From Dehalococcoidia bacterium (GTDB taxonomy: Bacteria; Chloroflexota; Dehalococcoidia; DSTF01; JACRBR01), in contig JADMII010000013.1 in NCBI GenBank assembly GCA_015478665.1, positions 1-64,000 on the forward strand: a DNA stretch of 64,000 nucleotides, read 5' to 3'. The notes under the pieces are model-generated. The model was not told the origin of the DNA. It searched no databases and worked only from the letters and a program-made list of their open reading frames with translations. Position 1 is the first letter of the stretch, and every line of letters starts with the position of its first letter. Below, one piece after another: positions 1 through 64,000 of this stretch. The position numbers were made by a program, and so were the translations under genes.

Positions 1-442
<442 letters not shown>

Positions 443-561
443 GCCTGTCCGCTGTCCCTCGATCTCTGGTCTACGCGCCGGACCTCGCCGGCACAGGTGA
501 CCGCCGGTGACCTACACGTCCCCGGCGGTCCGGTTCGCCCGAAAGCGGATTCAGCCTCGGC

Positions 562-1032
562 CTACCACCGATAATGGATGAAGGCGCGGTTCGCCTCCGC
601 CATCCGGTGGGTGTCTTCCTTGCGCTTGATCGTCGCGCCCTGGCCGCCGGCGGCGTCCATGATCTCCGCCGCCAGCCGGTCGGCCATCGAGCGGCCGCCG
701 CGCGATCGCGCCGAGCGCAGCAGCCAGCGGATCGCCAGCGCCGTGCGCCGTTCGGCGCGGATGTCGACGGGCACCTGGTACGTCGCGCCGCCGACGCGCC
801 GCGGCTTCACCTCGATCGTCGGGGTGGCGTTCCGCATCGCGACCTCGAACGTGTCCATCGGGTTCTTGTGCGTCTGCGTCTCGACGCGGGCGAGCGCGTC
901 GTACATGATCCGCTCGGCGGTGCTCTTCTTGCCGCGCTCCATGATCTTGTTGACGAACATCGTCACCGTGCGGCTGTTGTACCGCTGGTCCGGCAGGATT
1001 TCGCGCTTCTCGACCTTCGATCGTCTCGGCAT
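562..1032 (-). CDS. rpsG: 30S ribosomal protein S7
   Basis: Primary 16S rRNA-binding protein that organises the head of the small ribosomal subunit. It has 156 residues, the usual length, opening with MPRRSKVEKREI and ending in RAFIHYRW; the conserved GGATYQVPV segment is in the middle. It lies 12 bases downstream of rpsL, with a GGAG ribosome-binding site just before the ATG, so the two are co-transcribed. Order rpsL-rpsG-fusA is the standard str operon. Confidence 0.98.
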   Translation of the reverse strand: MPRRSKVEKREILPDQRYNSRTVTMFVNKIMERGKKSTAERIMYDALARVETQTHKNPMDTFEVAMRNATPTIEVKPRRVGGATYQVPVDIRAERRTALAIRWLLRSARSRGGRSMADRLAAEIMDAAGGQGATIKRKEDTHRMAEANRAFIHYRW

Positions 1033-1044
1033 CGTTCGCTCCGG

Positions 1045-1455
1045 CTACGCCTTGCGCGTCCCGTACTTGCTGCGCCCCCGCTTACGGTTGGACACGCCCT
1101 GGGCATCGAGCGCGCCGCGGATGATGTGGTAGCGCACGCCCGGCAGATCCTTCACACGGCCGCCGCGGATCAGCACGACGGAGTGCTCTTGCAGCGAGTG
1201 CCCCTCGCCCGGGATGTACGCCGTCACCTCGATCTGGTTCGTCAGCCGCACGCGCGCGATCTTGCGCAGTGCGGAGTTCGGCTTCTTCGGCGTCATCGTC
1301 CGCACCTGCGTGCAGACGCCGCGCTTCTGCGGCGAGCCCTTGCCGCGGACGGTGCGGTTCTTCAGCGAGTTGTACGTGAAGCGCAACGCCGGCGCCTTCG
1401 TCTTCTTCGTCTGCTTCTTGCGGCCCTTGCGGACCAACTGGCTGATCGTCGGCAC
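1045..1455 (-). CDS. rpsL: 30S ribosomal protein S12
   Basis: Decoding-site protein of the small subunit, the classical streptomycin target. It has 136 residues and starts with GTG ([14 protein letters not shown]). The conserved [11 protein letters not shown] and [11 protein letters not shown] segments, which carry the decoding-loop and streptomycin-resistance lysines, are intact and carry no obvious resistance substitution. The N-terminal lysine-rich stretch is longer than in E. coli, as is common in Gram-positive-like lineages. First gene of the str operon, with about 260 bases of untranslated leader between it and the predicted transcription start. Confidence 0.98.
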
Positions 1456-1719
1456 GATGTCCTGCGTTCTACGGCAGTGCCCGGCCGCCCCGCCATGGCG
1501 GGCGGCGTGCCTGCGCTCCGAAATGTCCTGCCGGCTGCCGGACGCCCCGTGGCGGGCGCACGAAAGGCCGGAGCCTTATTGCTGAGCCAGTCCGGCGTGA
1601 CCAGCGCTCCCGCATGCGGGCCGAAGGTCACCGTGCCGGCCGTTGTCACTTTGGGGTCTTCCGACCTGTTTGTGATGCTGGCGTCAATGCGTGCGGCGGA
1701 CCGCCGGACGCACCGAAGC
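1456..1719 (-). other. Long 5' leader of the str operon, no ORF supported
   Basis: Between the promoter at 1720-1748 and the rpsL GTG lie about 260 bases in which I find no credible gene on either strand. On the minus strand it contains a small GGTC-GGAA-GACC tetraloop hairpin (about 1653-1664) and a GC-rich stretch with inverted repeats next to the gene. Such a length is compatible with a regulatory leader, but I recognise no known ribosomal-protein leader fold. Confidence 0.35.
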
Positions 1720-1748
1720 ATGGTATCGGCGCCTCTCTATACTGTCAA
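1720..1748 (-). promoter_or_regulatory. Consensus sigma-70-type promoter of the str operon
   Basis: On the minus strand TTGACA (1748-1743) is followed after exactly 17 bases by TACCAT (1725-1720). The -35 is a perfect match and the -10 matches TATAAT at four of six positions. It points at rpsL and would start transcription near 1713. It is the best canonical promoter in the window, which fits the need for high expression of ribosomal genes. Confidence 0.75.
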
Positions 1749-1842
1749 GCAACTCCGGCGGTCGCCGGCGAGCACCACCGGGCGCGCCCGTACCCCTCGC
1801 GGCGCGGCGGGACGAAGCGGCGGGAAGCGTCGGCCGCGCCCG

Positions 1843-2121
1843 TCACTCGAATTCACGCAGGTGCTGCTCGACGACGGCGCGCGGCGTCAGCAGCAGGAAG
1901 AGGCCGAGGCCGACGGCGATGACGAGCAGGTCGTCGAGCTGGCCGAGCACAGGGATGAAGTCCGGGATCAGATCGAACGGCATGGCGACGTAGAGGCCGA
2001 TCACCGGCAGGACCGCCTTGGCGCGCCGCGGCACCTGAGGGTCGCGGAACATGCGCCAGATCAGCTGCACCTTGGCGCGCAGCGACAGCTTCATGATCCG
2101 CTGGCTCAGGTCTCGCTTCAC
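1843..2121 (-). CDS. DUF1232 (YkvA-like) membrane protein
   Basis: Small inner-membrane protein of unknown function. With the GTG at 2121 it has 92 residues. The family signature is clear in the middle: MPFDLIPDFIPVLGQLDD, followed by the hydrophobic stretch LLVIAVGLGLFLLL. The start was chosen because a TACACT -10 element ends six bases upstream, as in several other genes of this window; the ATG at 2136 would lie on the -10 itself. It is divergent from the membrane protein gene at 2218, about 100 bases away. Confidence 0.8.
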   Translation of the reverse strand: MKRDLSQRIMKLSLRAKVQLIWRMFRDPQVPRRAKAVLPVIGLYVAMPFDLIPDFIPVLGQLDDLLVIAVGLGLFLLLTPRAVVEQHLREFE

Positions 2122-2127
2122 CGACCC

Positions 2128-2133
2128 AGTGTA
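2128..2133 (-). promoter_or_regulatory. -10 element for a leaderless DUF1232 transcript
   Basis: TACACT on the minus strand ends six bases before the GTG at 2121, so the predicted transcription start falls on the start codon. No Shine-Dalgarno sequence can fit in between. Confidence 0.55.
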
Positions 2134-2205
2134 CATCGCACCGTGCGGCCATGACTCGACGGGACATCGGCCGGATCGACAGGTGCGGCGCCAGGGCGGC
2201 GGGCG

Positions 2206-2211
2206 TACACT
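2206..2211 (+). promoter_or_regulatory. -10 element for a leaderless transcript
   Basis: TACACT followed by six bases (GCGTCC) and then the ATG at 2218: the same hexamer and the same gap as the divergent promoter at 2128-2133. No TTGACA-like -35 is evident 17 bases upstream. Confidence 0.55.
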
Positions 2212-2217
2212 GCGTCC

Positions 2218-2730
2218 ATGGCTGAAGGCGACCTGAGCAAGCGGGAGCACGAGCGCAACCACGTCCTCGGCAGCCTCGCCGCGACGGCCGTGCTGACGGC
2301 GCTCCTGCGGACGGCGCAGGCCACCGGCTACACCCGCATGGACATGCCGCTGATGCTCGGGACGATGATGACGCCGGACCGCGACCGCGCGAAGGTCGCC
2401 GGCTTCTTCGCGCACATGCTGAACGGCTGGGTGTTCGCCTGGGCGTACATCGCCGCGTTCCACGCTTGGCGCCGCTCCGGCCCGCTCCTCGGCGCCGCCA
2501 TCGGCCTCGTGCACGGGCTCTTCGTCCTGATCTCGGTGCTGCCGCTGCTCCCGGGCGCGCATCCGCGCATGGCATCCGACTTCACCGGCCCGCAGCCGAC
2601 GACGCGGCTCGAGCCGCCCGGCTTCATGGCCCTGAACTACGGCCGGCGCACGCCGATCGTCACGCTCGCCGGGCACGTCATCTATGGCGCCATCCTGGGC
2701 TTCTTCTACAAGGTACAGCCGGACGAGTAG
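2218..2730 (+). CDS. Uncharacterised four-helix membrane protein
   Basis: Product of 170 residues that I do not recognise beyond an integral membrane protein. Four hydrophobic segments are visible at about residues 17-38, 60-84, 88-114 and 145-166, with a charged cytoplasmic N-terminus (MAEGDLSKREHERNH). No catalytic motif or cysteine pair is visible. It stands alone, divergent from the DUF1232 gene and convergent with the GH15 gene. Start chosen by the -10 element six bases upstream. Confidence 0.75.
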   Translation: MAEGDLSKREHERNHVLGSLAATAVLTALLRTAQATGYTRMDMPLMLGTMMTPDRDRAKVAGFFAHMLNGWVFAWAYIAAFHAWRRSGPLLGAAIGLVHGLFVLISVLPLLPGAHPRMASDFTGPQPTTRLEPPGFMALNYGRRTPIVTLAGHVIYGAILGFFYKVQPDE

Positions 2731-2800
2731 ACCCGGCCGGCCATTCCCCATCCACCCTCGACGGTCCACCATCGACGGTCGATGATTCGACGAGAGTTCC

Positions 2801-4654
2801 CTACTTGGCCGACGGCCACTGCCGCTGCTGCTCGCGGCTGCCGCTCTCGGCGTGCTGGATCGCCAGCGCCGCCGTGATCAGCGCCAGGTGGCTGAGCCCC
2901 TGCGGGAAGTTGCCGAGCGCCGTGCCCGTCTTCGCCTCCCACTCCTCCGACAGCAGGCCGACGTCGTTCGCCGCCGTCATCGTCTGATCGAAGACCGCGC
3001 GCGCCTCCTCCGTGCGGTGCGCCTGTGCCAGCGCGCAGGCGAGCCAGAAGTTGCAGAAGATGAAGGTCCCCTCGTCGCCCTCGACGCCGTCGTCGAAGTC
3101 CGTGTAGCGCTTCAGAAAGCCGTCCCTGCCCAGCCGCTCCTTGATGGCGTCGATCGTCGACAGCATGCGCGGGTCGTCCGGGGCGATGAAGCGCACGATC
3201 GACATCGCCAGCACCGATGCGTCGAGCGCATCGCCGTCCAGCACCTGCGTGAAGGCACCGACCTCGCGGTTGTAGCCGCGCGCGAGCACCTCCGCGCGGA
3301 GCGTGTCGGCCTCGCGGCGCCAGCGGCCGGCGTCGCCCTTGATACGACCTTCGTCGTCGAGCGCGGCCGCTTCGGTCAGCGCCTGCCACGCCATCACCTT
3401 CGACTCGACGTACTGCTGCGGCGCCGCGCGCGCTTCCCAGATACCGTTGTCCGGCTCCGGCCAGTGGTCGGCGACAAAATCGGCCACCTGGCTGATGAAG
3501 CGCGCCTCGTCGCTGGCCACCTTGCCATCCTGGTCCTCGAGGAAGGCGTGGATGGCGCCGATCAACTCGCCGTAGACATCGAGCTGATGCTGGTTGTAGG
3601 CGGCGTTGCCGATGCGCACCGGCCGCGAGCCGCGGTAGCCCTCCAGGTGGTCGACCTCGTGCTCGCTGACGTGCGGCTCGCCGAGCACGGAGTAGAGCGG
3701 GCCGAGCCGCGGCGCGGTCTGGTGCGTGGCGTGCATCAGCCAGCTGAAGAAGGCATTCGCTTCCGCCTGCAGGCCGATGCTCAGGAACGCCTTGACGGTG
3801 AATGCCGCGTCGCGGATCCAGCAGTAGCGATAGTCCCAGTTCCGCGCGCCGCCGATCCGTTCCGGCAGCGACGTCGTCGGCGCCGCGACGATCGCCCCGG
3901 AGGGCGCGTACGAGAGCAGCTTGAGCGCGAGGGCGCTGCGGACGACGCCGTTCCGGTAGGGGCCGTCGTAGTCCACGCGCGACGACCAGTCCTGCCAGAA
4001 GGCGATCGTCTCTTCGTAGAGCCGGTCGACGTAGCCATCGGAGACGATCACCGCCGGCTCGTCGTGTGAGTAGGCGAGCGAGAAGCGCAGCCGCTCGCCG
4101 GCCTTCGCGTCGAAGCGCCCGCGCGCGTCGTACGGCGCCACGTCGAGTGCGACGTCGCTGCGCAGGTGAAGGGCGTGGCGGCCGCGCAGCGCCGTCACCT
4201 CCGTCGGCGTGTGTCCGTGCAGGCGGACGCTGCCGACGCCGTAGTCGGGCCGCGGCACGTAGGCGAGGCGCATCGGCACACAGCCGCTGCGCCCTTCGAC
4301 GATGCGGATCAGCATGCGCAGCGGCGCCAGCGCCTCTCGCTTCACGGCCTCGTCCTGCGCCGGCATGAAGTCGATCAGCGCGACGTCGCCCTGATCCGTA
4401 TGGAAGGTCGTCTCGAGCACGTTGGTGGCGTCGATGTAGCGGCGGCGCGCGGTGTAGGCGCACTCGGGCACGATCTGGAAGTGACCGCCGCGATCCCAAT
4501 CGAGCATGCGCGCGAAGACTGCCGGGCTGTCGAACTTCGGCAGGCACATCCAGTCGACGGAGCCGTCGCGCGAGATCAGCGCGCTCGCCCGCGAGTCGCC
4601 GACGAGCGCATAGTCGCTGATGGGCGGATAGCGGTCCGCCGGGCTGTTGGCCAT
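2801..4654 (-). CDS. GH15-family glucoamylase/trehalase-like glycosidase
   Basis: Glycoside hydrolase of family 15, predicted to release glucose from alpha-glucans or trehalose by inversion. 617 residues from the ATG at 4654. The N-terminal half is the beta-sandwich typical of bacterial GH15 (ISDYALVGDSRASALI), and the C-terminal half is the (alpha/alpha)6 barrel. Family motifs NWDYRYCWIRDAAF (about residue 270) and EWEAKTGTALGNFPQG (near the C-terminus, with the presumed catalytic base Glu) are present. No signal peptide is seen, so it is probably cytoplasmic. Upstream in-frame codons to 4732 are rejected as start because TACAAT ends six bases before the ATG. Glucoamylase and trehalase cannot be separated by eye. 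Confidence 0.88.
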   Translation of the reverse strand: MANSPADRYPPISDYALVGDSRASALISRDGSVDWMCLPKFDSPAVFARMLDWDRGGHFQIVPECAYTARRRYIDATNVLETTFHTDQGDVALIDFMPAQDEAVKREALAPLRMLIRIVEGRSGCVPMRLAYVPRPDYGVGSVRLHGHTPTEVTALRGRHALHLRSDVALDVAPYDARGRFDAKAGERLRFSLAYSHDEPAVIVSDGYVDRLYEETIAFWQDWSSRVDYDGPYRNGVVRSALALKLLSYAPSGAIVAAPTTSLPERIGGARNWDYRYCWIRDAAFTVKAFLSIGLQAEANAFFSWLMHATHQTAPRLGPLYSVLGEPHVSEHEVDHLEGYRGSRPVRIGNAAYNQHQLDVYGELIGAIHAFLEDQDGKVASDEARFISQVADFVADHWPEPDNGIWEARAAPQQYVESKVMAWQALTEAAALDDEGRIKGDAGRWRREADTLRAEVLARGYNREVGAFTQVLDGDALDASVLAMSIVRFIAPDDPRMLSTIDAIKERLGRDGFLKRYTDFDDGVEGDEGTFIFCNFWLACALAQAHRTEEARAVFDQTMTAANDVGLLSEEWEAKTGTALGNFPQGLSHLALITAALAIQHAESGSREQQRQWPSAK

Positions 4655-4660
4655 TGTTCT

Positions 4661-4666
4661 ATTGTA
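4661..4666 (-). promoter_or_regulatory. -10 element for a leaderless GH15 transcript
   Basis: TACAAT on the minus strand, then AGAACA, then the ATG at 4654. The gap is six bases and there is no Shine-Dalgarno sequence. Confidence 0.55.
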
Positions 4667-4928
4667 GACAAGATCGGACGCGCCACGTCCATCGTCACCA
4701 GATCGGGCGGGCGCGGCCGATGATCGGGACATCGGACGGCCGTCGTGCAGGGGCTACCGGACGGGCTACCTCCTTCCTCTGCCTGCGACGGCGGCCCCGC
4801 GCGATGCGAGGCCGTCGTCACGTCCGACGTTCGGCACCGGCGGGCGCGGTTTCCCGTCAGCGCCCGGAGGCGCATACTTCCACACGTACACGCCGCGCTT
4901 GGCACAGCGAGCTGAGGAGGAGCACCCG

Positions 4929-5741
4929 ATGCCCGACTATCGCGACATCCTGTACGAACCGCGCGGCGGCGTCGTGCTGATCACGCTCAACCGGCCGGAA
5001 AAGCTGAACGCCTGGACGCCGACGATGGAGGACGAGTTCATCGACGCCGTGCGCACGGCCTCCGCCGACGCGGCCGTCGGCTGCATCGTCGTCACCGGCG
5101 CCGGCCGTGGATTCTGCGCCGGCGCCGACATCGGCGGCTGGGATCGCAGGCTCCAGGGAGAGGCGCCGCCGCGGCCGTCGAAGATGCTGAACGAGGGCGG
5201 CAGCCCGGAGGTGCCGATCACGCTGGCCCAGGCGAAGCCGGTGATCGCAGCGATCAACGGCGTGTCCGTCGGCGTCGGCCTGACGATGACGCTGGCCTGC
5301 GACATCCGCCTCGCCTCGACGGCCGCGCGCTTCTCGGCGCGCTTCGTGCGCGTCGGCCTGACGCCGGAGTGCGGCAGCACCCGCTACCTGCCGCTGGTCG
5401 CCGGCCTGCCCAACGCGCTCTTCCTCGCCCTCACCGGCCGCATCATCGATGCCGACGAGGGGCTGCAGCGCCGCCTCGTCGACCGGCTCGTCGCGCCCAC
5501 TGAGCTGATGCCGACGGCGCTCAAGCTGGCAGAGGAGATCGCCGCCAACCCCCATGAGGCGGTGTGGGCGGCGAAGCGCATGCTGCACGCCAACGCGAGC
5601 GAGCAGGACATCCGCCGCGTCGTGACGCTCGAGAGCTATTCGATCCGCGAGCGGCAGACGGAGCCGGACCATCGCGAGGCGGTGACGGCGTTCATGGAGA
5701 AGCGCGAGCCGCGCTTCAACGCGCGCCAGACCGCCCCCTGA
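4929..5741 (+). CDS. Enoyl-CoA hydratase/isomerase family protein
   Basis: Crotonase-fold enzyme acting on acyl-CoA thioesters, probably hydrating 2-enoyl-CoA in fatty-acid or aromatic-acid oxidation. 270 residues. It shows the NRPEKLNAW opening, GRGFCAGADIGG (first oxyanion-hole strand), AINGVSVGVGLTM (second), and GLTPECGSTRYLP containing the first catalytic Glu position; DADEGLQRRLVD follows. The start ATG at 4929 has a strong GAGGAGG site at 4914-4920. Exact substrate cannot be told. Other CoA genes are in the window but not adjacent. Confidence 0.9.
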   Translation: MPDYRDILYEPRGGVVLITLNRPEKLNAWTPTMEDEFIDAVRTASADAAVGCIVVTGAGRGFCAGADIGGWDRRLQGEAPPRPSKMLNEGGSPEVPITLAQAKPVIAAINGVSVGVGLTMTLACDIRLASTAARFSARFVRVGLTPECGSTRYLPLVAGLPNALFLALTGRIIDADEGLQRRLVDRLVAPTELMPTALKLAEEIAANPHEAVWAAKRMLHANASEQDIRRVVTLESYSIRERQTEPDHREAVTAFMEKREPRFNARQTAP

Positions 5742-5910
5742 CGTCCGGCCGCGGGCGATGCCGCTGCGAGAGCGGCGCGCGCGGCGTCCGAGTCACCGGC
5801 GGCGAACACCGGCGGCTGCGCGGCAGCGAGGCGCTGCGGATCGTCGCACCGCCGAAATACGTCCGTGACGCGCCGGCCGCTACAGTGGAGAGGTACCGGG
5901 AGTCCGACCG

Positions 5911-6627
5911 ATGCCCTTCCTCCGATTCGAGCGCATCGCGATCAGGGCGCCCTTCCGCGTCCCGTTCACGCTCGTGACGCTCGCGGTGCTGGCGTTCTTC
6001 GCCGTGCAGTCGCGGTCGGCGTTCGGCGAGCTGCCGGAGCGCGCGATCGAGCGCGTCGGCTTCGCCCCCTATGACCTGCTGGCCTTCGACTGGGGCCGCA
6101 TCTTCAACTCCGCGCTCTTCACCCGCGGCGGCGTGGAGTTCTGGGCCGCCGTCGCGATGGTGCTCCTTGCCGTCGGCATCGCCGAATGGTTCGCGGGCAC
6201 GGCCTTCGCCGCGCTGACGTTCTGGGGCGTCCACCTGCTGACGCTCGTCGTCGAATCCGTCCTCGTCGCGCTGCCGCTGAAGCTCGCCGGCGTCGCCATC
6301 GGCGCCCAGATCGTGGAGCTGCGCGATGTCGGTCCGTCGGCCGGCTACGTCGGCGCCCTCGGCGTCGTCTGCGCGATGCTCCCGCCGCGCTGGCGCTATC
6401 TTGCCGCGGCGGCCGTCCTCGGCGCGCTGCTCTACGTCGGCTTCGCACCGGACGTCGATGGGTCGAGCATCGCGGCGATCTGGTCCGCGACGATCGCGCA
6501 CCTCATCGCCTTCCCGCTCGGCTTCGCGGCCTACCTCGCATGGTCGCGCCTGCGGACCCGGCGCGGAGGAGGGCGCGCCGGCGCCGATCAGCTCGCCAGC
6601 AGCACGCCGACGACGACAAGGCCGTAG
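5911..6627 (+). CDS. Divergent rhomboid-like membrane protein
   Basis: Integral membrane protein of 238 residues with about six hydrophobic segments, starting right after a charged N-terminus. The layout resembles rhomboid intramembrane serine proteases: NSALFTRGGVEFW near the second helix (rhomboids have a similar segment with His), VGPSAGYVGALG where the active-site GxSG-containing helix is expected, and AHLIAFPLGF where the catalytic His-containing last helix is expected. Ser and His are therefore both available, but the motif reads GPSAG rather than GxSG, so activity is uncertain. A TACAGT -10-like hexamer lies at 5881-5886. The 3' end overlaps the convergent TauE gene by 40 bases. Confidence 0.6.
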   Translation: MPFLRFERIAIRAPFRVPFTLVTLAVLAFFAVQSRSAFGELPERAIERVGFAPYDLLAFDWGRIFNSALFTRGGVEFWAAVAMVLLAVGIAEWFAGTAFAALTFWGVHLLTLVVESVLVALPLKLAGVAIGAQIVELRDVGPSAGYVGALGVVCAMLPPRWRYLAAAAVLGALLYVGFAPDVDGSSIAAIWSATIAHLIAFPLGFAAYLAWSRLRTRRGGGRAGADQLASSTPTTTRP

Positions 6628-7367
6628 GCGATCACCGTCACCTTCAGCCACGTGCCGCCGAGGCGCCGCGCGACGCCGACGCCCAGATAGCCGCCGGTGA
6701 TCGCCCCGAGCGCCATCACCCCGGCGGCGCCCCAGCGGATGTAGCCCGTACCGATGAAGCTGGCGGCGATGAAGTAGATGACGGCGACCGCGTTGACGAT
6801 CAGCGCGACCAGCCCCTTCAACGCATTCGAGTGCTGGATCTCGTCGGGCAGCAGCACCGAGAGCACTGCCAGCATCATGATCCCCAGCCCGGCGCCGAAG
6901 TAGCCGCCGTAGATCGCCAGCACGAAGACGACGGCGCGCAGCACGAGCGGCACGTCCCCGCTCGACCCCGAGACGAGGCGATGGGTCTGCGCGAAGCGGC
7001 TCAACGGCGTCTGCAGGGCGAGCAGCCCGCAGGCGAAGAGGATCAGGAACGGCACGATCGCATCGAACGCGGAGGTCGGCGTCGCCAGAAGAACGGCAGA
7101 GCCGAGCAGGCCGCCCGCAGCCGCCGGCGGAAGCAGGGCGATGACGCGCCTGCGCTGGCGCCAGAGCTCCTCGCGATAGCCGAAGGAGCCGCCGACCGTC
7201 CCCGGCCAGATGGCGACGGTGTTGGTGACGTTCGCCGTCTTCGCGCTGTAGCCGGCCCAGATCAGCGCCGGAAAGCTGATCAGCGAGCCGCCGCCGGCGA
7301 CGGCGTTGATCGCGCCCGCCACCGTCGCCGCGAGCGAGAGTCCGAGATAGACGAGCGCATCGAGCAT
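6588..7367 (-). CDS. TauE/SafE-family anion permease (sulfite exporter-like)
   Basis: Polytopic inner-membrane permease of 259 residues from the ATG at 7367. The N-terminal repeat AATVAGAINAVAGGGSLISF and the second-half IYGGYFGAGLGIMMLAVLS are the two inverted TauE/SafE repeats. Members export sulfite, sulfoacetate or related organosulfur anions, but the substrate here cannot be read from sequence. In-frame codons upstream to 7580 overlap the divergent acyl-CoA dehydrogenase and are not supported. Its last 40 bases overlap the convergent gene. Confidence 0.88.
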   Translation of the reverse strand: MLDALVYLGLSLAATVAGAINAVAGGGSLISFPALIWAGYSAKTANVTNTVAIWPGTVGGSFGYREELWRQRRRVIALLPPAAAGGLLGSAVLLATPTSAFDAIVPFLILFACGLLALQTPLSRFAQTHRLVSGSSGDVPLVLRAVVFVLAIYGGYFGAGLGIMMLAVLSVLLPDEIQHSNALKGLVALIVNAVAVIYFIAASFIGTGYIRWGAAGVMALGAITGGYLGVGVARRLGGTWLKVTVIAYGLVVVGVLLAS

Positions 7368-7539
7368 TCTGCAGGCAACGATGCCGGTTCCCGGCCACTG
7401 GCGCCACCGCAGGCGCTGCTCGCCGGCGCACCTCCGCTCGCCGCGCGACGACGCCAGGGACCGACCATCGCGCCACCATCGCTGCAGCCGCCGACCGTGG
7501 TAGCATGCCCTCACAGCGAGCTTCACACCGAGGTGCACC

Positions 7540-9318
7540 ATGACGACCGAGACGCGCCCCGCCGCGGCGGACACCGGCATCGATTACAGCGCCTTCGAAA
7601 GCGCGATCGGCCTCAACTGGTACGACGTCGACCCCAACCTGCGCCAGATCGTCGAGCGCCTGACATTGCCCGCCGACCGCGAGTTCGTCGAGCGCCAGCT
7701 CGAGAAGATGGGCGCGATCATGGGCCAGCGGATCGCCGCCCGGGCGGAGGTGACGGACAAGAACCCGCCCCGGCTCGAGAAGTACGACCGCTGGGGCATC
7801 GAGGTGAACGACGTCGTCCACCACGAGGGCGCGCGCGAGACGAAGCGCGACCTCTGGGAGAACGGCTTCATCGGCCTGCGTTGGACGGACGAGGTTCGCA
7901 AGACGCGCGCCGGCCGCCTGCCGCCGGCGCTTGGCACCGCCTTCTCGTACTTCCTCAGCCAGGCGGAAACGGGCATGCTCTGCGCCATCGGCATGACGTC
8001 GAGCGCCGCCGGGATCATCGACCGCCACGCCCCGGCGGAGGTGCGCGAGCGATTCTTGCCGCACCTGACGACGATGGACTTCGCCGAGGCGTGGGACGGC
8101 GCAATGTTCATGACGGAGATCAAGGGCGGCAGCGACCTCGCGAGCAGCGAATGCGCGGCGACGAAGACGGCCGACGGCTGGCGAATCAACGGCTCGAAGT
8201 GGTTCTGCTCGAACGTCGACGCGGAGGCGATCCTGACGCTGGCGCGGCCCGAAGGCGGCGCCGCCGGCCTGCCCGGACTGGCGACGTTCCTCGTGCCGAA
8301 GCGGCGCGCCGACGGCACGCGCAACGGCATCCACATCCGGCGCCTCAAAGACAAGCTCGGCACGAAGGCGGTGCCGACCGGCGAGGTGGACTTCGAGGAC
8401 GCGGAGGCCTACCTGATGGGCGGCGAACGGACGTCCTCCGACGCCGGCGCCCGCGACGGCCGCGGCATCAACCGCATGATGGAGATGGTGCAGGGGTCGC
8501 GCTTCGGCGTCGCGCTGATGGGGCTCGGCATCATGCGCCGAAGCTTCCTCGAAGCGGCGATCTACGCCTTCCGGCGCAGCGCCTTCGGGCGTCCCATCGC
8601 CGAGTACCCGCTCGTGCGCGAGACGCTCGTCGACATGGCGGTCGAGGTTGAAGCCGGCTGCGCGATCGCCTTCGAGGCCGCGCAGGCCGGCGCGAAGCAG
8701 GACGCCGAATCGCGCCGGCTGTACCGCATCCTCGTGCCGCTGGCCAAGTTCCGCTGCGCGCGACGCGGCGTCGAGCTGGCGTCGCAGGCGGTCGAGATGC
8801 ACGGCGGCAACGGCTACATCGAGAACTGGCCGGTCGCCCGCCAGCTCCGCGACGCCCAGTGCCACACGATCTGGGAGGGCACCGAGAACATCATCTGCCT
8901 CGATGTCCTGCGGGCGATGACCAGGGAGCACGCCGAGGAGGCCCTCTTCGCCCGCATCGAGCGCGCGATCGGCGGCGCCGAGCATCCTGCCATCGCCGAT
9001 GCGGTCTCGCAGGTCGGCCGCTCCGTCGACGACGTGAAGGAAGCCGTCGCCGCCCTCGAGCGGGCGCCGCAGGAGATGCGCCTGCTGCACGCGCGGCGCC
9101 TAACCGGCTTCCTGGCCGACGTCGCGCAAGCGGCCCTGCTGGTCGAAGAGGCGACGTGGGAGCTGGCCGAGAAGGACTCCGCACGAAAGGCGATCGTCGC
9201 CCGCCGCTTCGTCGAGACGCACCTCCGCGAGCGGCCGCTGCGGGGGATCACGTCGCCGGATCGCACGGCGCTCGACGACTTCGAGGCCATCGTGCGCTAC
9301 CAGGCGGTGCGGCCGTAG
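7540..9318 (+). CDS. Acyl-CoA dehydrogenase, AidB-like, with long C-terminal extension
   Basis: FAD-dependent acyl-CoA dehydrogenase family protein of 592 residues. The flavin/substrate-binding middle domain reads AWDGAMFMTEIKGGSDLA and WRINGSKWFCSN; the C-terminal helical domain carries AFGRPIAEYPLVR and EMHGGNGYIENWPVARQLRD with IWEGTENI. The pattern MTE.KGGSD plus long N- and C-terminal extensions matches the AidB/isovaleryl-type subgroup rather than short-chain enzymes. A real dehydrogenase role versus an AidB-like role cannot be decided. Electrons would go to ETF; a candidate membrane acceptor is at 31943. Confidence 0.9.
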   Translation: MTTETRPAAADTGIDYSAFESAIGLNWYDVDPNLRQIVERLTLPADREFVERQLEKMGAIMGQRIAARAEVTDKNPPRLEKYDRWGIEVNDVVHHEGARETKRDLWENGFIGLRWTDEVRKTRAGRLPPALGTAFSYFLSQAETGMLCAIGMTSSAAGIIDRHAPAEVRERFLPHLTTMDFAEAWDGAMFMTEIKGGSDLASSECAATKTADGWRINGSKWFCSNVDAEAILTLARPEGGAAGLPGLATFLVPKRRADGTRNGIHIRRLKDKLGTKAVPTGEVDFEDAEAYLMGGERTSSDAGARDGRGINRMMEMVQGSRFGVALMGLGIMRRSFLEAAIYAFRRSAFGRPIAEYPLVRETLVDMAVEVEAGCAIAFEAAQAGAKQDAESRRLYRILVPLAKFRCARRGVELASQAVEMHGGNGYIENWPVARQLRDAQCHTIWEGTENIICLDVLRAMTREHAEEALFARIERAIGGAEHPAIADAVSQVGRSVDDVKEAVAALERAPQEMRLLHARRLTGFLADVAQAALLVEEATWELAEKDSARKAIVARRFVETHLRERPLRGITSPDRTALDDFEAIVRYQAVRP

Positions 9319-9326
9319 CCTCGTCC

Positions 9327-11939
9327 GTCGTCCACCTGCGCGCGGAGCACCTCGCCGAGCCGCTCGGCATCGGCGTCGCGCGGCCGCGGCTCTCCTGGCG
9401 GACGGAGACCGGCGCGCCCGGCTGGATGCAAACGGCCTACGAGATCGCCGTGCGCCGGGACGGCGGCGTCGCGACGACGGGCCGGATCGACTCCGACGCC
9501 TCGGTACTGGTGCCGTGGCCCTTCGCCCCCCTGACCTCGCGCGGGCGCTGCGACGTCCGCGTGCGCGTCTGGGGCGACGACGGCGCACACTCGGACTGGA
9601 GTGCGCCGCTGGCGATCGAGGCCGGGCTGCTGGACCCGTCGGACTGGCGGGCGCGCTTCGTCTCAGCCGCCGACGAAGGCGCGGCGCTCACGGCGCCGCT
9701 GCTGCGCCGTGAGTTCGAGCTGCGCCCCGGCGCGGTGCGCGCGCGGCTGTACGTCAGCGCGCTCGGCGTGTACGAGTGCGAGCTCAACGGCCGGCGCGTC
9801 GGCGACCACGTGCTGGCGCCGGGCTGGACGAGCTACGACCACCGCCTGCGCTACCAGACGTTCGACGTGCTCGACCTGCTGCAGCCCGCCGACAACGCGA
9901 TCGGCGCCACGCTCGGCGAGGGCTGGTACCGGGGGCGCATCGGCTTCCCGGGCAGCGGCGGCCGCGAGCTGTACGGCGACCGGCTGGCGCTGCTCGCGCA
10001 GCTCGAGGTGGCATACAAAGACGGCAGCGTCGACGTCGTCGCCACGGACCGGCGCTGGCGTTCAGCGCCCGGGCCGATCCTGGCGTCAGGGATCTACGAC
10101 GGCGAGACCTACGACGCGCGGCGCGAAGCGCCCGGCTGGTCGCGCGCCGGCTTCGACGACAGCGCGTGGGGCGACGTGGCCGGGGTCGAGCGCGACCTGG
10201 GCACGCTGGTCGCGCCCGACGGCCCGCCGCTGCGGCGCATCGACGAGCTGGCGGCGGTCGCGGTTCTGACGTCGCCATCGGGCAAGACGATCGTCGACTT
10301 CGGGCAGAACATCGCCGGCCGGCTGCGGATCGCCGTCGCAGGCGCCGCCGGCCAGACGGTGACGCTGCGCCACGCGGAGGTGCTGCAAGACGGCGAGCTC
10401 TGCACGACGCCACTACGCGGCGCGCAGGCGACGGACCGGTACACCCTGCGCGGCGGAGGACCGGAGACGTGGGAGCCGCGCTTCACGTATCACGGCTTTC
10501 GCTACGCCGAGGTCGACGGCTGGCCCGGCACGCTCACGCTCGATGCGCTGCGGGCCGTGGTCTGCCACTCGGACATCGGGCGCAGCGGTTGGTTCGAGTG
10601 CTCCGAGCCGCTGCTGAACCGATTTCACGAGAACGTCGTCTGGAGCATGAAGGCGAACTTCTTCGACGTGCCGACGGACTGCCCGCAGCGCGACGAACGT
10701 CTCGGCTGGACCGGCGACCTCACCGTCTTCTCGCCCGCCGCCTGCTACCTGCACGATGTCGCCGGCTTCCTGGCGTCGTGGCTGGCGGACCTCGCCGCCG
10801 ATCAGCACGAGTCCGGCATCGTCCCCGTCGTCGTCCCCGACGTGCTCTCGCGCCACTCGGCAGAGCGCGGCGGGGCGCTGAACGAGATGGCTCAGGCCGT
10901 CTGGGGCGACGCGGCCGTCATCGTGCCATGGCTGGTGTACGAACGGTACGGCGACCGCGCGCTCCTCGAAGCGCAGTACGACAGCATGCGCCGTTGGGTC
11001 GACGTCGTCGCCATGCAGGCCGGGCCGCGCCGGCTCTGGGCGCGCGGCTTCCAGTTCGGCGACTGGCTCGACCCCGGCGCGCCGCCGGACGAGCCGCAGC
11101 GCGCGATGACCGACGCCCACCTCGTCGCCACCGCGTACTTCGCGCACGTCGCCGGGCTGCTGAGCCGCATCGCAGGCGTGCTCGACCGCGACGACGACCG
11201 CGCGCGCTACCGCGCCGTCGCCGACGAAGCGGCCGCCGCGTTCCGCGCGGAGTACGTGACGCCGGCCGGCCGCATCGTCAGCGACACGCAGACGGCGTAC
11301 GCGCTGGCGCTCCGGTTCGGCCTGCTCGAGACCGACGACCAGCGGCGACGGGCGGGCCGGCGGCTGGCGTCGCTCGTGCGACGAAACGGCTACCGCGTCG
11401 GCACCGGCTTCGCCGGCACGGCGCACGTGCTCGACGCGCTCTGCGATGCCGGCGAGGTCGAGACGGCGTTCCGCATGATCACCGAGCGCGCGTGCCCGTC
11501 GTGGCTGTACCCGGTGACGATGGGCGCGACGACGGTGTGGGAGCGCTGGGATAGCCTGCGCCCGGACGGCCGCGTGAACGTGGGGCAGATGACCTCGTTC
11601 AACCACTACGCGCTCGGCGCCGCGGCCGACTGGCTGCAGCGGCGGGTCGGCGGCCTCGCGCCCATCGAGCCCGGCTACCGACGCTTCGAGGTGCGGCCGC
11701 TGTTCGGCGCCGGCGTCACGTCGGCGAAGAGCGAGCTGGAGACGCCGTACGGGCGCGCGTCGTCGAGATGGCGGCTCGATGGGACGCAGATGGAGCTGGC
11801 GATCGCCGTGCCGCCCAACACGCGGGCGCGCGTCGTGTCGCCGGGCGGCGGCGCATCGATCGAAGTCGGGTCGGGCGCGTATCGCTGGACGTTCGACGTG
11901 AGCGCCGTACGGCCGGAAACCGGACCGGGGAGAAGATGA
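9327..11939 (+). CDS. GH78 alpha-L-rhamnosidase
   Basis: Inverting glycosidase that removes terminal alpha-L-rhamnose. The left coordinate is the extent of family-like sequence (HLRAEHLAEPLGI, RPRLSW), not a proven start: in this frame there is no ATG, GTG or TTG between the end of the upstream gene and the ATG at 9426. Domains in order are an N-terminal fibronectin-like segment, two beta-sandwich domains (LYVSALGVYECELNGRRVG) and the (alpha/alpha)6 barrel with DCPQRDERLGWTGD, the GH78 hallmark carrying a catalytic acid. No signal peptide. Length about 870 residues is normal. The stop TGA overlaps the next ATG (ATGA), implying translational coupling. Confidence 0.9.
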   Translation, partial: VVHLRAEHLAEPLGIGVARPRLSWRTETGAPGWMQTAYEIAVRRDGGVATTGRIDSDASVLVPWPFAPLTSRGRCDVRVRVWGDDGAHSDWSAPLAIEAGLLDPSDWRARFVSAADEGAALTAPLLRREFELRPGAVRARLYVSALGVYECELNGRRVGDHVLAPGWTSYDHRLRYQTFDVLDLLQPADNAIGATLGEGWYRGRIGFPGSGGRELYGDRLALLAQLEVAYKDGSVDVVATDRRWRSAPGPILASGIYDGETYDARREAPGWSRAGFDDSAWGDVAGVERDLGTLVAPDGPPLRRIDELAAVAVLTSPSGKTIVDFGQNIAGRLRIAVAGAAGQTVTLRHAEVLQDGELCTTPLRGAQATDRYTLRGGGPETWEPRFTYHGFRYAEVDGWPGTLTLDALRAVVCHSDIGRSGWFECSEPLLNRFHENVVWSMKANFFDVPTDCPQRDERLGWTGDLTVFSPAACYLHDVAGFLASWLADLAADQHESGIVPVVVPDVLSRHSAERGGALNEMAQAVWGDAAVIVPWLVYERYGDRALLEAQYDSMRRWVDVVAMQAGPRRLWARGFQFGDWLDPGAPPDEPQRAMTDAHLVATAYFAHVAGLLSRIAGVLDRDDDRARYRAVADEAAAAFRAEYVTPAGRIVSDTQTAYALALRFGLLETDDQRRRAGRRLASLVRRNGYRVGTGFAGTAHVLDALCDAGEVETAFRMITERACPSWLYPVTMGATTVWERWDSLRPDGRVNVGQMTSFNHYALGAAADWLQRRVGGLAPIEPGYRRFEVRPLFGAGVTSAKSELETPYGRASSRWRLDGTQMELAIAVPPNTRARVVSPGGGASIEVGSGAYRWTFDVSAVRPETGPGRR

Positions 11940-12352
11940 GCGAAGAGAATGTCGCGCGGCTGAACGAATTCGCGAGCAAGAAGCACCCCGGCATGGTCGG
12001 CGTCGAGATCCTGACGTGCGAGGCGGACGAGGTGACGGGGCGCATGCCGGTGACGGAGGAGGTGGTCGCCGGGACGGGCTATCTCTGGGCGCCGGTGATC
12101 GTGACGCTGGCGGACTGGCTTTGCGCCGCGGGGATGAATCCGAACCTGCCGCCCGGTGCGAGCTTCACGACGATCGAGATGAAGGTGAACTTCCTGGGCA
12201 GCGTGCGCGCGGGCGGCTCGGTCTTCGGGCGCGCGCGGCCGGTGCACCGCGGCCGCTCGACGCACGTGTGGGACGTCGAGGTGAGCGACGAAGCGACGGG
12301 GAAGCTGATCACGCTCTTCCGGTGCACGCAGATGGTGTTGTTGGGGCGGTAG
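11936..12352 (+). CDS. PaaI-family hotdog-fold thioesterase
   Basis: Hotdog-fold protein of 138 residues, predicted to hydrolyse acyl- or aryl-CoA thioesters. The order is as in PaaI-type enzymes: an N-terminal helix, HPGMVGVEI, the central helix segment WAPVIVTLADWLCAAG, then FTTIEMKVNFLGSVR with the conserved beta strand, and a final strand TLFRCTQMVLL. The start ATG overlaps the stop of the rhamnosidase gene (11936-11939), which implies co-translation even though the two functions are unrelated. Confidence 0.85.
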   Translation: MSEENVARLNEFASKKHPGMVGVEILTCEADEVTGRMPVTEEVVAGTGYLWAPVIVTLADWLCAAGMNPNLPPGASFTTIEMKVNFLGSVRAGGSVFGRARPVHRGRSTHVWDVEVSDEATGKLITLFRCTQMVLLGR

Positions 12353-12737
12353 CGAAGCGGCACGTTCGAGCGACCTCGGGGTGCGGCCAGGTTGACGACG
12401 AGACGAACGCATGGACGGCGAGCGGCCCGGCAGGCCGCCCGTCGACTTCCCGCGCGTCGGCATCCTCATCCAGCTGCTCGCGCACGGGGCGCTGAACGGC
12501 ACGAAGCCGCTGTGCGCTTCGGCATCGCGGCCGGCGGGCGCGCCGGCGCCGCCGCCGCCCTTGGCGTCGCACGACGTCTGTGCGACACCGCCCCCTGTCA
12601 GGTTCGCTCCGAGGCCAGTTACGTCCGGCGGCCCGGTCGCACGCTGCTGGCGGACAGCCGCGCAGCAACACGCGCCGGTCGCCTGTCATCGCGAACTTCC
12701 GCGCCCGTGCCGTGCGCGCTCCGGCTTGGCCGAGACC
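12353..12737. other. Intergenic region, nothing recognised
   Basis: 385 bases between convergent genes. Open frames cross it on both strands, but their translations are Arg/Pro/Ala-rich and show no motif or start with a ribosome site. No repeat or RNA structure was recognised. Confidence 0.5.
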
Positions 12738-15704
12738 CTACCGCCCGCGCTCCTGCGCGACGTCCTGCAGCGCCGCGTGCGCCGCCGCCAGCCGGGCGAT
12801 GGGCACGCGGTAGGGCGAGCAGCTGACGTAGCTCAGCCCCAGGGTGTGGCAGAAGATCACCGACGCCGGGTCGCCACCGTGCTCGCCGCAGATGCCAAGC
12901 TTGATCGAAGGCCGCGCGTCGCGCCCGGCGCGGATCGCCTGGCGCATCAGCGAGCCGACGCCGACTTGGTCGACGGTCTCGAACGGGTTCTCCGCGAGCA
13001 GGCCCATCTGCAGGTACTTGCCGAGGAACTTGCTCTCGGCGTCGTCGCGGCTGAAGCCGAGCGTCGTCTGCGTCAGGTCGTTCGTGCCGAAGGAGAAGAA
13101 CTCGGCTGTCTCGGCGAGCTGACCGGCGATCAGGGCGGCGCGCGGCAGCTCGATCATCGTGCCGAACTGGTAGTCGATGCTGCGACCGGCGGCCTCCATC
13201 TCGGCGCGCGCCGTCGTCTCGAGCAGCGTGCGCAGGTGCTTCAGCTCCGCCTCGAAGCCGACGAGCGGGATCATCACTTCCGGCAGCACAGCGATGCCTT
13301 CGCCGGCGAGCTTGATCGCGGCCCGGAAGATCGCCTTCACCTGCATCTCGTTGATCTCCGGGTAGAGGATGCCGAGGCGGCAGCCGCGCAGCCCAAGCAT
13401 CGGGTTCTGCTCGCGGACGGCGTTGACGCCGGCGAGCAGCGCCTCCTGGTCGCGCAGCTCGGGCGAATCAGGCTGCTCGATGCGCAGGCGCGTCACCTCT
13501 TCGAGCAACGCGTCGTGGTCAGGCAGGAACTCGTGCATCGGCGGGTCGATGAGGCGGATGGTGACGGGGTTGCCCACCATCACGCGGAAGATCGCCTCGA
13601 AGTCGCCCTGCTGCACCGGCAGCAGCCGCTCGAGCGCGCCCAGGTAGCGCCGCATCGGCGCTTCCATCTCCGTCGTCGCCCCCGCCAGACGCTCCTCCGT
13701 CTTGTTCTTCTTCTCGCCGGAAGCGCTCTGGAGCTCCCTGCGCAGCGCCGCGACCTCCGCCTGCAGCGCCTTCGCGCTCGCCGCGGCGAGCAGCATCTCG
13801 CGCACCGTCGGCAGGCGCTCCTCGCCGAAGAACATGTGCTCCGTGCGGCAGAGGCCGATCCCCCGGGCGCCGAGCTCGACGGCCTTCGCGGCATCGGCCG
13901 GGTTGTCGGCGTTCGCGCGCACCTTCATGCGGCTCGCCTCATCTGCCCAGCCGAGCAGCTCCGTCAGCTCGGGCGAGATCCGCGCCGGCACGGTGGGGAT
14001 GGCGCCAAGCATGACGCTGCCGTTCGAGCCGTCGATCGTGAGGACCTGCCCCTCCGGCACGGTGACGCCGGCGATCGAGAACGAGCGGGCCTCCTCATCG
14101 ACGACGATCGCCTCGCAGCCGGCGACGCAGGGCTTGCCGAAGCCGCGCGCGACGAGGGCGGCGTGGCTGCTCATGCCGCCGCGCTCGGTGAGGATGCCCT
14201 GCGACGAGGTCATGCCGTGGATGTCATCGGGCGACGTCTCTTCCCGCACCAGGATCACGTCCTCGCCGCCGCCGCCGTTGCCGCGGCCGCGCGCCGCCGC
14301 CGTATCCGGGTCGAAGATGGCGACGCCGGCGGCCGCGCCCGGCGATGCCGGCAGCCCGCGCGCCATGTCGATGAATCGGGCGCGGCCGATGAGCTCCCGC
14401 ATTCGCTCCGCGCGCTTCTCGTCGGAGAGCGCGTCCCACGCGCCGTGCTCGACCGTGGCGACGCGGCCGTCGTCGACGTAGATCAGCGCCGGCTTGCTGG
14501 CGATCTTGCCGGCGACGTCGCGCGCGACTTCGCCGAGCGGCACGCGCTTCACCTGTGGGTCGATCTGCGGGTGCAGCAGGTCGTCGAGGCGCTTCGGCTC
14601 GACGCGCGCGAGCGCCTCTTCCTTCGGGATCAGGCCTTCGTGCACCATGTCGACGGCGATCTTCACGGCGGCGGCGGTCGCGCGTTTGGCGACGCGGCAC
14701 TGCAGGAAGTACAGGCGCCCCTTCTCGAAGGTGAACTCGACGTCCATCATGTCGCGATAATGCTGCTCGAGCGTGCGGCAGATGTCGGCGAACTGCCCGT
14801 AGAGTTGCGGGTTCTCGTCGCGCAGGTGGGCGATCGGCGACGGCGTGCGGATGCCGGCTACGACGTCCTCGCCCTGGGCGTTCAGCAGGTACTCGCCGCT
14901 GATCGCGTTCTCGCCCGTCGATGCATCGCGGGTGAAGGCGACGCCGGTGCCGGAGTCCGCGCCCATGTTGCCGAAGACCATCGTCTGCACGTTCACGGCG
15001 GTGCCGAGGTCGTGCGGGATCTTCTCGATCTCCCGGTATCGGATCGCGCGCTCGTTGTTCCAGGAGTCGAAGACGGCGCGTACCGCCAGCTCCAGCTGCT
15101 GCAGCGGATCCTCCGGGAAGTCGCTGCCCGTCTGCTCCTTGACGTGCCGCTTGAACCGCGCGACGACCTCCTTCAGCTGCTCCGGCTGCAGCTGCCAGTC
15201 CTCGCTGACAGCGGCGGCGCTCTTCGCCTCGTCGAAGATGCGGTCGAAGGCGCGCCGCTCGAGGTCGAGGACGATGTCCGAGAACATCATCACGAAGCGG
15301 CGGTAGGCATCGTACGCGAAGCGCTCGTCGCCGGTGAGGTCGATCAGCCCGCGCAGCGTTTCCGCGTTCAGGCCGAGGTTGAGAACCGTGTCCATCATCC
15401 CCGGCATGGAGAATCGGGCGCCGGAGCGGACGGAGACGAGCAGGGGGTTGCGGGCGTCGCCCAGCTTCTTGCCGGCGGCCTCCTCGACCGTCGCGAGCGC
15501 GGCGCGCACGTCCTCGATCAGGCCGGCAGGGAGCTGCATGCCGTTCGCGGTGTAGGCGTTGCAGGCCTCGGTGGTGATCGTCAGGCCGGGCGGTACCGGC
15601 AGGCCGAGGTTCGTCATCTCGGCGAGGTTCGCCCCTTTTCCACCGAGCAGGCCCTTCTGATCCTTGTCCCCTTCGTGGAAGAGATACACGTACTTCGTCG
15701 TCAT
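12738..15704 (-). CDS. ppdK: Pyruvate, phosphate dikinase
   Basis: Interconverts pyruvate, ATP and Pi with PEP, AMP and PPi, in the cytoplasm, usually for gluconeogenesis or PPi-linked glycolysis. The ATP-grasp domain opens with YLFHEGDKDQK and GGKGANLAEM. The swivelling phosphohistidine domain has LTERGGMSSHAALVARG (catalytic His near residue 514), and the PEP/pyruvate barrel ends in SFGTNDLTQTTLG and ICGEHGGDP with the catalytic Cys near residue 939. At 988 residues it is longer than the usual 870-900: about 50 extra Lys/Glu/Ala-rich residues sit between REMLLA and LLPVQQ (about 640-690). Divergent from mutS. Confidence 0.97.
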   Translation of the reverse strand: MTTKYVYLFHEGDKDQKGLLGGKGANLAEMTNLGLPVPPGLTITTEACNAYTANGMQLPAGLIEDVRAALATVEEAAGKKLGDARNPLLVSVRSGARFSMPGMMDTVLNLGLNAETLRGLIDLTGDERFAYDAYRRFVMMFSDIVLDLERRAFDRIFDEAKSAAAVSEDWQLQPEQLKEVVARFKRHVKEQTGSDFPEDPLQQLELAVRAVFDSWNNERAIRYREIEKIPHDLGTAVNVQTMVFGNMGADSGTGVAFTRDASTGENAISGEYLLNAQGEDVVAGIRTPSPIAHLRDENPQLYGQFADICRTLEQHYRDMMDVEFTFEKGRLYFLQCRVAKRATAAAVKIAVDMVHEGLIPKEEALARVEPKRLDDLLHPQIDPQVKRVPLGEVARDVAGKIASKPALIYVDDGRVATVEHGAWDALSDEKRAERMRELIGRARFIDMARGLPASPGAAAGVAIFDPDTAAARGRGNGGGGEDVILVREETSPDDIHGMTSSQGILTERGGMSSHAALVARGFGKPCVAGCEAIVVDEEARSFSIAGVTVPEGQVLTIDGSNGSVMLGAIPTVPARISPELTELLGWADEASRMKVRANADNPADAAKAVELGARGIGLCRTEHMFFGEERLPTVREMLLAAASAKALQAEVAALRRELQSASGEKKNKTEERLAGATTEMEAPMRRYLGALERLLPVQQGDFEAIFRVMVGNPVTIRLIDPPMHEFLPDHDALLEEVTRLRIEQPDSPELRDQEALLAGVNAVREQNPMLGLRGCRLGILYPEINEMQVKAIFRAAIKLAGEGIAVLPEVMIPLVGFEAELKHLRTLLETTARAEMEAAGRSIDYQFGTMIELPRAALIAGQLAETAEFFSFGTNDLTQTTLGFSRDDAESKFLGKYLQMGLLAENPFETVDQVGVGSLMRQAIRAGRDARPSIKLGICGEHGGDPASVIFCHTLGLSYVSCSPYRVPIARLAAAHAALQDVAQERGR

Positions 15705-16041
15705 GCGTGCGCTCCGTTCGTAACGTCGTTCAGGTCAGCGCCGCCGCTACACCGCCAGCGCCAGGCCGGTCGCCCGCCCCGCGCCGATGCCGGCTCCACA
15801 TCGACCGCGGCAGCGGCGTACGCGGCGCCGGGGACGAGCGCGAGGCTGGTTGTCCACCCATTATCCACCGCCGCCAGGCCTTGAGCATCCGTCCCGCGCG
15901 GTCGTCGCGCGCTCGCCGGCGTTCGAATTGGAAGACTCCGGCGAAGTATAACGAGGCCGCGCATATGCCAATGCGGGCGATGGGAGCAGCCGGACCGGCG
16001 TACCGGTCGTGATGCTGCTGACGCACGGCGCCTGCGGCCGC
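15705..16041. other. Divergent ppdK/mutS promoter region
   Basis: About 340 bases without a gene. On the minus strand TATACT (15950-15945), with TTGGCA (15971-15966) 15 bases further upstream, is a plausible ppdK promoter. It would leave a leader of about 230 bases before the ppdK ATG. I recognise no riboswitch in that leader. The plus-strand mutS promoter is at the right end. Confidence 0.45.
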
Positions 16042-16047
16042 TACAAT
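16042..16047 (+). promoter_or_regulatory. -10 element for a leaderless mutS transcript
   Basis: TACAAT ends seven bases before the mutS ATG at 16055, so the predicted start of transcription coincides with the start codon. No Shine-Dalgarno sequence lies between. Confidence 0.5.
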
Positions 16048-16054
16048 CGCCGGC

Positions 16055-18742
16055 ATGGACGAGCTCACGCCGATCCGCCGTCAGTACCTCGACGTCAAGC
16101 GGCGCTACCCGCACGCCATCGTCTTCTTCCGCCTCGGCGACTTCTACGAGACGTTCGACGACGACGCTCAGATCTGCGCCCGCGAGCTCGACATCACGCT
16201 CACGTCGAAGCCGATGGGCAAGGGGCTGCGCGTGCCGCTCGCCGGCATCCCCCATCACGCTGTCGAGGGCTACCTGCAGCGGCTGATCGCGAAGGGGTAC
16301 AAGGTCGCGATCTGCGAGCAGACGAGCGACCCGACGACGACGAAGGGGCTGGTCGGCCGGGCGGTGACGCGCGTCGTCACGCCGGGCACCGTGGTCGAGG
16401 GCGGCCTGCTCGACGAGCGCGCGAACAACTACCTCGCCTGCCTGGCGCCCTCGCGCCTGCGCACGAGCGACGACCCGTGGCAGCGCGGCGCGGGCTTCGC
16501 CTACGTCGACATCAGCACCGGCGAGTTCGTCGCCGGCGTCCTCTCCGCCGGGCAGGCGCAGCGTGAGCTGGCGCGCATCCGCCCGGCCGAGGTGCTGCTG
16601 CCGGACCGCGTCGAGGCGCCCGCCTGGCTCGAACCGGGCGCGAACGTCACGCGCATCGAGCCGCTCTGGTTCGACCCGGAGCTCGCCGACGTGACGCTGA
16701 TCGAGCAGATGCGCGTCGCCTCGCCGGAGGCGTTCGGGCTGGTGCGCGGCTCGCCGGCGGTCGCCGCCTGCGGCGCCGTGCTGCTCTACCTGCGCGAGAA
16801 CCAGGCGGCGAGCGCGGGCCTGATCACGTCGCTGCGCGCGCACCGTCCGGACGAGCACGTCGGCCTCGACGCGCACACCCTGCGCAACCTCGAGATCTTC
16901 AGCGCCGGCCGCGACCTCCGGCGTGAGGGCTCGCTGCTCGACACGCTCGACCGCACGTCGACGCCGATGGGCGCGCGCCTGCTGCGCCGCCGCCTCGGCC
17001 AGCCGCTGTGCGAGATCGCCGCCATCGAACGCCGGCTCGATGCCGTCGCCTACTGCCACGAGAGCGGCCTGCGGCGCGCGCGCATCACCGACCTGCTCGC
17101 CGGCGTGCGCGACCTCGAACGGCTGACCGCGCGCATCGTCGCCGGCAGCGCGCAGCCGCGCGAGCTCGTCGCGCTGCGCCGCGGCCTTGAAGCGGCGGCG
17201 GCGTTGCGGGCGCTGCTTTCGGGGGAAGCTGCGGCGTCGCCGGACGACGACGCCACGCCGGCGACCGGCGGCCGCAGCGCTGCGCCGCCCGCGGCCGACC
17301 AGCGCATCGCCGAGGTCGCCGGCCGCATCCGCACCTGCGCCGACGCCGTGGCGGCGATCGCCCAGGCGATCGACGAGGCGCCGGGGGCGACGATCGATGC
17401 GGGCGGCGTCGTGCGTCCGGCCTTCTCGGAGGAGCTCGACAGCCTGCGCCTGATCCGCCGCGACGTGCGCCGCTTCCTGGCGGAGCTGGAGGCGGGCGAG
17501 CGCGAGCGCACCGGCATCAAGACGCTGAAGGTGGGCTACAACAAGGTCTTCGGATACTACATCGAGGTCTCCAGGGCGAACCTCGCGCTCGTGCCGGCGC
17601 ACTACGAGCGGCGGCAGTCGCTCGTGAACGGCGAGCGCTACGCGACCAGCCAGCTGCGCGAGTACGAGACGCAGATCCTGCACTCCGAGGACCGCTCGCG
17701 CGAGATCGAGAGCGGCATCTTCCGCCGGGTCTGCGCCCAGGTCGCCGCCGCCGCCGCCGAGATCCTCGAGACGGCCGCGGCCGTGGCGGAGATCGACGTC
17801 GCCTGCGCCCTGGCGGAGGCGGCGACGCGCTACCGCTACGTGCGGCCGCAGCTCGATGACTCCGACGCCATCGCCATCGCCGACGGCCGCCACCCAATGG
17901 TCGAGCGCTCGCTCGCGGCCGGCGCCTTCGTCGCCAACGACGCGGCGCTGGCGGCGGACGACGGCCAGATCATCGTGCTCACCGGCCCGAACATGGCGGG
18001 CAAGTCCACGTTCCTGCGGCAGGTGGCGCTGATCGTGCTGATGGCGCAGTGCGGCAGCTACGTGCCCGCGTCGTCCGCGCGCATCGGCATCGTCGACCGC
18101 ATCTTCACGCGCGTCGGCGCCGGCGACGACCTGACGTCGGGGCAGTCGACCTTCATGGTGGAGATGATCGAGACGAGCGCGATCCTGCACAACGCGACGC
18201 GCCGGTCGCTGCTGATCCTCGACGAGATCGGCCGCGGCACCAGCACATATGACGGCATGGCGATCGCCCGCGCCGTCATCGAGTACCTGCACAACCGGCC
18301 GCAGCTGCGGGCGCGCACGCTCTTCGCGACGCACTACCACGAGCTCGTCGAGCTGGCGGAGCAACTGCCGCGGCTGCGCAACTACAACGTCGCCGTCGCC
18401 GAGGAGCAGGGACGCATCGTGCTGCTGCGGCGCATCGTGCCGGGCGGCGCCGACCGCAGCTACGGCGTCCACGTCGCCGAACTCGCCGGCCTGCCGCGGG
18501 CCGTCGTGCAGCGGGCACGGGAGGTGCTCGTCGAGCTCGAGGCCGGCGCGCACCGCAACGGGAACGGCCGCGGCCGGGAGATCCCGCCGCAGATGCCGCT
18601 GTTCAGCGCGCGTCCGGCCGAAGACCCGCTCCGCTCGGAGCTGGCCGCGCTGGACCTCGACGGCATGTCGCCGCTCGACGCGCTGACCCGACTCTACGAG
18701 TTGCGGGAACGCGCGCGCAGCGGCGCCGGAAACGCATCGTGA
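16055..18742 (+). CDS. mutS: DNA mismatch repair protein MutS
   Basis: Mismatch-recognition ATPase that binds mispairs as a dimer and recruits MutL. 895 residues, full length. Domain I carries the mismatch-wedge FRLGDFYETF with the Phe-x-Glu at residues 30-32. The lever/clamp region follows, and the C-terminal ABC-type ATPase has GPNMAGKSTF (Walker A, about residue 645) and LLILDEIGRGTSTYDG (Walker B/signature). The last codons overlap the GTG of the cytidine deaminase gene (GTGA). mutL is only 0.9 kb downstream on the same strand, so both repair proteins probably belong to one transcription unit. Confidence 0.98.
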   Translation: MDELTPIRRQYLDVKRRYPHAIVFFRLGDFYETFDDDAQICARELDITLTSKPMGKGLRVPLAGIPHHAVEGYLQRLIAKGYKVAICEQTSDPTTTKGLVGRAVTRVVTPGTVVEGGLLDERANNYLACLAPSRLRTSDDPWQRGAGFAYVDISTGEFVAGVLSAGQAQRELARIRPAEVLLPDRVEAPAWLEPGANVTRIEPLWFDPELADVTLIEQMRVASPEAFGLVRGSPAVAACGAVLLYLRENQAASAGLITSLRAHRPDEHVGLDAHTLRNLEIFSAGRDLRREGSLLDTLDRTSTPMGARLLRRRLGQPLCEIAAIERRLDAVAYCHESGLRRARITDLLAGVRDLERLTARIVAGSAQPRELVALRRGLEAAAALRALLSGEAAASPDDDATPATGGRSAAPPAADQRIAEVAGRIRTCADAVAAIAQAIDEAPGATIDAGGVVRPAFSEELDSLRLIRRDVRRFLAELEAGERERTGIKTLKVGYNKVFGYYIEVSRANLALVPAHYERRQSLVNGERYATSQLREYETQILHSEDRSREIESGIFRRVCAQVAAAAAEILETAAAVAEIDVACALAEAATRYRYVRPQLDDSDAIAIADGRHPMVERSLAAGAFVANDAALAADDGQIIVLTGPNMAGKSTFLRQVALIVLMAQCGSYVPASSARIGIVDRIFTRVGAGDDLTSGQSTFMVEMIETSAILHNATRRSLLILDEIGRGTSTYDGMAIARAVIEYLHNRPQLRARTLFATHYHELVELAEQLPRLRNYNVAVAEEQGRIVLLRRIVPGGADRSYGVHVAELAGLPRAVVQRAREVLVELEAGAHRNGNGRGREIPPQMPLFSARPAEDPLRSELAALDLDGMSPLDALTRLYELRERARSGAGNAS

Positions 18743-19140
18743 CCGGCGACGCGACCGCCGCGCTCGTCGCCGCTGCCGCCGCGGTGGTGCGTCCACGGAT
18801 CGTCGGCGGCCGCGTGTTCGGCGATGTCGGATGCGCGCTCCGGACGGACGCTGGCAACCCGGACCAGGGTGTCTGCATCGACACGAGCTCGGGCACGGGG
18901 TTCTGCGCGGAGCACGCGGCGATCGCAGCGATGGTCACCGCCGGCGAGACGCGGAGCGAGGCGATCGTTGCGGTGTGGAAGGACGACGATGGCGCCGTCG
19001 TCGTGTTGCCGCCTTGCGGCCGCTGCCGCGAGTTCATCCGCCAGATCGACGGGGCGAACATCGACGCCGGCGTCGTGCCCGGGTCGCAGCAGGTTGTCGC
19101 CCTGCGGGAGTTGCTGCCGTATCACGATCGGCCAGCATGA
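18739..19140 (+). CDS. cdd: Cytidine deaminase family protein
   Basis: Zinc hydrolase of 133 residues that deaminates cytidine/deoxycytidine in pyrimidine salvage. The zinc site is complete: FCAEHAAI supplies one Cys and the catalytic Glu, and PPCGRCRE the other two Cys. Length suits the small homotetrameric class; a blasticidin-S-deaminase-like activity is an alternative for such short members. GTG start overlaps the mutS stop, so it is translationally coupled. Sitting between mutS and mutL it could serve nucleotide-pool hygiene, which is inference. Confidence 0.85.
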   Translation: MTGDATAALVAAAAAVVRPRIVGGRVFGDVGCALRTDAGNPDQGVCIDTSSGTGFCAEHAAIAAMVTAGETRSEAIVAVWKDDDGAVVVLPPCGRCREFIRQIDGANIDAGVVPGSQQVVALRELLPYHDRPA

Positions 19141-19167
19141 GAGGCCGCCAGCGCGAGGGGAGGAGAG

Positions 19168-19572
19168 ATGAGCAGCGAACAACTCAGCGACCGGCAGCGG
19201 CGATTCGTCGAGGAGCCTCGCATCGCGCGGCTGGCGACCGTCGGCCGCGACGGCGCGCCGCACATCGCGCCGGTCTGGTATCGCTTCGCAGACGGCGCCT
19301 TCCTCGTCCTGACGGACCGCGGCACGCAGAAGCACCGTAACATCGAGCGTGACCCGCGCGTGGAGCTCTGCATCGACGACGAACGTCCCCCGTATCACAC
19401 GGTGATCGTCCGCGGCCGCGCGTCGGTCGAGCCGGCGCCCGGCGAGGCCTGGCGCCTGGCACTCGCGATCCACTACCTCGGCGAAGAGGCGGGCCGGCGC
19501 TACGTCGAGGCGAACGCCAGCCCGCATGGCGTCCTCCTGCGCATCCCCCCGGAACGCGTCCGCGGCTGGTGA
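19168..19572 (+). CDS. PPOX-class (pyridoxamine 5'-phosphate oxidase-fold) flavin/F420 protein
   Basis: Split-barrel protein of 134 residues. The fold is recognisable from RIARLATVGRDGAPHIAPVW followed by FLVLTDRGTQKHRNI and DPRVELCIDD. Members bind FMN, F420 or haem and act as small oxidoreductases; the cofactor cannot be assigned by eye. A strong AGGGGAGGAG site precedes the ATG. It lies 27 bases after cdd in the mutS-mutL run. Confidence 0.82.
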   Translation: MSSEQLSDRQRRFVEEPRIARLATVGRDGAPHIAPVWYRFADGAFLVLTDRGTQKHRNIERDPRVELCIDDERPPYHTVIVRGRASVEPAPGEAWRLALAIHYLGEEAGRRYVEANASPHGVLLRIPPERVRGW

Positions 19573-19661
19573 GCGCGGCTGACGGCGCGCCGGTGTGACG
19601 ATGCGACCGGCGTCGCCATCCGGGCCCGCCGCGCGCGTCCGCGGCCGCGGGAGGCGCGTGA

Positions 19662-19667
19662 TACAAT
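19662..19667 (+). promoter_or_regulatory. Possible -10 element upstream of mutL
   Basis: TACAAT 19 bases before the GTG at 19687, with the ribosome-binding GGAGG (19674-19678) in between. This would give a very short leader and allow mutL to be expressed independently of mutS. Confidence 0.35.
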
Positions 19668-19686
19668 CGCGACGGAGGTGCACCGC

Positions 19687-21402
19687 GTGCCGATCCGCAT
19701 CCTTGCCCCACAGGAGGCGGCCAAGATCGCCGCGGGCGAGGTCATCGAGCGACCCGCCTCCGTCGTCAAGGAGCTGATCGAAAACTCACTGGACGCCGGC
19801 GCCAGCGCCATCACCGTCGAGGTGCGCGAGGGCGGTCTGGCGCTGATCCGCGTCGTCGACGACGGCTGCGGCATCGACCCGGGCGAGCTGCGGCTGGCGT
19901 TCGAGCGCCACGCGACGAGCAAGGTCGCCGGGGAGGACGACCTCTGGCGCATCGCGACGCTCGGCTTCCGCGGCGAAGCGCTGCCGAGCATCGCCGCCGC
20001 CGGCGACGTCGAGGTCGTCTCGCGCGTCGCCGGCAACGACGTCGCCGCGCGCGTCAAGCTGCGCGAGGGCGCCGTGCTGGAGGAGGGCTCCGGCGCCGCC
20101 GCGCCGGGGACGGCGTTCAGCGTGCGCCGGCTCTTCGCCTCGCAGCCGGCGCGGCTGAAGTTCCTCCGCGCCCCGGGCAGCGAGTCGACCCAGGTCGCGT
20201 CCGTCGTCATGCACTACGCGCTCGCCTACCCGGAGGTGCGCTTCACGCTCGTCGCCGACGCCCGCACCAGCCTGCAGACCGCAGGCTCCGGCTCGCTCGC
20301 CGACGCCGTCGCCGCGGTCTACGGCAGCGAGGTCGCCGCCGCCGCCATCGAGGTCGTGGCGCCGCCGCCGAACGAGGGCGAGCACGGCGTGCGCGGCGTC
20401 GTCATCGAGCCGCGGCTGCACCGCGCCTCGCGCAACTACATCGGCCTCTACGTCAACCGGCGCTGGGTGAAGAATCGCGCGCTGACCTTCGCGATCGAGG
20501 AGGCGTACCAGGGCATGCTGCCGGTCGGCCGCCACCCGATCGCCGTGCTCGACATCGCGGTGCCGCCCGATGAGGTCGACGTCAACGTCCACCCGACGAA
20601 GGCGGAGGTGCGGCTGCGGCGCGAGCGCACGGTCTTCGGCGTGCTGCAGCGCGCGGTACGGCGCGTGCTCTGCGATCGGGCGCCGGTGCCGACGACCTCG
20701 GCGGGCCTCTGGTCGGCCGCACCCGCGCCGGCGCCGCCGCTCGTCCTGCGCACGCCCGTCGTCCAGCCGCGCCTCCCCGACCAGCGGCAGCCATCACCTG
20801 AGCCGCCGGCGGCGGCGCCGATGTCCGAGCGGCTGCCGCTGCTGCGTCCCGTCGGCCAGGTCGGCAACACCTACGTCATCGCCGAGGGGCCGGAGGGGAT
20901 GTACCTGCTCGACCAGCACGCCGCCCACGAGCGCGTGCTGTACGAGCGCTACCTGGCGGCCGTACGCGCCGGCCGGCCGGAGGCGCAGGGACTGCTCGGG
21001 CCGCAGACGGTCGAGCTCTCCGCGTCGCACCGGGCGCTGATCGAAGAGCACGCCGATGCCTTCGAGCGCCTCGGTTTCGACATCGCGCACTTCGGCGATG
21101 GAAGCTACGTCGTCCGCACGGTGCCGGCGGCGTTGGCGGGCGACGACATCGGCGGCCACATCGCCGAGCTGCTGGACCGGCTGCAGCGAGACGACGGGCC
21201 GGACGACTGGTCGCACCGCGTCGCCGCCTCGCTCGCCTGCCACGCCGCCGTGCGCGCCGGCATGACGATGAGCGACGCCGAGCAACGGGAGTTGCTGCGG
21301 CTGCTCGAAGAGGCCGAGTCGCCGCGCACCTGCCCGCACGGCCGTCCGACGATGCTGCACCTGACGTCGGACGCCATCGCCCGCGAGTTCCGCCGCAGGT
21401 AG
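19687..21402 (+). CDS. mutL: DNA mismatch repair protein MutL (endonuclease type)
   Basis: GHKL-ATPase that links MutS to strand incision. The start is taken as GTG 19687 because GGAGG at 19674-19678 is eight bases upstream and the protein then opens PIRILAPQEAAKIAAGEV; GTG 19678 lies on the GGAGG itself. 571 residues. N-terminal motifs: ELIENSLDAGA, DDGCGI and FRGEALPS. The C-terminal domain has DQHAAHERVLYE, an exact DQHA(x2)E(x4)E endonuclease metal site, and CPHGRPT, so this MutL nicks DNA itself, as in bacteria lacking MutH. No mutH is visible here. Confidence 0.97.
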   Translation: MPIRILAPQEAAKIAAGEVIERPASVVKELIENSLDAGASAITVEVREGGLALIRVVDDGCGIDPGELRLAFERHATSKVAGEDDLWRIATLGFRGEALPSIAAAGDVEVVSRVAGNDVAARVKLREGAVLEEGSGAAAPGTAFSVRRLFASQPARLKFLRAPGSESTQVASVVMHYALAYPEVRFTLVADARTSLQTAGSGSLADAVAAVYGSEVAAAAIEVVAPPPNEGEHGVRGVVIEPRLHRASRNYIGLYVNRRWVKNRALTFAIEEAYQGMLPVGRHPIAVLDIAVPPDEVDVNVHPTKAEVRLRRERTVFGVLQRAVRRVLCDRAPVPTTSAGLWSAAPAPAPPLVLRTPVVQPRLPDQRQPSPEPPAAAPMSERLPLLRPVGQVGNTYVIAEGPEGMYLLDQHAAHERVLYERYLAAVRAGRPEAQGLLGPQTVELSASHRALIEEHADAFERLGFDIAHFGDGSYVVRTVPAALAGDDIGGHIAELLDRLQRDDGPDDWSHRVAASLACHAAVRAGMTMSDAEQRELLRLLEEAESPRTCPHGRPTMLHLTSDAIAREFRRR

Positions 21403-21506
21403 CATGCCTCGGGGAGCGGCGCGCCAGCCCTCGGTCGCCCCTCCCATTGTGGTGGCGAGGGAGCGCGCGCGCCCGAGCCTGCTTCAACGCTGACGATCGG
21501 AGGATC

Positions 21507-22490
21507 ATGGAGTACGACGTGATCGGCATCGGCAACGCCATCGTCGATGTGCTGGCGCGGGCCGACGACGCCTTCCTCATCGCGCACGCGCTCGAGAAGG
21601 GCGCGATGACGCTCGTCGAAGAGGCGCGCTCCGCCGAGCTCTACCGGGCGATGCCACCGGGGATCGAGATGTCCGGCGGCTCAGCCGCGAACACGATGGC
21701 CGGCATCGCCTCGCTGGGCGGGCGCGGCGCCTACATCGGCAAGGTGCGCGACGACCAGCTCGGCGACGTCTTCCGCCACGACATCCGCGCCGCCGGCGTC
21801 GACTTCGTGACGGCCCCGCTCGCCGCAGGAGCGGCGACCGCGCGCTCCCTGATCTTCGTCACGCCGGATGCGCAGCGGACGATGCAGACCTACCTCGGCG
21901 CCTCCGTCGAGCTTGCGCCGCACGACGTGCCGGAGCCGCTCATCGCCGCCGGCCAGATCACGTATCTCGAGGGCTATCTCTGGGACCGGCCGCTGGCGAA
22001 GGCGGCGTTCCTGCGCGCGGCCGAACTGGCGCACGCCGCCGGCCGGAAGGTGGCGCTGACGCTCTCCGACCCCTTCTGCGTCCAGCGGCACCGCGCCTCG
22101 TTCCTCGACCTCGTCGCCGACCACGTCGACGTGCTCTTCGCCAACGAGGCCGAGATCACGTCGCTCTACGAGACCGAAGACTTCGACCGGGCGCTCACCC
22201 GCGCGCGCGACTGCTGCGAGACGCTGGCGCTGACGCGCAGCGAGCGCGGCTCCGTCGTCGTCGCCGGCGGCGCGACGCGCGCGGTCGCCGCCGCCCCCGT
22301 CGAGCGCGTCGTCGACACGACGGGCGCCGGCGACCTCTACGCCGCCGGCTTCCTCTACGGCCTCACGCACGGACGCGACCTCGTCGCCTGCGGCCGCCTC
22401 GGCGGGCTGTGCGCGGCGGAGGTGATCAGCCACGTCGGCGCCCGCCCGCAGGCGCCGCTGGCGGAGTTGGCGGCCGCGGCCGGCGCGTAG
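21507..22490 (+). CDS. PfkB-family carbohydrate/nucleoside kinase (adenosine kinase-like)
   Basis: Ribokinase-fold sugar or nucleoside kinase of 327 residues. The PfkB signatures are GGSAANTMAGIASLGG near residue 55 and DTTGAGDLYAAGFLYG near the C-terminus, the latter with the anion hole and catalytic Asp. The opening YDVIGIGNAIVDVLA is typical of the adenosine-kinase-like subgroup, but sugar specificity cannot be settled. A GGAGG site sits four bases before the ATG at 21507. Confidence 0.88.
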   Translation: MEYDVIGIGNAIVDVLARADDAFLIAHALEKGAMTLVEEARSAELYRAMPPGIEMSGGSAANTMAGIASLGGRGAYIGKVRDDQLGDVFRHDIRAAGVDFVTAPLAAGAATARSLIFVTPDAQRTMQTYLGASVELAPHDVPEPLIAAGQITYLEGYLWDRPLAKAAFLRAAELAHAAGRKVALTLSDPFCVQRHRASFLDLVADHVDVLFANEAEITSLYETEDFDRALTRARDCCETLALTRSERGSVVVAGGATRAVAAAPVERVVDTTGAGDLYAAGFLYGLTHGRDLVACGRLGGLCAAEVISHVGARPQAPLAELAAAAGA

Positions 22491-22810
22491 GCGCTGCCGG
22501 CCCCGGGGTGCCGCCGCATCAGCCGGTCATCTTCGCGGTAGACGGCGAACCGCGCGCGTACGCGCAACCGCGGCGACCGCCGGAGCGTCACCCGACGGAC
22601 GGCGCCCGTCGCGGGCGACCCGAACGGGCTCGCTTCCCTGTCCCGCAGACGACATGAACGGCGGGCTCACGGGCCAGAATCCGGCTCGATGGAAGAGGCA
22701 GAACCGATCGTCGTCGAACTCGCATTCGACGGCGGATCGCAGGACGCGCCTGCGTGCCGGGCTGGGGTGCGGCGGGCGGGCGCCGCCGCACCATGATGCG
22801 GAAGACGACG
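22491..22810. other. Intergenic region between kinase and small ORF
   Basis: 320 bases with no convincing gene. A 35-codon ORF (22689-22796) starting MEEAEPIVVELAF is possible on the plus strand but lacks a ribosome site. GC-rich inverted repeats occur but none has a T-tract. Confidence 0.4.
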
Positions 22811-22933
22811 CTAGGCGACGGTGTCCGGGGTGTAGGGGTCGATGTTGAACTCGTCGTCGTTGTTGCCGCGGAACAGCTTCATGGCGCCGTAGGCAGCGGC
22901 GGCAAGGCCGACCAGCATCACGATCTTCTTCAT
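22811..22933 (-). CDS. Small single-helix membrane protein, 40 residues
   Basis: Short ORF with a clear ribosome-binding site GGGAGG six bases before the ATG at 22933. The product opens MKKIVMLVGLAAAAYGAMKL, a Lys-anchored hydrophobic helix, followed by FRGNNDDEFNIDPYTPDTVA. This design (short helix, then an acidic tail) resembles the tiny DLW-39-like proteins of actinobacteria but lacks the DLW sequence. Function unknown. The strong ribosome site and clean hydrophobic/acidic partition argue that it is translated. Confidence 0.7.
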   Translation of the reverse strand: MKKIVMLVGLAAAAYGAMKLFRGNNDDEFNIDPYTPDTVA

Positions 22934-23111
22934 GGCGAACCTCCCTGACTCTGCGTGATCCGCGTATACCGCAGTTTCGCACCGCGCGGCAGATCATTGT
23001 ATCGGTGATCTCCCGCAGGTGGGCGCGACGAAGTGTTACAGATCCGCACGATTCGCCTCCGGCCGGGAGCGGCCAGCCGCGGCGGTTGGAGGCCTCCCCT
23101 CGCCGCGCCGC

Positions 23112-23117
23112 GGTACA
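23112..23117 (+). promoter_or_regulatory. -10 element upstream of a 17-codon ORF
   Basis: TACACT, the hexamer seen at other starts in the window, here 23 bases before the ATG at 23141. Expected transcription start is near 23124, leaving GGAGG in the leader. Confidence 0.4.
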
Positions 23118-23140
23118 CTGCGCCCGCACGGAGGTGCACC

Positions 23141-23194
23141 ATGCTGAACAGATTGCGCCGCGGCCCGGCTCGCCGGCGGAACCGCCAGGGATAG
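23141..23194 (+). CDS. 17-codon Arg-rich leader-like ORF
   Basis: ATG preceded by GGAGG (23129-23134 region) after a TACACT promoter element. It encodes MLNRLRRGPARRRNRQG and then a TAG stop; seven of 17 residues are Arg. It lies 88 bases upstream of the nucleotidyltransferase gene on the same strand. It may be a leader peptide controlling that gene, or simply a chance ORF with a good ribosome site. No homology can be claimed at this length. Confidence 0.35.
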   Translation: MLNRLRRGPARRRNRQG

Positions 23195-23282
23195 TCCGCC
23201 GGGCGACCGGCTGCGCTCCAACCCGACCGTGTGTTTCGTACGACGCAGCGTCGCCCACCTCGGCGCACGCGCGTCACTGCAG

Positions 23283-23948
23283 ATGGAGCGTATCTTCTTG
23301 TCTCGATCAGTTTCTCTTCCACACACGCCGCGGGTGCCCGCGGCGCTGGCGCCCGTCGTCGAACTGATGGCGGCGTACCGCCGCCAGTGGGCGTTGTGCG
23401 GCGGCTGGGCCGTCGACGCCTGGGTCGGCCGCGAGACCCGCGAGCACGCGGACGTCGACATCTCCGTCTTCGTACAGGATCAACGGACGCTGTTCGAAGA
23501 CCTGCGCGGCTGGCAGCTGGTGCCGCACGATGCGCTGACGCCGACCAACGCGGAGCCCTGGGCCGGCCGCGAACTGCGGCATCCCGGCCACCTGCACGGC
23601 CGCCGCGATCGCGGGGAGCCGGTGCCGGCAAGCGGCATCCTCTGGCCGAAGGACGGCTTCATCCTCGACGTCCAGCTGGACGACCGCGCAGGCGACGAGT
23701 GGCTGCTCCAGCGCCAGTCGGCCGTCCGCATTCCGGTCGCCCGTGGCATCCTGCCGTCGCCCTGGGGCCTGCCGACGGTGGCGCCGGAGGTGCTGTTGTT
23801 CTTCAAGAGCCGCGACCTGCGGCGCCGCGACAAGCTGGACTTCGCGACGCTGCTGCCCCTGCTCGATTCGGCGCAGCGCGCGTGGCTGCGCGATGCCGTG
23901 CTGCGGTGCGGCCATCCCTGGTCGGCGGCGCTGGCGGCGGCGGGATGA
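23283..23948 (+). CDS. Nucleotidyltransferase, ANT(2'')/AadB-like
   Basis: Nucleotidyltransferase-fold protein of 221 residues. LCGGWAVDAWVGRETREH and ADVDISVFVQDQ are the GGWAxD...HxDxD signature of the family that includes aminoglycoside 2''-adenylyltransferases; the two Asp would bind Mg-ATP. The C-terminal part (FKSRDLRRRDKLDF) is also typical. Members in environmental bacteria are mostly of unknown substrate, so resistance is not implied. The ATG at 23283 has no strong ribosome site; a GTG at 23229 in frame is an alternative. Confidence 0.8.
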   Translation: MERIFLSRSVSLPHTPRVPAALAPVVELMAAYRRQWALCGGWAVDAWVGRETREHADVDISVFVQDQRTLFEDLRGWQLVPHDALTPTNAEPWAGRELRHPGHLHGRRDRGEPVPASGILWPKDGFILDVQLDDRAGDEWLLQRQSAVRIPVARGILPSPWGLPTVAPEVLLFFKSRDLRRRDKLDFATLLPLLDSAQRAWLRDAVLRCGHPWSAALAAAG

Positions 23949-24036
23949 TGGCGGCCGCCGGTCGCATCGCCGCGTCCGCGTTGGCCCGCAGCGAGCGGCG
24001 ATGCGCATCGGACTCGGATCGCAGGCGTCGGCCGGA

Positions 24037-26502
<2,466 letters not shown>

Positions 26503-26639
26503 CTTCCGTCCTCCGGGTGTGTGGTCGCGTACCGGATCGCCTCGACGACGGCCCCGCTGTCCCGACCGCGCTCGCTCACGTTCGCCCGCAGTGGCGAGCG
26601 GTTGCAGCGATTGGGATCAGCGTCGCGTTCGCCCGCCGG

Positions 26640-26981
26640 TCACTCGCGCGGCGCCGGCAGGCGATGATCCCGCTCGCGCTGCAGCTCGTACCGCAGCCGC
26701 TCCAACTCCTGCTCCATCGCCTGCATGCGCTCGCGCATCTGCAGGATCACTTCCACGCCGGCGAGATTCACGCCGAGATCCGCGATCAGCCGCTGCACCG
26801 TCCGCAGGCGCGCGACGTCCGACGGCGAGTACATGCGGATGTTCCCCCGCGTGCGCTTCGGCTCGACGAGGCCGATGCGCTCGTACTGCCGCAGCGTCTG
26901 GGCATGCATGCCGACCATCCGCGCCGCGATCGAGATCACGTAACACGGTTCTTCGTAGTCGTCCCGGTGATCCTCTGTCAT
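26640..26981 (-). CDS. hspR: HspR-type MerR-family heat-shock repressor
   Basis: DNA-binding repressor of chaperone genes, 113 residues. The winged-helix MerR N-terminus reads YVISIAARMVGMHAQTLRQY and ERIGLVEPKRTRGNIRMYS, followed by a C-terminal coiled coil (MRERMQAMEQELERLRYEL). It lies between dnaJ and clpC on the same strand, the classical position for HspR, which uses DnaK as co-repressor in actinobacteria. dnaK and grpE are not in this window. Confidence 0.9.
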   Translation of the reverse strand: MTEDHRDDYEEPCYVISIAARMVGMHAQTLRQYERIGLVEPKRTRGNIRMYSPSDVARLRTVQRLIADLGVNLAGVEVILQMRERMQAMEQELERLRYELQRERDHRLPAPRE

Positions 26982-27066
26982 CTCTGCGGGGAGTGACTGC
27001 GGCAGAACCGCAGTCAGTCGGCCCTGTACCCTCCATCCTCCCGCATCGCATTCCGGCGGCAGTCCG

Positions 27067-28059
27067 TCATACGCCGGCCTCCTTCAGCTGTTCGAACGCC
27101 TGGCGCTGGCGGTCGTCGAGCTGGTCCGGCAGCCGCACGCGGACGCGCGCGTAGAGGTCGCCCTTGCCGTCGCGCCCGAGATGCGGCATGCCGAGGCCGC
27201 TGAGCTTGAAGGCGCGGCCGTTCTGGGTCAGCGGCGGGATCTTCAGCATCACGCGCGCCGTCATCGTCGGCACTTCCGCCTCGCCGCCGAGCACGGCCGT
27301 CGTCACCGGCACGTCGACGTCTTCGTACAGGTCGTCACCCTTACGCTCGAAGCGGTTGTGGGGATGCACGCTGATGACGAGCAGCAGGTCGCCGTTTTGG
27401 CCGCCACCGGCGCCCGGCGTGCCCTCGCGGGCGATGCGCACCTTCGAGGCCGTGGCGACGCCGGCCGGGATCTTCACCTCGAGCCGGCGCGGACGTTGCA
27501 CCATGCCCGTGCCCCGACAGGTGTGGCAGGTCGCGCCGGCGATCTCCCCGGAGCCGCCGCACGTCGGACACGCCTCGGTCGCGATCATCTCGAGCATGCG
27601 CGACGTGCCGTGAAACGCCTCCTCGAGCGTGACTTCGACCGGCTGCTGGACGTCGGCGCCGCGCCGTGATGCGGTGCCGGTGCTGCTGCCGCCGCGACGG
27701 AAGATGCTGCCGAAGACGCTGCCCAGGTCGCCGAGGTCGTTGATGTCGAAATCGAAATCCTGGTACGTGGCGCCGTTGGCGTTGCCTCCCGCGTAGCGCT
27801 GGCCACGCTGACGCTGCGCCTCCTCGATCTGGTCGGCGTACTCCCACCTGTCGCCGTACTTGTCGTATTTTGCGCGCTTGTCGGCATCGGAGAGCACTTC
27901 GTTCGCCTGGTTGATCTCCTTGAAGCGCGCCTCGGCGCCCTTGTCGCCCGGGTTCACATCAGGGTGATGCTTGCGCGCCAGCTTGCGGTATGCGGCGCGC
28001 ACCTCTTTCTCCGAGGCGCCGCGCCTGACGCCGAGCACGTCGTAGAAATCCTTCGCCAT
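27067..28059 (-). CDS. dnaJ: DnaJ-type chaperone with reduced zinc region
   Basis: Hsp40 co-chaperone that delivers substrates to DnaK and stimulates its ATPase. 330 residues. The J-domain carries HHPDVNPGD (HPD catalytic tripeptide) near residue 33. A Gly-rich linker and the two C-terminal beta-barrel substrate domains follow. The zinc region has only two CxxCxGxG repeats (CPTCGGSG and CHTCRGTG) where classical DnaJ has four, so at most one zinc site can form. A TACACT -10 ends six bases before the ATG. It is divergent from hsp20 and heads hspR-clpC. Confidence 0.93.
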
Positions 28060-28065
28060 GGCTCA

Positions 28066-28071
28066 AGTGTA
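28066..28071 (-). promoter_or_regulatory. -10 element for a leaderless dnaJ transcript
   Basis: TACACT on the minus strand, then TGAGCC, then ATG at 28059. The hexamer overlaps CTTGAGC (28067-28061), a near match to one half of the HspR operator (CTTGAGT), so repressor binding here would block the promoter. Confidence 0.5.
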
Positions 28072-28123
28072 GGGTAAGCCGGCGCTGCAACGCAAGGCAT
28101 CTTATCGGCGGGCACGAAGGATC

Positions 28124-28144
28124 ATTGAGTGCTGACCAGTCATA
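28124..28144. promoter_or_regulatory. Degenerate HAIR-like element (candidate HspR site)
   Basis: ATTGAGT, seven bases, AGTCATA. The left half matches six of seven positions of the CTTGAGT half-site and the 7-base spacing is that of the HspR-associated inverted repeat, but the right half matches only four of seven of ACTCAAG. It lies between the divergent dnaJ and hsp20 promoters. Confidence 0.3.
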
Positions 28145-28148
28145 GGAC

Positions 28149-28177
28149 TTGACTTGCACCAAGCGCCATGCTAGAAC
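28149..28177 (+). promoter_or_regulatory. Sigma-70-type promoter of hsp20
   Basis: TTGACT (28149-28154), 17 bases, TAGAAC (28172-28177). Expected transcription start is near 28185, leaving a leader of about 45 bases with a GGAGG site before the hsp20 ATG. Confidence 0.65.
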
Positions 28178-28228
28178 GAACACAGATAGGCGGCGCTGCC
28201 GCACATGCATCGTACATGGAGGACAGAC

Positions 28229-28717
28229 ATGGCAGACATCACTCGTTGGGATCCGTTTTCGGACATCTCCGCCCTGCGCCGGACAATGGACCGGTTCTTC
28301 GATGAGCCCTCCGCGCTCCGCAGCTTCTTCCCCAGTGGCGGCAACGGAGGGTCGATGTCCTTCCCGATCGACGTCATGGAGAGCGGCGACAACGTCGTCG
28401 TCGAGGCGTCGCTGCCGGGGATGAAGCCGGACGACATCGACATCTCGGTGACGGGCCAGGTGCTGACGCTGAAGGGCGAGTCCAGGCAGGAGCACGAGCA
28501 CAAGGCCGAGAACTACTACCGGCACGAGCGCACGCACGGCAGCTTCGTCCGACAAATCGGCTTGCCGACGGAGGTCGACACCGGCAAGGCGCAGGCGTCG
28601 TTCGAGGATGGCGTCCTCTGCCTGACGCTGCCGAAGGCCGAGTCGATGAAGCCGAAGACGATCAAGGTGCAGGCGAAGCCGCTGATCGAGGCCAACGGCG
28701 GCACGGCGTCTCGCTAG
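28229..28717 (+). CDS. Hsp20/alpha-crystallin small heat-shock protein
   Basis: ATP-independent holdase that binds unfolding proteins in the cytoplasm. 162 residues from the ATG at 28229, chosen because GGAGGACA lies seven bases upstream; an in-frame ATG at 28205 is less well placed. The alpha-crystallin domain runs from SFPIDVMESGDNVVVEASLP to GVLCLTLPKAE, with the conserved LPGMKPDDIDIS; the N-terminus (DPFSDISALRRTMDRFFDE) is the usual oligomerisation arm. Divergent from dnaJ, completing a stress-response block. Confidence 0.95.
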   Translation: MADITRWDPFSDISALRRTMDRFFDEPSALRSFFPSGGNGGSMSFPIDVMESGDNVVVEASLPGMKPDDIDISVTGQVLTLKGESRQEHEHKAENYYRHERTHGSFVRQIGLPTEVDTGKAQASFEDGVLCLTLPKAESMKPKTIKVQAKPLIEANGGTASR

Positions 28718-28984
28718 GAGCGCGGCGTGAGCGCACGACGCGCACAAGAGCGCGGCGCTGCATCCCGGCGCCGCGCTTCCGTCCTGCAAGGGCAACGCCG
28801 GTTCGCGCGGCGTTCCGGGGCGCACGCTCGCCGCGGCGAGGCGAGCACGCGGCGACCCGTGTGGACTGCTGCGCGCGTCTCAACATCGCCCGGGTGCCGG
28901 AGCAGCTTCGCCGGTGTGCGGAGTATGTCGAGCGCGCGGGCGCGATCAGCGCAGCGCGCGCCGCGTCGGCCGTGCGGGGCTGCG

Positions 28985-29896
28985 TCAGCCCGGCGCGACG
29001 GGCAGCGGCAGCTCGACCGGGTGGCGCCGGACCTCGGTCATGATGCGCTCCGCCGACGCCGCGTCCGGCTCGCAGAGCGGCAGCCGGAAGCCGCCGACGT
29101 CATAGCCCAGCTGGTTCAGCGCGTACTTCAGCGGCACCGGATTGGTGACGCAGAAGAGCACGTCGATCAGCGGCAGCAGCCGCCGATGCGCCGCCGCCGC
29201 CTCGGCGAGGCGTCCATCGACGAGCGCCGCCACCATCGCCGCCACCTGGCGGCCGACGAGATGGGTGGCGACGCTGATGACGCCGTAGCCGCCGAGCGAG
29301 ACGACGGCGAACGTGTCCTCGTCGTTGCCCGACCAGACGCGGAAGCCGGCGCCGGCCGCTTCGATCACGGCGGCGATCTGCCCGAAGTCGCTGCTCGACT
29401 CCTTGACGCCGACGATGTTGCCGACGCGCGCGAGCCGCAGTTGCGTCGCCGCGGTTACGTTGATGCCCGTGCGGGTGGGGATGTTGTAGGCGATGCAGGG
29501 GAGCTCGACGGCCTCGGCGATCGCGGCGAAGTGCCGGAAGATGCCCTCCTGCGGTGGCTTGTTGTAGTACGGCGTCGTCAGCAGCAGCGCATCGACCCCC
29601 GTGCGCGCGGCCTCGCGGCTGAGCTCGATGCTGTCGGCGGTGCAGTTATCGCCGGAGCCGGCGACGACGGCGGCATTGTCGCGCAGTTCGTCCTTCACTT
29701 CGGACCACAAGCGCAGCTTCTCGGCGGCCGCGAGCGTCGGCGCCTCGCCGGTCGTGCCGCTGACGACGACGCCGTCCGAGCCCGACTCGATGAGGGCGCG
29801 GGCGAGCCGTCGCGCCTGCGCGTAGTCGACGGCACCGTCCGGCGTGAAGGGCGTGACCATCGCCGTGAGGATGCGGCCGAGCGGTGACTGGGTCAT
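28985..29896 (-). CDS. dapA: 4-hydroxy-tetrahydrodipicolinate synthase
   Basis: Condenses pyruvate with aspartate semialdehyde, the first committed step of lysine/diaminopimelate synthesis, through a Schiff base. 303 residues, TIM barrel. VVSGTTGEAPTL binds pyruvate, TPYYNKPPQEG carries the catalytic Tyr, and VGVKESSSD the Schiff-base Lys. It starts 19 bases after asd, which makes its substrate, so the two form a lysine/threonine-branch operon. Confidence 0.95.
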   Translation of the reverse strand: MTQSPLGRILTAMVTPFTPDGAVDYAQARRLARALIESGSDGVVVSGTTGEAPTLAAAEKLRLWSEVKDELRDNAAVVAGSGDNCTADSIELSREAARTGVDALLLTTPYYNKPPQEGIFRHFAAIAEAVELPCIAYNIPTRTGINVTAATQLRLARVGNIVGVKESSSDFGQIAAVIEAAGAGFRVWSGNDEDTFAVVSLGGYGVISVATHLVGRQVAAMVAALVDGRLAEAAAAHRRLLPLIDVLFCVTNPVPLKYALNQLGYDVGGFRLPLCEPDAASAERIMTEVRRHPVELPLPVAPG

Positions 29897-29915
29897 GGGC
29901 TGGCGCGGCCCGGCG

Positions 29916-30947
29916 CTACACGAGCGCGCGGGCGATCATCTCCTCGGCGATCTGGATGGCGTTGAGCGCGGCGCCCTTGCGCAAGTTGTCGGACGAGATC
30001 CACATGGCGATGCTGTTCGGCCGCGACATGTCCTCGCGGATGCGGCCGACGTATACGGGGTCGCGGCCGGCGGCGTCCTGCGGCATCGGGTAGGTGCTGG
30101 TCGCCGGGTCGTCCTGAACGACGACACCGGGCGCATCGCGGAGCGCCTCCCGCACGGCGGCGGCGCTGATCGGCTGCGCGAACTCGGCATGAACCGCGAG
30201 GCTGTGGCTGACGAACACGGGCACGCGGACGCACGTCGCGGAGAGCGCCAGATCCGGCTCGTGCATGATCTTCCGCGTCTCCGCCATCATCTTCCATTCT
30301 TCCTTCGTATAGCCGCTGTCCATGAAGACGTCGATCTGCGGCAGCAGGTTGAAGGCGATCCGATGCGGGTAGGCCGTCGGCGCGTCGGGGACGCGGCCAT
30401 CGGCCCAGGCGCGCGACTGCGATTCGAGCTCTCGAACGGCGGCCGTGCCGGTGCCGGCGACGGACTGATACGTATCGGCGACGATGCGCGTGACCGGATT
30501 GCGCCGATGCAGCGGCCAGAGGCACATGACGAGCGGCGTCGTCGAACAGTTCGGGATGGCGAGGATGCCCTGGTGCGCTTCGACGTCGGCGGCGTTGACC
30601 TCCGGCACGACGAGCGGCACCGATGGATCCTGGCGCCAGACGCTCGAATCGTCGATGACGATGGCGCCGGCATCGCGGGCGACCGGCGCGTACTCGCGTG
30701 AGGCGGCGCCCGAGGCGGAGATGAAGACGAAGTCGGCGCCGGCGAAGGACTGCGGCGTCGTCGCCTCGACCTCGATGTCGCCTTCGCCGAAGCGGACCCG
30801 TGTGCCGGCGGAGCGTTCGGTGGCGAGCAGCTTCAGGCCCTTGAGCGGGAAGGACCGCTCCGAGGCGATCTTCAGGAACTCGGCGCCGACGATGCCGGTG
30901 GCGCCGACGACGGCGACGTTGTACTGCTTGCCCCGCTGGCCCATCAT
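29916..30947 (-). CDS. asd: Aspartate-semialdehyde dehydrogenase
   Basis: Reduces aspartyl phosphate to aspartate semialdehyde with NADPH, the branch point for Lys, Thr and Met. 343 residues. NAD(P) loop VAVVGATGIVGAEFL near residue 11, catalytic Cys in AIPNCSTTP (family usually NPNCST), and substrate-binding KEEWKM plus CVRVPVFVSHSLAVH with the base His. A TACACT hexamer about 40 bases upstream is a likely promoter. dapA follows on the same strand. Confidence 0.96.
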   Translation of the reverse strand: MMGQRGKQYNVAVVGATGIVGAEFLKIASERSFPLKGLKLLATERSAGTRVRFGEGDIEVEATTPQSFAGADFVFISASGAASREYAPVARDAGAIVIDDSSVWRQDPSVPLVVPEVNAADVEAHQGILAIPNCSTTPLVMCLWPLHRRNPVTRIVADTYQSVAGTGTAAVRELESQSRAWADGRVPDAPTAYPHRIAFNLLPQIDVFMDSGYTKEEWKMMAETRKIMHEPDLALSATCVRVPVFVSHSLAVHAEFAQPISAAAVREALRDAPGVVVQDDPATSTYPMPQDAAGRDPVYVGRIREDMSRPNSIAMWISSDNLRKGAALNAIQIAEEMIARALV

Positions 30948-31024
30948 CCGCTCGCTCTCTCGTCCCCGGGTCCGATCGAGACAGTGTAGCGGGTTCCCGG
31001 CCCCGGTTCATTCGCCGGCGCTGG

Positions 31025-31525
31025 TCAGCTGACCATCAGCAGCTTCTGCACCTCTCCGACGAGGTAGTCCGGCTCGAACGGCTTGCTGACGAACGCCTCC
31101 GCCTTCAGCTCGAGGCGCGCCCGCTCGGCGCCATAGGCGGAGAGGATGAGCACGGGCACCGCATGGCCGCGGGCGCGCAGCTCGCGGAAGAACTCACGGC
31201 CGTCCATAATCGGCATCTCGAGGTCGAGGACGATGACGCCCGGCATCCGTTCCTGTACGGCGTTGAGCGCCTCCTGGCCGTTCGTCGCCGTCGTCACCTC
31301 GAAGCCGTCGCCGAGGAAGACGATGCGCAGCATGCGCAGGATCGACGGGTCGTCATCGACGATGAGGACGTGGGCGCCCTCCCCGGGCAGGGTGCCGGCG
31401 CCGTCTGGCTGACCGACGGCGCGCTGGTCGCCGGTGGCGCGACCGCTGCCGGTGGTGAATGGGTGGACGCTGGCGGTCTGTGGTGCGGTTGCGACTGCTC
31501 CCCGAGCGTGAGGCGTGACGTGCAT
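31025..31525 (-). CDS. Single-domain response regulator (CheY-like) with disordered N-terminus
   Basis: Receiver-domain protein without an output domain. From the ATG at 31525 (GGAGG just upstream) it has 166 residues: about 45 residues of Ala/Gly/Thr-rich, presumably disordered sequence, then the receiver domain AHVLIVDDDPSILRMLRIVF, phospho-acceptor Asp in VIVLDLEMPIMDG, and switch residues LILSAYG and SKPFEPDY. No histidine kinase is adjacent. It lies 77 bases upstream of asd on the same strand; functional linkage is not implied. Confidence 0.85.
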   Translation of the reverse strand: MHVTPHARGAVATAPQTASVHPFTTGSGRATGDQRAVGQPDGAGTLPGEGAHVLIVDDDPSILRMLRIVFLGDGFEVTTATNGQEALNAVQERMPGVIVLDLEMPIMDGREFFRELRARGHAVPVLILSAYGAERARLELKAEAFVSKPFEPDYLVGEVQKLLMVS

Positions 31526-31942
31526 CGGCCCTCCGAGTCCCAAAACACCATCCCTTCCCGTCGATCCGAAGATCGTCCCGCCACGGGCTACTGTACGTGT
31601 GTACGTCGACAGACTCAATGCCCTTCGACATGGAAATCATCTGCAGAGACGATTCTGCAATGCCGCTGTAATGTCAGTTGGCGTACTGAAACGGGTTCGA
31701 TTCGGTCACGATCCGGGTCGGACCACCCGGCGCGACCGACGCGCGGCTGCCTCAACCGCCAGACGGCGGCCGCTCAGCGGACGGGGAGGCAGTGAACGCT
31801 CGCCCAAGCACCGGCCTGCTCGGCCTCGCCGTCGCGATATCCGAGGACGACGCTCGCCGCCTCGGCCGTTCTGATTGCTCCACGAGAATCGCATCGATAT
31901 GATCGTTTCGCAACAATCGACCGCCTGAATTGAGGAGGCCGC
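31526..31942. other. Divergent regulatory region of receiver gene and FeS oxidoreductase
   Basis: 417 bases without a supported gene. A plus-strand promoter TTGCTC (31875-31880), 17 bases, TATGAT (31898-31903) would serve the oxidoreductase. The minus-strand leader of the receiver gene contains a CGATC-TTCG-GATCG hairpin, a very stable tetraloop. Confidence 0.5.
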
Positions 31943-34105
31943 GTGCTGCCGACGCACGAGTTCCCGGGCAACTACGTCTACTACGTCTCCTTCGTCGCGG
32001 CGCTGGCCTTCTTCGCCTACTCCGTGACGATGAAGGTCGCCATCTTCGCGACCGGGCGTGGCGACAATCGCTTCGACAAGCTCATCGACCGCGTCGTCTC
32101 GATGGTGCCCTACCTGCTCGGCAACGCGCGCGTGGCGCGCAAGCGCTACTGGTACAGCGGCGTGCTGCACTCGATGATCTGGTGGGGCTTCCTCGTCCTG
32201 CAGGTGCGGACGATCAACTTCCTGCTCAAGGGCTTCAGCACGGAGATCTCCCTCGAGCACCTCGGCGGCGCTTGGTACGACGTGATCATCCGGGCGCCCA
32301 TGGATCTCTTCAACATCCTCGTCATCGTCGGCTGCCTAATGGCCGCGTACCAGCGCGCGTTCTGGAAGCCGGCGCGCATGACGCTGAACTTCGACGGCTG
32401 GCTGATCCTCTGGTTCATCGGCTTTCTGATGGTGTCCGATGTCTTCCTCAACAGCTTCGAGTTCGCCACCGACCCGCAGTCCGGGCAGGCGTGGTCGTTC
32501 CTCTCCTTTGGCCTCTCGCAGGTCTGGTTGCGCACGGGCATGTCGACCAACATGCAACAGGCCTGGCTCGACTTCTGGTGGTACGCCCACCTCTACGACT
32601 TCCTGCTCTTCCTGAACTATCTGCCGTACAGCAAGCACTCGCATGTGCTCACCGTGCCGTTCAACATTCTCTTCCGCCGCGTGGCGCCGACGGGCCAGCT
32701 GCAGCCCATCCGCGACTTCGAGAACGCCGAGCGCTTCGGCGCCGGCGCCGTCGCCGACCTCAGTTGGAAGCAGATGCTGGATCCGTACACCTGCACGGAG
32801 TGCGGCCGCTGCGAGATCAACTGCCCGGCCTACCTCACCGGCAAGGAGCTCTCGCCGAAGAAGGTGATGCACGACATGCGCACGGCGATCGAGTTCCAGG
32901 TGCATAAGGTGCAGTCGCCGCTGTTCGTCTGGGACGCGCTGCGGCCGGGCAAGTCCGTCGATGGCGACGGCGCGAACGGCGCCATCGAAGAGCTGACGCT
33001 GATCGATTCCGTCGGCTTCAACCCCGTCTGGGACTGCGTGACCTGCGGCGCCTGCCAGTACCAGTGCCCGGTGTTCATCGAGCACGTCCCGGCGCTGCAG
33101 GACATGCGGCGCTTCCTGACGATGAACGAGGCGAACATGCCGGAGACGGCGGCGCAGACGCTGATGCAGATCGAGCAGCGCGGTCACCCCTGGCGCGGCA
33201 CGCCGTTCAGCCGCACGTCGTGGATGGAGGGGCTCGACGTGCCAACCTTCGACGGCACGCAGGAGTACCTCTACTGGGTCGGCTGCTCGGGCGCCCTCGT
33301 CGACCGGAACATCCCGACGACGCGCGCCGTGGCGCGGCTGCTCAAGGAAGCCGGGGTGAGCTACGGCTGCCTCGGCGACGAGGAGTCCTGCAGCGGCGAC
33401 CCGGCGCGTCGGCTGGGCAACGAGTACCTGTATCAGACGCAGGCGCAGGCGCTGATCGAGCTGTTCCACGCCAGGGGCGTCGCCAAGATCATCACTAACT
33501 GCCCGCACTGCTTCAACACCTTCGCGAACGAGTACCCGCAGTTCGAGGGGAAGTTCGAGGTGATCCACCACAGCTCGTTCCTCTCGCAGCTCCTGCAGAA
33601 GGGCGCGTTGCGCCCGAAGCACGAGCTGCCGCTGGCGGTGACCTATCACGACTCGTGCTACCTCGGCCGCCACAACGGCAACTACGACGGCCCGCGCGAC
33701 ATCGTCGACGCGCTGCCGGGCGCCGGGCGCGTCGAGATGCCGCGCAACCGCGAGAACAGCTTCTGCTGCGGCGCCGGCGGCTCCCACATGTGGGTCGAAG
33801 AGTCGAAGGGCAAGCGGATCAACGTCGCGCGGACGGAAGAGGCGTACAGCACCGGCGCCCAGGTCGTCGCGACGGCCTGCCCGTTCTGCATACAGATGTT
33901 CGAGGACGGCATCCCGACCGTCGAACCGGACGAAGAGAAGCGGATGAAGACCTTCGACGTCGCCGAACTGCTGGAGCTGAGCGTGATCGGCCGGCCGCCG
34001 AACGGCAGCTCGCCCGCGGCCGACGCGCTCGACGCCAGGGTGGCCGCGCTGGCATCGCCGCCGCCGCCGGCCGCGGACGCGCAGTCCGAGCCGGTCGCGG
34101 AGTAG
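31943..34105 (+). CDS. Membrane-anchored FeS oxidoreductase with two CCG domains (ETF:menaquinone reductase-like)
   Basis: 720-residue electron-transfer protein. The first 250 residues carry about five membrane helices of a cytochrome-b/nitrate-reductase-gamma-like domain (HSMIWWGFLVLQVRTINFLL). Two 4Fe-4S motifs follow: CTECGRCEINCP and CVTCGACQYQCP. Two cysteine-rich CCG domains complete it; the second is canonical (SFCCGAGGSHMW, ACPFC), the first is changed to CSGDPARR with NCPHC. This arrangement is that of the DUF224 membrane proteins proposed to pass electrons from ETF to menaquinone in beta-oxidation. That fits the acyl-CoA dehydrogenase, hydratase and CoA-transferases here, but is inference. 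GTG start with GAGGAGG four bases upstream. Confidence 0.85.
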   Translation: MLPTHEFPGNYVYYVSFVAALAFFAYSVTMKVAIFATGRGDNRFDKLIDRVVSMVPYLLGNARVARKRYWYSGVLHSMIWWGFLVLQVRTINFLLKGFSTEISLEHLGGAWYDVIIRAPMDLFNILVIVGCLMAAYQRAFWKPARMTLNFDGWLILWFIGFLMVSDVFLNSFEFATDPQSGQAWSFLSFGLSQVWLRTGMSTNMQQAWLDFWWYAHLYDFLLFLNYLPYSKHSHVLTVPFNILFRRVAPTGQLQPIRDFENAERFGAGAVADLSWKQMLDPYTCTECGRCEINCPAYLTGKELSPKKVMHDMRTAIEFQVHKVQSPLFVWDALRPGKSVDGDGANGAIEELTLIDSVGFNPVWDCVTCGACQYQCPVFIEHVPALQDMRRFLTMNEANMPETAAQTLMQIEQRGHPWRGTPFSRTSWMEGLDVPTFDGTQEYLYWVGCSGALVDRNIPTTRAVARLLKEAGVSYGCLGDEESCSGDPARRLGNEYLYQTQAQALIELFHARGVAKIITNCPHCFNTFANEYPQFEGKFEVIHHSSFLSQLLQKGALRPKHELPLAVTYHDSCYLGRHNGNYDGPRDIVDALPGAGRVEMPRNRENSFCCGAGGSHMWVEESKGKRINVARTEEAYSTGAQVVATACPFCIQMFEDGIPTVEPDEEKRMKTFDVAELLELSVIGRPPNGSSPAADALDARVAALASPPPPAADAQSEPVAE

Positions 34106-34129
34106 CGGCGGCGGTCGGCTCGCCGGCGA

Positions 34130-35188
34130 TCAGGGCTTGCGCAGCGTCGCCGTGAAGAAGTCGGCCACGGAGCCGAGGACGGCGACCGGATTCGGCGTCA
34201 TCGGCCCCTGCTCCGTCGGCGCGAGGCCGTGGCCGGCGTTGCGCACGACGATGAAGATCACCGGCACGCCCGCAGCCTTCAGCCTGGCGACGAACTCGCG
34301 CGACTGCGAGAGCGGCACGACCGTGTCCTGCGCGCCCTGCACGACGAGAAACGGCGGGTCGTCCTTCGAGACGTAGGTGATCGGGCTGGCCTTCTTCAGC
34401 ACGTCCGACGACGAGTTCGCCGGGACGCCGAAGACCGCTTGGGAGATGCCCTGCGTGTTCTGCACGAAGCCGGGCGCCGTGAGGTCCGCCGGACCGAACA
34501 TGTCGACGACGGCCTGCACGCGGCTCGACTGGTCGCCGTACCCTTCGTCCCCCTCGAAGCCGGCTGATCGATCCGTCACCCCGAGCAGCATCGCCAGATG
34601 CGCCCCGGCGCTCGCGCCCCAGACCCCGATCCGCTGCGGGTCGATGTTGTACTGGCCGGCACGCGCGCGCAGCGAGCGGACGGCGCACTTCACGTCGTAG
34701 ATCTGCGCCGGGAACTTGTCCGGCGGCGCCAGGCGATAGTCCGCCGAAGCGATGACGAAGCCGCGCTCGAGCAGCGGCGAGAAGTTGACGATGCCGCCGG
34801 AGGACAGCTTCGTACCGAACTCCCAGGCGCCGCCGTGCAGGTAGAGCACGACCGGCATCGACGCCGCCCGTGTCTTCGGGTAGTAGAGGTCCATCTTCAG
34901 CGCGATCTTGCCGGCGGTGCAGTAGGTGATCCCGCGCACGACCTCGCCGGCGCCGGCGGGCGCCGTCGGCGTCGGATTGGGCAGGTACGAGCTCGGGCGC
35001 GTCGCCCGGCTCTGGCTGCCGCCACCGCAGGCGACGGCCACGATGGCGATCGCAGAGGCGCAGAGCGCGGCCACGGCGACCGGGCGACGGCGCACGAGCG
35101 CCGCCCATCGCGGTGAGCCTGCGGACAGGCGGTTCGGGGTAACCGAAGAATCCAACGACTGCTTCCGTCGACGCGACGCCGGCGCCAC
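34130..35188 (-). CDS. Alpha/beta-hydrolase lipoprotein (esterase/lipase-like)
   Basis: Secreted esterase of 352 residues. A basic N-terminus and hydrophobic stretch end in the lipobox IVAVAC, predicting attachment of the mature protein to the outer face of the membrane. The catalytic part has LYLHGGAWEFG (oxyanion hole HGG), VWGASAGAHLAML (nucleophile Ser in GASAG), Asp in VVQGAQDTVVP and His in RNAGHGL. This is the hormone-sensitive-lipase/BD-FAE-like type acting on short acyl or carbohydrate esters. The true start may be downstream of the GTG at 35188, as the residues before the signal sequence are unusually many (about 35). Confidence 0.85.
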   Translation of the reverse strand: MAPASRRRKQSLDSSVTPNRLSAGSPRWAALVRRRPVAVAALCASAIAIVAVACGGGSQSRATRPSSYLPNPTPTAPAGAGEVVRGITYCTAGKIALKMDLYYPKTRAASMPVVLYLHGGAWEFGTKLSSGGIVNFSPLLERGFVIASADYRLAPPDKFPAQIYDVKCAVRSLRARAGQYNIDPQRIGVWGASAGAHLAMLLGVTDRSAGFEGDEGYGDQSSRVQAVVDMFGPADLTAPGFVQNTQGISQAVFGVPANSSSDVLKKASPITYVSKDDPPFLVVQGAQDTVVPLSQSREFVARLKAAGVPVIFIVVRNAGHGLAPTEQGPMTPNPVAVLGSVADFFTATLRKP

Positions 35189-35286
35189 GCCCGTCCGTCA
35201 TTGTCGCGCTGCCATGTCGCAGAAGCGTGGCGCCCGGACGCGTCGCCATCTCCGGAAGGCAACAGCGTACGCTGTAGCGGGGAGCC

Positions 35287-36318
35287 TTACCAGACCGCTT
35301 CGTGCTCCTCAATCCAGCCGAAGAGGTCGCGCAGCTCGATCGGGTCGCCATCGCCCGGCACGACGCGGCCTGAGTAGCATCCGAACATCTGATGCGCGCT
35401 CGTGAACCAGGAGTCGCGACGACCGCTTCCGGCGACACGCTCGAACTCGGGCTCGAAGCGAAGGTCGATGCGATCGCTGACCGTCGTCCGCACGCGCCAC
35501 TGCCGCATCATGGCGTTGCGGTCGTAGGTGAAGTCGAGGTCCTCGCTGATCTTCGTCAGACGCCCGTCGACGCAGAGTCCGTTCTCCGTCATCCCCGTGC
35601 CATCCGTCCATCGACCGCCGAGATTGAGTCCCAGCGTGCGCCCGTCCTGCACGCCAGACGCCGCGCCCCAGTTCCACACGGTGTGCCCGGGCCAGACGCC
35701 GCGACCGTAGTCCAGGCAGCCGAACGCGCCGCGCCCGAGTTCGAAGCGCTCGCCGCCGAGGCGGACGAAGCCGGATGCCGGCAGCGTGTTCTGCTTCGAG
35801 GTGAACTGAAACTGGCGTTCGGACCAGGGAATGACGACGTTCAGCGTCTCATGCCCGGGCGGCCGCTCGACGACGACGTCCGCATCGAGCGCCAGGCCGC
35901 CGAAGTCCGCCGCGGAGACGCGGAGCCGCGTGCCGGCGCCGTCGTCGGTGAGCATGACACGCATCTCGTGGTGTTCGATCACCATGTCGCCGGCGATGGT
36001 CTCCGGCATCGCGATCGTGCCCGGCGCCCGGACGACGCTCTTGTCGATGTGGCGCCGGCTGCCGCGCTCGAAGAGATACGCCCCCGCCAGCTGGAGCCGG
36101 TCGATGTCGGCGATGGTGGCGGAGAAGAGCACGTCCTCGCTCGTCACGGCCCAGTAGTTCCACTTCTTCTTCCGGGCCAGCGACGCGGGCAAGTTGCAGC
36201 GATGGAGGGGGCGCCGCGACCAGCCGATCGCCGCGCGGTTCAGACGCCCATCGGGTGCGCACAGCGGCACGCCCGCCGTGAGTTCGCGCTCATCGTGTAA
36301 GCGTTGCGTCGTCGTCAT
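35287..36318 (-). CDS. DUF2804-family protein
   Basis: 343 residues from the ATG at 36318. Recognised as the DUF2804 family from KKWNYWAVTSEDVLFS, HETLNVVIPWSERQFQFTSK and the DYGRGVWP/WNWGAASG segment. These proteins look like beta-rich, lipocalin-like lipid-handling proteins; no enzymatic function is established to my knowledge. Start chosen because TATGCT ends seven bases upstream of this ATG and there is no Shine-Dalgarno sequence. No signal peptide. Confidence 0.82.
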   Translation of the reverse strand: MTTTQRLHDERELTAGVPLCAPDGRLNRAAIGWSRRPLHRCNLPASLARKKKWNYWAVTSEDVLFSATIADIDRLQLAGAYLFERGSRRHIDKSVVRAPGTIAMPETIAGDMVIEHHEMRVMLTDDGAGTRLRVSAADFGGLALDADVVVERPPGHETLNVVIPWSERQFQFTSKQNTLPASGFVRLGGERFELGRGAFGCLDYGRGVWPGHTVWNWGAASGVQDGRTLGLNLGGRWTDGTGMTENGLCVDGRLTKISEDLDFTYDRNAMMRQWRVRTTVSDRIDLRFEPEFERVAGSGRRDSWFTSAHQMFGCYSGRVVPGDGDPIELRDLFGWIEEHEAVW

Positions 36319-36666
36319 CCCTGAAAGCATACGGGGAGGCTCTCCGCTCTGCGAGGGCACGGCCCGCGCCCCCGACACGTGCGGCCGAGTGCCATTCTCT
36401 GAGCGAAGCGAAGGATCTCGCCACTATGCCGATGTTGGGTGCGTCGAGCGACGGGCGCGCGCCCCTGGCCGCTCCACGCTGCGGACAGGGGGAGTTGGTC
36501 ACGCGGAGCTTCGATGGCGCGCTCCCATCCTGCAGGAGCGCAGCCGCGGCGGTGGGCGGGTGTGGCACGCAACTCCTCTCGCCCCGTCCTCCGGCCTCTC
36601 CTGCCTCCTCCGATCAGAACCCTCCGCGTCCACTCTGCTAGACTGCCCGCACACCGAACATGCGCG
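36319..36666. other. Intergenic region with a dispersed-repeat-like motif
   Basis: 348 bases between divergent genes. It holds the leaderless-type -10 TATGCT (36331-36326, minus strand) for DUF2804 and TAGACT (36638-36643, plus) before the MOSC gene. At 36391-36420 the sequence contains GAGCGAAGCGAAGGATCTCG after CCATTCTCT, resembling a repeat arm common in environmental genomes. Nothing else recognised. Confidence 0.45.
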
Positions 36667-37236
36667 ATGCCGAAGAAGGATCAGCACGCAGTGAACGCCG
36701 CCAGCGTCATCTCCGTCAGCAGCAAGGACACCCCTGGCATCCCGAAGATCGCGCGCGACGAGATCACGCTCGTCGCCGGGCACGGCGTCGACGGTGACTA
36801 CCACGCCGGCGCCTTCGTCCGTCACCGCTCGCGGGCGGCGCGGAATCCGGCCGAGCCCAACCGGCGCCAGGTGCACATCGTCCACAGCGAGCTGTTTGAC
36901 GAGTTGGCGCCGCTCGGCATCGTCGTGCGGCCCGGCAACATGGGCGAGAACATCACGACGCGCGGCCTGCCGGTCCTCGACCTCGCGCCCGGCACCCGCC
37001 TTCATCTCGGCGAGACGGCGGTCGTCGAGATCACCGGCCTCCGCGACCCCTGTAAACAACTCGACGTCGTCGACCAGCGGCTGCTGGCGCAGGTCGCGCT
37101 CAAGGGCGATGACGGCAGCATCATCCGCAAGGCCGGGATCATGGGCATCGTCCTCGGGGGTGGGCGCGTCCGTCCCGGCGACGCGATCCGCGTCGAAGCG
37201 CCGGCCGCTGTCGGCGCCGCCCTCGAGCCGGTGTAG
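36667..37236 (+). CDS. MOSC-domain protein
   Basis: 189-residue protein of the molybdenum-cofactor sulfurase C-terminal fold. MOSC features are GDYHAGAFVRHRSR, NRRQVHIVHSELFDEL, VRPGNMGENITTRGL and the conserved GLRDPCKQL Cys segment, which in related proteins contacts the molybdenum cofactor or the sulfur carried. Bacterial stand-alone MOSC proteins such as YiiM reduce N-hydroxylated compounds. No molybdenum-cofactor genes are adjacent. The ATG has no clear Shine-Dalgarno sequence. Confidence 0.87.
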   Translation: MPKKDQHAVNAASVISVSSKDTPGIPKIARDEITLVAGHGVDGDYHAGAFVRHRSRAARNPAEPNRRQVHIVHSELFDELAPLGIVVRPGNMGENITTRGLPVLDLAPGTRLHLGETAVVEITGLRDPCKQLDVVDQRLLAQVALKGDDGSIIRKAGIMGIVLGGGRVRPGDAIRVEAPAAVGAALEPV

Positions 37237-37273
37237 CGCCGGCGACGCGTGCACGCCTGCACGGCCGTCGCGG

Positions 37274-37921
37274 TCACTCGCGATGCAGCAACCAGCCCGC
37301 GTAGCTCGCCGCCCAGATCGTCACCGGGTATACCACCCAGCGTTCGACGCCGCCTGCGCCCAGCAGCCGTTCGAACGCCGACGGCGCCGCCATCCAGAAG
37401 ATCATCGTCAGCAGCGCGAACGTCCCCAGTGCCAGCGCGACGTAGCGAAATGGCCTCCCTGTGGTCCGATACGAGAGGATCGCCGTGATCGCCCCGCCGA
37501 GGAAGGCGAGCCCCGCGAAGCTCGTGTGGACGCCTGACAGGTTCTCCGGGAAGATCCCCACCCCCAGCACGCCGACGCCGAAGAGCGCCATGGAGAGCGC
37601 TACGAAAGTCGCGCCGAACGCCCGCTGCAGCAAGTACGCGGAGCCGATGAGCAGGAGCGCCGCGACGATCATGGCGAGGTCGAAGACGACCGCCGAGGGC
37701 TTGAGCGGCCCGCCGTGGAGCGGGTTGGCCCCCAGGTCGCTGATCGTGTTCTGCGTCGTGCTGTAGGTGCCGTTGTACAGCGCCTGCGCCGTGATGATCC
37801 CCATCAGCACGGTGATCGCACCGACCAGCAGCAGCACGCCCGCCACCCGGCGCGGGTCGCGCTCGGCCAGCGCCGCCAGCTTCCGATGCCATGCGAACCG
37901 GGAGGGAGGACCGTGGAGCAC
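37274..37921 (-). CDS. DUF998-family membrane protein
   Basis: Integral membrane protein of 215 residues with about six helices. DUF998 is recognised by the periplasmic-loop pattern YNGTYSTTQNTISDLGANPL and GVGIFPENLSGVHTSFAGLAF. Function unknown in the family. Starts with GTG at 37921. It converges with the MOSC gene, 37 bases apart. Confidence 0.8.
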   Translation of the reverse strand: MLHGPPSRFAWHRKLAALAERDPRRVAGVLLLVGAITVLMGIITAQALYNGTYSTTQNTISDLGANPLHGGPLKPSAVVFDLAMIVAALLLIGSAYLLQRAFGATFVALSMALFGVGVLGVGIFPENLSGVHTSFAGLAFLGGAITAILSYRTTGRPFRYVALALGTFALLTMIFWMAAPSAFERLLGAGGVERWVVYPVTIWAASYAGWLLHRE

Positions 37922-38228
37922 GCTGATCCGGTCGGCGCCGTCCGCACGCGGCCGCGCGCCATCGCCGCGGTGTGCCGGCGCCCCTCGCTTCGGGATTCTG
38001 CCTCTCCTCAGTGAACGGTGACCCAGCGGCGTTGGACATACCCACGCCCGTCCCTTGGCAGGCGCGCCGCGGCATCACCCGCAGCGGCAATTCGAACGCT
38101 CCGCACGACGGCAGTGTCACGTACACTCGGCCACACTCGGTGGAGTGACGGGAGGGCGGTTCTTCGCTCGACGACGTATACCGAAGCTCCCCTCCCCACC
38201 GTGCGGCGACGGCCCGGGCTGACGGGCC
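37922..38228. other. Intergenic region upstream of mscS
   Basis: Just over 300 bases between divergent genes. Apart from the promoter element at 38229-38234, I see a short inverted repeat around CCACACTCGGTGGAGTG (about 38130-38147) and no gene. Confidence 0.4.
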
Positions 38229-38234
38229 TATACT
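38229..38234 (+). promoter_or_regulatory. -10 element immediately upstream of mscS
   Basis: TATACT ending nine bases before the ATG at 38244. The mRNA would be leaderless or carry only one to three leader bases. Confidence 0.45.
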
Positions 38235-38243
38235 GCTGAGCGT

Positions 38244-39083
38244 ATGTTCCTGGCAGCGACGGTCGACGTGACGCGCGCCGACGCGGGGCAGTGGTTTCGC
38301 GACCACGGACCGGCCGTCTTCGGTGCGCTCTTCCTCGCCCTCGTCGGCGCGGCGATCGTCCGCCGCATCGTGCGGGTGGCGCTGGCACCGACGATCGCGC
38401 GCCAGATGGCGGGCCGCGACCCGGCGGAGATCAGGCGGCGCACCGACACGCTCGCTGGCGTCATCGAACGGACGGCGCAGGTCGTCTTCATGCTCTGGGC
38501 GCTCTTCACCATCCTGCCGGAGTTCGGCTTCAACATCGGCCCCGCACTGACGGGCGTCGGCATCACGGGCATCGCCCTGGGCTTCGGCGCCCAGACGCTG
38601 GTGCGCGACGCGCTCAACGGCCTCTTCATCCTCGGCGAGAACCAGTACGCGCGCGGCGATGTCGTGGCGATCGCCGGCGTCACCGGCACGGTGGAGGACG
38701 TGACGCTGCGCCGAACGCTGCTCCGCGACGTCGACGGGGTGGTGTACAGCGTGCCCAACAGCGCCGTCATCGTGGCGGCGAACTACACGCGCGACTTCGC
38801 GAAGGTGCGCGTCAGCGTGCCGGTCGTCGTCACGTCGGACATCGACCACGTGCGCGCCGTGGTCGACGACGTCGGCCGCCAGCTGGCGCTCGACCCGCTC
38901 TACCAGGGAATCGTCGTGACGGCGCCGGCGTACTTGCGCGTCGAGACCATCGATGCGAACGGGCTCGCCGTGCAGGTGACCGGGACGGTGCGTCCGGGCA
39001 GCCAGTGGGAGGTGGCAGGCGTCCTGCGGGCGCGGCTCATCGCGGCGTTCCAGCGCGAGGGCATCCGGACGCCGTGGGGGTGA
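38244..39083 (+). CDS. Small-conductance mechanosensitive channel (MscS family)
   Basis: Inner-membrane channel that opens on membrane tension to release solutes in osmotic downshock. 279 residues. Three N-terminal helices end in the pore helix GVGITGIALGFGAQTLVRDA with the Gly/Ala packing pattern of TM3. The cytoplasmic beta-domain begins GLFILGENQYARGDVV and VEDVTLRRTLLRDVDG, followed by the alpha/beta cage domain. Length is normal for the MscS core. Confidence 0.93.
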   Translation: MFLAATVDVTRADAGQWFRDHGPAVFGALFLALVGAAIVRRIVRVALAPTIARQMAGRDPAEIRRRTDTLAGVIERTAQVVFMLWALFTILPEFGFNIGPALTGVGITGIALGFGAQTLVRDALNGLFILGENQYARGDVVAIAGVTGTVEDVTLRRTLLRDVDGVVYSVPNSAVIVAANYTRDFAKVRVSVPVVVTSDIDHVRAVVDDVGRQLALDPLYQGIVVTAPAYLRVETIDANGLAVQVTGTVRPGSQWEVAGVLRARLIAAFQREGIRTPWG

Positions 39084-39204
39084 TGGCCGGACGATGGGCG
39101 CGGCCGGGAAGGACGCGGCGTGAGCCATCGGCGGCGTGCCGGCTTCGTGGCGATCCTGGATGTTGGACGTTGGATGGTCGGCTGCCGGTGAAGCCTGGGC
39201 GGCG

Positions 39205-40455
39205 TCAGCGCGGGAGGATGTGCCTGAGGAAGCCGCCGCGGCCCGGCGGCGGCGCCGCGAGATCGGCGGCCGAGCGCCGGGCGAGTCCGTCGTCGTCGTC
39301 GCCGCCATGGCCGTCCGGATGCACGAGCTCGCGCGCCGCCTGCTCGCCGAGATCCTCGCGCACGTGGACGTAGCGCATGATGTCGCCGCGCGTCACCAGC
39401 CCGAGCAGCTCGCGGCCGCGCAACACCGGCAGCTGGTTGACGTCGTTCTTCGCCATCAGCTGGAGCACCTGCGCCAGGTTCTCGTCCGGCGTCACCGTGT
39501 GGAGGCGCGCCACCGGCGTCATCGCGCGATAGACGCTGGTGCGCGACCAGTCGTCGCGCTCGACCTTCCGCACGTCGCTGAGGGTCACCAGGCCCGCCAG
39601 CTCGCCGGCGGCGACGACGGCGAAGGCGCGGGCGTCGTCGCGCAGGAAGCGCTCGTGCACCAGCTCCTCGAGCGTCATCTCCGGACCGACGGGATGGATG
39701 TGCGTGCGCATCATGTCGCGCACGCAAATCTGGCTCAGCGTCGATTCGATCAGCAGCTGCTCGTAGCTCGCGACCGACGAGTTGCGCAGGAAGAAGCCGA
39801 TGATGAGGAACCAGACGCCGGCGAAGATGCCGCCGAAGAACGTGTAGAGGATGCCGATGCCCATGATGCCGTAGGCGATCCACTGTCCCAGCACAGACGC
39901 GGTATGCGTCGCGCGGAGGCGGTCGTGGTTGCGCTTCCAGACGATCGAACGGAAGACGCGGCCGCCATCGAGCGGAAATCCCGGCAGCATGTTGAAGACG
40001 GCGAGCGACACGTTGATCAGCGCCAGGTAGGCGCTGATGCCGGCGAGCTCTTCGTTGAAAGGACGGCTGACGGCCCAGCCGACCGCGAAGAGGGCGCCGA
40101 GCGCCAAGCTCGTCAGCGGCCCGACGATGGCGATCCAGAACTCGAGGCCGGGGGTGTCGGGCTCGCGGGTGAGGTTCGAGACGCCGCCGAAGACGAAGAG
40201 CGTGATGTTGCGGACCGGCAGGCCGTTGCGGTTCGAGACGACGGAGTGCGAGACCTCGTGCAGGAGGATCGAAATGAAGAAGATGAAGGCGATGACGGCG
40301 CCGCCGCCCCAGCGCGCCGCGCTCGACCACTGCGGGTAGACCGACGCCAGCACACCCGTCGCAAACGACCAGGTGACGATGGCGAAGATGAAGATCCAAC
40401 TCCAGTGGACGCCGATGTCGACGCCGAAGATGCGGCCGATTTTGAAGGAGCTCAT
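39205..40455 (-). CDS. Site-2-protease (M50) family metalloprotease with CBS pair
   Basis: Intramembrane zinc protease of 416 residues. Zinc-binding HEVSH (HExxH) is in a membrane helix near residue 66, and the third ligand is in NMLPGFPLDGGR near residue 160; the intact pair predicts activity. Two CBS domains follow (about residues 235-365), which in this subfamily sense adenine nucleotides. A Gly/Asp-rich tail ends the protein. Family members release membrane-held regulators or act in stress signalling; the substrate here is unknown. Monocistronic, convergent with mscS. Confidence 0.92.
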   Translation of the reverse strand: MSSFKIGRIFGVDIGVHWSWIFIFAIVTWSFATGVLASVYPQWSSAARWGGGAVIAFIFFISILLHEVSHSVVSNRNGLPVRNITLFVFGGVSNLTREPDTPGLEFWIAIVGPLTSLALGALFAVGWAVSRPFNEELAGISAYLALINVSLAVFNMLPGFPLDGGRVFRSIVWKRNHDRLRATHTASVLGQWIAYGIMGIGILYTFFGGIFAGVWFLIIGFFLRNSSVASYEQLLIESTLSQICVRDMMRTHIHPVGPEMTLEELVHERFLRDDARAFAVVAAGELAGLVTLSDVRKVERDDWSRTSVYRAMTPVARLHTVTPDENLAQVLQLMAKNDVNQLPVLRGRELLGLVTRGDIMRYVHVREDLGEQAARELVHPDGHGGDDDDGLARRSAADLAAPPPGRGGFLRHILPR

Positions 40456-40829
40456 GAAGCCTTCCCGCGCGGCGTACCGTCCTGCGTTCTCTCATGATAC
40501 GCCGGCGGGTATGGCGAGGTGCATCGCAAGCGATGGCGGAACTGTAACGGCGGGCGGGCGCATTGGAGCCGGCAGTCAGCGGGCGGGCGCATTGGGGCCG
40601 GCAGTCAGAGGTTGGCGGCGGGAGGATCGGTGGTCAGAGATCCGCGTCCAGAGGGCGGAGGCAGAGGTCACTGGGAGGGCAGAGACCGGGGTCACGCGTG
40701 GGCGCGGGGCTGGGCCGCTGGAGCAGGGCCGGCAGTACGTCCGGGAACGCAGCGCAGCGCGAAGGTGAGAGGGGCGACGCGTGAGCTCTCACCGACGCCG
40801 CTTCGGCTGATGCCTGCGGAGGCGTCGAC
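40456..40829. other. Intergenic region with a tandem repeat
   Basis: 374 bases between two minus-strand genes. Its left part has a two-copy 29-base tandem repeat (40551-40608), and the remainder is purine-rich (AGAGG/GGGAGG-like) without a gene. Confidence 0.5.
40551..40608. repeat. Tandem 29-base repeat, two copies
   Basis: Copies at 40551-40579 and 40580-40608 begin CGGGCGGGCGCATTGG and end GCCGGCAGTCAG. They are abutting and differ at one position (A or G after ATTGG). No coding role is apparent. Confidence 0.85.
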
Positions 40830-41435
40830 TCAGGCCGTCTGCCCGTCGAGCAGGCGTACCACCTCGCGGATCGTCTCCTGGCGCCAGTTCGCCCAGATCG
40901 GGCCATGCTGGAAGGCGATGTTCTCCGCGCGCACCGCCTGCTTCTCTTCGTCGGTCATATCCGGCTTGCCGAAGCGTGCGTACATCGGCCGGAGCTTCGT
41001 CTTCATCTCGTCGTTCGCGAGTTGCGGGCGTTCGATCCAGTGGGCGATGTAGCGGTGATCCTTCGTGTAGAAGACGGCGACGGGAATCGATTCGAACTCC
41101 CCGTCCTTGAGGAACTCCGCCATGATGTCCTTGTTCTCGTCGCGGAAAAAGAAGCGGGCGTCGATGCCGCTGGCCGCGGCGATGCAGGCAAAGACGGGGG
41201 CGCCGCGGAAGACATCCGGGCACCAGGATTCGCCGAGGACGAGCATCTTCGCCGGCCCGTCCGGCTTCGCCACCAGCGCCCTCAGGGCGGCGGCCTCCTC
41301 GGCCGGGATGCTGGTGCCGCGGTAGTTCTCGTCGAAGCGCTCGCGGTTGCGATCCAGCCGGGCGAGGAACTGCTCATAGCTGAGGCCCTGCTCGAAGCGC
41401 TCTGGCGTGACGACGCTCTTCGTCCGCTGGACCAT
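40830..41435 (-). CDS. Thioredoxin-family protein with single active-site Cys
   Basis: 201-residue thioredoxin-fold protein. The active-site region reads LVLGESWCPDVFRGAP, so the usual CxxC is reduced to one Cys (WCPD); later strands IPVAVFYTKD carry the cis-Pro. A thiol-disulfide reductase mechanism is therefore unlikely; a monothiol or bacilliredoxin-like role is possible. Start ATG 41435 has GGGAGGAG eight bases upstream; in-frame codons to 41492 are less likely. Confidence 0.78.
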   Translation of the reverse strand: MVQRTKSVVTPERFEQGLSYEQFLARLDRNRERFDENYRGTSIPAEEAAALRALVAKPDGPAKMLVLGESWCPDVFRGAPVFACIAAASGIDARFFFRDENKDIMAEFLKDGEFESIPVAVFYTKDHRYIAHWIERPQLANDEMKTKLRPMYARFGKPDMTDEEKQAVRAENIAFQHGPIWANWRQETIREVVRLLDGQTA

Positions 41436-41878
41436 GATGATGGCTCCTCCCTTCGGCGCTTTGCTGCCTATCGCCTCCGGGCAGTGTAACAACTACTGTG
41501 CCAGTGCGGCAGGTAGGTCGAGGGACGAGGAAGTTTGTCGAGGGGCGAGGGACGTGAGTACGCCGGGCGACGGGCGAACGGGGACAGCAGCAAAGGGCGC
41601 GGACCACTGCTTCGAGTTCGGGACGTCGGCGAGGGCGTGCCGCTCGCGCCCACAGCCAACCAGCACAGGGCAACAGCACACAGCACAGGCGCGCCGCACC
41701 TTCGCTCCTCACCGCCCGGCACTCCCCCGCCAGCCTCCCGACTCCGCCAGTTCGAGGCCGCGCATCATCGCGCACGATCGCCAGCCGGCACTGCCCCCTC
41801 CAGCCTCCCGACTTCCCGCCAGGCTCCAGGCCCTTCAGCGTTCATACCTCCGAGCCTCCACAAAGCGGGCTTGCATCG
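41436..41878. other. Intergenic region, nothing recognised
   Basis: 443 bases between divergent genes. A 14-base near-repeat (GTCGAGGGACGAGG at 41517 and GTCGAGGGGCGAGG at 41537) is the only structure seen. Open frames here are low-complexity Pro/Ser/Arg and not supported. Confidence 0.45.
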
Positions 41879-42466
41879 ATGCCAGCATTATGCCATCATC
41901 ACGCAGTCTTGAAGTGGCAGACGGAGGCAACGCTGGCGGCCGGACACGAACTCGCGATCGATCCTCTCTTCGACGCTCTCCGGGCGCCACTGGCGCTCGT
42001 CGACGACGACGCCCGGCGCCGCGCGATCGAGACCTACCTCGATGCCGCCCGCCTGCCGCTCGAGCGCGCCGCCTACGACCTGCTCTCGGAGGTCGTGCGG
42101 ACGATCGACGAGCGGGTCGCCGCCCACTATCGGCTGCGGCTGGCGTACCGGCCGGGCGGGCTGGCGCTCGAGGTCGAGGAGAAGGCCGCGAACGGCGGCG
42201 GCGACGAGTCTGTGGCGTGGGCGGCCGAGGGCGACGTCGAGAAGATCACGATCCGTATCCCGGCGGAGCTGAAGGACCTGGCGACGCAGGCGGCGCAACG
42301 CGCCGGGACATCGGCGAACAGCTGGTTCATCAAGGCCCTCGCGCGGTCGCTGCGCAATATGGAGGCCGCCTCGCCGCCGCCCGGCTGGCGCGGCGAGCAG
42401 GCCCACGGCCGGCATCGCGGGGCGAAGTTCACGGGCTGGGTCGGCGGCGACGACGACCGGGAGTGA
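41879..42466 (+). CDS. Ribbon-helix-helix DNA-binding protein (regulator of the following operon?)
   Basis: 195-residue protein. The C-terminal third contains a ribbon-helix-helix domain: strand EKITIRIPAEL followed by two helices (KDLATQAAQRAG, SANSWFIKALARSL), as in HicB/Arc-type repressors. The N-terminal about 110 residues are predicted alpha/beta, with no recognised motif. No HicA-like toxin is adjacent. It is the first gene of a tight five-gene run, 31 bases before the next. The start is uncertain: the ATG at 41879 has no clear ribosome site. Confidence 0.7.
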   Translation: MPALCHHHAVLKWQTEATLAAGHELAIDPLFDALRAPLALVDDDARRRAIETYLDAARLPLERAAYDLLSEVVRTIDERVAAHYRLRLAYRPGGLALEVEEKAANGGGDESVAWAAEGDVEKITIRIPAELKDLATQAAQRAGTSANSWFIKALARSLRNMEAASPPPGWRGEQAHGRHRGAKFTGWVGGDDDRE

Positions 42467-42497
42467 CATCCGGGCTCAGTGCCGAAGGAGGCGCGAA

Positions 42498-42722
42498 ATG
42501 GAATTCACCCTGCTCAACGAACTGGCGTTGCTCCTGCGCGCGAAGGAGTTGCGAGGCGTCGATCTGGTGCGGCTGGAGGAGGTACGGCGGCTCGAGGCGG
42601 CGTTGCCGCGCCGGAGCACACGAGCGGCGCTGGCCGGCGCGCTGGTGGCGCTCGGACTGCGGCTCGACGGCAGCGCGGGCGAGCGCCTGCTGGCGACGAA
42701 CGCTGCCCGGACAGGCCGCTGA
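42498..42722 (+). CDS. Uncharacterised 74-residue helical protein
   Basis: Small protein (MEFTLLNELALLLRAKELRG...) predicted entirely helical and rich in Leu/Arg/Ala. AAGGAGGCG lies six bases before the ATG. No family recognised. Second gene of the RHH-DUF4097 operon; its conserved placement would have to be tested in relatives. Confidence 0.65.
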   Translation: MEFTLLNELALLLRAKELRGVDLVRLEEVRRLEAALPRRSTRAALAGALVALGLRLDGSAGERLLATNAARTGR

Positions 42723-42738
42723 GGGAAGAGGCGGAATC

Positions 42739-43116
42739 ATGCGCGTCGCGGTCTTCGTCATCGCCCTGCTACTGCTCACGGGCTCGCTCGAGCCGTCGCG
42801 GGCGCCGCTGATCGCCCTCACCGTGCTCGCCGGGCTTGCCGCCCTTGGCTGGCGGCCGTGGCGCCCCTTCGATCTCCGCGTCGTGCCAGAAACGCGGCTG
42901 GCGACCTTCGTGCTGGCGGCGCTGCTGCTCGCCGGCGTCATCGACCCGACGCGCGGCTGGCTCAGCGGCCTCACGATCGCCGCCGGTTTGGCGATGCTGA
43001 CCGCGCCCACGCCGGCCTTCTGCGGACGATCGCGCTCATACACGCGCTGTCGCCAGGGCGACGGCGGGTGCCGGCGCGCGTGGAGCGCCGGCTGGGACGG
43101 AGGCGAGTGGCGATGA
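42739..43116 (+). CDS. Small membrane protein with three to four hydrophobic segments
   Basis: 125-residue protein with hydrophobic stretches at about residues 2-16, 22-36, 53-68 and 75-89, and a Cys/Arg-rich tail after residue 94. No motif recognised. The stop TGA overlaps the ATG of the next gene (ATGA at 43113-43116), implying translational coupling. Confidence 0.65.
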   Translation: MRVAVFVIALLLLTGSLEPSRAPLIALTVLAGLAALGWRPWRPFDLRVVPETRLATFVLAALLLAGVIDPTRGWLSGLTIAAGLAMLTAPTPAFCGRSRSYTRCRQGDGGCRRAWSAGWDGGEWR

Positions 43117-43529
43117 CGACCGATGTCGCGACCGGGCGAGCACCAGCGAACGAGTCACAGAGCCCGGGCGCGGCCACCGTGCCGCTGGTCGTCGAATTCA
43201 CGTCGTCGCGCGTACGGCAGCGGCCGCTCGCCGCGCGGCCGGGCGGCGTCGAACTGACGGCGGGCAGCCGGATGCCGGTGCGCAGCGTCGACATCGACGA
43301 CCACCCGGAGTTGCGGCGGCGGTTCAGCATCAACCTGCTGCCCACGTTCGTCGTCGTGCAGGATTCGGTCGAACTGGCGCGCTTCGTCGGGCCGCACTCG
43401 CGCCGCGAGCTGGCAGCGGCGATCCGCCGCGCGCTCGACCCCGGCCTGGTGCGGCTGGGCGAACTGCCCCGCGCGCGCGGCCGCTGGAACGACTTCACGA
43501 CGCGCCTTTGGGGCTTCGAGGCGAGCTGA
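43113..43529 (+). CDS. Thioredoxin-fold protein lacking CxxC
   Basis: 138 residues. The pattern VPLVVEFTSS, a helical segment, VDIDDHPELRRRFSINLLPT, then FVVVQDSVELARFVG is the thioredoxin alpha/beta order, including the cis-Pro loop (LPTFVVV). The position of CxxC is occupied by SSRVRQ and the protein has no Cys, so no redox chemistry is expected. The stop overlaps the next ATG (TGATG). Confidence 0.72.
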   Translation: MTTDVATGRAPANESQSPGAATVPLVVEFTSSRVRQRPLAARPGGVELTAGSRMPVRSVDIDDHPELRRRFSINLLPTFVVVQDSVELARFVGPHSRRELAAAIRRALDPGLVRLGELPRARGRWNDFTTRLWGFEAS

Positions 43530-44440
43530 TGGAGCTGGTACGCAGCGTCTCTCGCCAGTTCGTCACCGGCACCGAGTCGGTGCTGCACCTGGAGGCGCGC
43601 GCGGGCCGCGTCCTCGTCGAAGGGCGGCCGCTCGATCGCGTCGAGGTCGAGGCCGAGGTCCACGTCTGGTCGGTGTCATCGGACGAGGCGGACGAGGCGG
43701 TGCGCGCCGTCGAAGCGGGGATGGAGCAGGAGGTCGATGGCCGGGTGGTCGTCCGCGCGCCGGCGCTGCGCGAGACGTCCGGCGGCTGGAGCCTGCTCAA
43801 GCTCGCTCAGCGCGGCACGCGGGTCGAGTATCGCGTGCGGGTGCCGATGACGAGCAGCGTGCGCGTGCTGTCACGTAGCGGGCGCGTCGAGATCTCCGGC
43901 GTCCACGGCCGCATCCACTGCGAAATGATCAGCGGCCGCAGCCAGGTGCGCGACATCGAGGGAGAGACGACTGTCGTCTCGCGCAGCGGCACCGTCGAGG
44001 TCGAGCGGATCGCGGGGAGCGTGAAACTGGAGGCGCGCAGCGGCCGCGTGCGGCTCCGCGATGTGCGCGGCGCTGCGACGGTCGAATCGCGCAGCGGCAC
44101 GATCGAGGTCTCGCGCGTGACGGGCGAGCTGCGCGTGAACGGGCGCACGGGCTCGATCAGCGTCGACGCGCCGGGCGCGGCCGTGCATGTGCGCTCACGC
44201 TGCGGGCCGGTGCGCTATCGCGGTGTGGTGCCGGGCGATGTCGACATCGAACTCCACATCGGGCCGATCGTGTTCGCCGTCGACACCACTGCCCCGATCT
44301 ACATCGACGCCGAGACGCGGGTCGGCGCCGTGACGTCGGACCTGCCGCCGCGGCGTCGCGGGCAGCCGCCGGCGACGGGCGGACCGAAGGTGCGTCTGCG
44401 CACCCAGACGGGCTCGATCCATCTCACCCGCGCGGACTGA
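43529..44440 (+). CDS. DUF4097-type right-handed beta-repeat protein
   Basis: 303-residue protein in which short strands repeat with period about 17-20: VRVLSRSGRVEISGVHG, TTVVSRSGTVEVERIAG, KLEARSGRVRLRDVRG, ATVESRSGTIEVSRVTG. The (V/T)xSRSGxVEV rung is typical of the DUF4097 adhesin/toast-rack-like proteins that often accompany envelope-stress modules. No signal peptide or transmembrane helix is seen, so the location is unclear. Last gene of the operon, translationally coupled to the thioredoxin-like gene. Confidence 0.82.
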   Translation: MELVRSVSRQFVTGTESVLHLEARAGRVLVEGRPLDRVEVEAEVHVWSVSSDEADEAVRAVEAGMEQEVDGRVVVRAPALRETSGGWSLLKLAQRGTRVEYRVRVPMTSSVRVLSRSGRVEISGVHGRIHCEMISGRSQVRDIEGETTVVSRSGTVEVERIAGSVKLEARSGRVRLRDVRGAATVESRSGTIEVSRVTGELRVNGRTGSISVDAPGAAVHVRSRCGPVRYRGVVPGDVDIELHIGPIVFAVDTTAPIYIDAETRVGAVTSDLPPRRRGQPPATGGPKVRLRTQTGSIHLTRAD

Positions 44441-44536
44441 GGGCGGCAACGCAGGCGTACCACCTCGGTGCGTCGTCGCCGGTGCGCTCTGTTATGGTGG
44501 ATCGCGCCCGCACTTGGGCGCCGAAAGGAGCGCGCA

Positions 44537-44821
44537 ATGCTGCTCGTCAGCCAGAAGGCCGCCGCGGCACTCCACGACACGCTCGACCAGAATCGCAAGG
44601 ACGACGCCGATATCCTCCGCATCGCGCAGACCGACCAGGGCTTGGCACTCGCCATCGGCAAGGAGCACGACGGCGACCAGCTCATCGACCACGACGAACG
44701 CCACATCCTGGCCATCGAGCCGGCCGTCGCTGACGCGCTCGACGGCGCGACGCTCGACCTGACGGAGACGCCGGAAGGGCCGCGCCTCGTGTTCGACGCG
44801 CCGGAGGGGCTTGCGTCGTAG
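44537..44821 (+). CDS. HesB/A-type-fold protein without cysteines
   Basis: 94 residues. The layout MLLVSQKAAAALHDTLDQ, LRIAQTDQGLALAIG, HILAIEPAVADAL, LDLTETPEGPRLVFD follows the A-type iron-sulfur carrier (HesB/ErpA) fold, but the three ligand Cys are absent. It cannot carry an FeS cluster in the usual way. AAAGGAG lies six bases before the ATG. Followed by a GC-rich hairpin at 44850-44869. Confidence 0.6.
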   Translation: MLLVSQKAAAALHDTLDQNRKDDADILRIAQTDQGLALAIGKEHDGDQLIDHDERHILAIEPAVADALDGATLDLTETPEGPRLVFDAPEGLAS

Positions 44822-44849
44822 TCCCCGGCGTCCTCGGGAAGTGATCGCA

Positions 44850-44869
44850 CCGCCCCCCCTTTGGGGCGG
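44850..44869 (+). terminator. GC-rich hairpin, possible terminator
   Basis: CCGCCCC (44850-44856) and GGGGCGG (44863-44869) can pair around a six-base loop, 29 bases after the upstream stop codon. No T-tract follows, so intrinsic termination would be weak or factor-dependent. Confidence 0.4.
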
Positions 44870-44983
44870 GGACGCGTGTGCGCTTCCGAGCACCGGCTCC
44901 AACCTCCAGTTCCAGCCTCCATCCTCCCTACCGCGGTGGCAGCGAGCGCCGTATCCTGAGCGGCATCCGGAAGGGAGGACGCC

Positions 44984-46204
44984 GTGGGTGATCGGGCGCT
45001 CGAAGGGCTGCGCGTCGTCGACATCTCGCAGGGCATCGCCGGGCCGTACGCGACGAAGCTGCTCGCCGACTCGGGCGCGAGCGTCACGAAGGTCGAGCCG
45101 CCGGGCGGCGACTGGAGCCGGCGGCGGGGGCCGTTTCCCGGCGACATCCCCGACCCCGGGAAGTCCGCGCTCTACCTCCACCTCAACACCGGCAAGCGCA
45201 GCGTCACGCTCGACGTCTCCGTCCCGTCGGGCCAGGTGGTGCTGAAGAAGCTGCTGGCGCGCGCCGACGTGTTCGTCGCCGGCGAGAAGACGTCGACGCT
45301 GGCGACGTGGGGCCTGACGTACGACGACCTCTGCTCAACGTTCCCGGAGCTGATCGTGGCGCAGGTGTCGCCCTTCGGGGCGACGGGGCCGTACGCCGAC
45401 TACGACGGCAATAGCCTGACGGCGATGGCGATGAGCTCGATCATGTACAACACCGGCGAGCCCGACCGCGAGCCGCTGACGACGGCCGGCGAGCCCGGCG
45501 AGTACATCGCCGGCGTGCAGCTGTGGCTCGGGGTGCTGGCGGCGCTCGGGAATCGCGCGTCGCGCGGCGGCGGCGACCACGTCGACGTGTCGCTGGCGGA
45601 AGCGGCGGCGGCCGCGGACGAGTACAACGCCGCGATGTACGCCTACCAGGGCGCCGTGCGGCGGCGCTACTACTCGCGGCACATCTTCGGCTATCCAAAC
45701 GACATCGTGAAGGCGCAGGACGGATACCTGGTGATGATTCCGGGCGCCGGCGGCTTCCCGTCGCCGCTGGCCGGCGACACCGTCTCGCCGATGGCGCTGC
45801 TGATGGAGGACCCGGCGCTGGACCAGTCGGCCTTCTTCAGACAGGGCGGCGAGCGCATGATCCAGTGGCGCGAGTTCGACAAGCTCATCGAGCCCTACCT
45901 CTCGACGCACAGCGCGGCCGAGATCGTGATGACGGCGCAGGCGCTGCGCATGCCGTTCGCGCCGGTGCCGACGGCGGCGGACCTGCTGGCCGACGAGCAC
46001 CTCATCGAGCGGGGATTCTTCGAGACGCAGCCGACGCCGGCCGGCGAGCTGCGGCTGCCGGGCGCGCCGTTCCGCATGTCGGAGACGCCGCTGCGTATGA
46101 CGCCGGCGCCCGCGCTCGGCGACGCGAACGCCGAGGTGCTCGTCGGCGAGCTGGGATATACGACGGAGGATCTGACGATCCTCAGCGACCGGGGGGTGTC
46201 ATGA
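44984..46204 (+). CDS. CaiB/BaiF-type (class III) CoA-transferase, first of a pair
   Basis: Transfers CoA between carboxylic acids without a classical ping-pong glutamyl intermediate. 406 residues. Motifs LRVVDISQGIAGPYATKLLA and DWSRRRGPFPGDIP are N-terminal; GDHVDVSLAEAA is where the catalytic acidic residue lies in the family. The GTG start has GGGAGG five bases upstream, and a TATCCT hexamer (about 44951) may be the promoter. The stop overlaps the ATG of the second transferase, so the two probably work together, possibly as one heteromeric enzyme. Confidence 0.9.
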   Translation: MGDRALEGLRVVDISQGIAGPYATKLLADSGASVTKVEPPGGDWSRRRGPFPGDIPDPGKSALYLHLNTGKRSVTLDVSVPSGQVVLKKLLARADVFVAGEKTSTLATWGLTYDDLCSTFPELIVAQVSPFGATGPYADYDGNSLTAMAMSSIMYNTGEPDREPLTTAGEPGEYIAGVQLWLGVLAALGNRASRGGGDHVDVSLAEAAAAADEYNAAMYAYQGAVRRRYYSRHIFGYPNDIVKAQDGYLVMIPGAGGFPSPLAGDTVSPMALLMEDPALDQSAFFRQGGERMIQWREFDKLIEPYLSTHSAAEIVMTAQALRMPFAPVPTAADLLADEHLIERGFFETQPTPAGELRLPGAPFRMSETPLRMTPAPALGDANAEVLVGELGYTTEDLTILSDRGVS

Positions 46205-47583
46205 ACGGCCACGAAGCGGCGCTCCCGCTCGACGGCATCCGCGTCGTCGACCTCACGCAGGTGTTCGCCGGGCCGACGTGCACGCGTATCCTCGCCGACC
46301 TCGGCGCCGACGTGATCCGCTTCGAGTCGCCCAACCGCCTGGACGTGACGCGCAGCCTGATCACGACGGACAACGACGGCAAGGACCATCACTGGCACCG
46401 GTCGTCGTACTTCACAATCCGCAACACCAACAAACGGGAGATGGTGCTCGACCTGACGAAGCCGGAGGCGATCGCCATCCTCAGGAAGCTGATCGCCGGC
46501 GCCGACGTGGTCGCGGAGAGCTTCACGCCGCGGGTGATGGAGAACTTCGGCCTGGGCTACGCGTCGCTGAAGGAGCTGAAGCCGGACATCATCATGATCT
46601 CGCTCTCCGGCTACGGGCAGTTCGGCTCGATGCGCGACTTCGCCGGGTATGGCATGGGGCTGGAGCCGGCATCGGGCATCTCGTCGATCACCGGCTACGA
46701 GGGCGGGCCGCCGATGCGCACGGGGATGTCGTTCACCGACCCTTACTCCGGCTTCGTCGGCGCCGGCGCCGTGCTGACAGCGCTGCACTACCGTCGCCGC
46801 ACCGGGCGCGGGCAGTACATCGACCTCTCCGAGCAGGAGGCGGCGATGCCGGTGATGGGCGCAGCGCTGCTCGACTACCAGATGAACCAGCGTCTGTGGC
46901 AGCGGCGCGGCAACCGCGGCGACCACGCCGCGCCGCAGGGCTGCTATCGATGCGCGGGCGACGACCGCTGGTGCGTGATCAGCGTCTCGGACGACGCGGA
47001 GTTCGCGCGGATGGTGGCGGCGATGGATCACCCGGAGTGGGCCGACGATCAGCGCTTCTCGACGGTGCTGGCGCGCTTCGACCACCACGACGAGCTCGAC
47101 GCGGCGATCAGCGAGTGGACGTCGCAGCGCGACCACTACGACGTCATGCACACGCTGCAGGCGGCGGGCGTGAAGGCGGCCGCCGTGCTCGATGGCAAAG
47201 AGGTGCTGTTCGACCCGCACTTGCGGGCGCGCGGGCAGTTCGACATGGTCGAGCAGCCGCTGCTCGGCCGGCGGCCGGTGCAGAAGCACCTGGCGGCGAA
47301 GTTCCGGCGCTTCGAGGCGAAGACGCGCACGCCCGCGCCGCTGCTCGGTGAGCACAACGAGGAGGTGCTGCGCGAGCTCGGGTACGGCGACGACGACATC
47401 GCGCGCCTCAAGGCCGAGGGCGTGATCGCCGACGCGCCGAATCTGCCGGTGCCGCCGCAGCTCATCTCGATGGCGCTGAAGCTGCCGTACGACCGTTACA
47501 TCCCGGCAGGGATCCTGCAGGCGCTGGAACCGGACTATCGCGAGCAGCTCGGCATCGCCGACGACGGCGAGCGCGCGCAGTAG
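46201..47583 (+). CDS. CaiB/BaiF-type CoA-transferase, second of a pair
   Basis: 460 residues with the interlaced class III fold: IRVVDLTQVFAGPTCTRILA, NTNKREMVLDLTKPEA, ISLSGYGQFGSMRDFAGYG, and YIDLSEQEAA at the position of the catalytic acid. It overlaps the upstream transferase by four bases (ATGA), so translation is coupled. The C-terminal extension (VIADAPNLPVPPQLI) is longer than in simple formyl-CoA transferases. Substrate unknown; tandem pairs of this sort are seen in carboxylic-acid or steroid degradation operons. Confidence 0.9.
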   Translation: MNGHEAALPLDGIRVVDLTQVFAGPTCTRILADLGADVIRFESPNRLDVTRSLITTDNDGKDHHWHRSSYFTIRNTNKREMVLDLTKPEAIAILRKLIAGADVVAESFTPRVMENFGLGYASLKELKPDIIMISLSGYGQFGSMRDFAGYGMGLEPASGISSITGYEGGPPMRTGMSFTDPYSGFVGAGAVLTALHYRRRTGRGQYIDLSEQEAAMPVMGAALLDYQMNQRLWQRRGNRGDHAAPQGCYRCAGDDRWCVISVSDDAEFARMVAAMDHPEWADDQRFSTVLARFDHHDELDAAISEWTSQRDHYDVMHTLQAAGVKAAAVLDGKEVLFDPHLRARGQFDMVEQPLLGRRPVQKHLAAKFRRFEAKTRTPAPLLGEHNEEVLRELGYGDDDIARLKAEGVIADAPNLPVPPQLISMALKLPYDRYIPAGILQALEPDYREQLGIADDGERAQ

Positions 47584-47584
47584 A

Positions 47585-47737
47585 GTGGAGATCGCGCCGG
47601 TGACGCTCGCCGGCGCGCACCGGCGGCTCGAAGCCGCTCGCCGCGACGCACGTCGACGCGCTCATGCGCGCGGGCCGGGCCGAAGGCATCTGGACTTGGC
47701 TGCCGTGGCATCCGAAGACGCGCGCGGACGCACCAGA
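47585..47737 (+). pseudogene. Frameshifted N-terminal remnant of a GNAT acetyltransferase
   Basis: From the GTG at 47585 one frame reads EIAPVTLAGAHRRLE. After one extra base near 47633 a second frame continues PLAATHVDALMRAGRAEG, IWTWLPWHP. Joined, these match the N-terminus of RimJ/RimL-type N-acetyltransferases (...LxGxxxRLEPLxxxHxxxL...IWxWLP). No acetyl-CoA-binding loop follows; the rest is missing and the next gene comes in from the opposite strand. It begins two bases after the CoA-transferase stop, so it was probably once in that operon. Confidence 0.55.
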
Positions 47738-47758
47738 TGCTTGCGGTCACCAGCCGCC

Positions 47759-49144
47759 TCACTTCCCACCGCCGACCAGCAGCAGCGCTCGCCCGTCCGG
47801 CAACCAGGCGATCTGGCTTGCGAAGGGGATCGTGGCGCCGATGTCGACCGTGCGCTCGCTGCCGTCGGCGATGCCGATCAGGTGCACGATCGTCGTCGCG
47901 CGGCTCACCGCAACGGCGAGCGTCGCGCCGTCGGGCGAGACGGCGTAGGAGTAGGGGTCGCCCGTCACGAGGAGGTCGCGCACGGTGCCCGCCTGGCGGT
48001 CGACGCGCACGAGGTGCGCCCTGCAGCCGCCGCCAGCCTGCCCGGTCGCCGGCGCTTCGCACCAGAACGCCACGCCGCCGGGGCCGACGTCGCTCGCCGA
48101 CGGCAGGCCGCAGGCAGGGCCGCACGTCGACCACGGCCGCGCGAGCGGCCGCGCCCGCAGTTGCGTACCGTCGTCGTTCACGGTGTACTCGGTGCCCGGG
48201 ATCTCCGGGCGCGCCGGATCGAGCGTAACGGTGAACCTCACGCGCGTCGCGTCGACGAAGGAGAGGCCCTCGGCGCGGGCGCCGCGCGGCGCGTTGTACA
48301 GCTCGCGCTCCGCGCCCGCCTTCAGGTCAACGAGGCGGATGTGGACGGCGTTGTCGCCGGTGAGGCGCGCGTAGAGTAGGCGCGAGCCGTCGGCGGAGAG
48401 TGCGAAGCCGCCGGCGACCCACTGCACGCCCGGATACGTCCGCTCCATCCCCGAGGTGCGGTCGAAGACGTGCATGCCATCCGGCATCGCCCAGGCAAGC
48501 GTCAGCGCATCGGCGGAGGCGGCGACAGAGTCCGCCGCTGCGCCGAAGCTGCGCACTGCCGTGCCATCGCCCGCGATGAGCACGGAGGCGGTACAGGGCT
48601 GGCCGCCGCAGAGGATGACGCTCCCATCGGCGAGCTGGCGCGGGAACGTGGCGCCGGCGGGCAGCGTGCGGCCCTCGGCGCGTGTGACCGCGTCGTACGT
48701 GCGGAGGCCGTCGGCGGAGACCCACATCGCATAGCGGTCGTCGGCGGAGAAGCTCAGCGCCGGCGCGCCGTGGCCGGAGACGCGCGCGAGCACGCTGCCG
48801 TCGCGCGCGACGGCCTGCAGGTTACCGGCGCCGTCGCTCGCGAGCACGCTGCCGTCGGACATCAGATGGACGAAGAAGAAGCCGGGGCCGAGTCGGATCA
48901 CCGACAGCGCGCCCGACGCGACATCGAGCAGGCGCGGGCCGGCGGCGGGAGTGGGCAGCGGCGTGATGCTCGGCGGCAGCGGGGTGACGGGCGCGAAGGC
49001 CGTGCGGGCGGCCCGTGTGCTGGCGGCCTGGGCGGACTCGCGCGGCGCCGGGCGCGACGGGCGCAGGGCAAAGATCGCGCCGACGAGCACGGCGACGACG
49101 ACGACTGCGCCAAAGACGAGCCGGCCGACGGCGAGCAGCTTCAT
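47759..49144 (-). CDS. Membrane-anchored TolB/WD40-like beta-propeller protein
   Basis: 461 residues from the ATG at 49144. A single N-terminal membrane helix (VFGAVVVVAVLVGAIFAL) and a Pro/Thr-rich linker precede a propeller with repeated blades containing ALSFSADDRYAMWV, GGFALSADGSRLLYARL and SYAVSPDGATLAVAV. Such proteins are extracytoplasmic interaction modules; no catalytic residues are visible. The start is chosen because TATGCT (49157-49152) ends seven bases upstream; ATGs at 49150 and 49156 would overlap or abut the promoter. Confidence 0.75.
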   Translation of the reverse strand: MKLLAVGRLVFGAVVVVAVLVGAIFALRPSRPAPRESAQAASTRAARTAFAPVTPLPPSITPLPTPAAGPRLLDVASGALSVIRLGPGFFFVHLMSDGSVLASDGAGNLQAVARDGSVLARVSGHGAPALSFSADDRYAMWVSADGLRTYDAVTRAEGRTLPAGATFPRQLADGSVILCGGQPCTASVLIAGDGTAVRSFGAAADSVAASADALTLAWAMPDGMHVFDRTSGMERTYPGVQWVAGGFALSADGSRLLYARLTGDNAVHIRLVDLKAGAERELYNAPRGARAEGLSFVDATRVRFTVTLDPARPEIPGTEYTVNDDGTQLRARPLARPWSTCGPACGLPSASDVGPGGVAFWCEAPATGQAGGGCRAHLVRVDRQAGTVRDLLVTGDPYSYAVSPDGATLAVAVSRATTIVHLIGIADGSERTVDIGATIPFASQIAWLPDGRALLLVGGGK

Positions 49145-49151
49145 GCGCATC

Positions 49152-49157
49152 AGCATA
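49152..49157 (-). promoter_or_regulatory. -10 element for a leaderless propeller-protein transcript
   Basis: TATGCT, then GATGCGC, then ATG at 49144. Hexamer and spacing match those at the DUF2804 gene (36331-36326 and ATG 36318). Confidence 0.45.
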
Positions 49158-49283
49158 CGTCGCGCCGGCGCACGCGCGCCTGACGGCGGACCGACGGCTT
49201 GACGACGGTCGGGATGAAGGCGAGAAGCGAGGCGTCGCCGCCACGGGGGAGCGGGAAGCGCGAAACGGGGGTCGAGGCTGCGG

Positions 49284-49312
49284 TTGACCGCGGATCGGCG
49301 TCGAGTTAGTGT
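49284..49312 (+). promoter_or_regulatory. Promoter of the nadB operon
   Basis: TTGACC (49284-49289), 17 bases, TAGTGT (49307-49312). The -10 is weak and is embedded in the palindrome at 49306-49326, so binding there would exclude RNA polymerase. Confidence 0.5.
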
Positions 49313-49326
49313 ACTAGTGACACTAA
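49306..49326. promoter_or_regulatory. Palindromic operator in the nadB promoter
   Basis: TTAGTGT, seven bases (ACTAGTG), ACACTAA: perfect 7-base inverted arms, 21 bases in total, 13 bases before the nadB ATG. Size and place fit a NAD-biosynthesis repressor site (NrtR-type operators are palindromes of this size), but which regulator binds cannot be decided here. Confidence 0.6.
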
Positions 49327-49339
49327 GTCGGGAGGCGGC

Positions 49340-50875
49340 ATGACGCAGCGATACGACTACATCGTCATCGGTTCCGGCATCGCCGGGCTGTACGCCGCGC
49401 TTCTGGCGCGCCGGCACGGCAGCGTCTGCGTGCTGACGAAGGGCGGCATCGACGAGTGCAACACCAGGTACGCACAGGGCGGCATCGCCGCCGCCGTCGG
49501 CAGCGACGACGACAGCGCGTTGCATCTGCAAGACACGATCGCGGCCGGCGCCGGCCTCGTCGACGCGGAGGCGGCGCGGATTTTGGTCGAAGCGGCGGCG
49601 GACCGCATCCACGACCTCGTCGACTTCGGGGTGCCGTTCGACAGCACCGACGGCGAGGTGCAGCTCGGCCGCGAGGCGGCGCACAGCCGCAACCGCATCC
49701 TGCACGCAGGCGGCGACTCGACCGGCGCCCACATCGAGCTGTCGCTGGGCGGGCTGGCGCGCATGTCACGGATCACGATCAAGGAGTACGTGCAGGTCGA
49801 AGAGCTGGTCGTCGAGCACGGCCGCTGCACGGGAGTGCTGGCGATGGACACGCGGACGAGCGCGACCGAGCGCTTCGACGCCGCGGCCGTCGTGCTGGCG
49901 ACCGGCGGCTGCGGGCAGCTCTTCCGCGTCAGCACGAACCCGGACGTGACGACCGGCGACGGCATCGCACTCGCCTACCGCGCGGGCGCCGAGGTCGAGG
50001 ACATGGAGTTCATCCAGTTCCACCCGACGGCGCTGCGGATGCCGGGCGTCCCGATCTTCCTCATCTCGGAGGCGGTGCGGGGCGAAGGAGGGGTGCTGCG
50101 AAACGCGGGGGGAGAGGGCTTCATGCCGCGCTACAGCGAGCAGGCGGAGCTGGCGCCGCGAGACGTCGTCGCCCGCTCGATCGTCAGCGAGATGGCGGCG
50201 ACCGGCACAGACCGCGTGTACCTCGACGTCCGCCACCTGGACGCCGGGCGGATCAGGGCGCGCTTCCCGCAGATCTACCGCTACTGCTTCGGGCACGGGC
50301 TGGACATCACGCGCGAACCGGTGCCGGTATCGCCGGCGGCGCACTACCTGATGGGCGGCGTGCGCACGAACACCTGGGGCGAGACGACCGTGCGGGGGCT
50401 GTATGCCTGCGGCGAGGTGGCATGCACGGGGGTGCACGGCGCGAACCGGCTGGCGAGCAACTCGCTCCTCGAGACCGTCGTCTTCGCGAAGCGCGTCGTC
50501 CAGCGGTCGCTCGCGGCGAGCGGCGAGGCGGCGCCGCCGACCGACGGCGCGCTGGAGCTGCCGGCGTACGGCCAGGAGGGCGCCGGCGCGCCGGACCGGC
50601 CATCGCTCCAGGATCTGATGTGGGATACGGTGGGGATCGTGCGGGACGGCGACGGCCTGCGGCAGGCGACGCGGCAGCTGGCGGCGTGGCGCGCGGGGCT
50701 GCCGCTGGCGCACGACCGGCCCTCGCATGAGCTGTCGAATTTGCTGCTCGTGGGACGGCTGATGGCGGAGGCGGCGCTGCTGCGCGAGGAGAGCCGCGGC
50801 GCGCACTTTCGCACGGACTTCCCGGAGCCGCGCGACGGGTGGCGGCGGCGGTTGGTGTTCCGGCGGGCGGCCTAA
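49340..50875 (+). CDS. nadB: L-aspartate oxidase
   Basis: FAD enzyme that oxidises L-aspartate to iminoaspartate, the first step of de novo NAD synthesis. 511 residues. It shows the FAD-binding YIVIGSGIAGLYAALLARR, NTRYAQGGIAAAVG, EFIQFHPTALRMPG, and the C-terminal HGANRLASNSLLETVVF. This is the succinate-dehydrogenase-flavoprotein fold with NadB-specific features. GGGAGG precedes the ATG. nadC follows after 123 bases; nadA, which makes quinolinate from the product, is not in the window. Confidence 0.95.
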   Translation: MTQRYDYIVIGSGIAGLYAALLARRHGSVCVLTKGGIDECNTRYAQGGIAAAVGSDDDSALHLQDTIAAGAGLVDAEAARILVEAAADRIHDLVDFGVPFDSTDGEVQLGREAAHSRNRILHAGGDSTGAHIELSLGGLARMSRITIKEYVQVEELVVEHGRCTGVLAMDTRTSATERFDAAAVVLATGGCGQLFRVSTNPDVTTGDGIALAYRAGAEVEDMEFIQFHPTALRMPGVPIFLISEAVRGEGGVLRNAGGEGFMPRYSEQAELAPRDVVARSIVSEMAATGTDRVYLDVRHLDAGRIRARFPQIYRYCFGHGLDITREPVPVSPAAHYLMGGVRTNTWGETTVRGLYACGEVACTGVHGANRLASNSLLETVVFAKRVVQRSLAASGEAAPPTDGALELPAYGQEGAGAPDRPSLQDLMWDTVGIVRDGDGLRQATRQLAAWRAGLPLAHDRPSHELSNLLLVGRLMAEAALLREESRGAHFRTDFPEPRDGWRRRLVFRRAA

Positions 50876-50998
50876 CCAGCGTCGCGGCGCCCGCCAGGCT
50901 CGCCGCACCAGACCACGAGACGGCCGAGCCTTCGACAACAGGCTGGGAGGTGTGACCCTGGATGTTCGAGCGCGCGTCCCCGGCGCGACGGCCACCAA

Positions 50999-51877
50999 GT
51001 GAACGCGGCCTCGGCGCCGGCGCCGCTGCCCCGCCATCTCATCGAGCAGGTCGTCATCGCCGCGCTCGAAGAAGATGGCGCCTTCGAGGACGTGACGACG
51101 CGCGCGCTGGTGCCGCCCGAGCAGTGGGGCCGCGGCATCGTGCGCGCGAAGGAGCTGGGGGTCGTCTGCGGCATCGCCGTCGCCGCTGCCGCGATGCGCA
51201 GCCTCGACGCCGAGGTGCAGTTCGACCCGCTCATCGCCGATGCGGAGCGCGTCGAGGCCGGGAGGGAGCTGGCGGAGGTCGAGGGGCCGCTCGCGTCGAT
51301 CCTCTCGGCGGAGCGCGTCGCGCTGAACTTCCTCCAACGGCTCTCCGGCATCGCGACGCTCACGGACGAGTATGCGCACGCGGTCGCCGGGACGCGCGCC
51401 CGCATCCTCGACACGCGCAAGACGACGCCGGGGCTGCGGACACTCGAGCGCTACGCCGTGCGCTGCGGCGGCGGCCAGAACCACCGTTTCGGCCTGAACT
51501 CGGGGGTGCTGATCAAGGACAACCACATCGCCGCCGCCCGCGAGCGCGGCCTCGCTGAGATCGAAGCCGTCGTCGCCTCGGCGCGCGCCGCCGTCGGCCA
51601 CACGATGCGCATCGAGGTCGAAGTGGCGACGCCGGACGGCGCGAAGGAGGCGCTGCTGGGGGGCGCCGATGTGATCTTGCTCGACAACATGAGCATCGCC
51701 GACATCCGGCGCAGCGTCGCGATCATCGGCGGGCGGGCGATCGTCGAGGCGTCGGGCGGCGTCACCCTCGACAACGTTCGCGAGATCGCCGAGGCTGGCG
51801 TCGATTACATCTCCGTCGGCCGGCTCACGCACTCGGCGCCGGCTCTCGACATCAGCCTCGACGTCGGCCGCGTCTGA
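50999..51877 (+). CDS. nadC: Nicotinate-nucleotide diphosphorylase (quinolinate phosphoribosyltransferase)
   Basis: Converts quinolinate and PRPP to nicotinate mononucleotide in NAD synthesis. 292 residues, GTG start. Active-site residues are in LDTRKTTPGLR, CGGGQNHRFGL and LIKDNHIAA; VEASGGVTLDNVREIA is the phosphate-binding part of the barrel. Second gene of the nadB operon. Its stop overlaps the next ATG (TGATG at 51875-51879). Confidence 0.95.
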   Translation: MNAASAPAPLPRHLIEQVVIAALEEDGAFEDVTTRALVPPEQWGRGIVRAKELGVVCGIAVAAAAMRSLDAEVQFDPLIADAERVEAGRELAEVEGPLASILSAERVALNFLQRLSGIATLTDEYAHAVAGTRARILDTRKTTPGLRTLERYAVRCGGGQNHRFGLNSGVLIKDNHIAAARERGLAEIEAVVASARAAVGHTMRIEVEVATPDGAKEALLGGADVILLDNMSIADIRRSVAIIGGRAIVEASGGVTLDNVREIAEAGVDYISVGRLTHSAPALDISLDVGRV

Positions 51878-52413
51878 TGTCGCAGGTCGTCATCGTCTCC
51901 GGGCCGCCCGCCGCCGGCAAAAGCAGCGTCTGCGAGTCGCTGTGCGAGCGCTACGACCGGACGCTGCATCTGGAGACGGACGACCTGTACGGCTGGCTGC
52001 GGATGGGGTTCGTGCCGCCGTGGAAGGCGGGCTCGCAGCGTCAGAACGAGATCGTGACGCGCGCCTGCGCCCGTGCGGCGGCGACCTTCGCCGAGGCGCA
52101 GTACGGCGTCTTCGTCGATGGCGTCGTGCTGCCGTGGGCGCTGCGGATCTACGCGGAAGAGCTCCGCGGCGTCGGCGTCATGCTGCAGTACATCGTGCTG
52201 CTGCCCTCGCTCGACGATCTGCTGCGGCGCGCCGGCGGGCGCGAGAAGCAGCTCGGCGCCGTCGGCGACATGTACGAGCGCATGCACGCGACGTTTGTGC
52301 AGGCGTCCGAGGGGCCCGGCTGCGCCATCGACAGCAGCGGCCTGACGGCCGCCCAGACCGCCGACGCCGTGATGTCCGCGTGCGGCCGCGGTGCCTGCCT
52401 CGTGCCCACGTGA
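51877..52413 (+). CDS. P-loop ATPase/kinase (AAA_33-like)
   Basis: 178 residues with a Walker A loop VIVSGPPAAGKSSVCE at the N-terminus, HLETDDLYGW as the likely substrate/Mg segment, and a lid-like RRAGGREKQLG. Size and order resemble small-molecule kinases of the zeta-toxin/chloramphenicol-phosphotransferase-like group. Translationally coupled to nadC, so a link to NAD or nucleotide metabolism is conceivable but unproven. Confidence 0.72.
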   Translation: MSQVVIVSGPPAAGKSSVCESLCERYDRTLHLETDDLYGWLRMGFVPPWKAGSQRQNEIVTRACARAAATFAEAQYGVFVDGVVLPWALRIYAEELRGVGVMLQYIVLLPSLDDLLRRAGGREKQLGAVGDMYERMHATFVQASEGPGCAIDSSGLTAAQTADAVMSACGRGACLVPT

Positions 52414-52746
52414 TCGGCTACGACGACAACCGGACGTCGATACGACGTGCGGGCAACCGCAGATGACGCAGATGGCCGCAGACGCGGGTTGCCGACGACA
52501 TGACACTCCCCCGGCCCTCCCCGCTGCGACGGAGAGGGAGTGTGCGCGACGACGCGATGTTCAAGGCCCATGGACGCACACAGGGACACACGGCCGGCGC
52601 TGACACACCGGCCGCGTCAGAGCGACGCACAGAATGACATAGCTGACCCTATCCGCGCGACGTCGGCCCGCCGTCGTCGCTTCGCCCGCCACTGTCCGCC
52701 ACCCGACCGGCCTCCGCCCTCCGGCCTCACCTTCCACCGCCCGCCC
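52414..52746. other. Intergenic region with two inverted repeats
   Basis: 333 bases between convergent genes. One hairpin (GGCAACC at 52452-52458 with GGTTGCC at 52487-52493) encloses three CGCAGA copies. A second, CGGCCGG (52591-52597) with CCGGCCG (52608-52614), may help terminate transcription although no T-tract follows. No gene recognised. Confidence 0.5.
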
Positions 52747-53211
52747 CTACGCGCGCCGCGGCCGGTCGAGCTCGGCGCTGTCGACGACGATCGTCACCGG
52801 CCCATCGTTCTCCAGCGAGACGGACATGTGGGCGCCGAAGCGGCCGCAGGCGACGCGGACGCCAAGCGCACGCAGCGCCTGCGCGAAGGCATCGACGAGC
52901 GGCGCCGCGACGCCGGGGCTGGCGGCGCCGCTGAAGCTCGGACGGCGGCCGCGCCTGACGTCGGCGAGAAGTGTGAACTGCGAGACGACCAGCGCCTCGC
53001 CGGCGAGATCGACCAGGCTGTGCGCGAAACGGCCGTCAGCGTCCGGGAAGAGGCGCATCTCGGCGCACTTGGCGGCAAGGCGACGGATGACCGGCTCGTC
53101 GTCACCGTCCGCGACGCCCGCGAGGATGAGGAGACCGCGGCCGATGGCGGCGACCGTCTCGCCGTCGACGTCGACGCTGGCCCGGGAGACACGCTGAATG
53201 ACGAGGCGCAC
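52747..53211 (-). CDS. dtd: D-aminoacyl-tRNA deacylase
   Basis: Removes D-amino acids mischarged on tRNA, a translation proofreading enzyme. 154 residues. The two family signatures are intact: [20 protein letters not shown] and [18 protein letters not shown] (the latter with the cross-subunit Gly-x-Pro-like loop region). It follows the fmdB-like gene by 21 bases on the same strand. Confidence 0.95.
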
Positions 53212-53232
53212 CTCAGGCTGGTAGCCGGCGGA

Positions 53233-53541
53233 CTAGCCGGCGGCGGCCGCTTCGGTGGCCGTGGAGTCCGTCTTCGGCTTGGCGCCGTCGGTCGCGGCGG
53301 TGGCCTCCGCGGCTGGTTCCGCCGGCGCGTCCGTGGCGGCGGCCTCGCTTCGGCCGGCCGAGCCGCCGCGGCTGTCAGTCTTGTAGAAGCCTGCGCCCTT
53401 GAAGACGATGGGCGGTGCGTGGAGCACGCGGTTCGCGCGCTTGCCGCAGGTGGGGCACTTCTGGCTCGCCGGTGCGTCGAAGCCTTCGCGCTTCTCGTAG
53501 CGGCTGCCGCACGCGTCGCAGAGATATTCGTAGGTGGGCAC
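53233..53541 (-). CDS. FmdB-type zinc-ribbon protein
   Basis: 102-residue putative regulatory protein. The zinc ribbon reads PTYEYLCDACGSRYEKRE then KCPTCGKRANRV, with four Cys. A segment ending FKGAGFYKTDSR is typical of the family. The C-terminal half is Ala/Glu/Thr-rich and disordered. Start taken as GTG 53541, where the family's PTYEY begins and AGAGGA lies upstream. An in-frame GTG at 53559 sits six bases after a TAGACA hexamer and is an alternative leaderless start. Co-transcribed with dtd. Confidence 0.88.
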   Translation of the reverse strand: MPTYEYLCDACGSRYEKREGFDAPASQKCPTCGKRANRVLHAPPIVFKGAGFYKTDSRGGSAGRSEAAATDAPAEPAAEATAATDGAKPKTDSTATEAAAAG

Positions 53542-53821
53542 GCGTCTCGATCCTCTCACGATGGATGTCTAGCAAAGTCTATCGATTCGGTCAGGAATCG
53601 GGCAAGCGGCGTCGATGGCGAGCCGCCCAGCGGACAGAGGCATCCGGGCGCGGTCGACGTCCGCCCGGTGGCCCAGGAGCACCGCCGGAGCCCTGTACGG
53701 GCTTCGCCGCTCACGCCCGTGGGCGGGACGCCGGCGGCGGTGGCATGTCCGCATCGAAGAGATGCGCGGGACATCACCACACCACACCGGCTGCCGACGG
53801 CGTCGCGGGCAAGGACGGGCG

Positions 53822-54523
53822 TCATTGCTGCGGCGGGCGGTTGGGGTTATCGAACTGCGTGCCGGCGTAGAGGTCGTCGAAGCTCACGGCGCCTCCCCGA
53901 ACTTCGAGCGAGAGTGTGACATCGCCGCCGGCCGCTGTCGCGCTTCCGATCGTCTGCCGGACGGCGTCGCCTACCGGGTACGCGAAGTACGTCCAGGCGC
54001 CGACGGCCGGCGCGCCGCGGCCGATGAAGAGGTTGCTGATACCGGGATCGGGATCACGCGGGGCCGTCCGCGCGCCGGCGATGAAGAATCGTACGCCACT
54101 CGCGGCCGTCGTCGTGGCGACGCCCTTGGTGCGGATGACGAACGAGATGAAGCCGGCATTGGGCGCGGCGTTCCAGGAATCGGCCCGATAGAAGCCGGAG
54201 ACGTACTCCGGGATCCCCTTCGAGCGCAGCGTCTGCGACGCGGCGGCGGGCGCGCTCCCGGCGGACGTCAGCATGAAGCTCCGTGCGCCGCTCCGCGCTT
54301 CCCGGCCGATGCCGACCTGACCGGAGGGCTGCCAGGGACCGAGCCCGGATTCGAAGCCGGCGTCGTCGAGGAGGTTCGCCTGCGCCGGCGTCGGCGTCAG
54401 CTGCAGCTCACGCCCGGCATAGAGCCCGCAAGCGGAGGCGAGGAGCGCCATGGCGCATCCGGCGATGGCGAGCAGCATGCGACGTTGCTGCGGTCGGCCC
54501 AACAACACCTCCAACGGGCGCAT
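53822..54523 (-). CDS. Lipoprotein with carbohydrate-binding-like beta-sandwich
   Basis: 233 residues. The signal sequence MLLAIAGCAMALLASACG contains a lipobox, predicting attachment to the membrane. The mature part NLLDDAGFESGLGPWQPSG followed by GARSFMLTS and VSFDDLYAG is the pattern of CBM4/9-like jelly-roll domains, which bind glycans. No catalytic domain is present. A stretch of about 260 bases without a gene separates it from fmdB. Confidence 0.75.
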   Translation of the reverse strand: MRPLEVLLGRPQQRRMLLAIAGCAMALLASACGLYAGRELQLTPTPAQANLLDDAGFESGLGPWQPSGQVGIGREARSGARSFMLTSAGSAPAAASQTLRSKGIPEYVSGFYRADSWNAAPNAGFISFVIRTKGVATTTAASGVRFFIAGARTAPRDPDPGISNLFIGRGAPAVGAWTYFAYPVGDAVRQTIGSATAAGGDVTLSLEVRGGAVSFDDLYAGTQFDNPNRPPQQ

Positions 54524-54602
54524 AGGTACACGGCAATGTGGTGAGCGTCAAGCGGCGTACGACCGGCGCCCGAGGATGCGCGGATCGCGCGCCCGCGCGC
54601 GG

Positions 54603-55817
54603 CTACCGCTGGCGCAGGCGATCCTTCACGACGGCGCCCTGCTGGACAACGAGCGCGATGTTCCCCGCCTCGGCGAGCAGGCCGACGTCCGCCAGCGGAT
54701 CGCCGGCGACGAGGATCAGGTCGGCGTCCTTGCCGGGCTCAACCGTGCCGATACGGTCCTCCATGCGGAAGAGCGCCGCGTTCGTGCTCGTCGCACTGAC
54801 GATCGCCGCCATCGCGCCGAGGTGCTTCGCCTTCTCGATGATCTCGCCGGCGCGGTGGCGTTGCCGCGGGCCGAGGAGGTCGGAGCCGGAGCCGATGGCG
54901 ATTCCCGCGCGCCGCGCGCTGCGAAGACTCTCGCCGGCCGCGGCACGCACGCGCTCCAGCTTCGTGCGGCTGAACTGCGGCAGGTCGGCGACGCGCGCGA
55001 GCAGCTCGATGATGACGAGCGTCGGCACGACGTACGCGCCGGCCGCCGCGATCCGCCCTACGGTGGCATCGTCGATGGTGCTGGCGTGCTCGATGGAGCG
55101 CACGCCGGCATCGAGCGCGCGCTGCACGGCGCCGGACGTGTGGCAGTGGGCGAGGACGTAGGTGCCGAACGAGGCCGCTTCCTCGACGGCAGCGCGCATC
55201 TCTTCGACCGTGAACTGCAGGCTGTCGATGGGGTCGGTCGGCGACATGACGCCGCCCGAGGCCATGAGCTTGATCTGGGTGGCGCCGCGGCGCAGCTGCA
55301 GGCGGGCGGCGCGACGGACGGCGTCGGGGCCGTCGCAGATCTCCGGCCGGGCGACCAGCCCGGGCACCGACGGCTGCGGCGCGTCATCCCAGACCGGGCG
55401 ATGGTCGCCGTGACCGCCCGTTTGCGTCAGGAACGAGCCCGACGGCAGGATCCGCGGCCCGGGGATCTGTCGCTCGGCGACCGCCAGCGCGTAGGCCGGG
55501 TCGAGGCCGCCGGCGTCCCGCACCGTCGTGAACCCCTCAGCGAGGGCGATGCGGATGTTCTCGACGACGTGGAGGACGTAGCTGACAGGGCTCTCGGGCG
55601 GCGGCTGCTCTTCGGTCGCCGTCAGTCCGAAGTGGACGTGGGCGTCGGTGAGGCCCGGCAGCAGCGCCATGCCGCGGCCATCGACCGTGCGCTCGTCGCC
55701 GGCCAGTGCGCCAGCGTCCGCGATGGCAGCGATCCGCGTGCCTTCGATGCGCACCGCGGCGTGGGCGCGAGGGTCGCGGCCTGTGCCGTCGATCAGCGTG
55801 ACGTCGTCGATGAGCAC
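54603..55817 (-). CDS. Metal-dependent amidohydrolase
   Basis: 404 residues. The amidohydrolase barrel shows GLTDAHVHFG (HxH metal ligands), QIKLMASGGV (bridging Lys), LAHCHTSGAV and IEHASTIDD (metal His) and GSGSDLLGP (catalytic Asp). The type resembles imidazolonepropionase-like/prolidase-type hydrolases. GTG 55817 is taken as start because AAAGGA lies eight bases upstream. It lies 32 bases after a small membrane protein gene in an operon led by an enolase-superfamily enzyme. Confidence 0.88.
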   Translation of the reverse strand: MLIDDVTLIDGTGRDPRAHAAVRIEGTRIAAIADAGALAGDERTVDGRGMALLPGLTDAHVHFGLTATEEQPPPESPVSYVLHVVENIRIALAEGFTTVRDAGGLDPAYALAVAERQIPGPRILPSGSFLTQTGGHGDHRPVWDDAPQPSVPGLVARPEICDGPDAVRRAARLQLRRGATQIKLMASGGVMSPTDPIDSLQFTVEEMRAAVEEAASFGTYVLAHCHTSGAVQRALDAGVRSIEHASTIDDATVGRIAAAGAYVVPTLVIIELLARVADLPQFSRTKLERVRAAAGESLRSARRAGIAIGSGSDLLGPRQRHRAGEIIEKAKHLGAMAAIVSATSTNAALFRMEDRIGTVEPGKDADLILVAGDPLADVGLLAEAGNIALVVQQGAVVKDRLRQR

Positions 55818-55849
55818 GAGACGATTCCTTTCATCGGCGGCGCCGTCCG

Positions 55850-56215
55850 TCAGCCGCCGTTCTGCGGCGGCGTGGGGAGGAGCCCCGTAGGTCCGACGAT
55901 GAGCCGGAAGCTGTTCGCCGAGAGGTCTTCGAACTGCAGCCGCTGCTCCCACAGCGGCGCGCCGCCGGCGGTGACGACGCGCATCGTCTGCGGGTAGTCG
56001 CTGCGCCGGGCGGCGATCGTCCGCTCCTGCCGATCCTCCAGCGTCAGCGTCTGGCCGTCGTCGAAGCGCACGCTCACGGGCTGCCCCGCCTCGTCGCGGA
56101 CGACGAGGCCGCGCTGCTTGCCGCCGCCGCCGAAGGCGACCAGGGCGAGGATGACGACGACCGTGGCGACGAACATCGCGAAGAGCCCGAACCAGAGCGG
56201 CCAGCCTCTACGCAC
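55850..56215 (-). CDS. Small single-helix membrane protein
   Basis: 121 residues: a basic start, one membrane helix (LWFGLFAMFVATVVVILALV) and a soluble beta-rich part with VVRDEAGQPVSVRFDDGQTL. No family recognised. The GTG start lies within the last codons of the enolase-superfamily gene (8-base overlap), so it is translationally coupled. Confidence 0.65.
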   Translation of the reverse strand: MRRGWPLWFGLFAMFVATVVVILALVAFGGGGKQRGLVVRDEAGQPVSVRFDDGQTLTLEDRQERTIAARRSDYPQTMRVVTAGGAPLWEQRLQFEDLSANSFRLIVGPTGLLPTPPQNGG

Positions 56216-57323
56216 GCTCGATCGCCGCCAGTCGCGCCTCGTCGAGCTCGACGCCGAGGCCCGGGCGGTCGGGCACGTGCAGGTAGCCGTCGCCATCAAT
56301 GCGCAGCTGCTCGGCGAGCATGAAGTCGCGGTACTCGGGAACCCAGTTCGGCGGGTCGTAGGGGAACTCGATGAACGGGCAGTTCGGGACGGCGGCGCCA
56401 ACCTGGAGGTTGGCGGCGAGGCCGAGTCCATTCGTCCACGTATGCGGCGAAAACAGCAGGCCGGCCGCCTGCGCCATGCCGGCGACCTTCTTCGCCACCG
56501 TGACGCCGCCGGCGAATGTGCAGTCGGGCTGGTAGACGTCCAGGCTGCCCTTGTCGAAGTACACCTGGAACTCGTGCAGGCCGGCGTTCAACTCGCCGCC
56601 GGCGACGCGCAGCGTCGTGTGTTCGCGCAGCTCCGCCAGGCCGTCGTAGTCGTACGCGTACAGCGGCTCTTCGATCCAGAAGACGTCGTAGCGCTCGAGC
56701 TCGCGCACGACGGCGCGCGCCGTCTTCACATCCCAGTGCCCCAGAGTGCGGTCGCCCGGCAGGTACCAGCCCCAGTTGGCATCGACCATGATCGTCATCG
56801 AGTCGCCGACGGCCTTACGGACGGCGTCGAGCGTCTTCAGGTCGATGCGCCAGTCCGGGTTATGGAAGCGCAGCTTGACGGCGCGGAAGCCTTCCGAGCG
56901 GATGCGCAGCACGTCTTCCACGCGCTGTTCGAGGCCGTGGATCTCGCCCGTCGAACAGTACGCCAACAGCTTGTCGGTAAAGCCGCCGAGCAGCTTCGCC
57001 AGCGGCACGCAGGCCTTCTTCGCCGCGATGTCCCAGAGCGCGATCTCGATCGGCCACGGCCGGCCCATCAGGTGCGCGATGCTGCGCAGCGTGTGCCAGT
57101 GCTCCTCGATCGCCAGTGGATCCTTGCCGACGAAGAGCGGCGCGACGCTGCCCAGCCGCGTCAACACGCCGCCGGCGCCGATGCCGGTGATCCCCTCGTC
57201 GGTCTTGATCTCGACGACGGTGACGTCCTGGTGGCGCTCCGGGAACGGCCGCCACGTCGGGTGGAAGGGTCGGTCCTCGTGGTTGAAGACGAAGCGCCGG
57301 CTGCGGAGCTCGGTGATCTTCAA
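56208..57323 (-). CDS. Mandelate racemase/muconate-lactonizing (enolase superfamily) enzyme
   Basis: 371 residues. After an N-terminal capping domain, the barrel shows GFRAVKLRFHN (the K-x-K/R base motif), MVDANWGW (metal Asp), FWIEEPLYAYD (metal Glu), RVAGGELNAG (third ligand) and FSPHTWTNG (His of the acid/base pair). It probably dehydrates or epimerises a sugar acid. TTG start at 57323 is supported by GGAGG five bases upstream. Divergent from the HD-GYP gene; followed in operon by a membrane protein and an amidohydrolase. Confidence 0.9.
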   Translation of the reverse strand: MKITELRSRRFVFNHEDRPFHPTWRPFPERHQDVTVVEIKTDEGITGIGAGGVLTRLGSVAPLFVGKDPLAIEEHWHTLRSIAHLMGRPWPIEIALWDIAAKKACVPLAKLLGGFTDKLLAYCSTGEIHGLEQRVEDVLRIRSEGFRAVKLRFHNPDWRIDLKTLDAVRKAVGDSMTIMVDANWGWYLPGDRTLGHWDVKTARAVVRELERYDVFWIEEPLYAYDYDGLAELREHTTLRVAGGELNAGLHEFQVYFDKGSLDVYQPDCTFAGGVTVAKKVAGMAQAAGLLFSPHTWTNGLGLAANLQVGAAVPNCPFIEFPYDPPNWVPEYRDFMLAEQLRIDGDGYLHVPDRPGLGVELDEARLAAIERA

Positions 57324-57479
57324 GAAGCCTCCGTTGGCTGCCCCGGCAGCGTATCGCCTGCCGCCGCGAGGGGATAGCGCGGCGTCGCCGGCATACCCGC
57401 TGGCGCGCTCCGGCGGCGGCCGCTTCGGCCGCTCATGGATCGCTGCTGCGCGGTCGATGATTGGGTGGGAGGAGGCGCG

Positions 57480-58076
57480 ATGACGGACGCGACGACGCAA
57501 TTCAGCATGGGCCTCGGTGATACCGTCGAGGCGCTGACCCAGACGATGATCGTCTGGGACGACGCCAACTACCGGCACTGCGAGCGGACGTCGGCCTACG
57601 CCGTCCGCATCGCCCGCGAACTGGGGCTCGACGAGGAGACCGTCGAGCAGACGCGGATCGGAGCGCTGCTGCACGACATCGGCAAGATCGGCGTCGACCT
57701 GACGGTGCTGCGGAAGCCGGCCGAGCTCGACGCAGCGGAGACGGAGCACGTGCGCCTGCACCCGGGCATGGGCGCGGCGATCCTCGAGCGGGTGTTGCCG
57801 GCGGCCGCCGTCGCCTGCGCCGCGGCCCACCACGAGCAGCCGGACGGCCACGGCTACCCGCGCGGCCTGCGCGAGCCGGAGATCCCGCCCGGCGCCCTGA
57901 TCTGCCGCGTCGCCGACGTGCTCGATTCACTCACGACCGATCAGGCATACCGTCCGGCACTCACGCTCGCGGCTGCGCTCGACGAGCTGCGCAGCGGCGC
58001 CGGCAGCCGCTATTCGGCGGCGGTCGTCGAGGCGCTTCTGCGGGCGATCGGCGACGAAGACCGGCTCGCGGCGTAA
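57480..58076 (+). CDS. HD-GYP domain phosphohydrolase
   Basis: 198-residue, stand-alone HD domain. LLHDIGKIGVD is the HD motif, followed by EHVRLHPGMGA and HHEQPDGHGYPRGL, the HHExxDGxGYP signature of cyclic-di-GMP phosphodiesterases of the HD-GYP type. No sensor domain. Good GGGAGGAGG site before the ATG. Confidence 0.87.
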   Translation: MTDATTQFSMGLGDTVEALTQTMIVWDDANYRHCERTSAYAVRIARELGLDEETVEQTRIGALLHDIGKIGVDLTVLRKPAELDAAETEHVRLHPGMGAAILERVLPAAAVACAAAHHEQPDGHGYPRGLREPEIPPGALICRVADVLDSLTTDQAYRPALTLAAALDELRSGAGSRYSAAVVEALLRAIGDEDRLAA

Positions 58077-58244
58077 GGCAGCGATAGCCCGCGTCGCGGG
58101 CCGGCCCCCTCCTCGCCGCTGCGGACAGCGACGTTCAGTCGCCGGGAGCGCCTGCTGGAGGCGATCCGGCATGTGTACGGATTCGTAAGCTTGTTTAGAA
58201 GCCGTTTAATAGGCAGTTAACGCCCGCTCTCTATGATGCTGGTG
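58077..58244. other. Intergenic region with an AT-rich promoter zone
   Basis: The first 100 bases are GC-rich without a gene. From about 58180 the base composition falls abruptly (GTTTAGAAGCCGTTTAATAGG), and TAGGCA (58210-58215), 16 bases, TATGAT (58232-58237) forms a promoter pointing right, into the candidate RNA gene. Confidence 0.5.
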
Positions 58245-58393
58245 TAAGAACCCTTCTCTGACGTGCACGCTTGACCTCCTGCACGACGGGGACGCGAAGG
58301 TGGGTCGGGGCGCTCACAACGACCGGGACACAGAATCGGCGCTCCGACCCGGACACAGAACCGCGAGACTCGGGAATCTCGCGGTTTTGGTTT
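58245..58393 (+). ncRNA. Candidate small RNA with three hairpins and intrinsic terminator
   Basis: About 150 nt lie between a promoter (TATGAT at 58232-58237) and a terminator, with no ORF. Hairpin A pairs CGTGCA (58262-58267) with TGCACG (58280-58285) around a loop containing ACCTCC (58274-58279), complementary to the GGAGGT ribosome-binding site. Hairpin B pairs 58302-58313 with 58339-58350, 12 base pairs with one G-U. Hairpin C is the terminator. The 10-mer GGACACAGAA occurs twice (58326, 58351). I do not recognise a known family (not 6S, SRP, tmRNA or RNase P). Confidence 0.6.
58361..58393 (+). terminator. Intrinsic terminator of the candidate small RNA
   Basis: CCGCGAGA (58361-58368), eight-base loop, TCTCGCGG (58377-58384), then TTTTGGTTT. 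A perfect 8-base-pair GC-rich stem followed directly by a T-rich tract, the clearest terminator in the window. Confidence 0.85.
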
Positions 58394-58407
58394 ATCCGGC
58401 CACCCTC

Positions 58408-58413
58408 TACAAT
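58408..58413 (+). promoter_or_regulatory. -10 element for a leaderless hydrolase transcript
   Basis: TACAAT, then CGGGGT, then ATG at 58420. TTTTGG 17 bases upstream (58385-58390), inside the terminator T-tract, could serve as a weak -35. Confidence 0.55.
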
Positions 58414-58419
58414 CGGGGT

Positions 58420-59214
58420 ATGCCCTTCGCGCCGGTGAACGGCATCGAGCTCTACTACGAGACGCACGGCTCGGGGCCGCCGCTGGTCTTCGCGCACGGC
58501 GCTGGCGGCAACCACCTGAGCTGGTGGCAGCAAGTGCCGGTCTTCTCGAAGCAGTATCGCTGCATCATCTTCGACCACCGCGCCTTCGGACGCTCGCGCG
58601 ACGGCGAGGGCGAGGAGAAGCGCGGCCGCACCGCCTTCCACGATGATCTGCGCGCCCTGCTCGACTTGCTCGAGATCGAGCGGCCGGCGATCGTCGCCCA
58701 GTCGATGGGCGGGCGCACTGCCGTCGGCTTCGCTTTGCGGAACCCCGGGCGCTGCCGGGCGATGGTCCTCGCTGGCACGACGGGCGGCGCCGTGACCGAC
58801 GACGTGCGCGCGCTCCAGAAGCAGCACCGCGCGAGCGAGCTCGGCCAGCTGCCGCTCTTGCGTCGCGCCGTCGCGCCGGCGCTCAAGCAGCGGGCGCCAT
58901 CGGCCGACTTCCTCTACCGGTCGATCGCGCGGCTGAACCCGCCGCGTCCGAAGGACTTCCTGGCGCCGCCGCTGGCGAGCTATCGCGGCAGCTCCGCCGC
59001 GCGCCTGGCGGAAGCCGGCTTCCCGGTCCTGTTCCTCGTCGGCGAGCACGACGCGATCACGCCTCCGGCGATCATCGAGCAGTGCCATCGAGCGGTCGCC
59101 CGCTCGGCGTTCGAGGTGATCCCGGACAGCGGCCATTCAGCGTACTTCGAGCAGCCGGCGGCGTTCAACGCGGCCGTGCTGCGCTTTCTCCAAGCCGCAG
59201 ACGGCGACGGCTGA
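58420..59214 (+). CDS. Alpha/beta-hydrolase fold protein
   Basis: 264 residues, cytoplasmic. Motifs: LVFAHGAGGNHLSWW (oxyanion), IFDHRAFGRSR, nucleophile Ser in AQSMGGRTAVG, Asp in LVGEHDAITPP, His in DSGHSAYFEQP. This is the epoxide-hydrolase/haloperoxidase/3-oxoadipate-lactonase-like type; the substrate cannot be told. The ATG at 58420 is fixed by the -10 element six bases upstream; in-frame codons upstream run through the RNA gene and are rejected. Confidence 0.88.
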   Translation: MPFAPVNGIELYYETHGSGPPLVFAHGAGGNHLSWWQQVPVFSKQYRCIIFDHRAFGRSRDGEGEEKRGRTAFHDDLRALLDLLEIERPAIVAQSMGGRTAVGFALRNPGRCRAMVLAGTTGGAVTDDVRALQKQHRASELGQLPLLRRAVAPALKQRAPSADFLYRSIARLNPPRPKDFLAPPLASYRGSSAARLAEAGFPVLFLVGEHDAITPPAIIEQCHRAVARSAFEVIPDSGHSAYFEQPAAFNAAVLRFLQAADGDG

Positions 59215-59298
59215 GACGCCCGCCCGCTGCTCACACGCGCGGGCACCGTGAACGCGATCGCGCTGCGATGGCAGTTCCGCCCGCCGCAACGCGCCTCG

Positions 59299-59646
59299 CT
59301 AGCTGACGCCGAGCAGCTCGACGTCGAAGATCAGGTCGGCGTCCGGCGGGATCGCCGGTGGCGCGCCGCGCGACCCGTAGCCGAGGCTGCTGGGGATCGT
59401 CAGCCGGCGCTTGCCGCCGACCTTCATCCCCATCACACCCTCGTCCCAGCCGCGGATCACCTGCCCGACACCGATGTTGAACTCGAACGGCTCCTTGCGG
59501 TCGACCGAGCTGTCGAATTTCTTCCCGTTGGTCAGCGTACCGGTGTAGTGCACCTTTACGCGCTGTCCCGTCGTGGGAGACGCGCCGCCACCGACGACCT
59601 CGTCGATGTACTGGAGTCCGCTGCGTGTCGTGACTGAATCGGTCAT
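59299..59646 (-). CDS. FKBP-type peptidyl-prolyl isomerase
   Basis: 115-residue stand-alone FKBP domain. [23 protein letters not shown] and [20 protein letters not shown] are the active-site strands; [15 protein letters not shown] and [10 protein letters not shown] complete the fold. No signal peptide, so a cytoplasmic folding helper. Confidence 0.95.
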
Positions 59647-59875
59647 GCGTGGAATCCCTTCTCGCTGCGATCTGGCGCCGCCCTGCGAACCGTCGCTTCA
59701 GGATAACGTGCGAGCGGCCGACCATCTGCTTGCCCGCGAAGCCGTACGCGGGTTGCAGCCGCGGCATAATCCCGACGCCTCGCGTGCGGGCGCTTCGCTA
59801 TACTGAGCCGGTAGATACGGCACGGACGTTATGTCGATCGCGCCGTCGCGCGGTCGCGCAGGGACACGCACCACG

Positions 59876-60733
59876 ATGCACGTGATCAGGGCACGCGAGC
59901 TGGGGTTCTGCATGGGCGTCCGCCGCGCCGTCGAGATGATGGAGGCAGCGGCCGGGGAGCTGGGCCCGATCACCAGCCTCGGCTCAACCGTGCACAACCC
60001 ACAGGTCGTCGAACGGCTGCGCGGGCACGGCGTCGACGTCATCGCCACGCTCGAGCAGGCGGACGCGCGGCCGGTGGCGATCACGGCCCACGGCGTCGGC
60101 CCGCAGGTGCTCCGCGAGCTGGAAGCGCGCGGCGCGAGCGTCGTCGACACCACCTGCCCCATCGTGACACGCGCGCAGCAGTGGGCGAAGAAGCTGTCCG
60201 ACGAGGGGTTCGGGGTGATCGTCTACGGCGACCCCGAACACAAGGAGGTGCGCGGCATCCTCGGCTGGACCAACGGCAAGATGCTGACGATGCAGCACGA
60301 GTCCGAGCTCGATGCGCCGCTGCCCGCCTGGATGCCCTCGCGCGTCGGTGTGCTCTCGCAGACGACGGAGACGGAAGCGCACTTCGCCCGCTTCGTGCAG
60401 AGGCTGCTCGTCACACACATGGAGCGCATCAGCGAGCTGCGCGTGATCAACACGCTCTGCAACGCGACGACGAGCCAGCAGGCGGCGACGGAAGAGCTGG
60501 CGCAGCACGTCGACCTCATGCTGGTCGTCGGCGGCCGCGAGAGCGCGAACACCTGCCACCTGGCGGACGTGGCGCGCGAGCACGGCGTCGAGACACATCA
60601 CGTCGAGTCGGCGTATGAGCTCGATGCGGCATGGCTCGCCGGGCGCGAGCGCGTCGGCGTGGCCGCCGGGGCATCGACGCCGGACGCAGTGATCGATGAC
60701 GTCGTCGCCCGCCTGCACGAGCTGGCACCGTAG
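59876..60733 (+). CDS. ispH: 4-hydroxy-3-methylbut-2-enyl diphosphate reductase
   Basis: Last enzyme of the MEP isoprenoid pathway; reduces HMBPP to IPP and DMAPP using a 4Fe-4S cluster. Three ligand Cys are present: ELGFCMGVRRAV (residue 12), VDTTCPIVTRA (about 96) and NTLCNATTSQQAA (about 197). Catalytic Glu is in DPEHKEVRG. 285 residues from ATG 59876, which puts the first Cys at residue 12 as in E. coli; the in-frame ATG at 59831 would add 15 residues. TATACT at 59799-59804 is a likely promoter. Encoded next to DUF512. Confidence 0.94.
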   Translation: MHVIRARELGFCMGVRRAVEMMEAAAGELGPITSLGSTVHNPQVVERLRGHGVDVIATLEQADARPVAITAHGVGPQVLRELEARGASVVDTTCPIVTRAQQWAKKLSDEGFGVIVYGDPEHKEVRGILGWTNGKMLTMQHESELDAPLPAWMPSRVGVLSQTTETEAHFARFVQRLLVTHMERISELRVINTLCNATTSQQAATEELAQHVDLMLVVGGRESANTCHLADVAREHGVETHHVESAYELDAAWLAGRERVGVAAGASTPDAVIDDVVARLHELAP

Positions 60734-60836
60734 GTCATGCGGGCGCGGCCGGCGGGGAAGCGCCCGGGCCGGCGAGCGACGAATGACGGACAGGCGCCGG
60801 CGCCGGTCAGCATGAGCACGACAGCGAGCAGCAGCG

Positions 60837-62309
60837 ATGACTGAAGCACGACGCACGCCCAGCTTGCGACGACCGAACGAAGGCGGCGTCATCGATGCCG
60901 TGCGCCCGGGCAGCATCGCCGACGGCGCCGGCCTGCGCGTCGGCGATCGCATCCGGAAGATCGATGGGCGCGTGCTCCGCGATGCCGTCGACTTCCAGTT
61001 CCTGGCCGCCGAGGACGTGATCGAGCTCGAGGTCGTGCGCGGCGACGCACGGATGCGCATCGAGGTCGCGAAGCACCCCGACGAAGACCTCGGCGTCGGC
61101 TTCCAGGACGCCGCGTTCGACGGCGTGCGGACGTGCAACAACGCCTGCTTCTTCTGCTTCCTCAAAGGCAATCCGAAGGGGCTGCGGAAGACGCTCTACG
61201 TGAAGGACGACGACTATCGCCTCAGCTTCTTCCACGGCAACTTCGTGACGCTGACGAACCTGACGGACGACGACTGGCGCCGGCTCGGCGAGCAGCGGCT
61301 GTCGCCGCTGAACGTCTCCGTCCACGCGACGGAGCCGGCCCTCCGCCGCTATCTGCTCGGCAACGCCGGCGCGCCGGACATCTGCGAGCAGCTGCGGCGC
61401 CTCGGCGCGATGGGCATCCAGGCGAACACGCAGATCGTGCTCTGCCCCGGCGTCAACGACGGCGCCGCCCTCGAACGCAGCATCGCCGACCTCACGGCGC
61501 TGTACCCGACGGTGCAGAACATCTCGATCGTGCCGGTGGGGGCGACGATGACGGCGGAGGAACGCATCCTCCGCGGCGCCCACGCCGACGAGGTCGATGC
61601 CTGCACGCCGGAATTCGCCCGCGGCGTCATCGCCCAGGTGCGGCCGTGGCAACGGCGGGTTCGGCGCGAGCACGGGCGCACCGGCGTCTATCTCGCGGAC
61701 GAGTACTATCTCGCCGCCGGCGCGCAGCCGCCCGCGGCCGCCGCCTACGACGGCTTCCCCCAGTTCGAGAACGGCATCGGCATGGTGCGCTCGCTGGTCG
61801 AGGACTGGCGCCGGGCCAGCCGGGCGTACGGACGACGCGGCGAGCGGCCCGCCCGGGGCAGCGTGCGCCGGCTGACGTTCGTGAGTGCGACGCTGGTCGC
61901 GCCGCTGCTCGCGCGCCTCGCCACCGAACTCGGCGAGCTGACCGGCATCGGCACGCGCGTCGAGCCGGTGAAGAACGAGTTCTTCGGGCCGCGGGTCAAC
62001 GTGTCGGGGTTGCTCACATCCCGGGACATCATCGCGCAACTGCGGGGTCAGGACCTCGGCGACCTCGTCGTGCTGCCACGCTACGCGCTCGACTACACCG
62101 GCGGCCGCTTCCTGGACGACGGCACGCCCGCTGAGGTCGGGCGGGCGCTGGGGGCGCCGCTGGCGTTCGCATCGACGCTGCGCGACGTGTTGCAAATCGT
62201 CGGCGAGCCGGTAGAATCGGACGTGGTTGGTGCCGTGCCCAGCGCGACGAGCACGAACGGCAAGGCGTGGGTGGACTACGACGCGCCCGGGCGTGTCGGC
62301 TGCCCCTGA
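60837..62309 (+). CDS. DUF512 protein (PDZ plus radical-SAM-like FeS domain)
   Basis: 490 residues. An N-terminal PDZ-like segment (GVIDAVRPGSIADGAGLRVG) precedes a radical-SAM-like core with CNNACFFCF, a CxxxCxxC cluster ligand set, and then the DUF512 region (FGPRVNVSGLLTSRDII). Function is not established; the family is widespread in Chloroflexota, Firmicutes and cyanobacteria, often beside der. It lies 104 bases downstream of ispH and 52 bases before the glmS ribozyme. Confidence 0.9.
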   Translation: MTEARRTPSLRRPNEGGVIDAVRPGSIADGAGLRVGDRIRKIDGRVLRDAVDFQFLAAEDVIELEVVRGDARMRIEVAKHPDEDLGVGFQDAAFDGVRTCNNACFFCFLKGNPKGLRKTLYVKDDDYRLSFFHGNFVTLTNLTDDDWRRLGEQRLSPLNVSVHATEPALRRYLLGNAGAPDICEQLRRLGAMGIQANTQIVLCPGVNDGAALERSIADLTALYPTVQNISIVPVGATMTAEERILRGAHADEVDACTPEFARGVIAQVRPWQRRVRREHGRTGVYLADEYYLAAGAQPPAAAAYDGFPQFENGIGMVRSLVEDWRRASRAYGRRGERPARGSVRRLTFVSATLVAPLLARLATELGELTGIGTRVEPVKNEFFGPRVNVSGLLTSRDIIAQLRGQDLGDLVVLPRYALDYTGGRFLDDGTPAEVGRALGAPLAFASTLRDVLQIVGEPVESDVVGAVPSATSTNGKAWVDYDAPGRVGCP

Positions 62310-62360
62310 GGCGCGGCCCGGAGAGGGAGGTGCGCGACAGGCGAAGAGTCCGGAGCATAG
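62310..62360. other. Short spacer before the glmS ribozyme
   Basis: Fifty-one bases, purine-rich. No clear -35/-10 pair is seen, so the glmS leader may start here or be co-transcribed with DUF512. Confidence 0.35.
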
Positions 62361-62504
62361 AGAAGAAGCGCCAGGCCCGGGTGCGGCGCGCGCCCGGGTG
62401 ACGAGGAAGAGGCCGATCGAACAACTCGGCGGATGGCCTCTCGGCAGCACAGTCGATATGGACGGAGCAAACCGCGGCGCGCGAGCACCCGACAGAGGCC
62501 GTCC
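62361..62504 (+). ncRNA. glmS self-cleaving ribozyme (glucosamine-6-phosphate riboswitch)
   Basis: Catalytic RNA in the glmS leader that cuts itself when glucosamine-6-phosphate binds, lowering GlmS synthesis. Cleavage site: A67/G68 of AAGCGCCAGG (62366-62375). P1: CCCGGG (62376-62381) with CCCGGG (62393-62398), extended by a wobble and two further pairs. Core TGACGAGGA (62399-62407). P2: AGAGGCC (62408-62414) with GGCCTCT (62435-62441), enclosing the invariant ATCGA (62416-62420) and TCGGCGGATG (62426-62435). P3: CGGC (62442-62445) with GTCG (62452-62455). P4: GGACGG (62460-62465) with CCGTCC (62499-62504), enclosing AAACC and CAGAGG. All conserved blocks are in order; glmS follows. Confidence 0.93.
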
Positions 62505-62637
62505 AGCGTGCATCGAAGCGGAGACGCAAGCGCCGCTTCCGGATCCACCTGCTCCCCCTCTTCGCAGACCCACACTGGGATCGCCACCCCGCGCCAGGCG
62601 GCGCCGGGGCGTTCGCCCGTACGGGCAGGGAGTCTGC
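62505..62637. other. Leader between ribozyme and the small ORF
   Basis: About 130 bases without a supported gene. A GCCC-GTAC-GGGC palindrome (about 62615-62626) lies just before the ribosome site of the 40-codon ORF. Confidence 0.4.
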
Positions 62638-62760
62638 ATGGACAGCACATACATCCGGCACCCGCATCGCCGACGCGATGATGCGGCGGCAACCCCCGCG
62701 CGCCTACCCTCGATCCCGGCAGGCGTCGCCTCGCCGGATGCAGAGCGGGGGGTGCGCTGA
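62638..62760 (+). CDS. 40-codon upstream ORF overlapping the glmS start
   Basis: ATG at 62638 with AGGGAG five bases upstream. The product starts MDSTYIRHPHRRRDDAAATP and ends in ERGVR, and its stop TGA shares a base with the glmS ATG (TGATG at 62758-62762). It may couple translation of glmS to this ORF. The peptide has no recognised motif, so the act of translation rather than the peptide may matter. Alternative: chance ORF in a GC-rich leader. Confidence 0.4.
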   Translation: MDSTYIRHPHRRRDDAAATPARLPSIPAGVASPDAERGVR

Positions 62761-64000
62761 TGTGCGGGATCATCGGCTATACGGGTGAACGCGATGCGGC
62801 GCCGCTGCTGCTCGCTGGGCTGCAGCGGCTGGAATATCGCGGCTACGACAGCGCCGGCATCGCCGTCCTCGATGACGGCGAGATCGCCGTCGTCAAGGGC
62901 GCCGGCAAGCTCTCGGCGCTCCGCGACGGGCTCGAGGGCGCCTACCCTCCAGGCCGCTGCGGCATCGGGCACACCCGCTGGGCGACGCACGGCAAGCCGA
63001 CGACGGATAACGCCCACCCGCACCTCGACTGCAGCGGCGCCATCGTCGTCATCCACAACGGCATCGTCGAGAATTACCTCGAGTTGCGCGCGGAGCTGAA
63101 GGCGCACGGCCACGACCTGCGTTCGGAGACCGACACGGAAGTGATCCCGCATCTCATCGAAGCGCGGATGGACGCCGGCGACGACCTGCTCACCGCGCTG
63201 CGGCAGACGCTCGTGCGCATCCGCGGCGCGCACGCGATCGTCGCCATGTCGAAGCGCGAGGCCGGCCGGATCGTGGCGGCGCGCGCGGGCAACGCAGGCG
63301 GCGTCGTCATCGGCTACGGCGACGGCGAGATGTTCGTCTCGAGCGACCTGCCGGCGCTGCTCACGGAGACGCAGCGCGTGGCCTTCCTCTCCGACGGCGA
63401 GATCGCCAGCATCACCGCGTCGAGCGTGCAGTACGTCAGCTCCGCCGGCGATCGCATCGCCGACAAGCAGCCGCAGGTCGTGCCGTTCGACCCCGTCTCG
63501 GCGGCGAAGGGCGCCCACAAGCACTTCATGCTCAAGGAGATTATGGAGCAGCCGGAGTGCATCATGGACACCTTCCGCGGGCGCGCCATCTTCGACCCGC
63601 CCGGCGTTGCGCTCGAATCGATCGGCCTCGCGGACGACGTGCTGCGGCGCGTCTCGCGCGTCGTGCTGATCGGCATGGGGACGAGCATGCACGCGGCGAT
63701 GCTCGGCCGCACGTACTTCGAGCGGATCGCCGGCATCCCGGCGGAGGTCGACAACTCGTCGGAGTTCCGCTACCGCCGCGCGCTGATCGGGCCGGATACG
63801 CTCGTCGTCTCCGTCGCGCAGTCCGGCGAGACGGTCGACACACTGGAGGCGATGGCCGACGCGCAGCGCCGCCGGGCGCCGCAGCTGACGATCTGCAACA
63901 CACCGGGGGCGCAGTCGACGCGCATCGCCGACGGCGTGGTGCTGACGCGCTGCGGGCCGGAAGTCGCCGTCGCGAGCACGAAGACGCTGACCGCATCGAT
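62760..64000 (+). CDS. glmS: Glutamine-fructose-6-phosphate aminotransferase, N-terminal two thirds (runs off the window)
   Basis: Makes glucosamine-6-phosphate from fructose-6-phosphate and glutamine, the first step towards UDP-GlcNAc and peptidoglycan. ATG is at 62760, so the catalytic Cys directly follows Met as required (MCGIIGYTGERDAA). The glutaminase domain shows LEYRGYDSAG, GIGHTRWATHG and VIHNGIVENY. The isomerase (SIS) domain begins near residue 240 (KHFMLKEIMEQP) and shows GMGTSMHA and SVAQSGETVDT. About 413 codons lie in the window and the C-terminus is beyond the right edge. A GGGGGG stretch 7-8 bases upstream can act as ribosome site. Controlled by the ribozyme at 62361. Confidence 0.97.
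   Translation, partial: MCGIIGYTGERDAAPLLLAGLQRLEYRGYDSAGIAVLDDGEIAVVKGAGKLSALRDGLEGAYPPGRCGIGHTRWATHGKPTTDNAHPHLDCSGAIVVIHNGIVENYLELRAELKAHGHDLRSETDTEVIPHLIEARMDAGDDLLTALRQTLVRIRGAHAIVAMSKREAGRIVAARAGNAGGVVIGYGDGEMFVSSDLPALLTETQRVAFLSDGEIASITASSVQYVSSAGDRIADKQPQVVPFDPVSAAKGAHKHFMLKEIMEQPECIMDTFRGRAIFDPPGVALESIGLADDVLRRVSRVVLIGMGTSMHAAMLGRTYFERIAGIPAEVDNSSEFRYRRALIGPDTLVVSVAQSGETVDTLEAMADAQRRRAPQLTICNTPGAQSTRIADGVVLTRCGPEVAVASTKTLTAS

Follow-up and report, generated by a model that had tools for sequence, protein, structure and literature searches.

Genomic context of the glmS ribozyme

The 64-kb stretch of DNA analysed here (the window) ends inside glmS, a gene of cell-wall sugar synthesis that is preceded on the same strand by ispH, a DUF512-type gene, a structured RNA and a candidate leader open reading frame (ORF; Table 1). 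Both strands of the window were searched with cmscan against 4227 Rfam families, revealing the glmS ribozyme (RF00234) as the sole match exceeding any family's cut-off, with a score of 75.2 bits (cut-off 37), an E-value of 1.9e-15 and coverage of model positions 1–167 of 167. A first-pass annotation of the locus, which had proposed a glmS ribozyme, expected just such a strong covariance-model match. No second RF00234 copy was found in the genome, which comprises 2.67 Mb in 66 contigs and has a completeness of 98.9%. The "real glmS" that the annotation placed downstream is borne out by a TIGR01135 match and a full-length product of 614 aa in the contig, and the closest relatives of this GlmS are all from Chloroflexota, the lineage that had been suggested.

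The ribozyme had also been described as lying directly upstream of glmS. In fact, 244 nt separate the end of the RF00234 match from the glmS ATG, and this gap contains a 40-codon ORF. A short ORF with a GGAG-like site upstream was present before glmS in all seven members of the window's family, f1 (window, L087–L091 and L107), with a stop codon overlapping or abutting the glmS start (TGATG, TAGATG or TGACATG). The predicted peptides range from 20 to 65 aa and are not conserved in sequence. Agreement of the ORF and glmS frames in all seven would arise by chance at about 3^-7, before allowing for start-codon choice, and the arrangement is what translational coupling to glmS would look like.

Table 1. 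Coordinates of genes, ribozyme elements and leader features in the window
Feature	Position	Strand	Evidence and remarks
ispH (lytB)	59831..60733	+	TIGR00216, 267.8 bits
PDZ/radical SAM protein gene (DUF512 type, TIGR03279-like)	60837..62309	+	Gene end lies 58 nt 5' of the cleavage site
RF00234 full match	62356..62515	+	Functional RNA 62367–62511
Predicted cleavage site, A(-1)/G(+1)	62367..62368	+	RF00234 alignment; G invariant, A nearly so, in 42 homologues
P2.2 5' strand, CGCC	62369..62372	+	Pairs with GGCG 62428–62431; 4/4 pairs invariant in 42 sequences
P1 hairpin, at most 10 pairs, 5-nt loop	62375..62399	+	Two-sided changes in 5/7 counted pairs
Core GACGAGGA	62400..62407	+	GACGAGG invariant or nearly so
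P2.1 5' strand, CGA	62402..62404	+	Pairs with TCG 62417–62419
P2, AGAGG 62408–62412 / CCTCT 62437–62441	62408..62441	+	100% paired; two-sided changes in 4/5 pairs
ATCGA with P2.1 3' strand TCG 62417–62419	62416..62420	+	97.6% paired in 42 sequences
TCGGCGGATG with P2.2 3' strand GGCG 62428–62431	62426..62435	+	Homologue alignment, covariation
P3 hairpin, 4 pairs; loop contains GCAC 62447–62450 (P3.1 5' strand)	62442..62455	+	99.4% paired
P4 with internal loop IL4 and GNRA tetraloop	62460..62504	+	Two-sided changes in 10/11 counted pairs
P3.1 3' strand, GTGC	62508..62511	+	Pairs with 62447–62450; 97% paired; 4 sequences carry a double change from C-G to U-A
Candidate hairpin, GCAGAC 62564–62569 / GTCTGC 62632–62637	62564..62637	+	Just 5' of the leader ORF; both strands in 4/7 leaders
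Candidate leader ORF, 40 aa	62638..62760	+	GGGAG before ATG; stop TGA overlaps the glmS start (TGATG)
glmS, glutamine--fructose-6-phosphate transaminase	62760..64000	+	Continues beyond the window end; TIGR01135, 477.5 bits on the in-window part

Anatomy of the ribozyme

The RNA was numbered after the T. tengcongensis core (PMC7125110) and B. subtilis (PMC11602151). All diagnostic parts of the class were found: the cleavage site, P1, the P2.1/P2.2 double pseudoknot, the catalytic G, the P3/P3.1 pseudoknot, and P4 with its GNRA loop and receptor. Every element listed in the first-pass annotation is present at the position it gave, and the RF00234 alignment agrees with its placement of cleavage between 62367 and 62368. 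The extent it assigned (62361–62504) falls short at the 3' end: the 3' strand of P3.1 had been overlooked, and the RNA therefore extends to 62511.

G62406 is the counterpart of the catalytic G of B. subtilis, G42 in the numbering of PMC11602151, and is invariant in the homologues. The P4 tetraloop is GCGA (62481–62484), with the G and A of the GNRA motif invariant in the 42 homologues, as is C62377–G62397, the P1 receptor pair for this loop. Internal loop IL4 comprises AAA at 62469–62471, invariant in the homologues, facing A62494, G62495 and A62496. The GNRA loop, the P1 receptor pair and the IL4 adenines are all required in B. subtilis, where substitutions at receptor G33 or its partner A128 are not tolerated (PMC11602151). 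All three are retained in the window RNA with one IL4 adenine changed to G: the middle adenine on the 3' side is G62495, at the site equivalent to B. subtilis A140, and the A140G variant of the B. subtilis ribozyme stays active and is less heat-stable (PMC11602151).

The suggestion that this RNA is a compact, GC-adapted version of the class did not survive comparison with its relatives. Its P1 region, taken as the nucleotides separating A6 from GACGAGG, has a length of 26 nt compared with 16–54 nt in 49 Chloroflexota homologues, placing P1 as middling to long and ruling out special compactness. P3 has 4 bp and a 6-nt loop, as in relatives, and the G+C content of the ribozyme (0.72) follows that of the window (0.707).

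Conservation and covariation

A covariation alignment of 42 Chloroflexota homologues was examined. The proposed pairs were formed in 95.8% of cells, a figure that fell to 80.1% in shuffles and did not exceed 39.8% when partners were slid, and 21 of the 38 pairs showed two-sided changes. The covariation score was 0.445, against 0.153 in shuffles and no more than 0.094 for slid partners. P3.1 covaries in relatives, with double changes in one pair. Since P2.2 never varies and P2.1 almost never does, covariation gives the core pseudoknots no support. The core motifs themselves are invariant or nearly so across the 42 homologues, in keeping with the conservation in related genomes that the first-pass annotation had called for. 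In the 49 Chloroflexota loci first examined, glmS lies downstream in every case, at 60 to 331 nt. With an RF00234 score at twice the cut-off, a TIGR01135 glmS downstream, and covariation and core conservation in the homologues, the class assignment is confirmed, and the window RNA is a genuine glmS ribozyme, ordinary rather than unusual.

Distribution and descent

The glmS ribozyme class is best known from Firmicutes. In the window's order, an RF00234 match was present in 14 of 18 genomes, belonging to families f1, f2 and f4; no match was found in either f3 genome or in two further members of the order whose assemblies are less complete. At the level of the class, 48 of 393 genomes had a match, and those beyond the order all belong to family f36. 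A Tepidiforma genome (L018) also has a match, and the GlmS row from this genome agrees exactly with that of one f36 member, which assigns the window to the class that contains Tepidiforma. Among 400 Chloroflexota genomes sampled, 124 (about a third) had a match, 110 of them above the cut-off. The ribozyme is thus common in the phylum, contrary to the rarity that the first-pass annotation implied. In the parts of the literature that our search reached, no report of glmS ribozymes in Chloroflexota or Chloroflexi was found, although earlier ones may exist.

The descent of the ribozyme was examined on a tree of 86 GlmS sequences, labelled only for Rfam-scored rows because a regular-expression proxy for the ribozyme proved too noisy. 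The ribozyme label needs 8 changes on this tree, compared with 22.7 when shuffled, and ribozyme-bearing rows cluster, indicating a largely vertical descent with some losses or gains. The window RNA adds one further well-supported member of the class, from an uncultured Chloroflexota order.

Proposed mechanism and alternative explanations

With the structure, conservation, gene context and presence of an RNase J gene established here, the locus as a whole is very probably a glmS ribozyme-riboswitch in the glmS leader, in which glucosamine-6-phosphate (GlcN6P) would trigger cleavage followed by decay; ligand, cleavage and decay are assigned by analogy with the class. The nascent RNA would fold into P1–P4, the double pseudoknot P2.1/P2.2 and P3.1. 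When abundant, GlcN6P, the product of GlmS, would occupy the preformed pocket and serve as the general acid, promoting together with G62406 the cleavage of the A62367/G62368 bond. The glmS mRNA on the 3' side, now bearing a 5'-OH, would be degraded by RNase J, so that the product of GlmS would shut down glmS. In B. subtilis, the 5'-OH cleavage product is degraded by RNase J1 (PMC3997798), and the genome studied here encodes an RNase J, as identified by a match to its C-terminal domain (PF17770, E 8.4e-30).

The genes upstream invite a different emphasis. Each of the seven f1 members has a DUF512-type gene 5' of the ribozyme, and in family f4 ispH is the immediate upstream neighbour of the RNA; counting either gene, 12 genomes of the order have one a short distance upstream of their ribozyme. 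Scans for sigma-70-like promoter or terminator patterns near the ribozyme found none, consensus promoter scans being of little weight in a genome of this kind. As ispH and the DUF512-type gene are codirectional with glmS and no such pattern separates them from the ribozyme, the RNA may sit inside an operon. On a polycistronic ispH-DUF512-glmS transcript, the main consequence of GlcN6P-dependent cleavage might be to divide the operon and define the 3' end of its upstream portion, and translational coupling with the leader ORF would additionally set glmS output. This would fit the codirectional DUF512-type gene stopping just 58 nt 5' of the cleavage site, and the contact between leader ORF stop and glmS start throughout the family; the promoter scans on which it partly draws are weak, however, and the mechanism of the class, in which the 5'-OH fragment decays, requires none of it. 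We consider operon splitting as the main function unlikely.

It is far less probable that the RNA is a folded, catalytically dead relic retained for another reason, such as leader structure. A stable competing fold is predicted, in which the 5' strand of P1 pairs with the P4 region: nested energy models gave it -70.2 kcal/mol compared with -51.4 kcal/mol for the native nested helices alone, a gap of 19 kcal/mol, in a calculation that omits the three pseudoknots and the order of transcription, single-sequence folding being uninformative for a pseudoknotted RNA. Such a fold would matter mainly for in vitro refolding protocols. Against a relic, all catalytic and ligand-site nucleotides checked are intact and invariant across the alignment. 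Chance resemblance in G+C-rich sequence, to which helices made almost entirely of G-C pairs and a fold energy only modestly below that of shuffles (z -1.83) might point, has a negligible probability and is rejected because of the RF00234 score and E-value, the homologues that precede glmS in the order and in other relatives, and their covariation, the match being besides the only one above cut-off in the window and the only RF00234 copy in the genome.

Relatives in Anaerolineae

The interest of the window RNA lies mainly in what its relatives show. Nearly all glmS ribozymes reportedly precede glmS, according to the 2011 survey of McCown, Roth and Breaker, which is also said to describe extra core stems in members from Deinococcus-Thermus. 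Some Anaerolineae genomes contain two or more RF00234 matches. At 13 distinct loci (families f133, f163, f165, f166, f170 and f104), an RF00234 match directly precedes the glutamine synthetase gene glnA; glnA-preceding RNAs with a position 4 of P2.2 other than C were noted in L130, L132, L134, L137, L138:395-602, L146, L148, L164, L165, L172–L176 and L182. In five f104 genomes (L209, L210, L211, L212 and L214), the glnA-type RNA heads a conserved stretch of an araC/ada-like gene, an EamA transporter gene and glnA. Further glmS-ribozyme-like RNAs were observed upstream of glutamate synthase genes (L215 and L218, the latter RNA degenerate and lacking GACGAGG), before a gene whose product is a large FAD/Fe-S protein that matches Glu_synthase more weakly (L216), and before a DegT aminotransferase and GFO/IDH pair (L217). 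Among the papers our search reached that name glmS ribozymes together with glnA or glutamine synthetase, no report of glnA-linked RNAs is apparent from titles and abstracts.

Two other RNAs were noted at these loci. On L137, a 6S RNA (RF00013, 47.1 bits) at 1298–1473 ends 31 nt 5' of the glnA-type ribozyme on the same strand, and on L138, a T-box-like leader (5155–5373; 68.8 bits, below the cut-off of 93) precedes a threonyl-tRNA synthetase-like ORF.

A model built from the glnA-linked RNAs matched 129 of 199 genomes of that class, and most of the matches examined precede glmS. An alignment of 65 Anaerolineae RNAs showed strong covariation, with 94.1% pairing and two-sided changes in 43 of 52 pairs, the alignment having been fitted to its model, which favours the structure. 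This structure has two extra core stems and a 7-pair helix (A3 columns 4–10 with 404–410) in which nucleotides preceding the cleavage site pair with the segment that follows P3; the helix shows two-sided changes in 7/7 pairs and 89.3% pairing. It would keep the 5' cleavage product anchored.

The glnA-linked RNAs differ in the core. Position 4 of P2.2 is C in 44/44 glmS-linked RNAs (43 called by script, and L198 by eye), and is never C in 18 glnA-linked RNAs (G in 15, A in 1 and U in 2), in which the partner G54 is kept. A bulged position 4 with C5–G54 and U6–A53 pairs can restore pairing in the G and A cases, moving the bulge towards the active site.

We propose, as a reading that could equally well prove wrong, that glmS ribozymes have spread throughout Chloroflexota, with the window RNA at the canonical end of their range, and that in Anaerolineae this fold came to serve nitrogen-assimilation and amino-sugar genes, namely those for glnA, glutamate synthase and DegT aminotransferase. 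The glnA-linked RNAs would be a subclass altered at P2.2 position 4, with an additional helix holding the 5' side of the cleavage site, and the glutamine state would be reported either by GlcN6P or by a different ligand that the changed pocket accepts. If active, the relatives before glnA and glutamate synthase genes would tie a metabolite-driven ribozyme to nitrogen assimilation, and would offer naturally occurring variants with which to study possible changes of the GlcN6P pocket.

Comparison with known glmS ribozymes

The window RNA shares with the RF00234 systems of B. subtilis, B. anthracis and T. tengcongensis the cleavage motif, the core, P1–P4 and P3.1, as well as the GNRA loop and its receptor, the IL4 adenines and the place before glmS. 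It differs from them in its G+C content of 0.72, in the replacement of the middle IL4 adenine by G62495, in the 244 nt that separate it from glmS and contain a candidate coupled leader ORF, and in a position that is probably internal to an operon. The glmS ribozymes of Anaerolineae (L131–L208) have the same core and the same position before glmS as the window RNA. By contrast, their core contains two additional stems, and the helix described above joins nucleotides upstream of the cut to the post-P3 stretch; none of these features is present in the window RNA.
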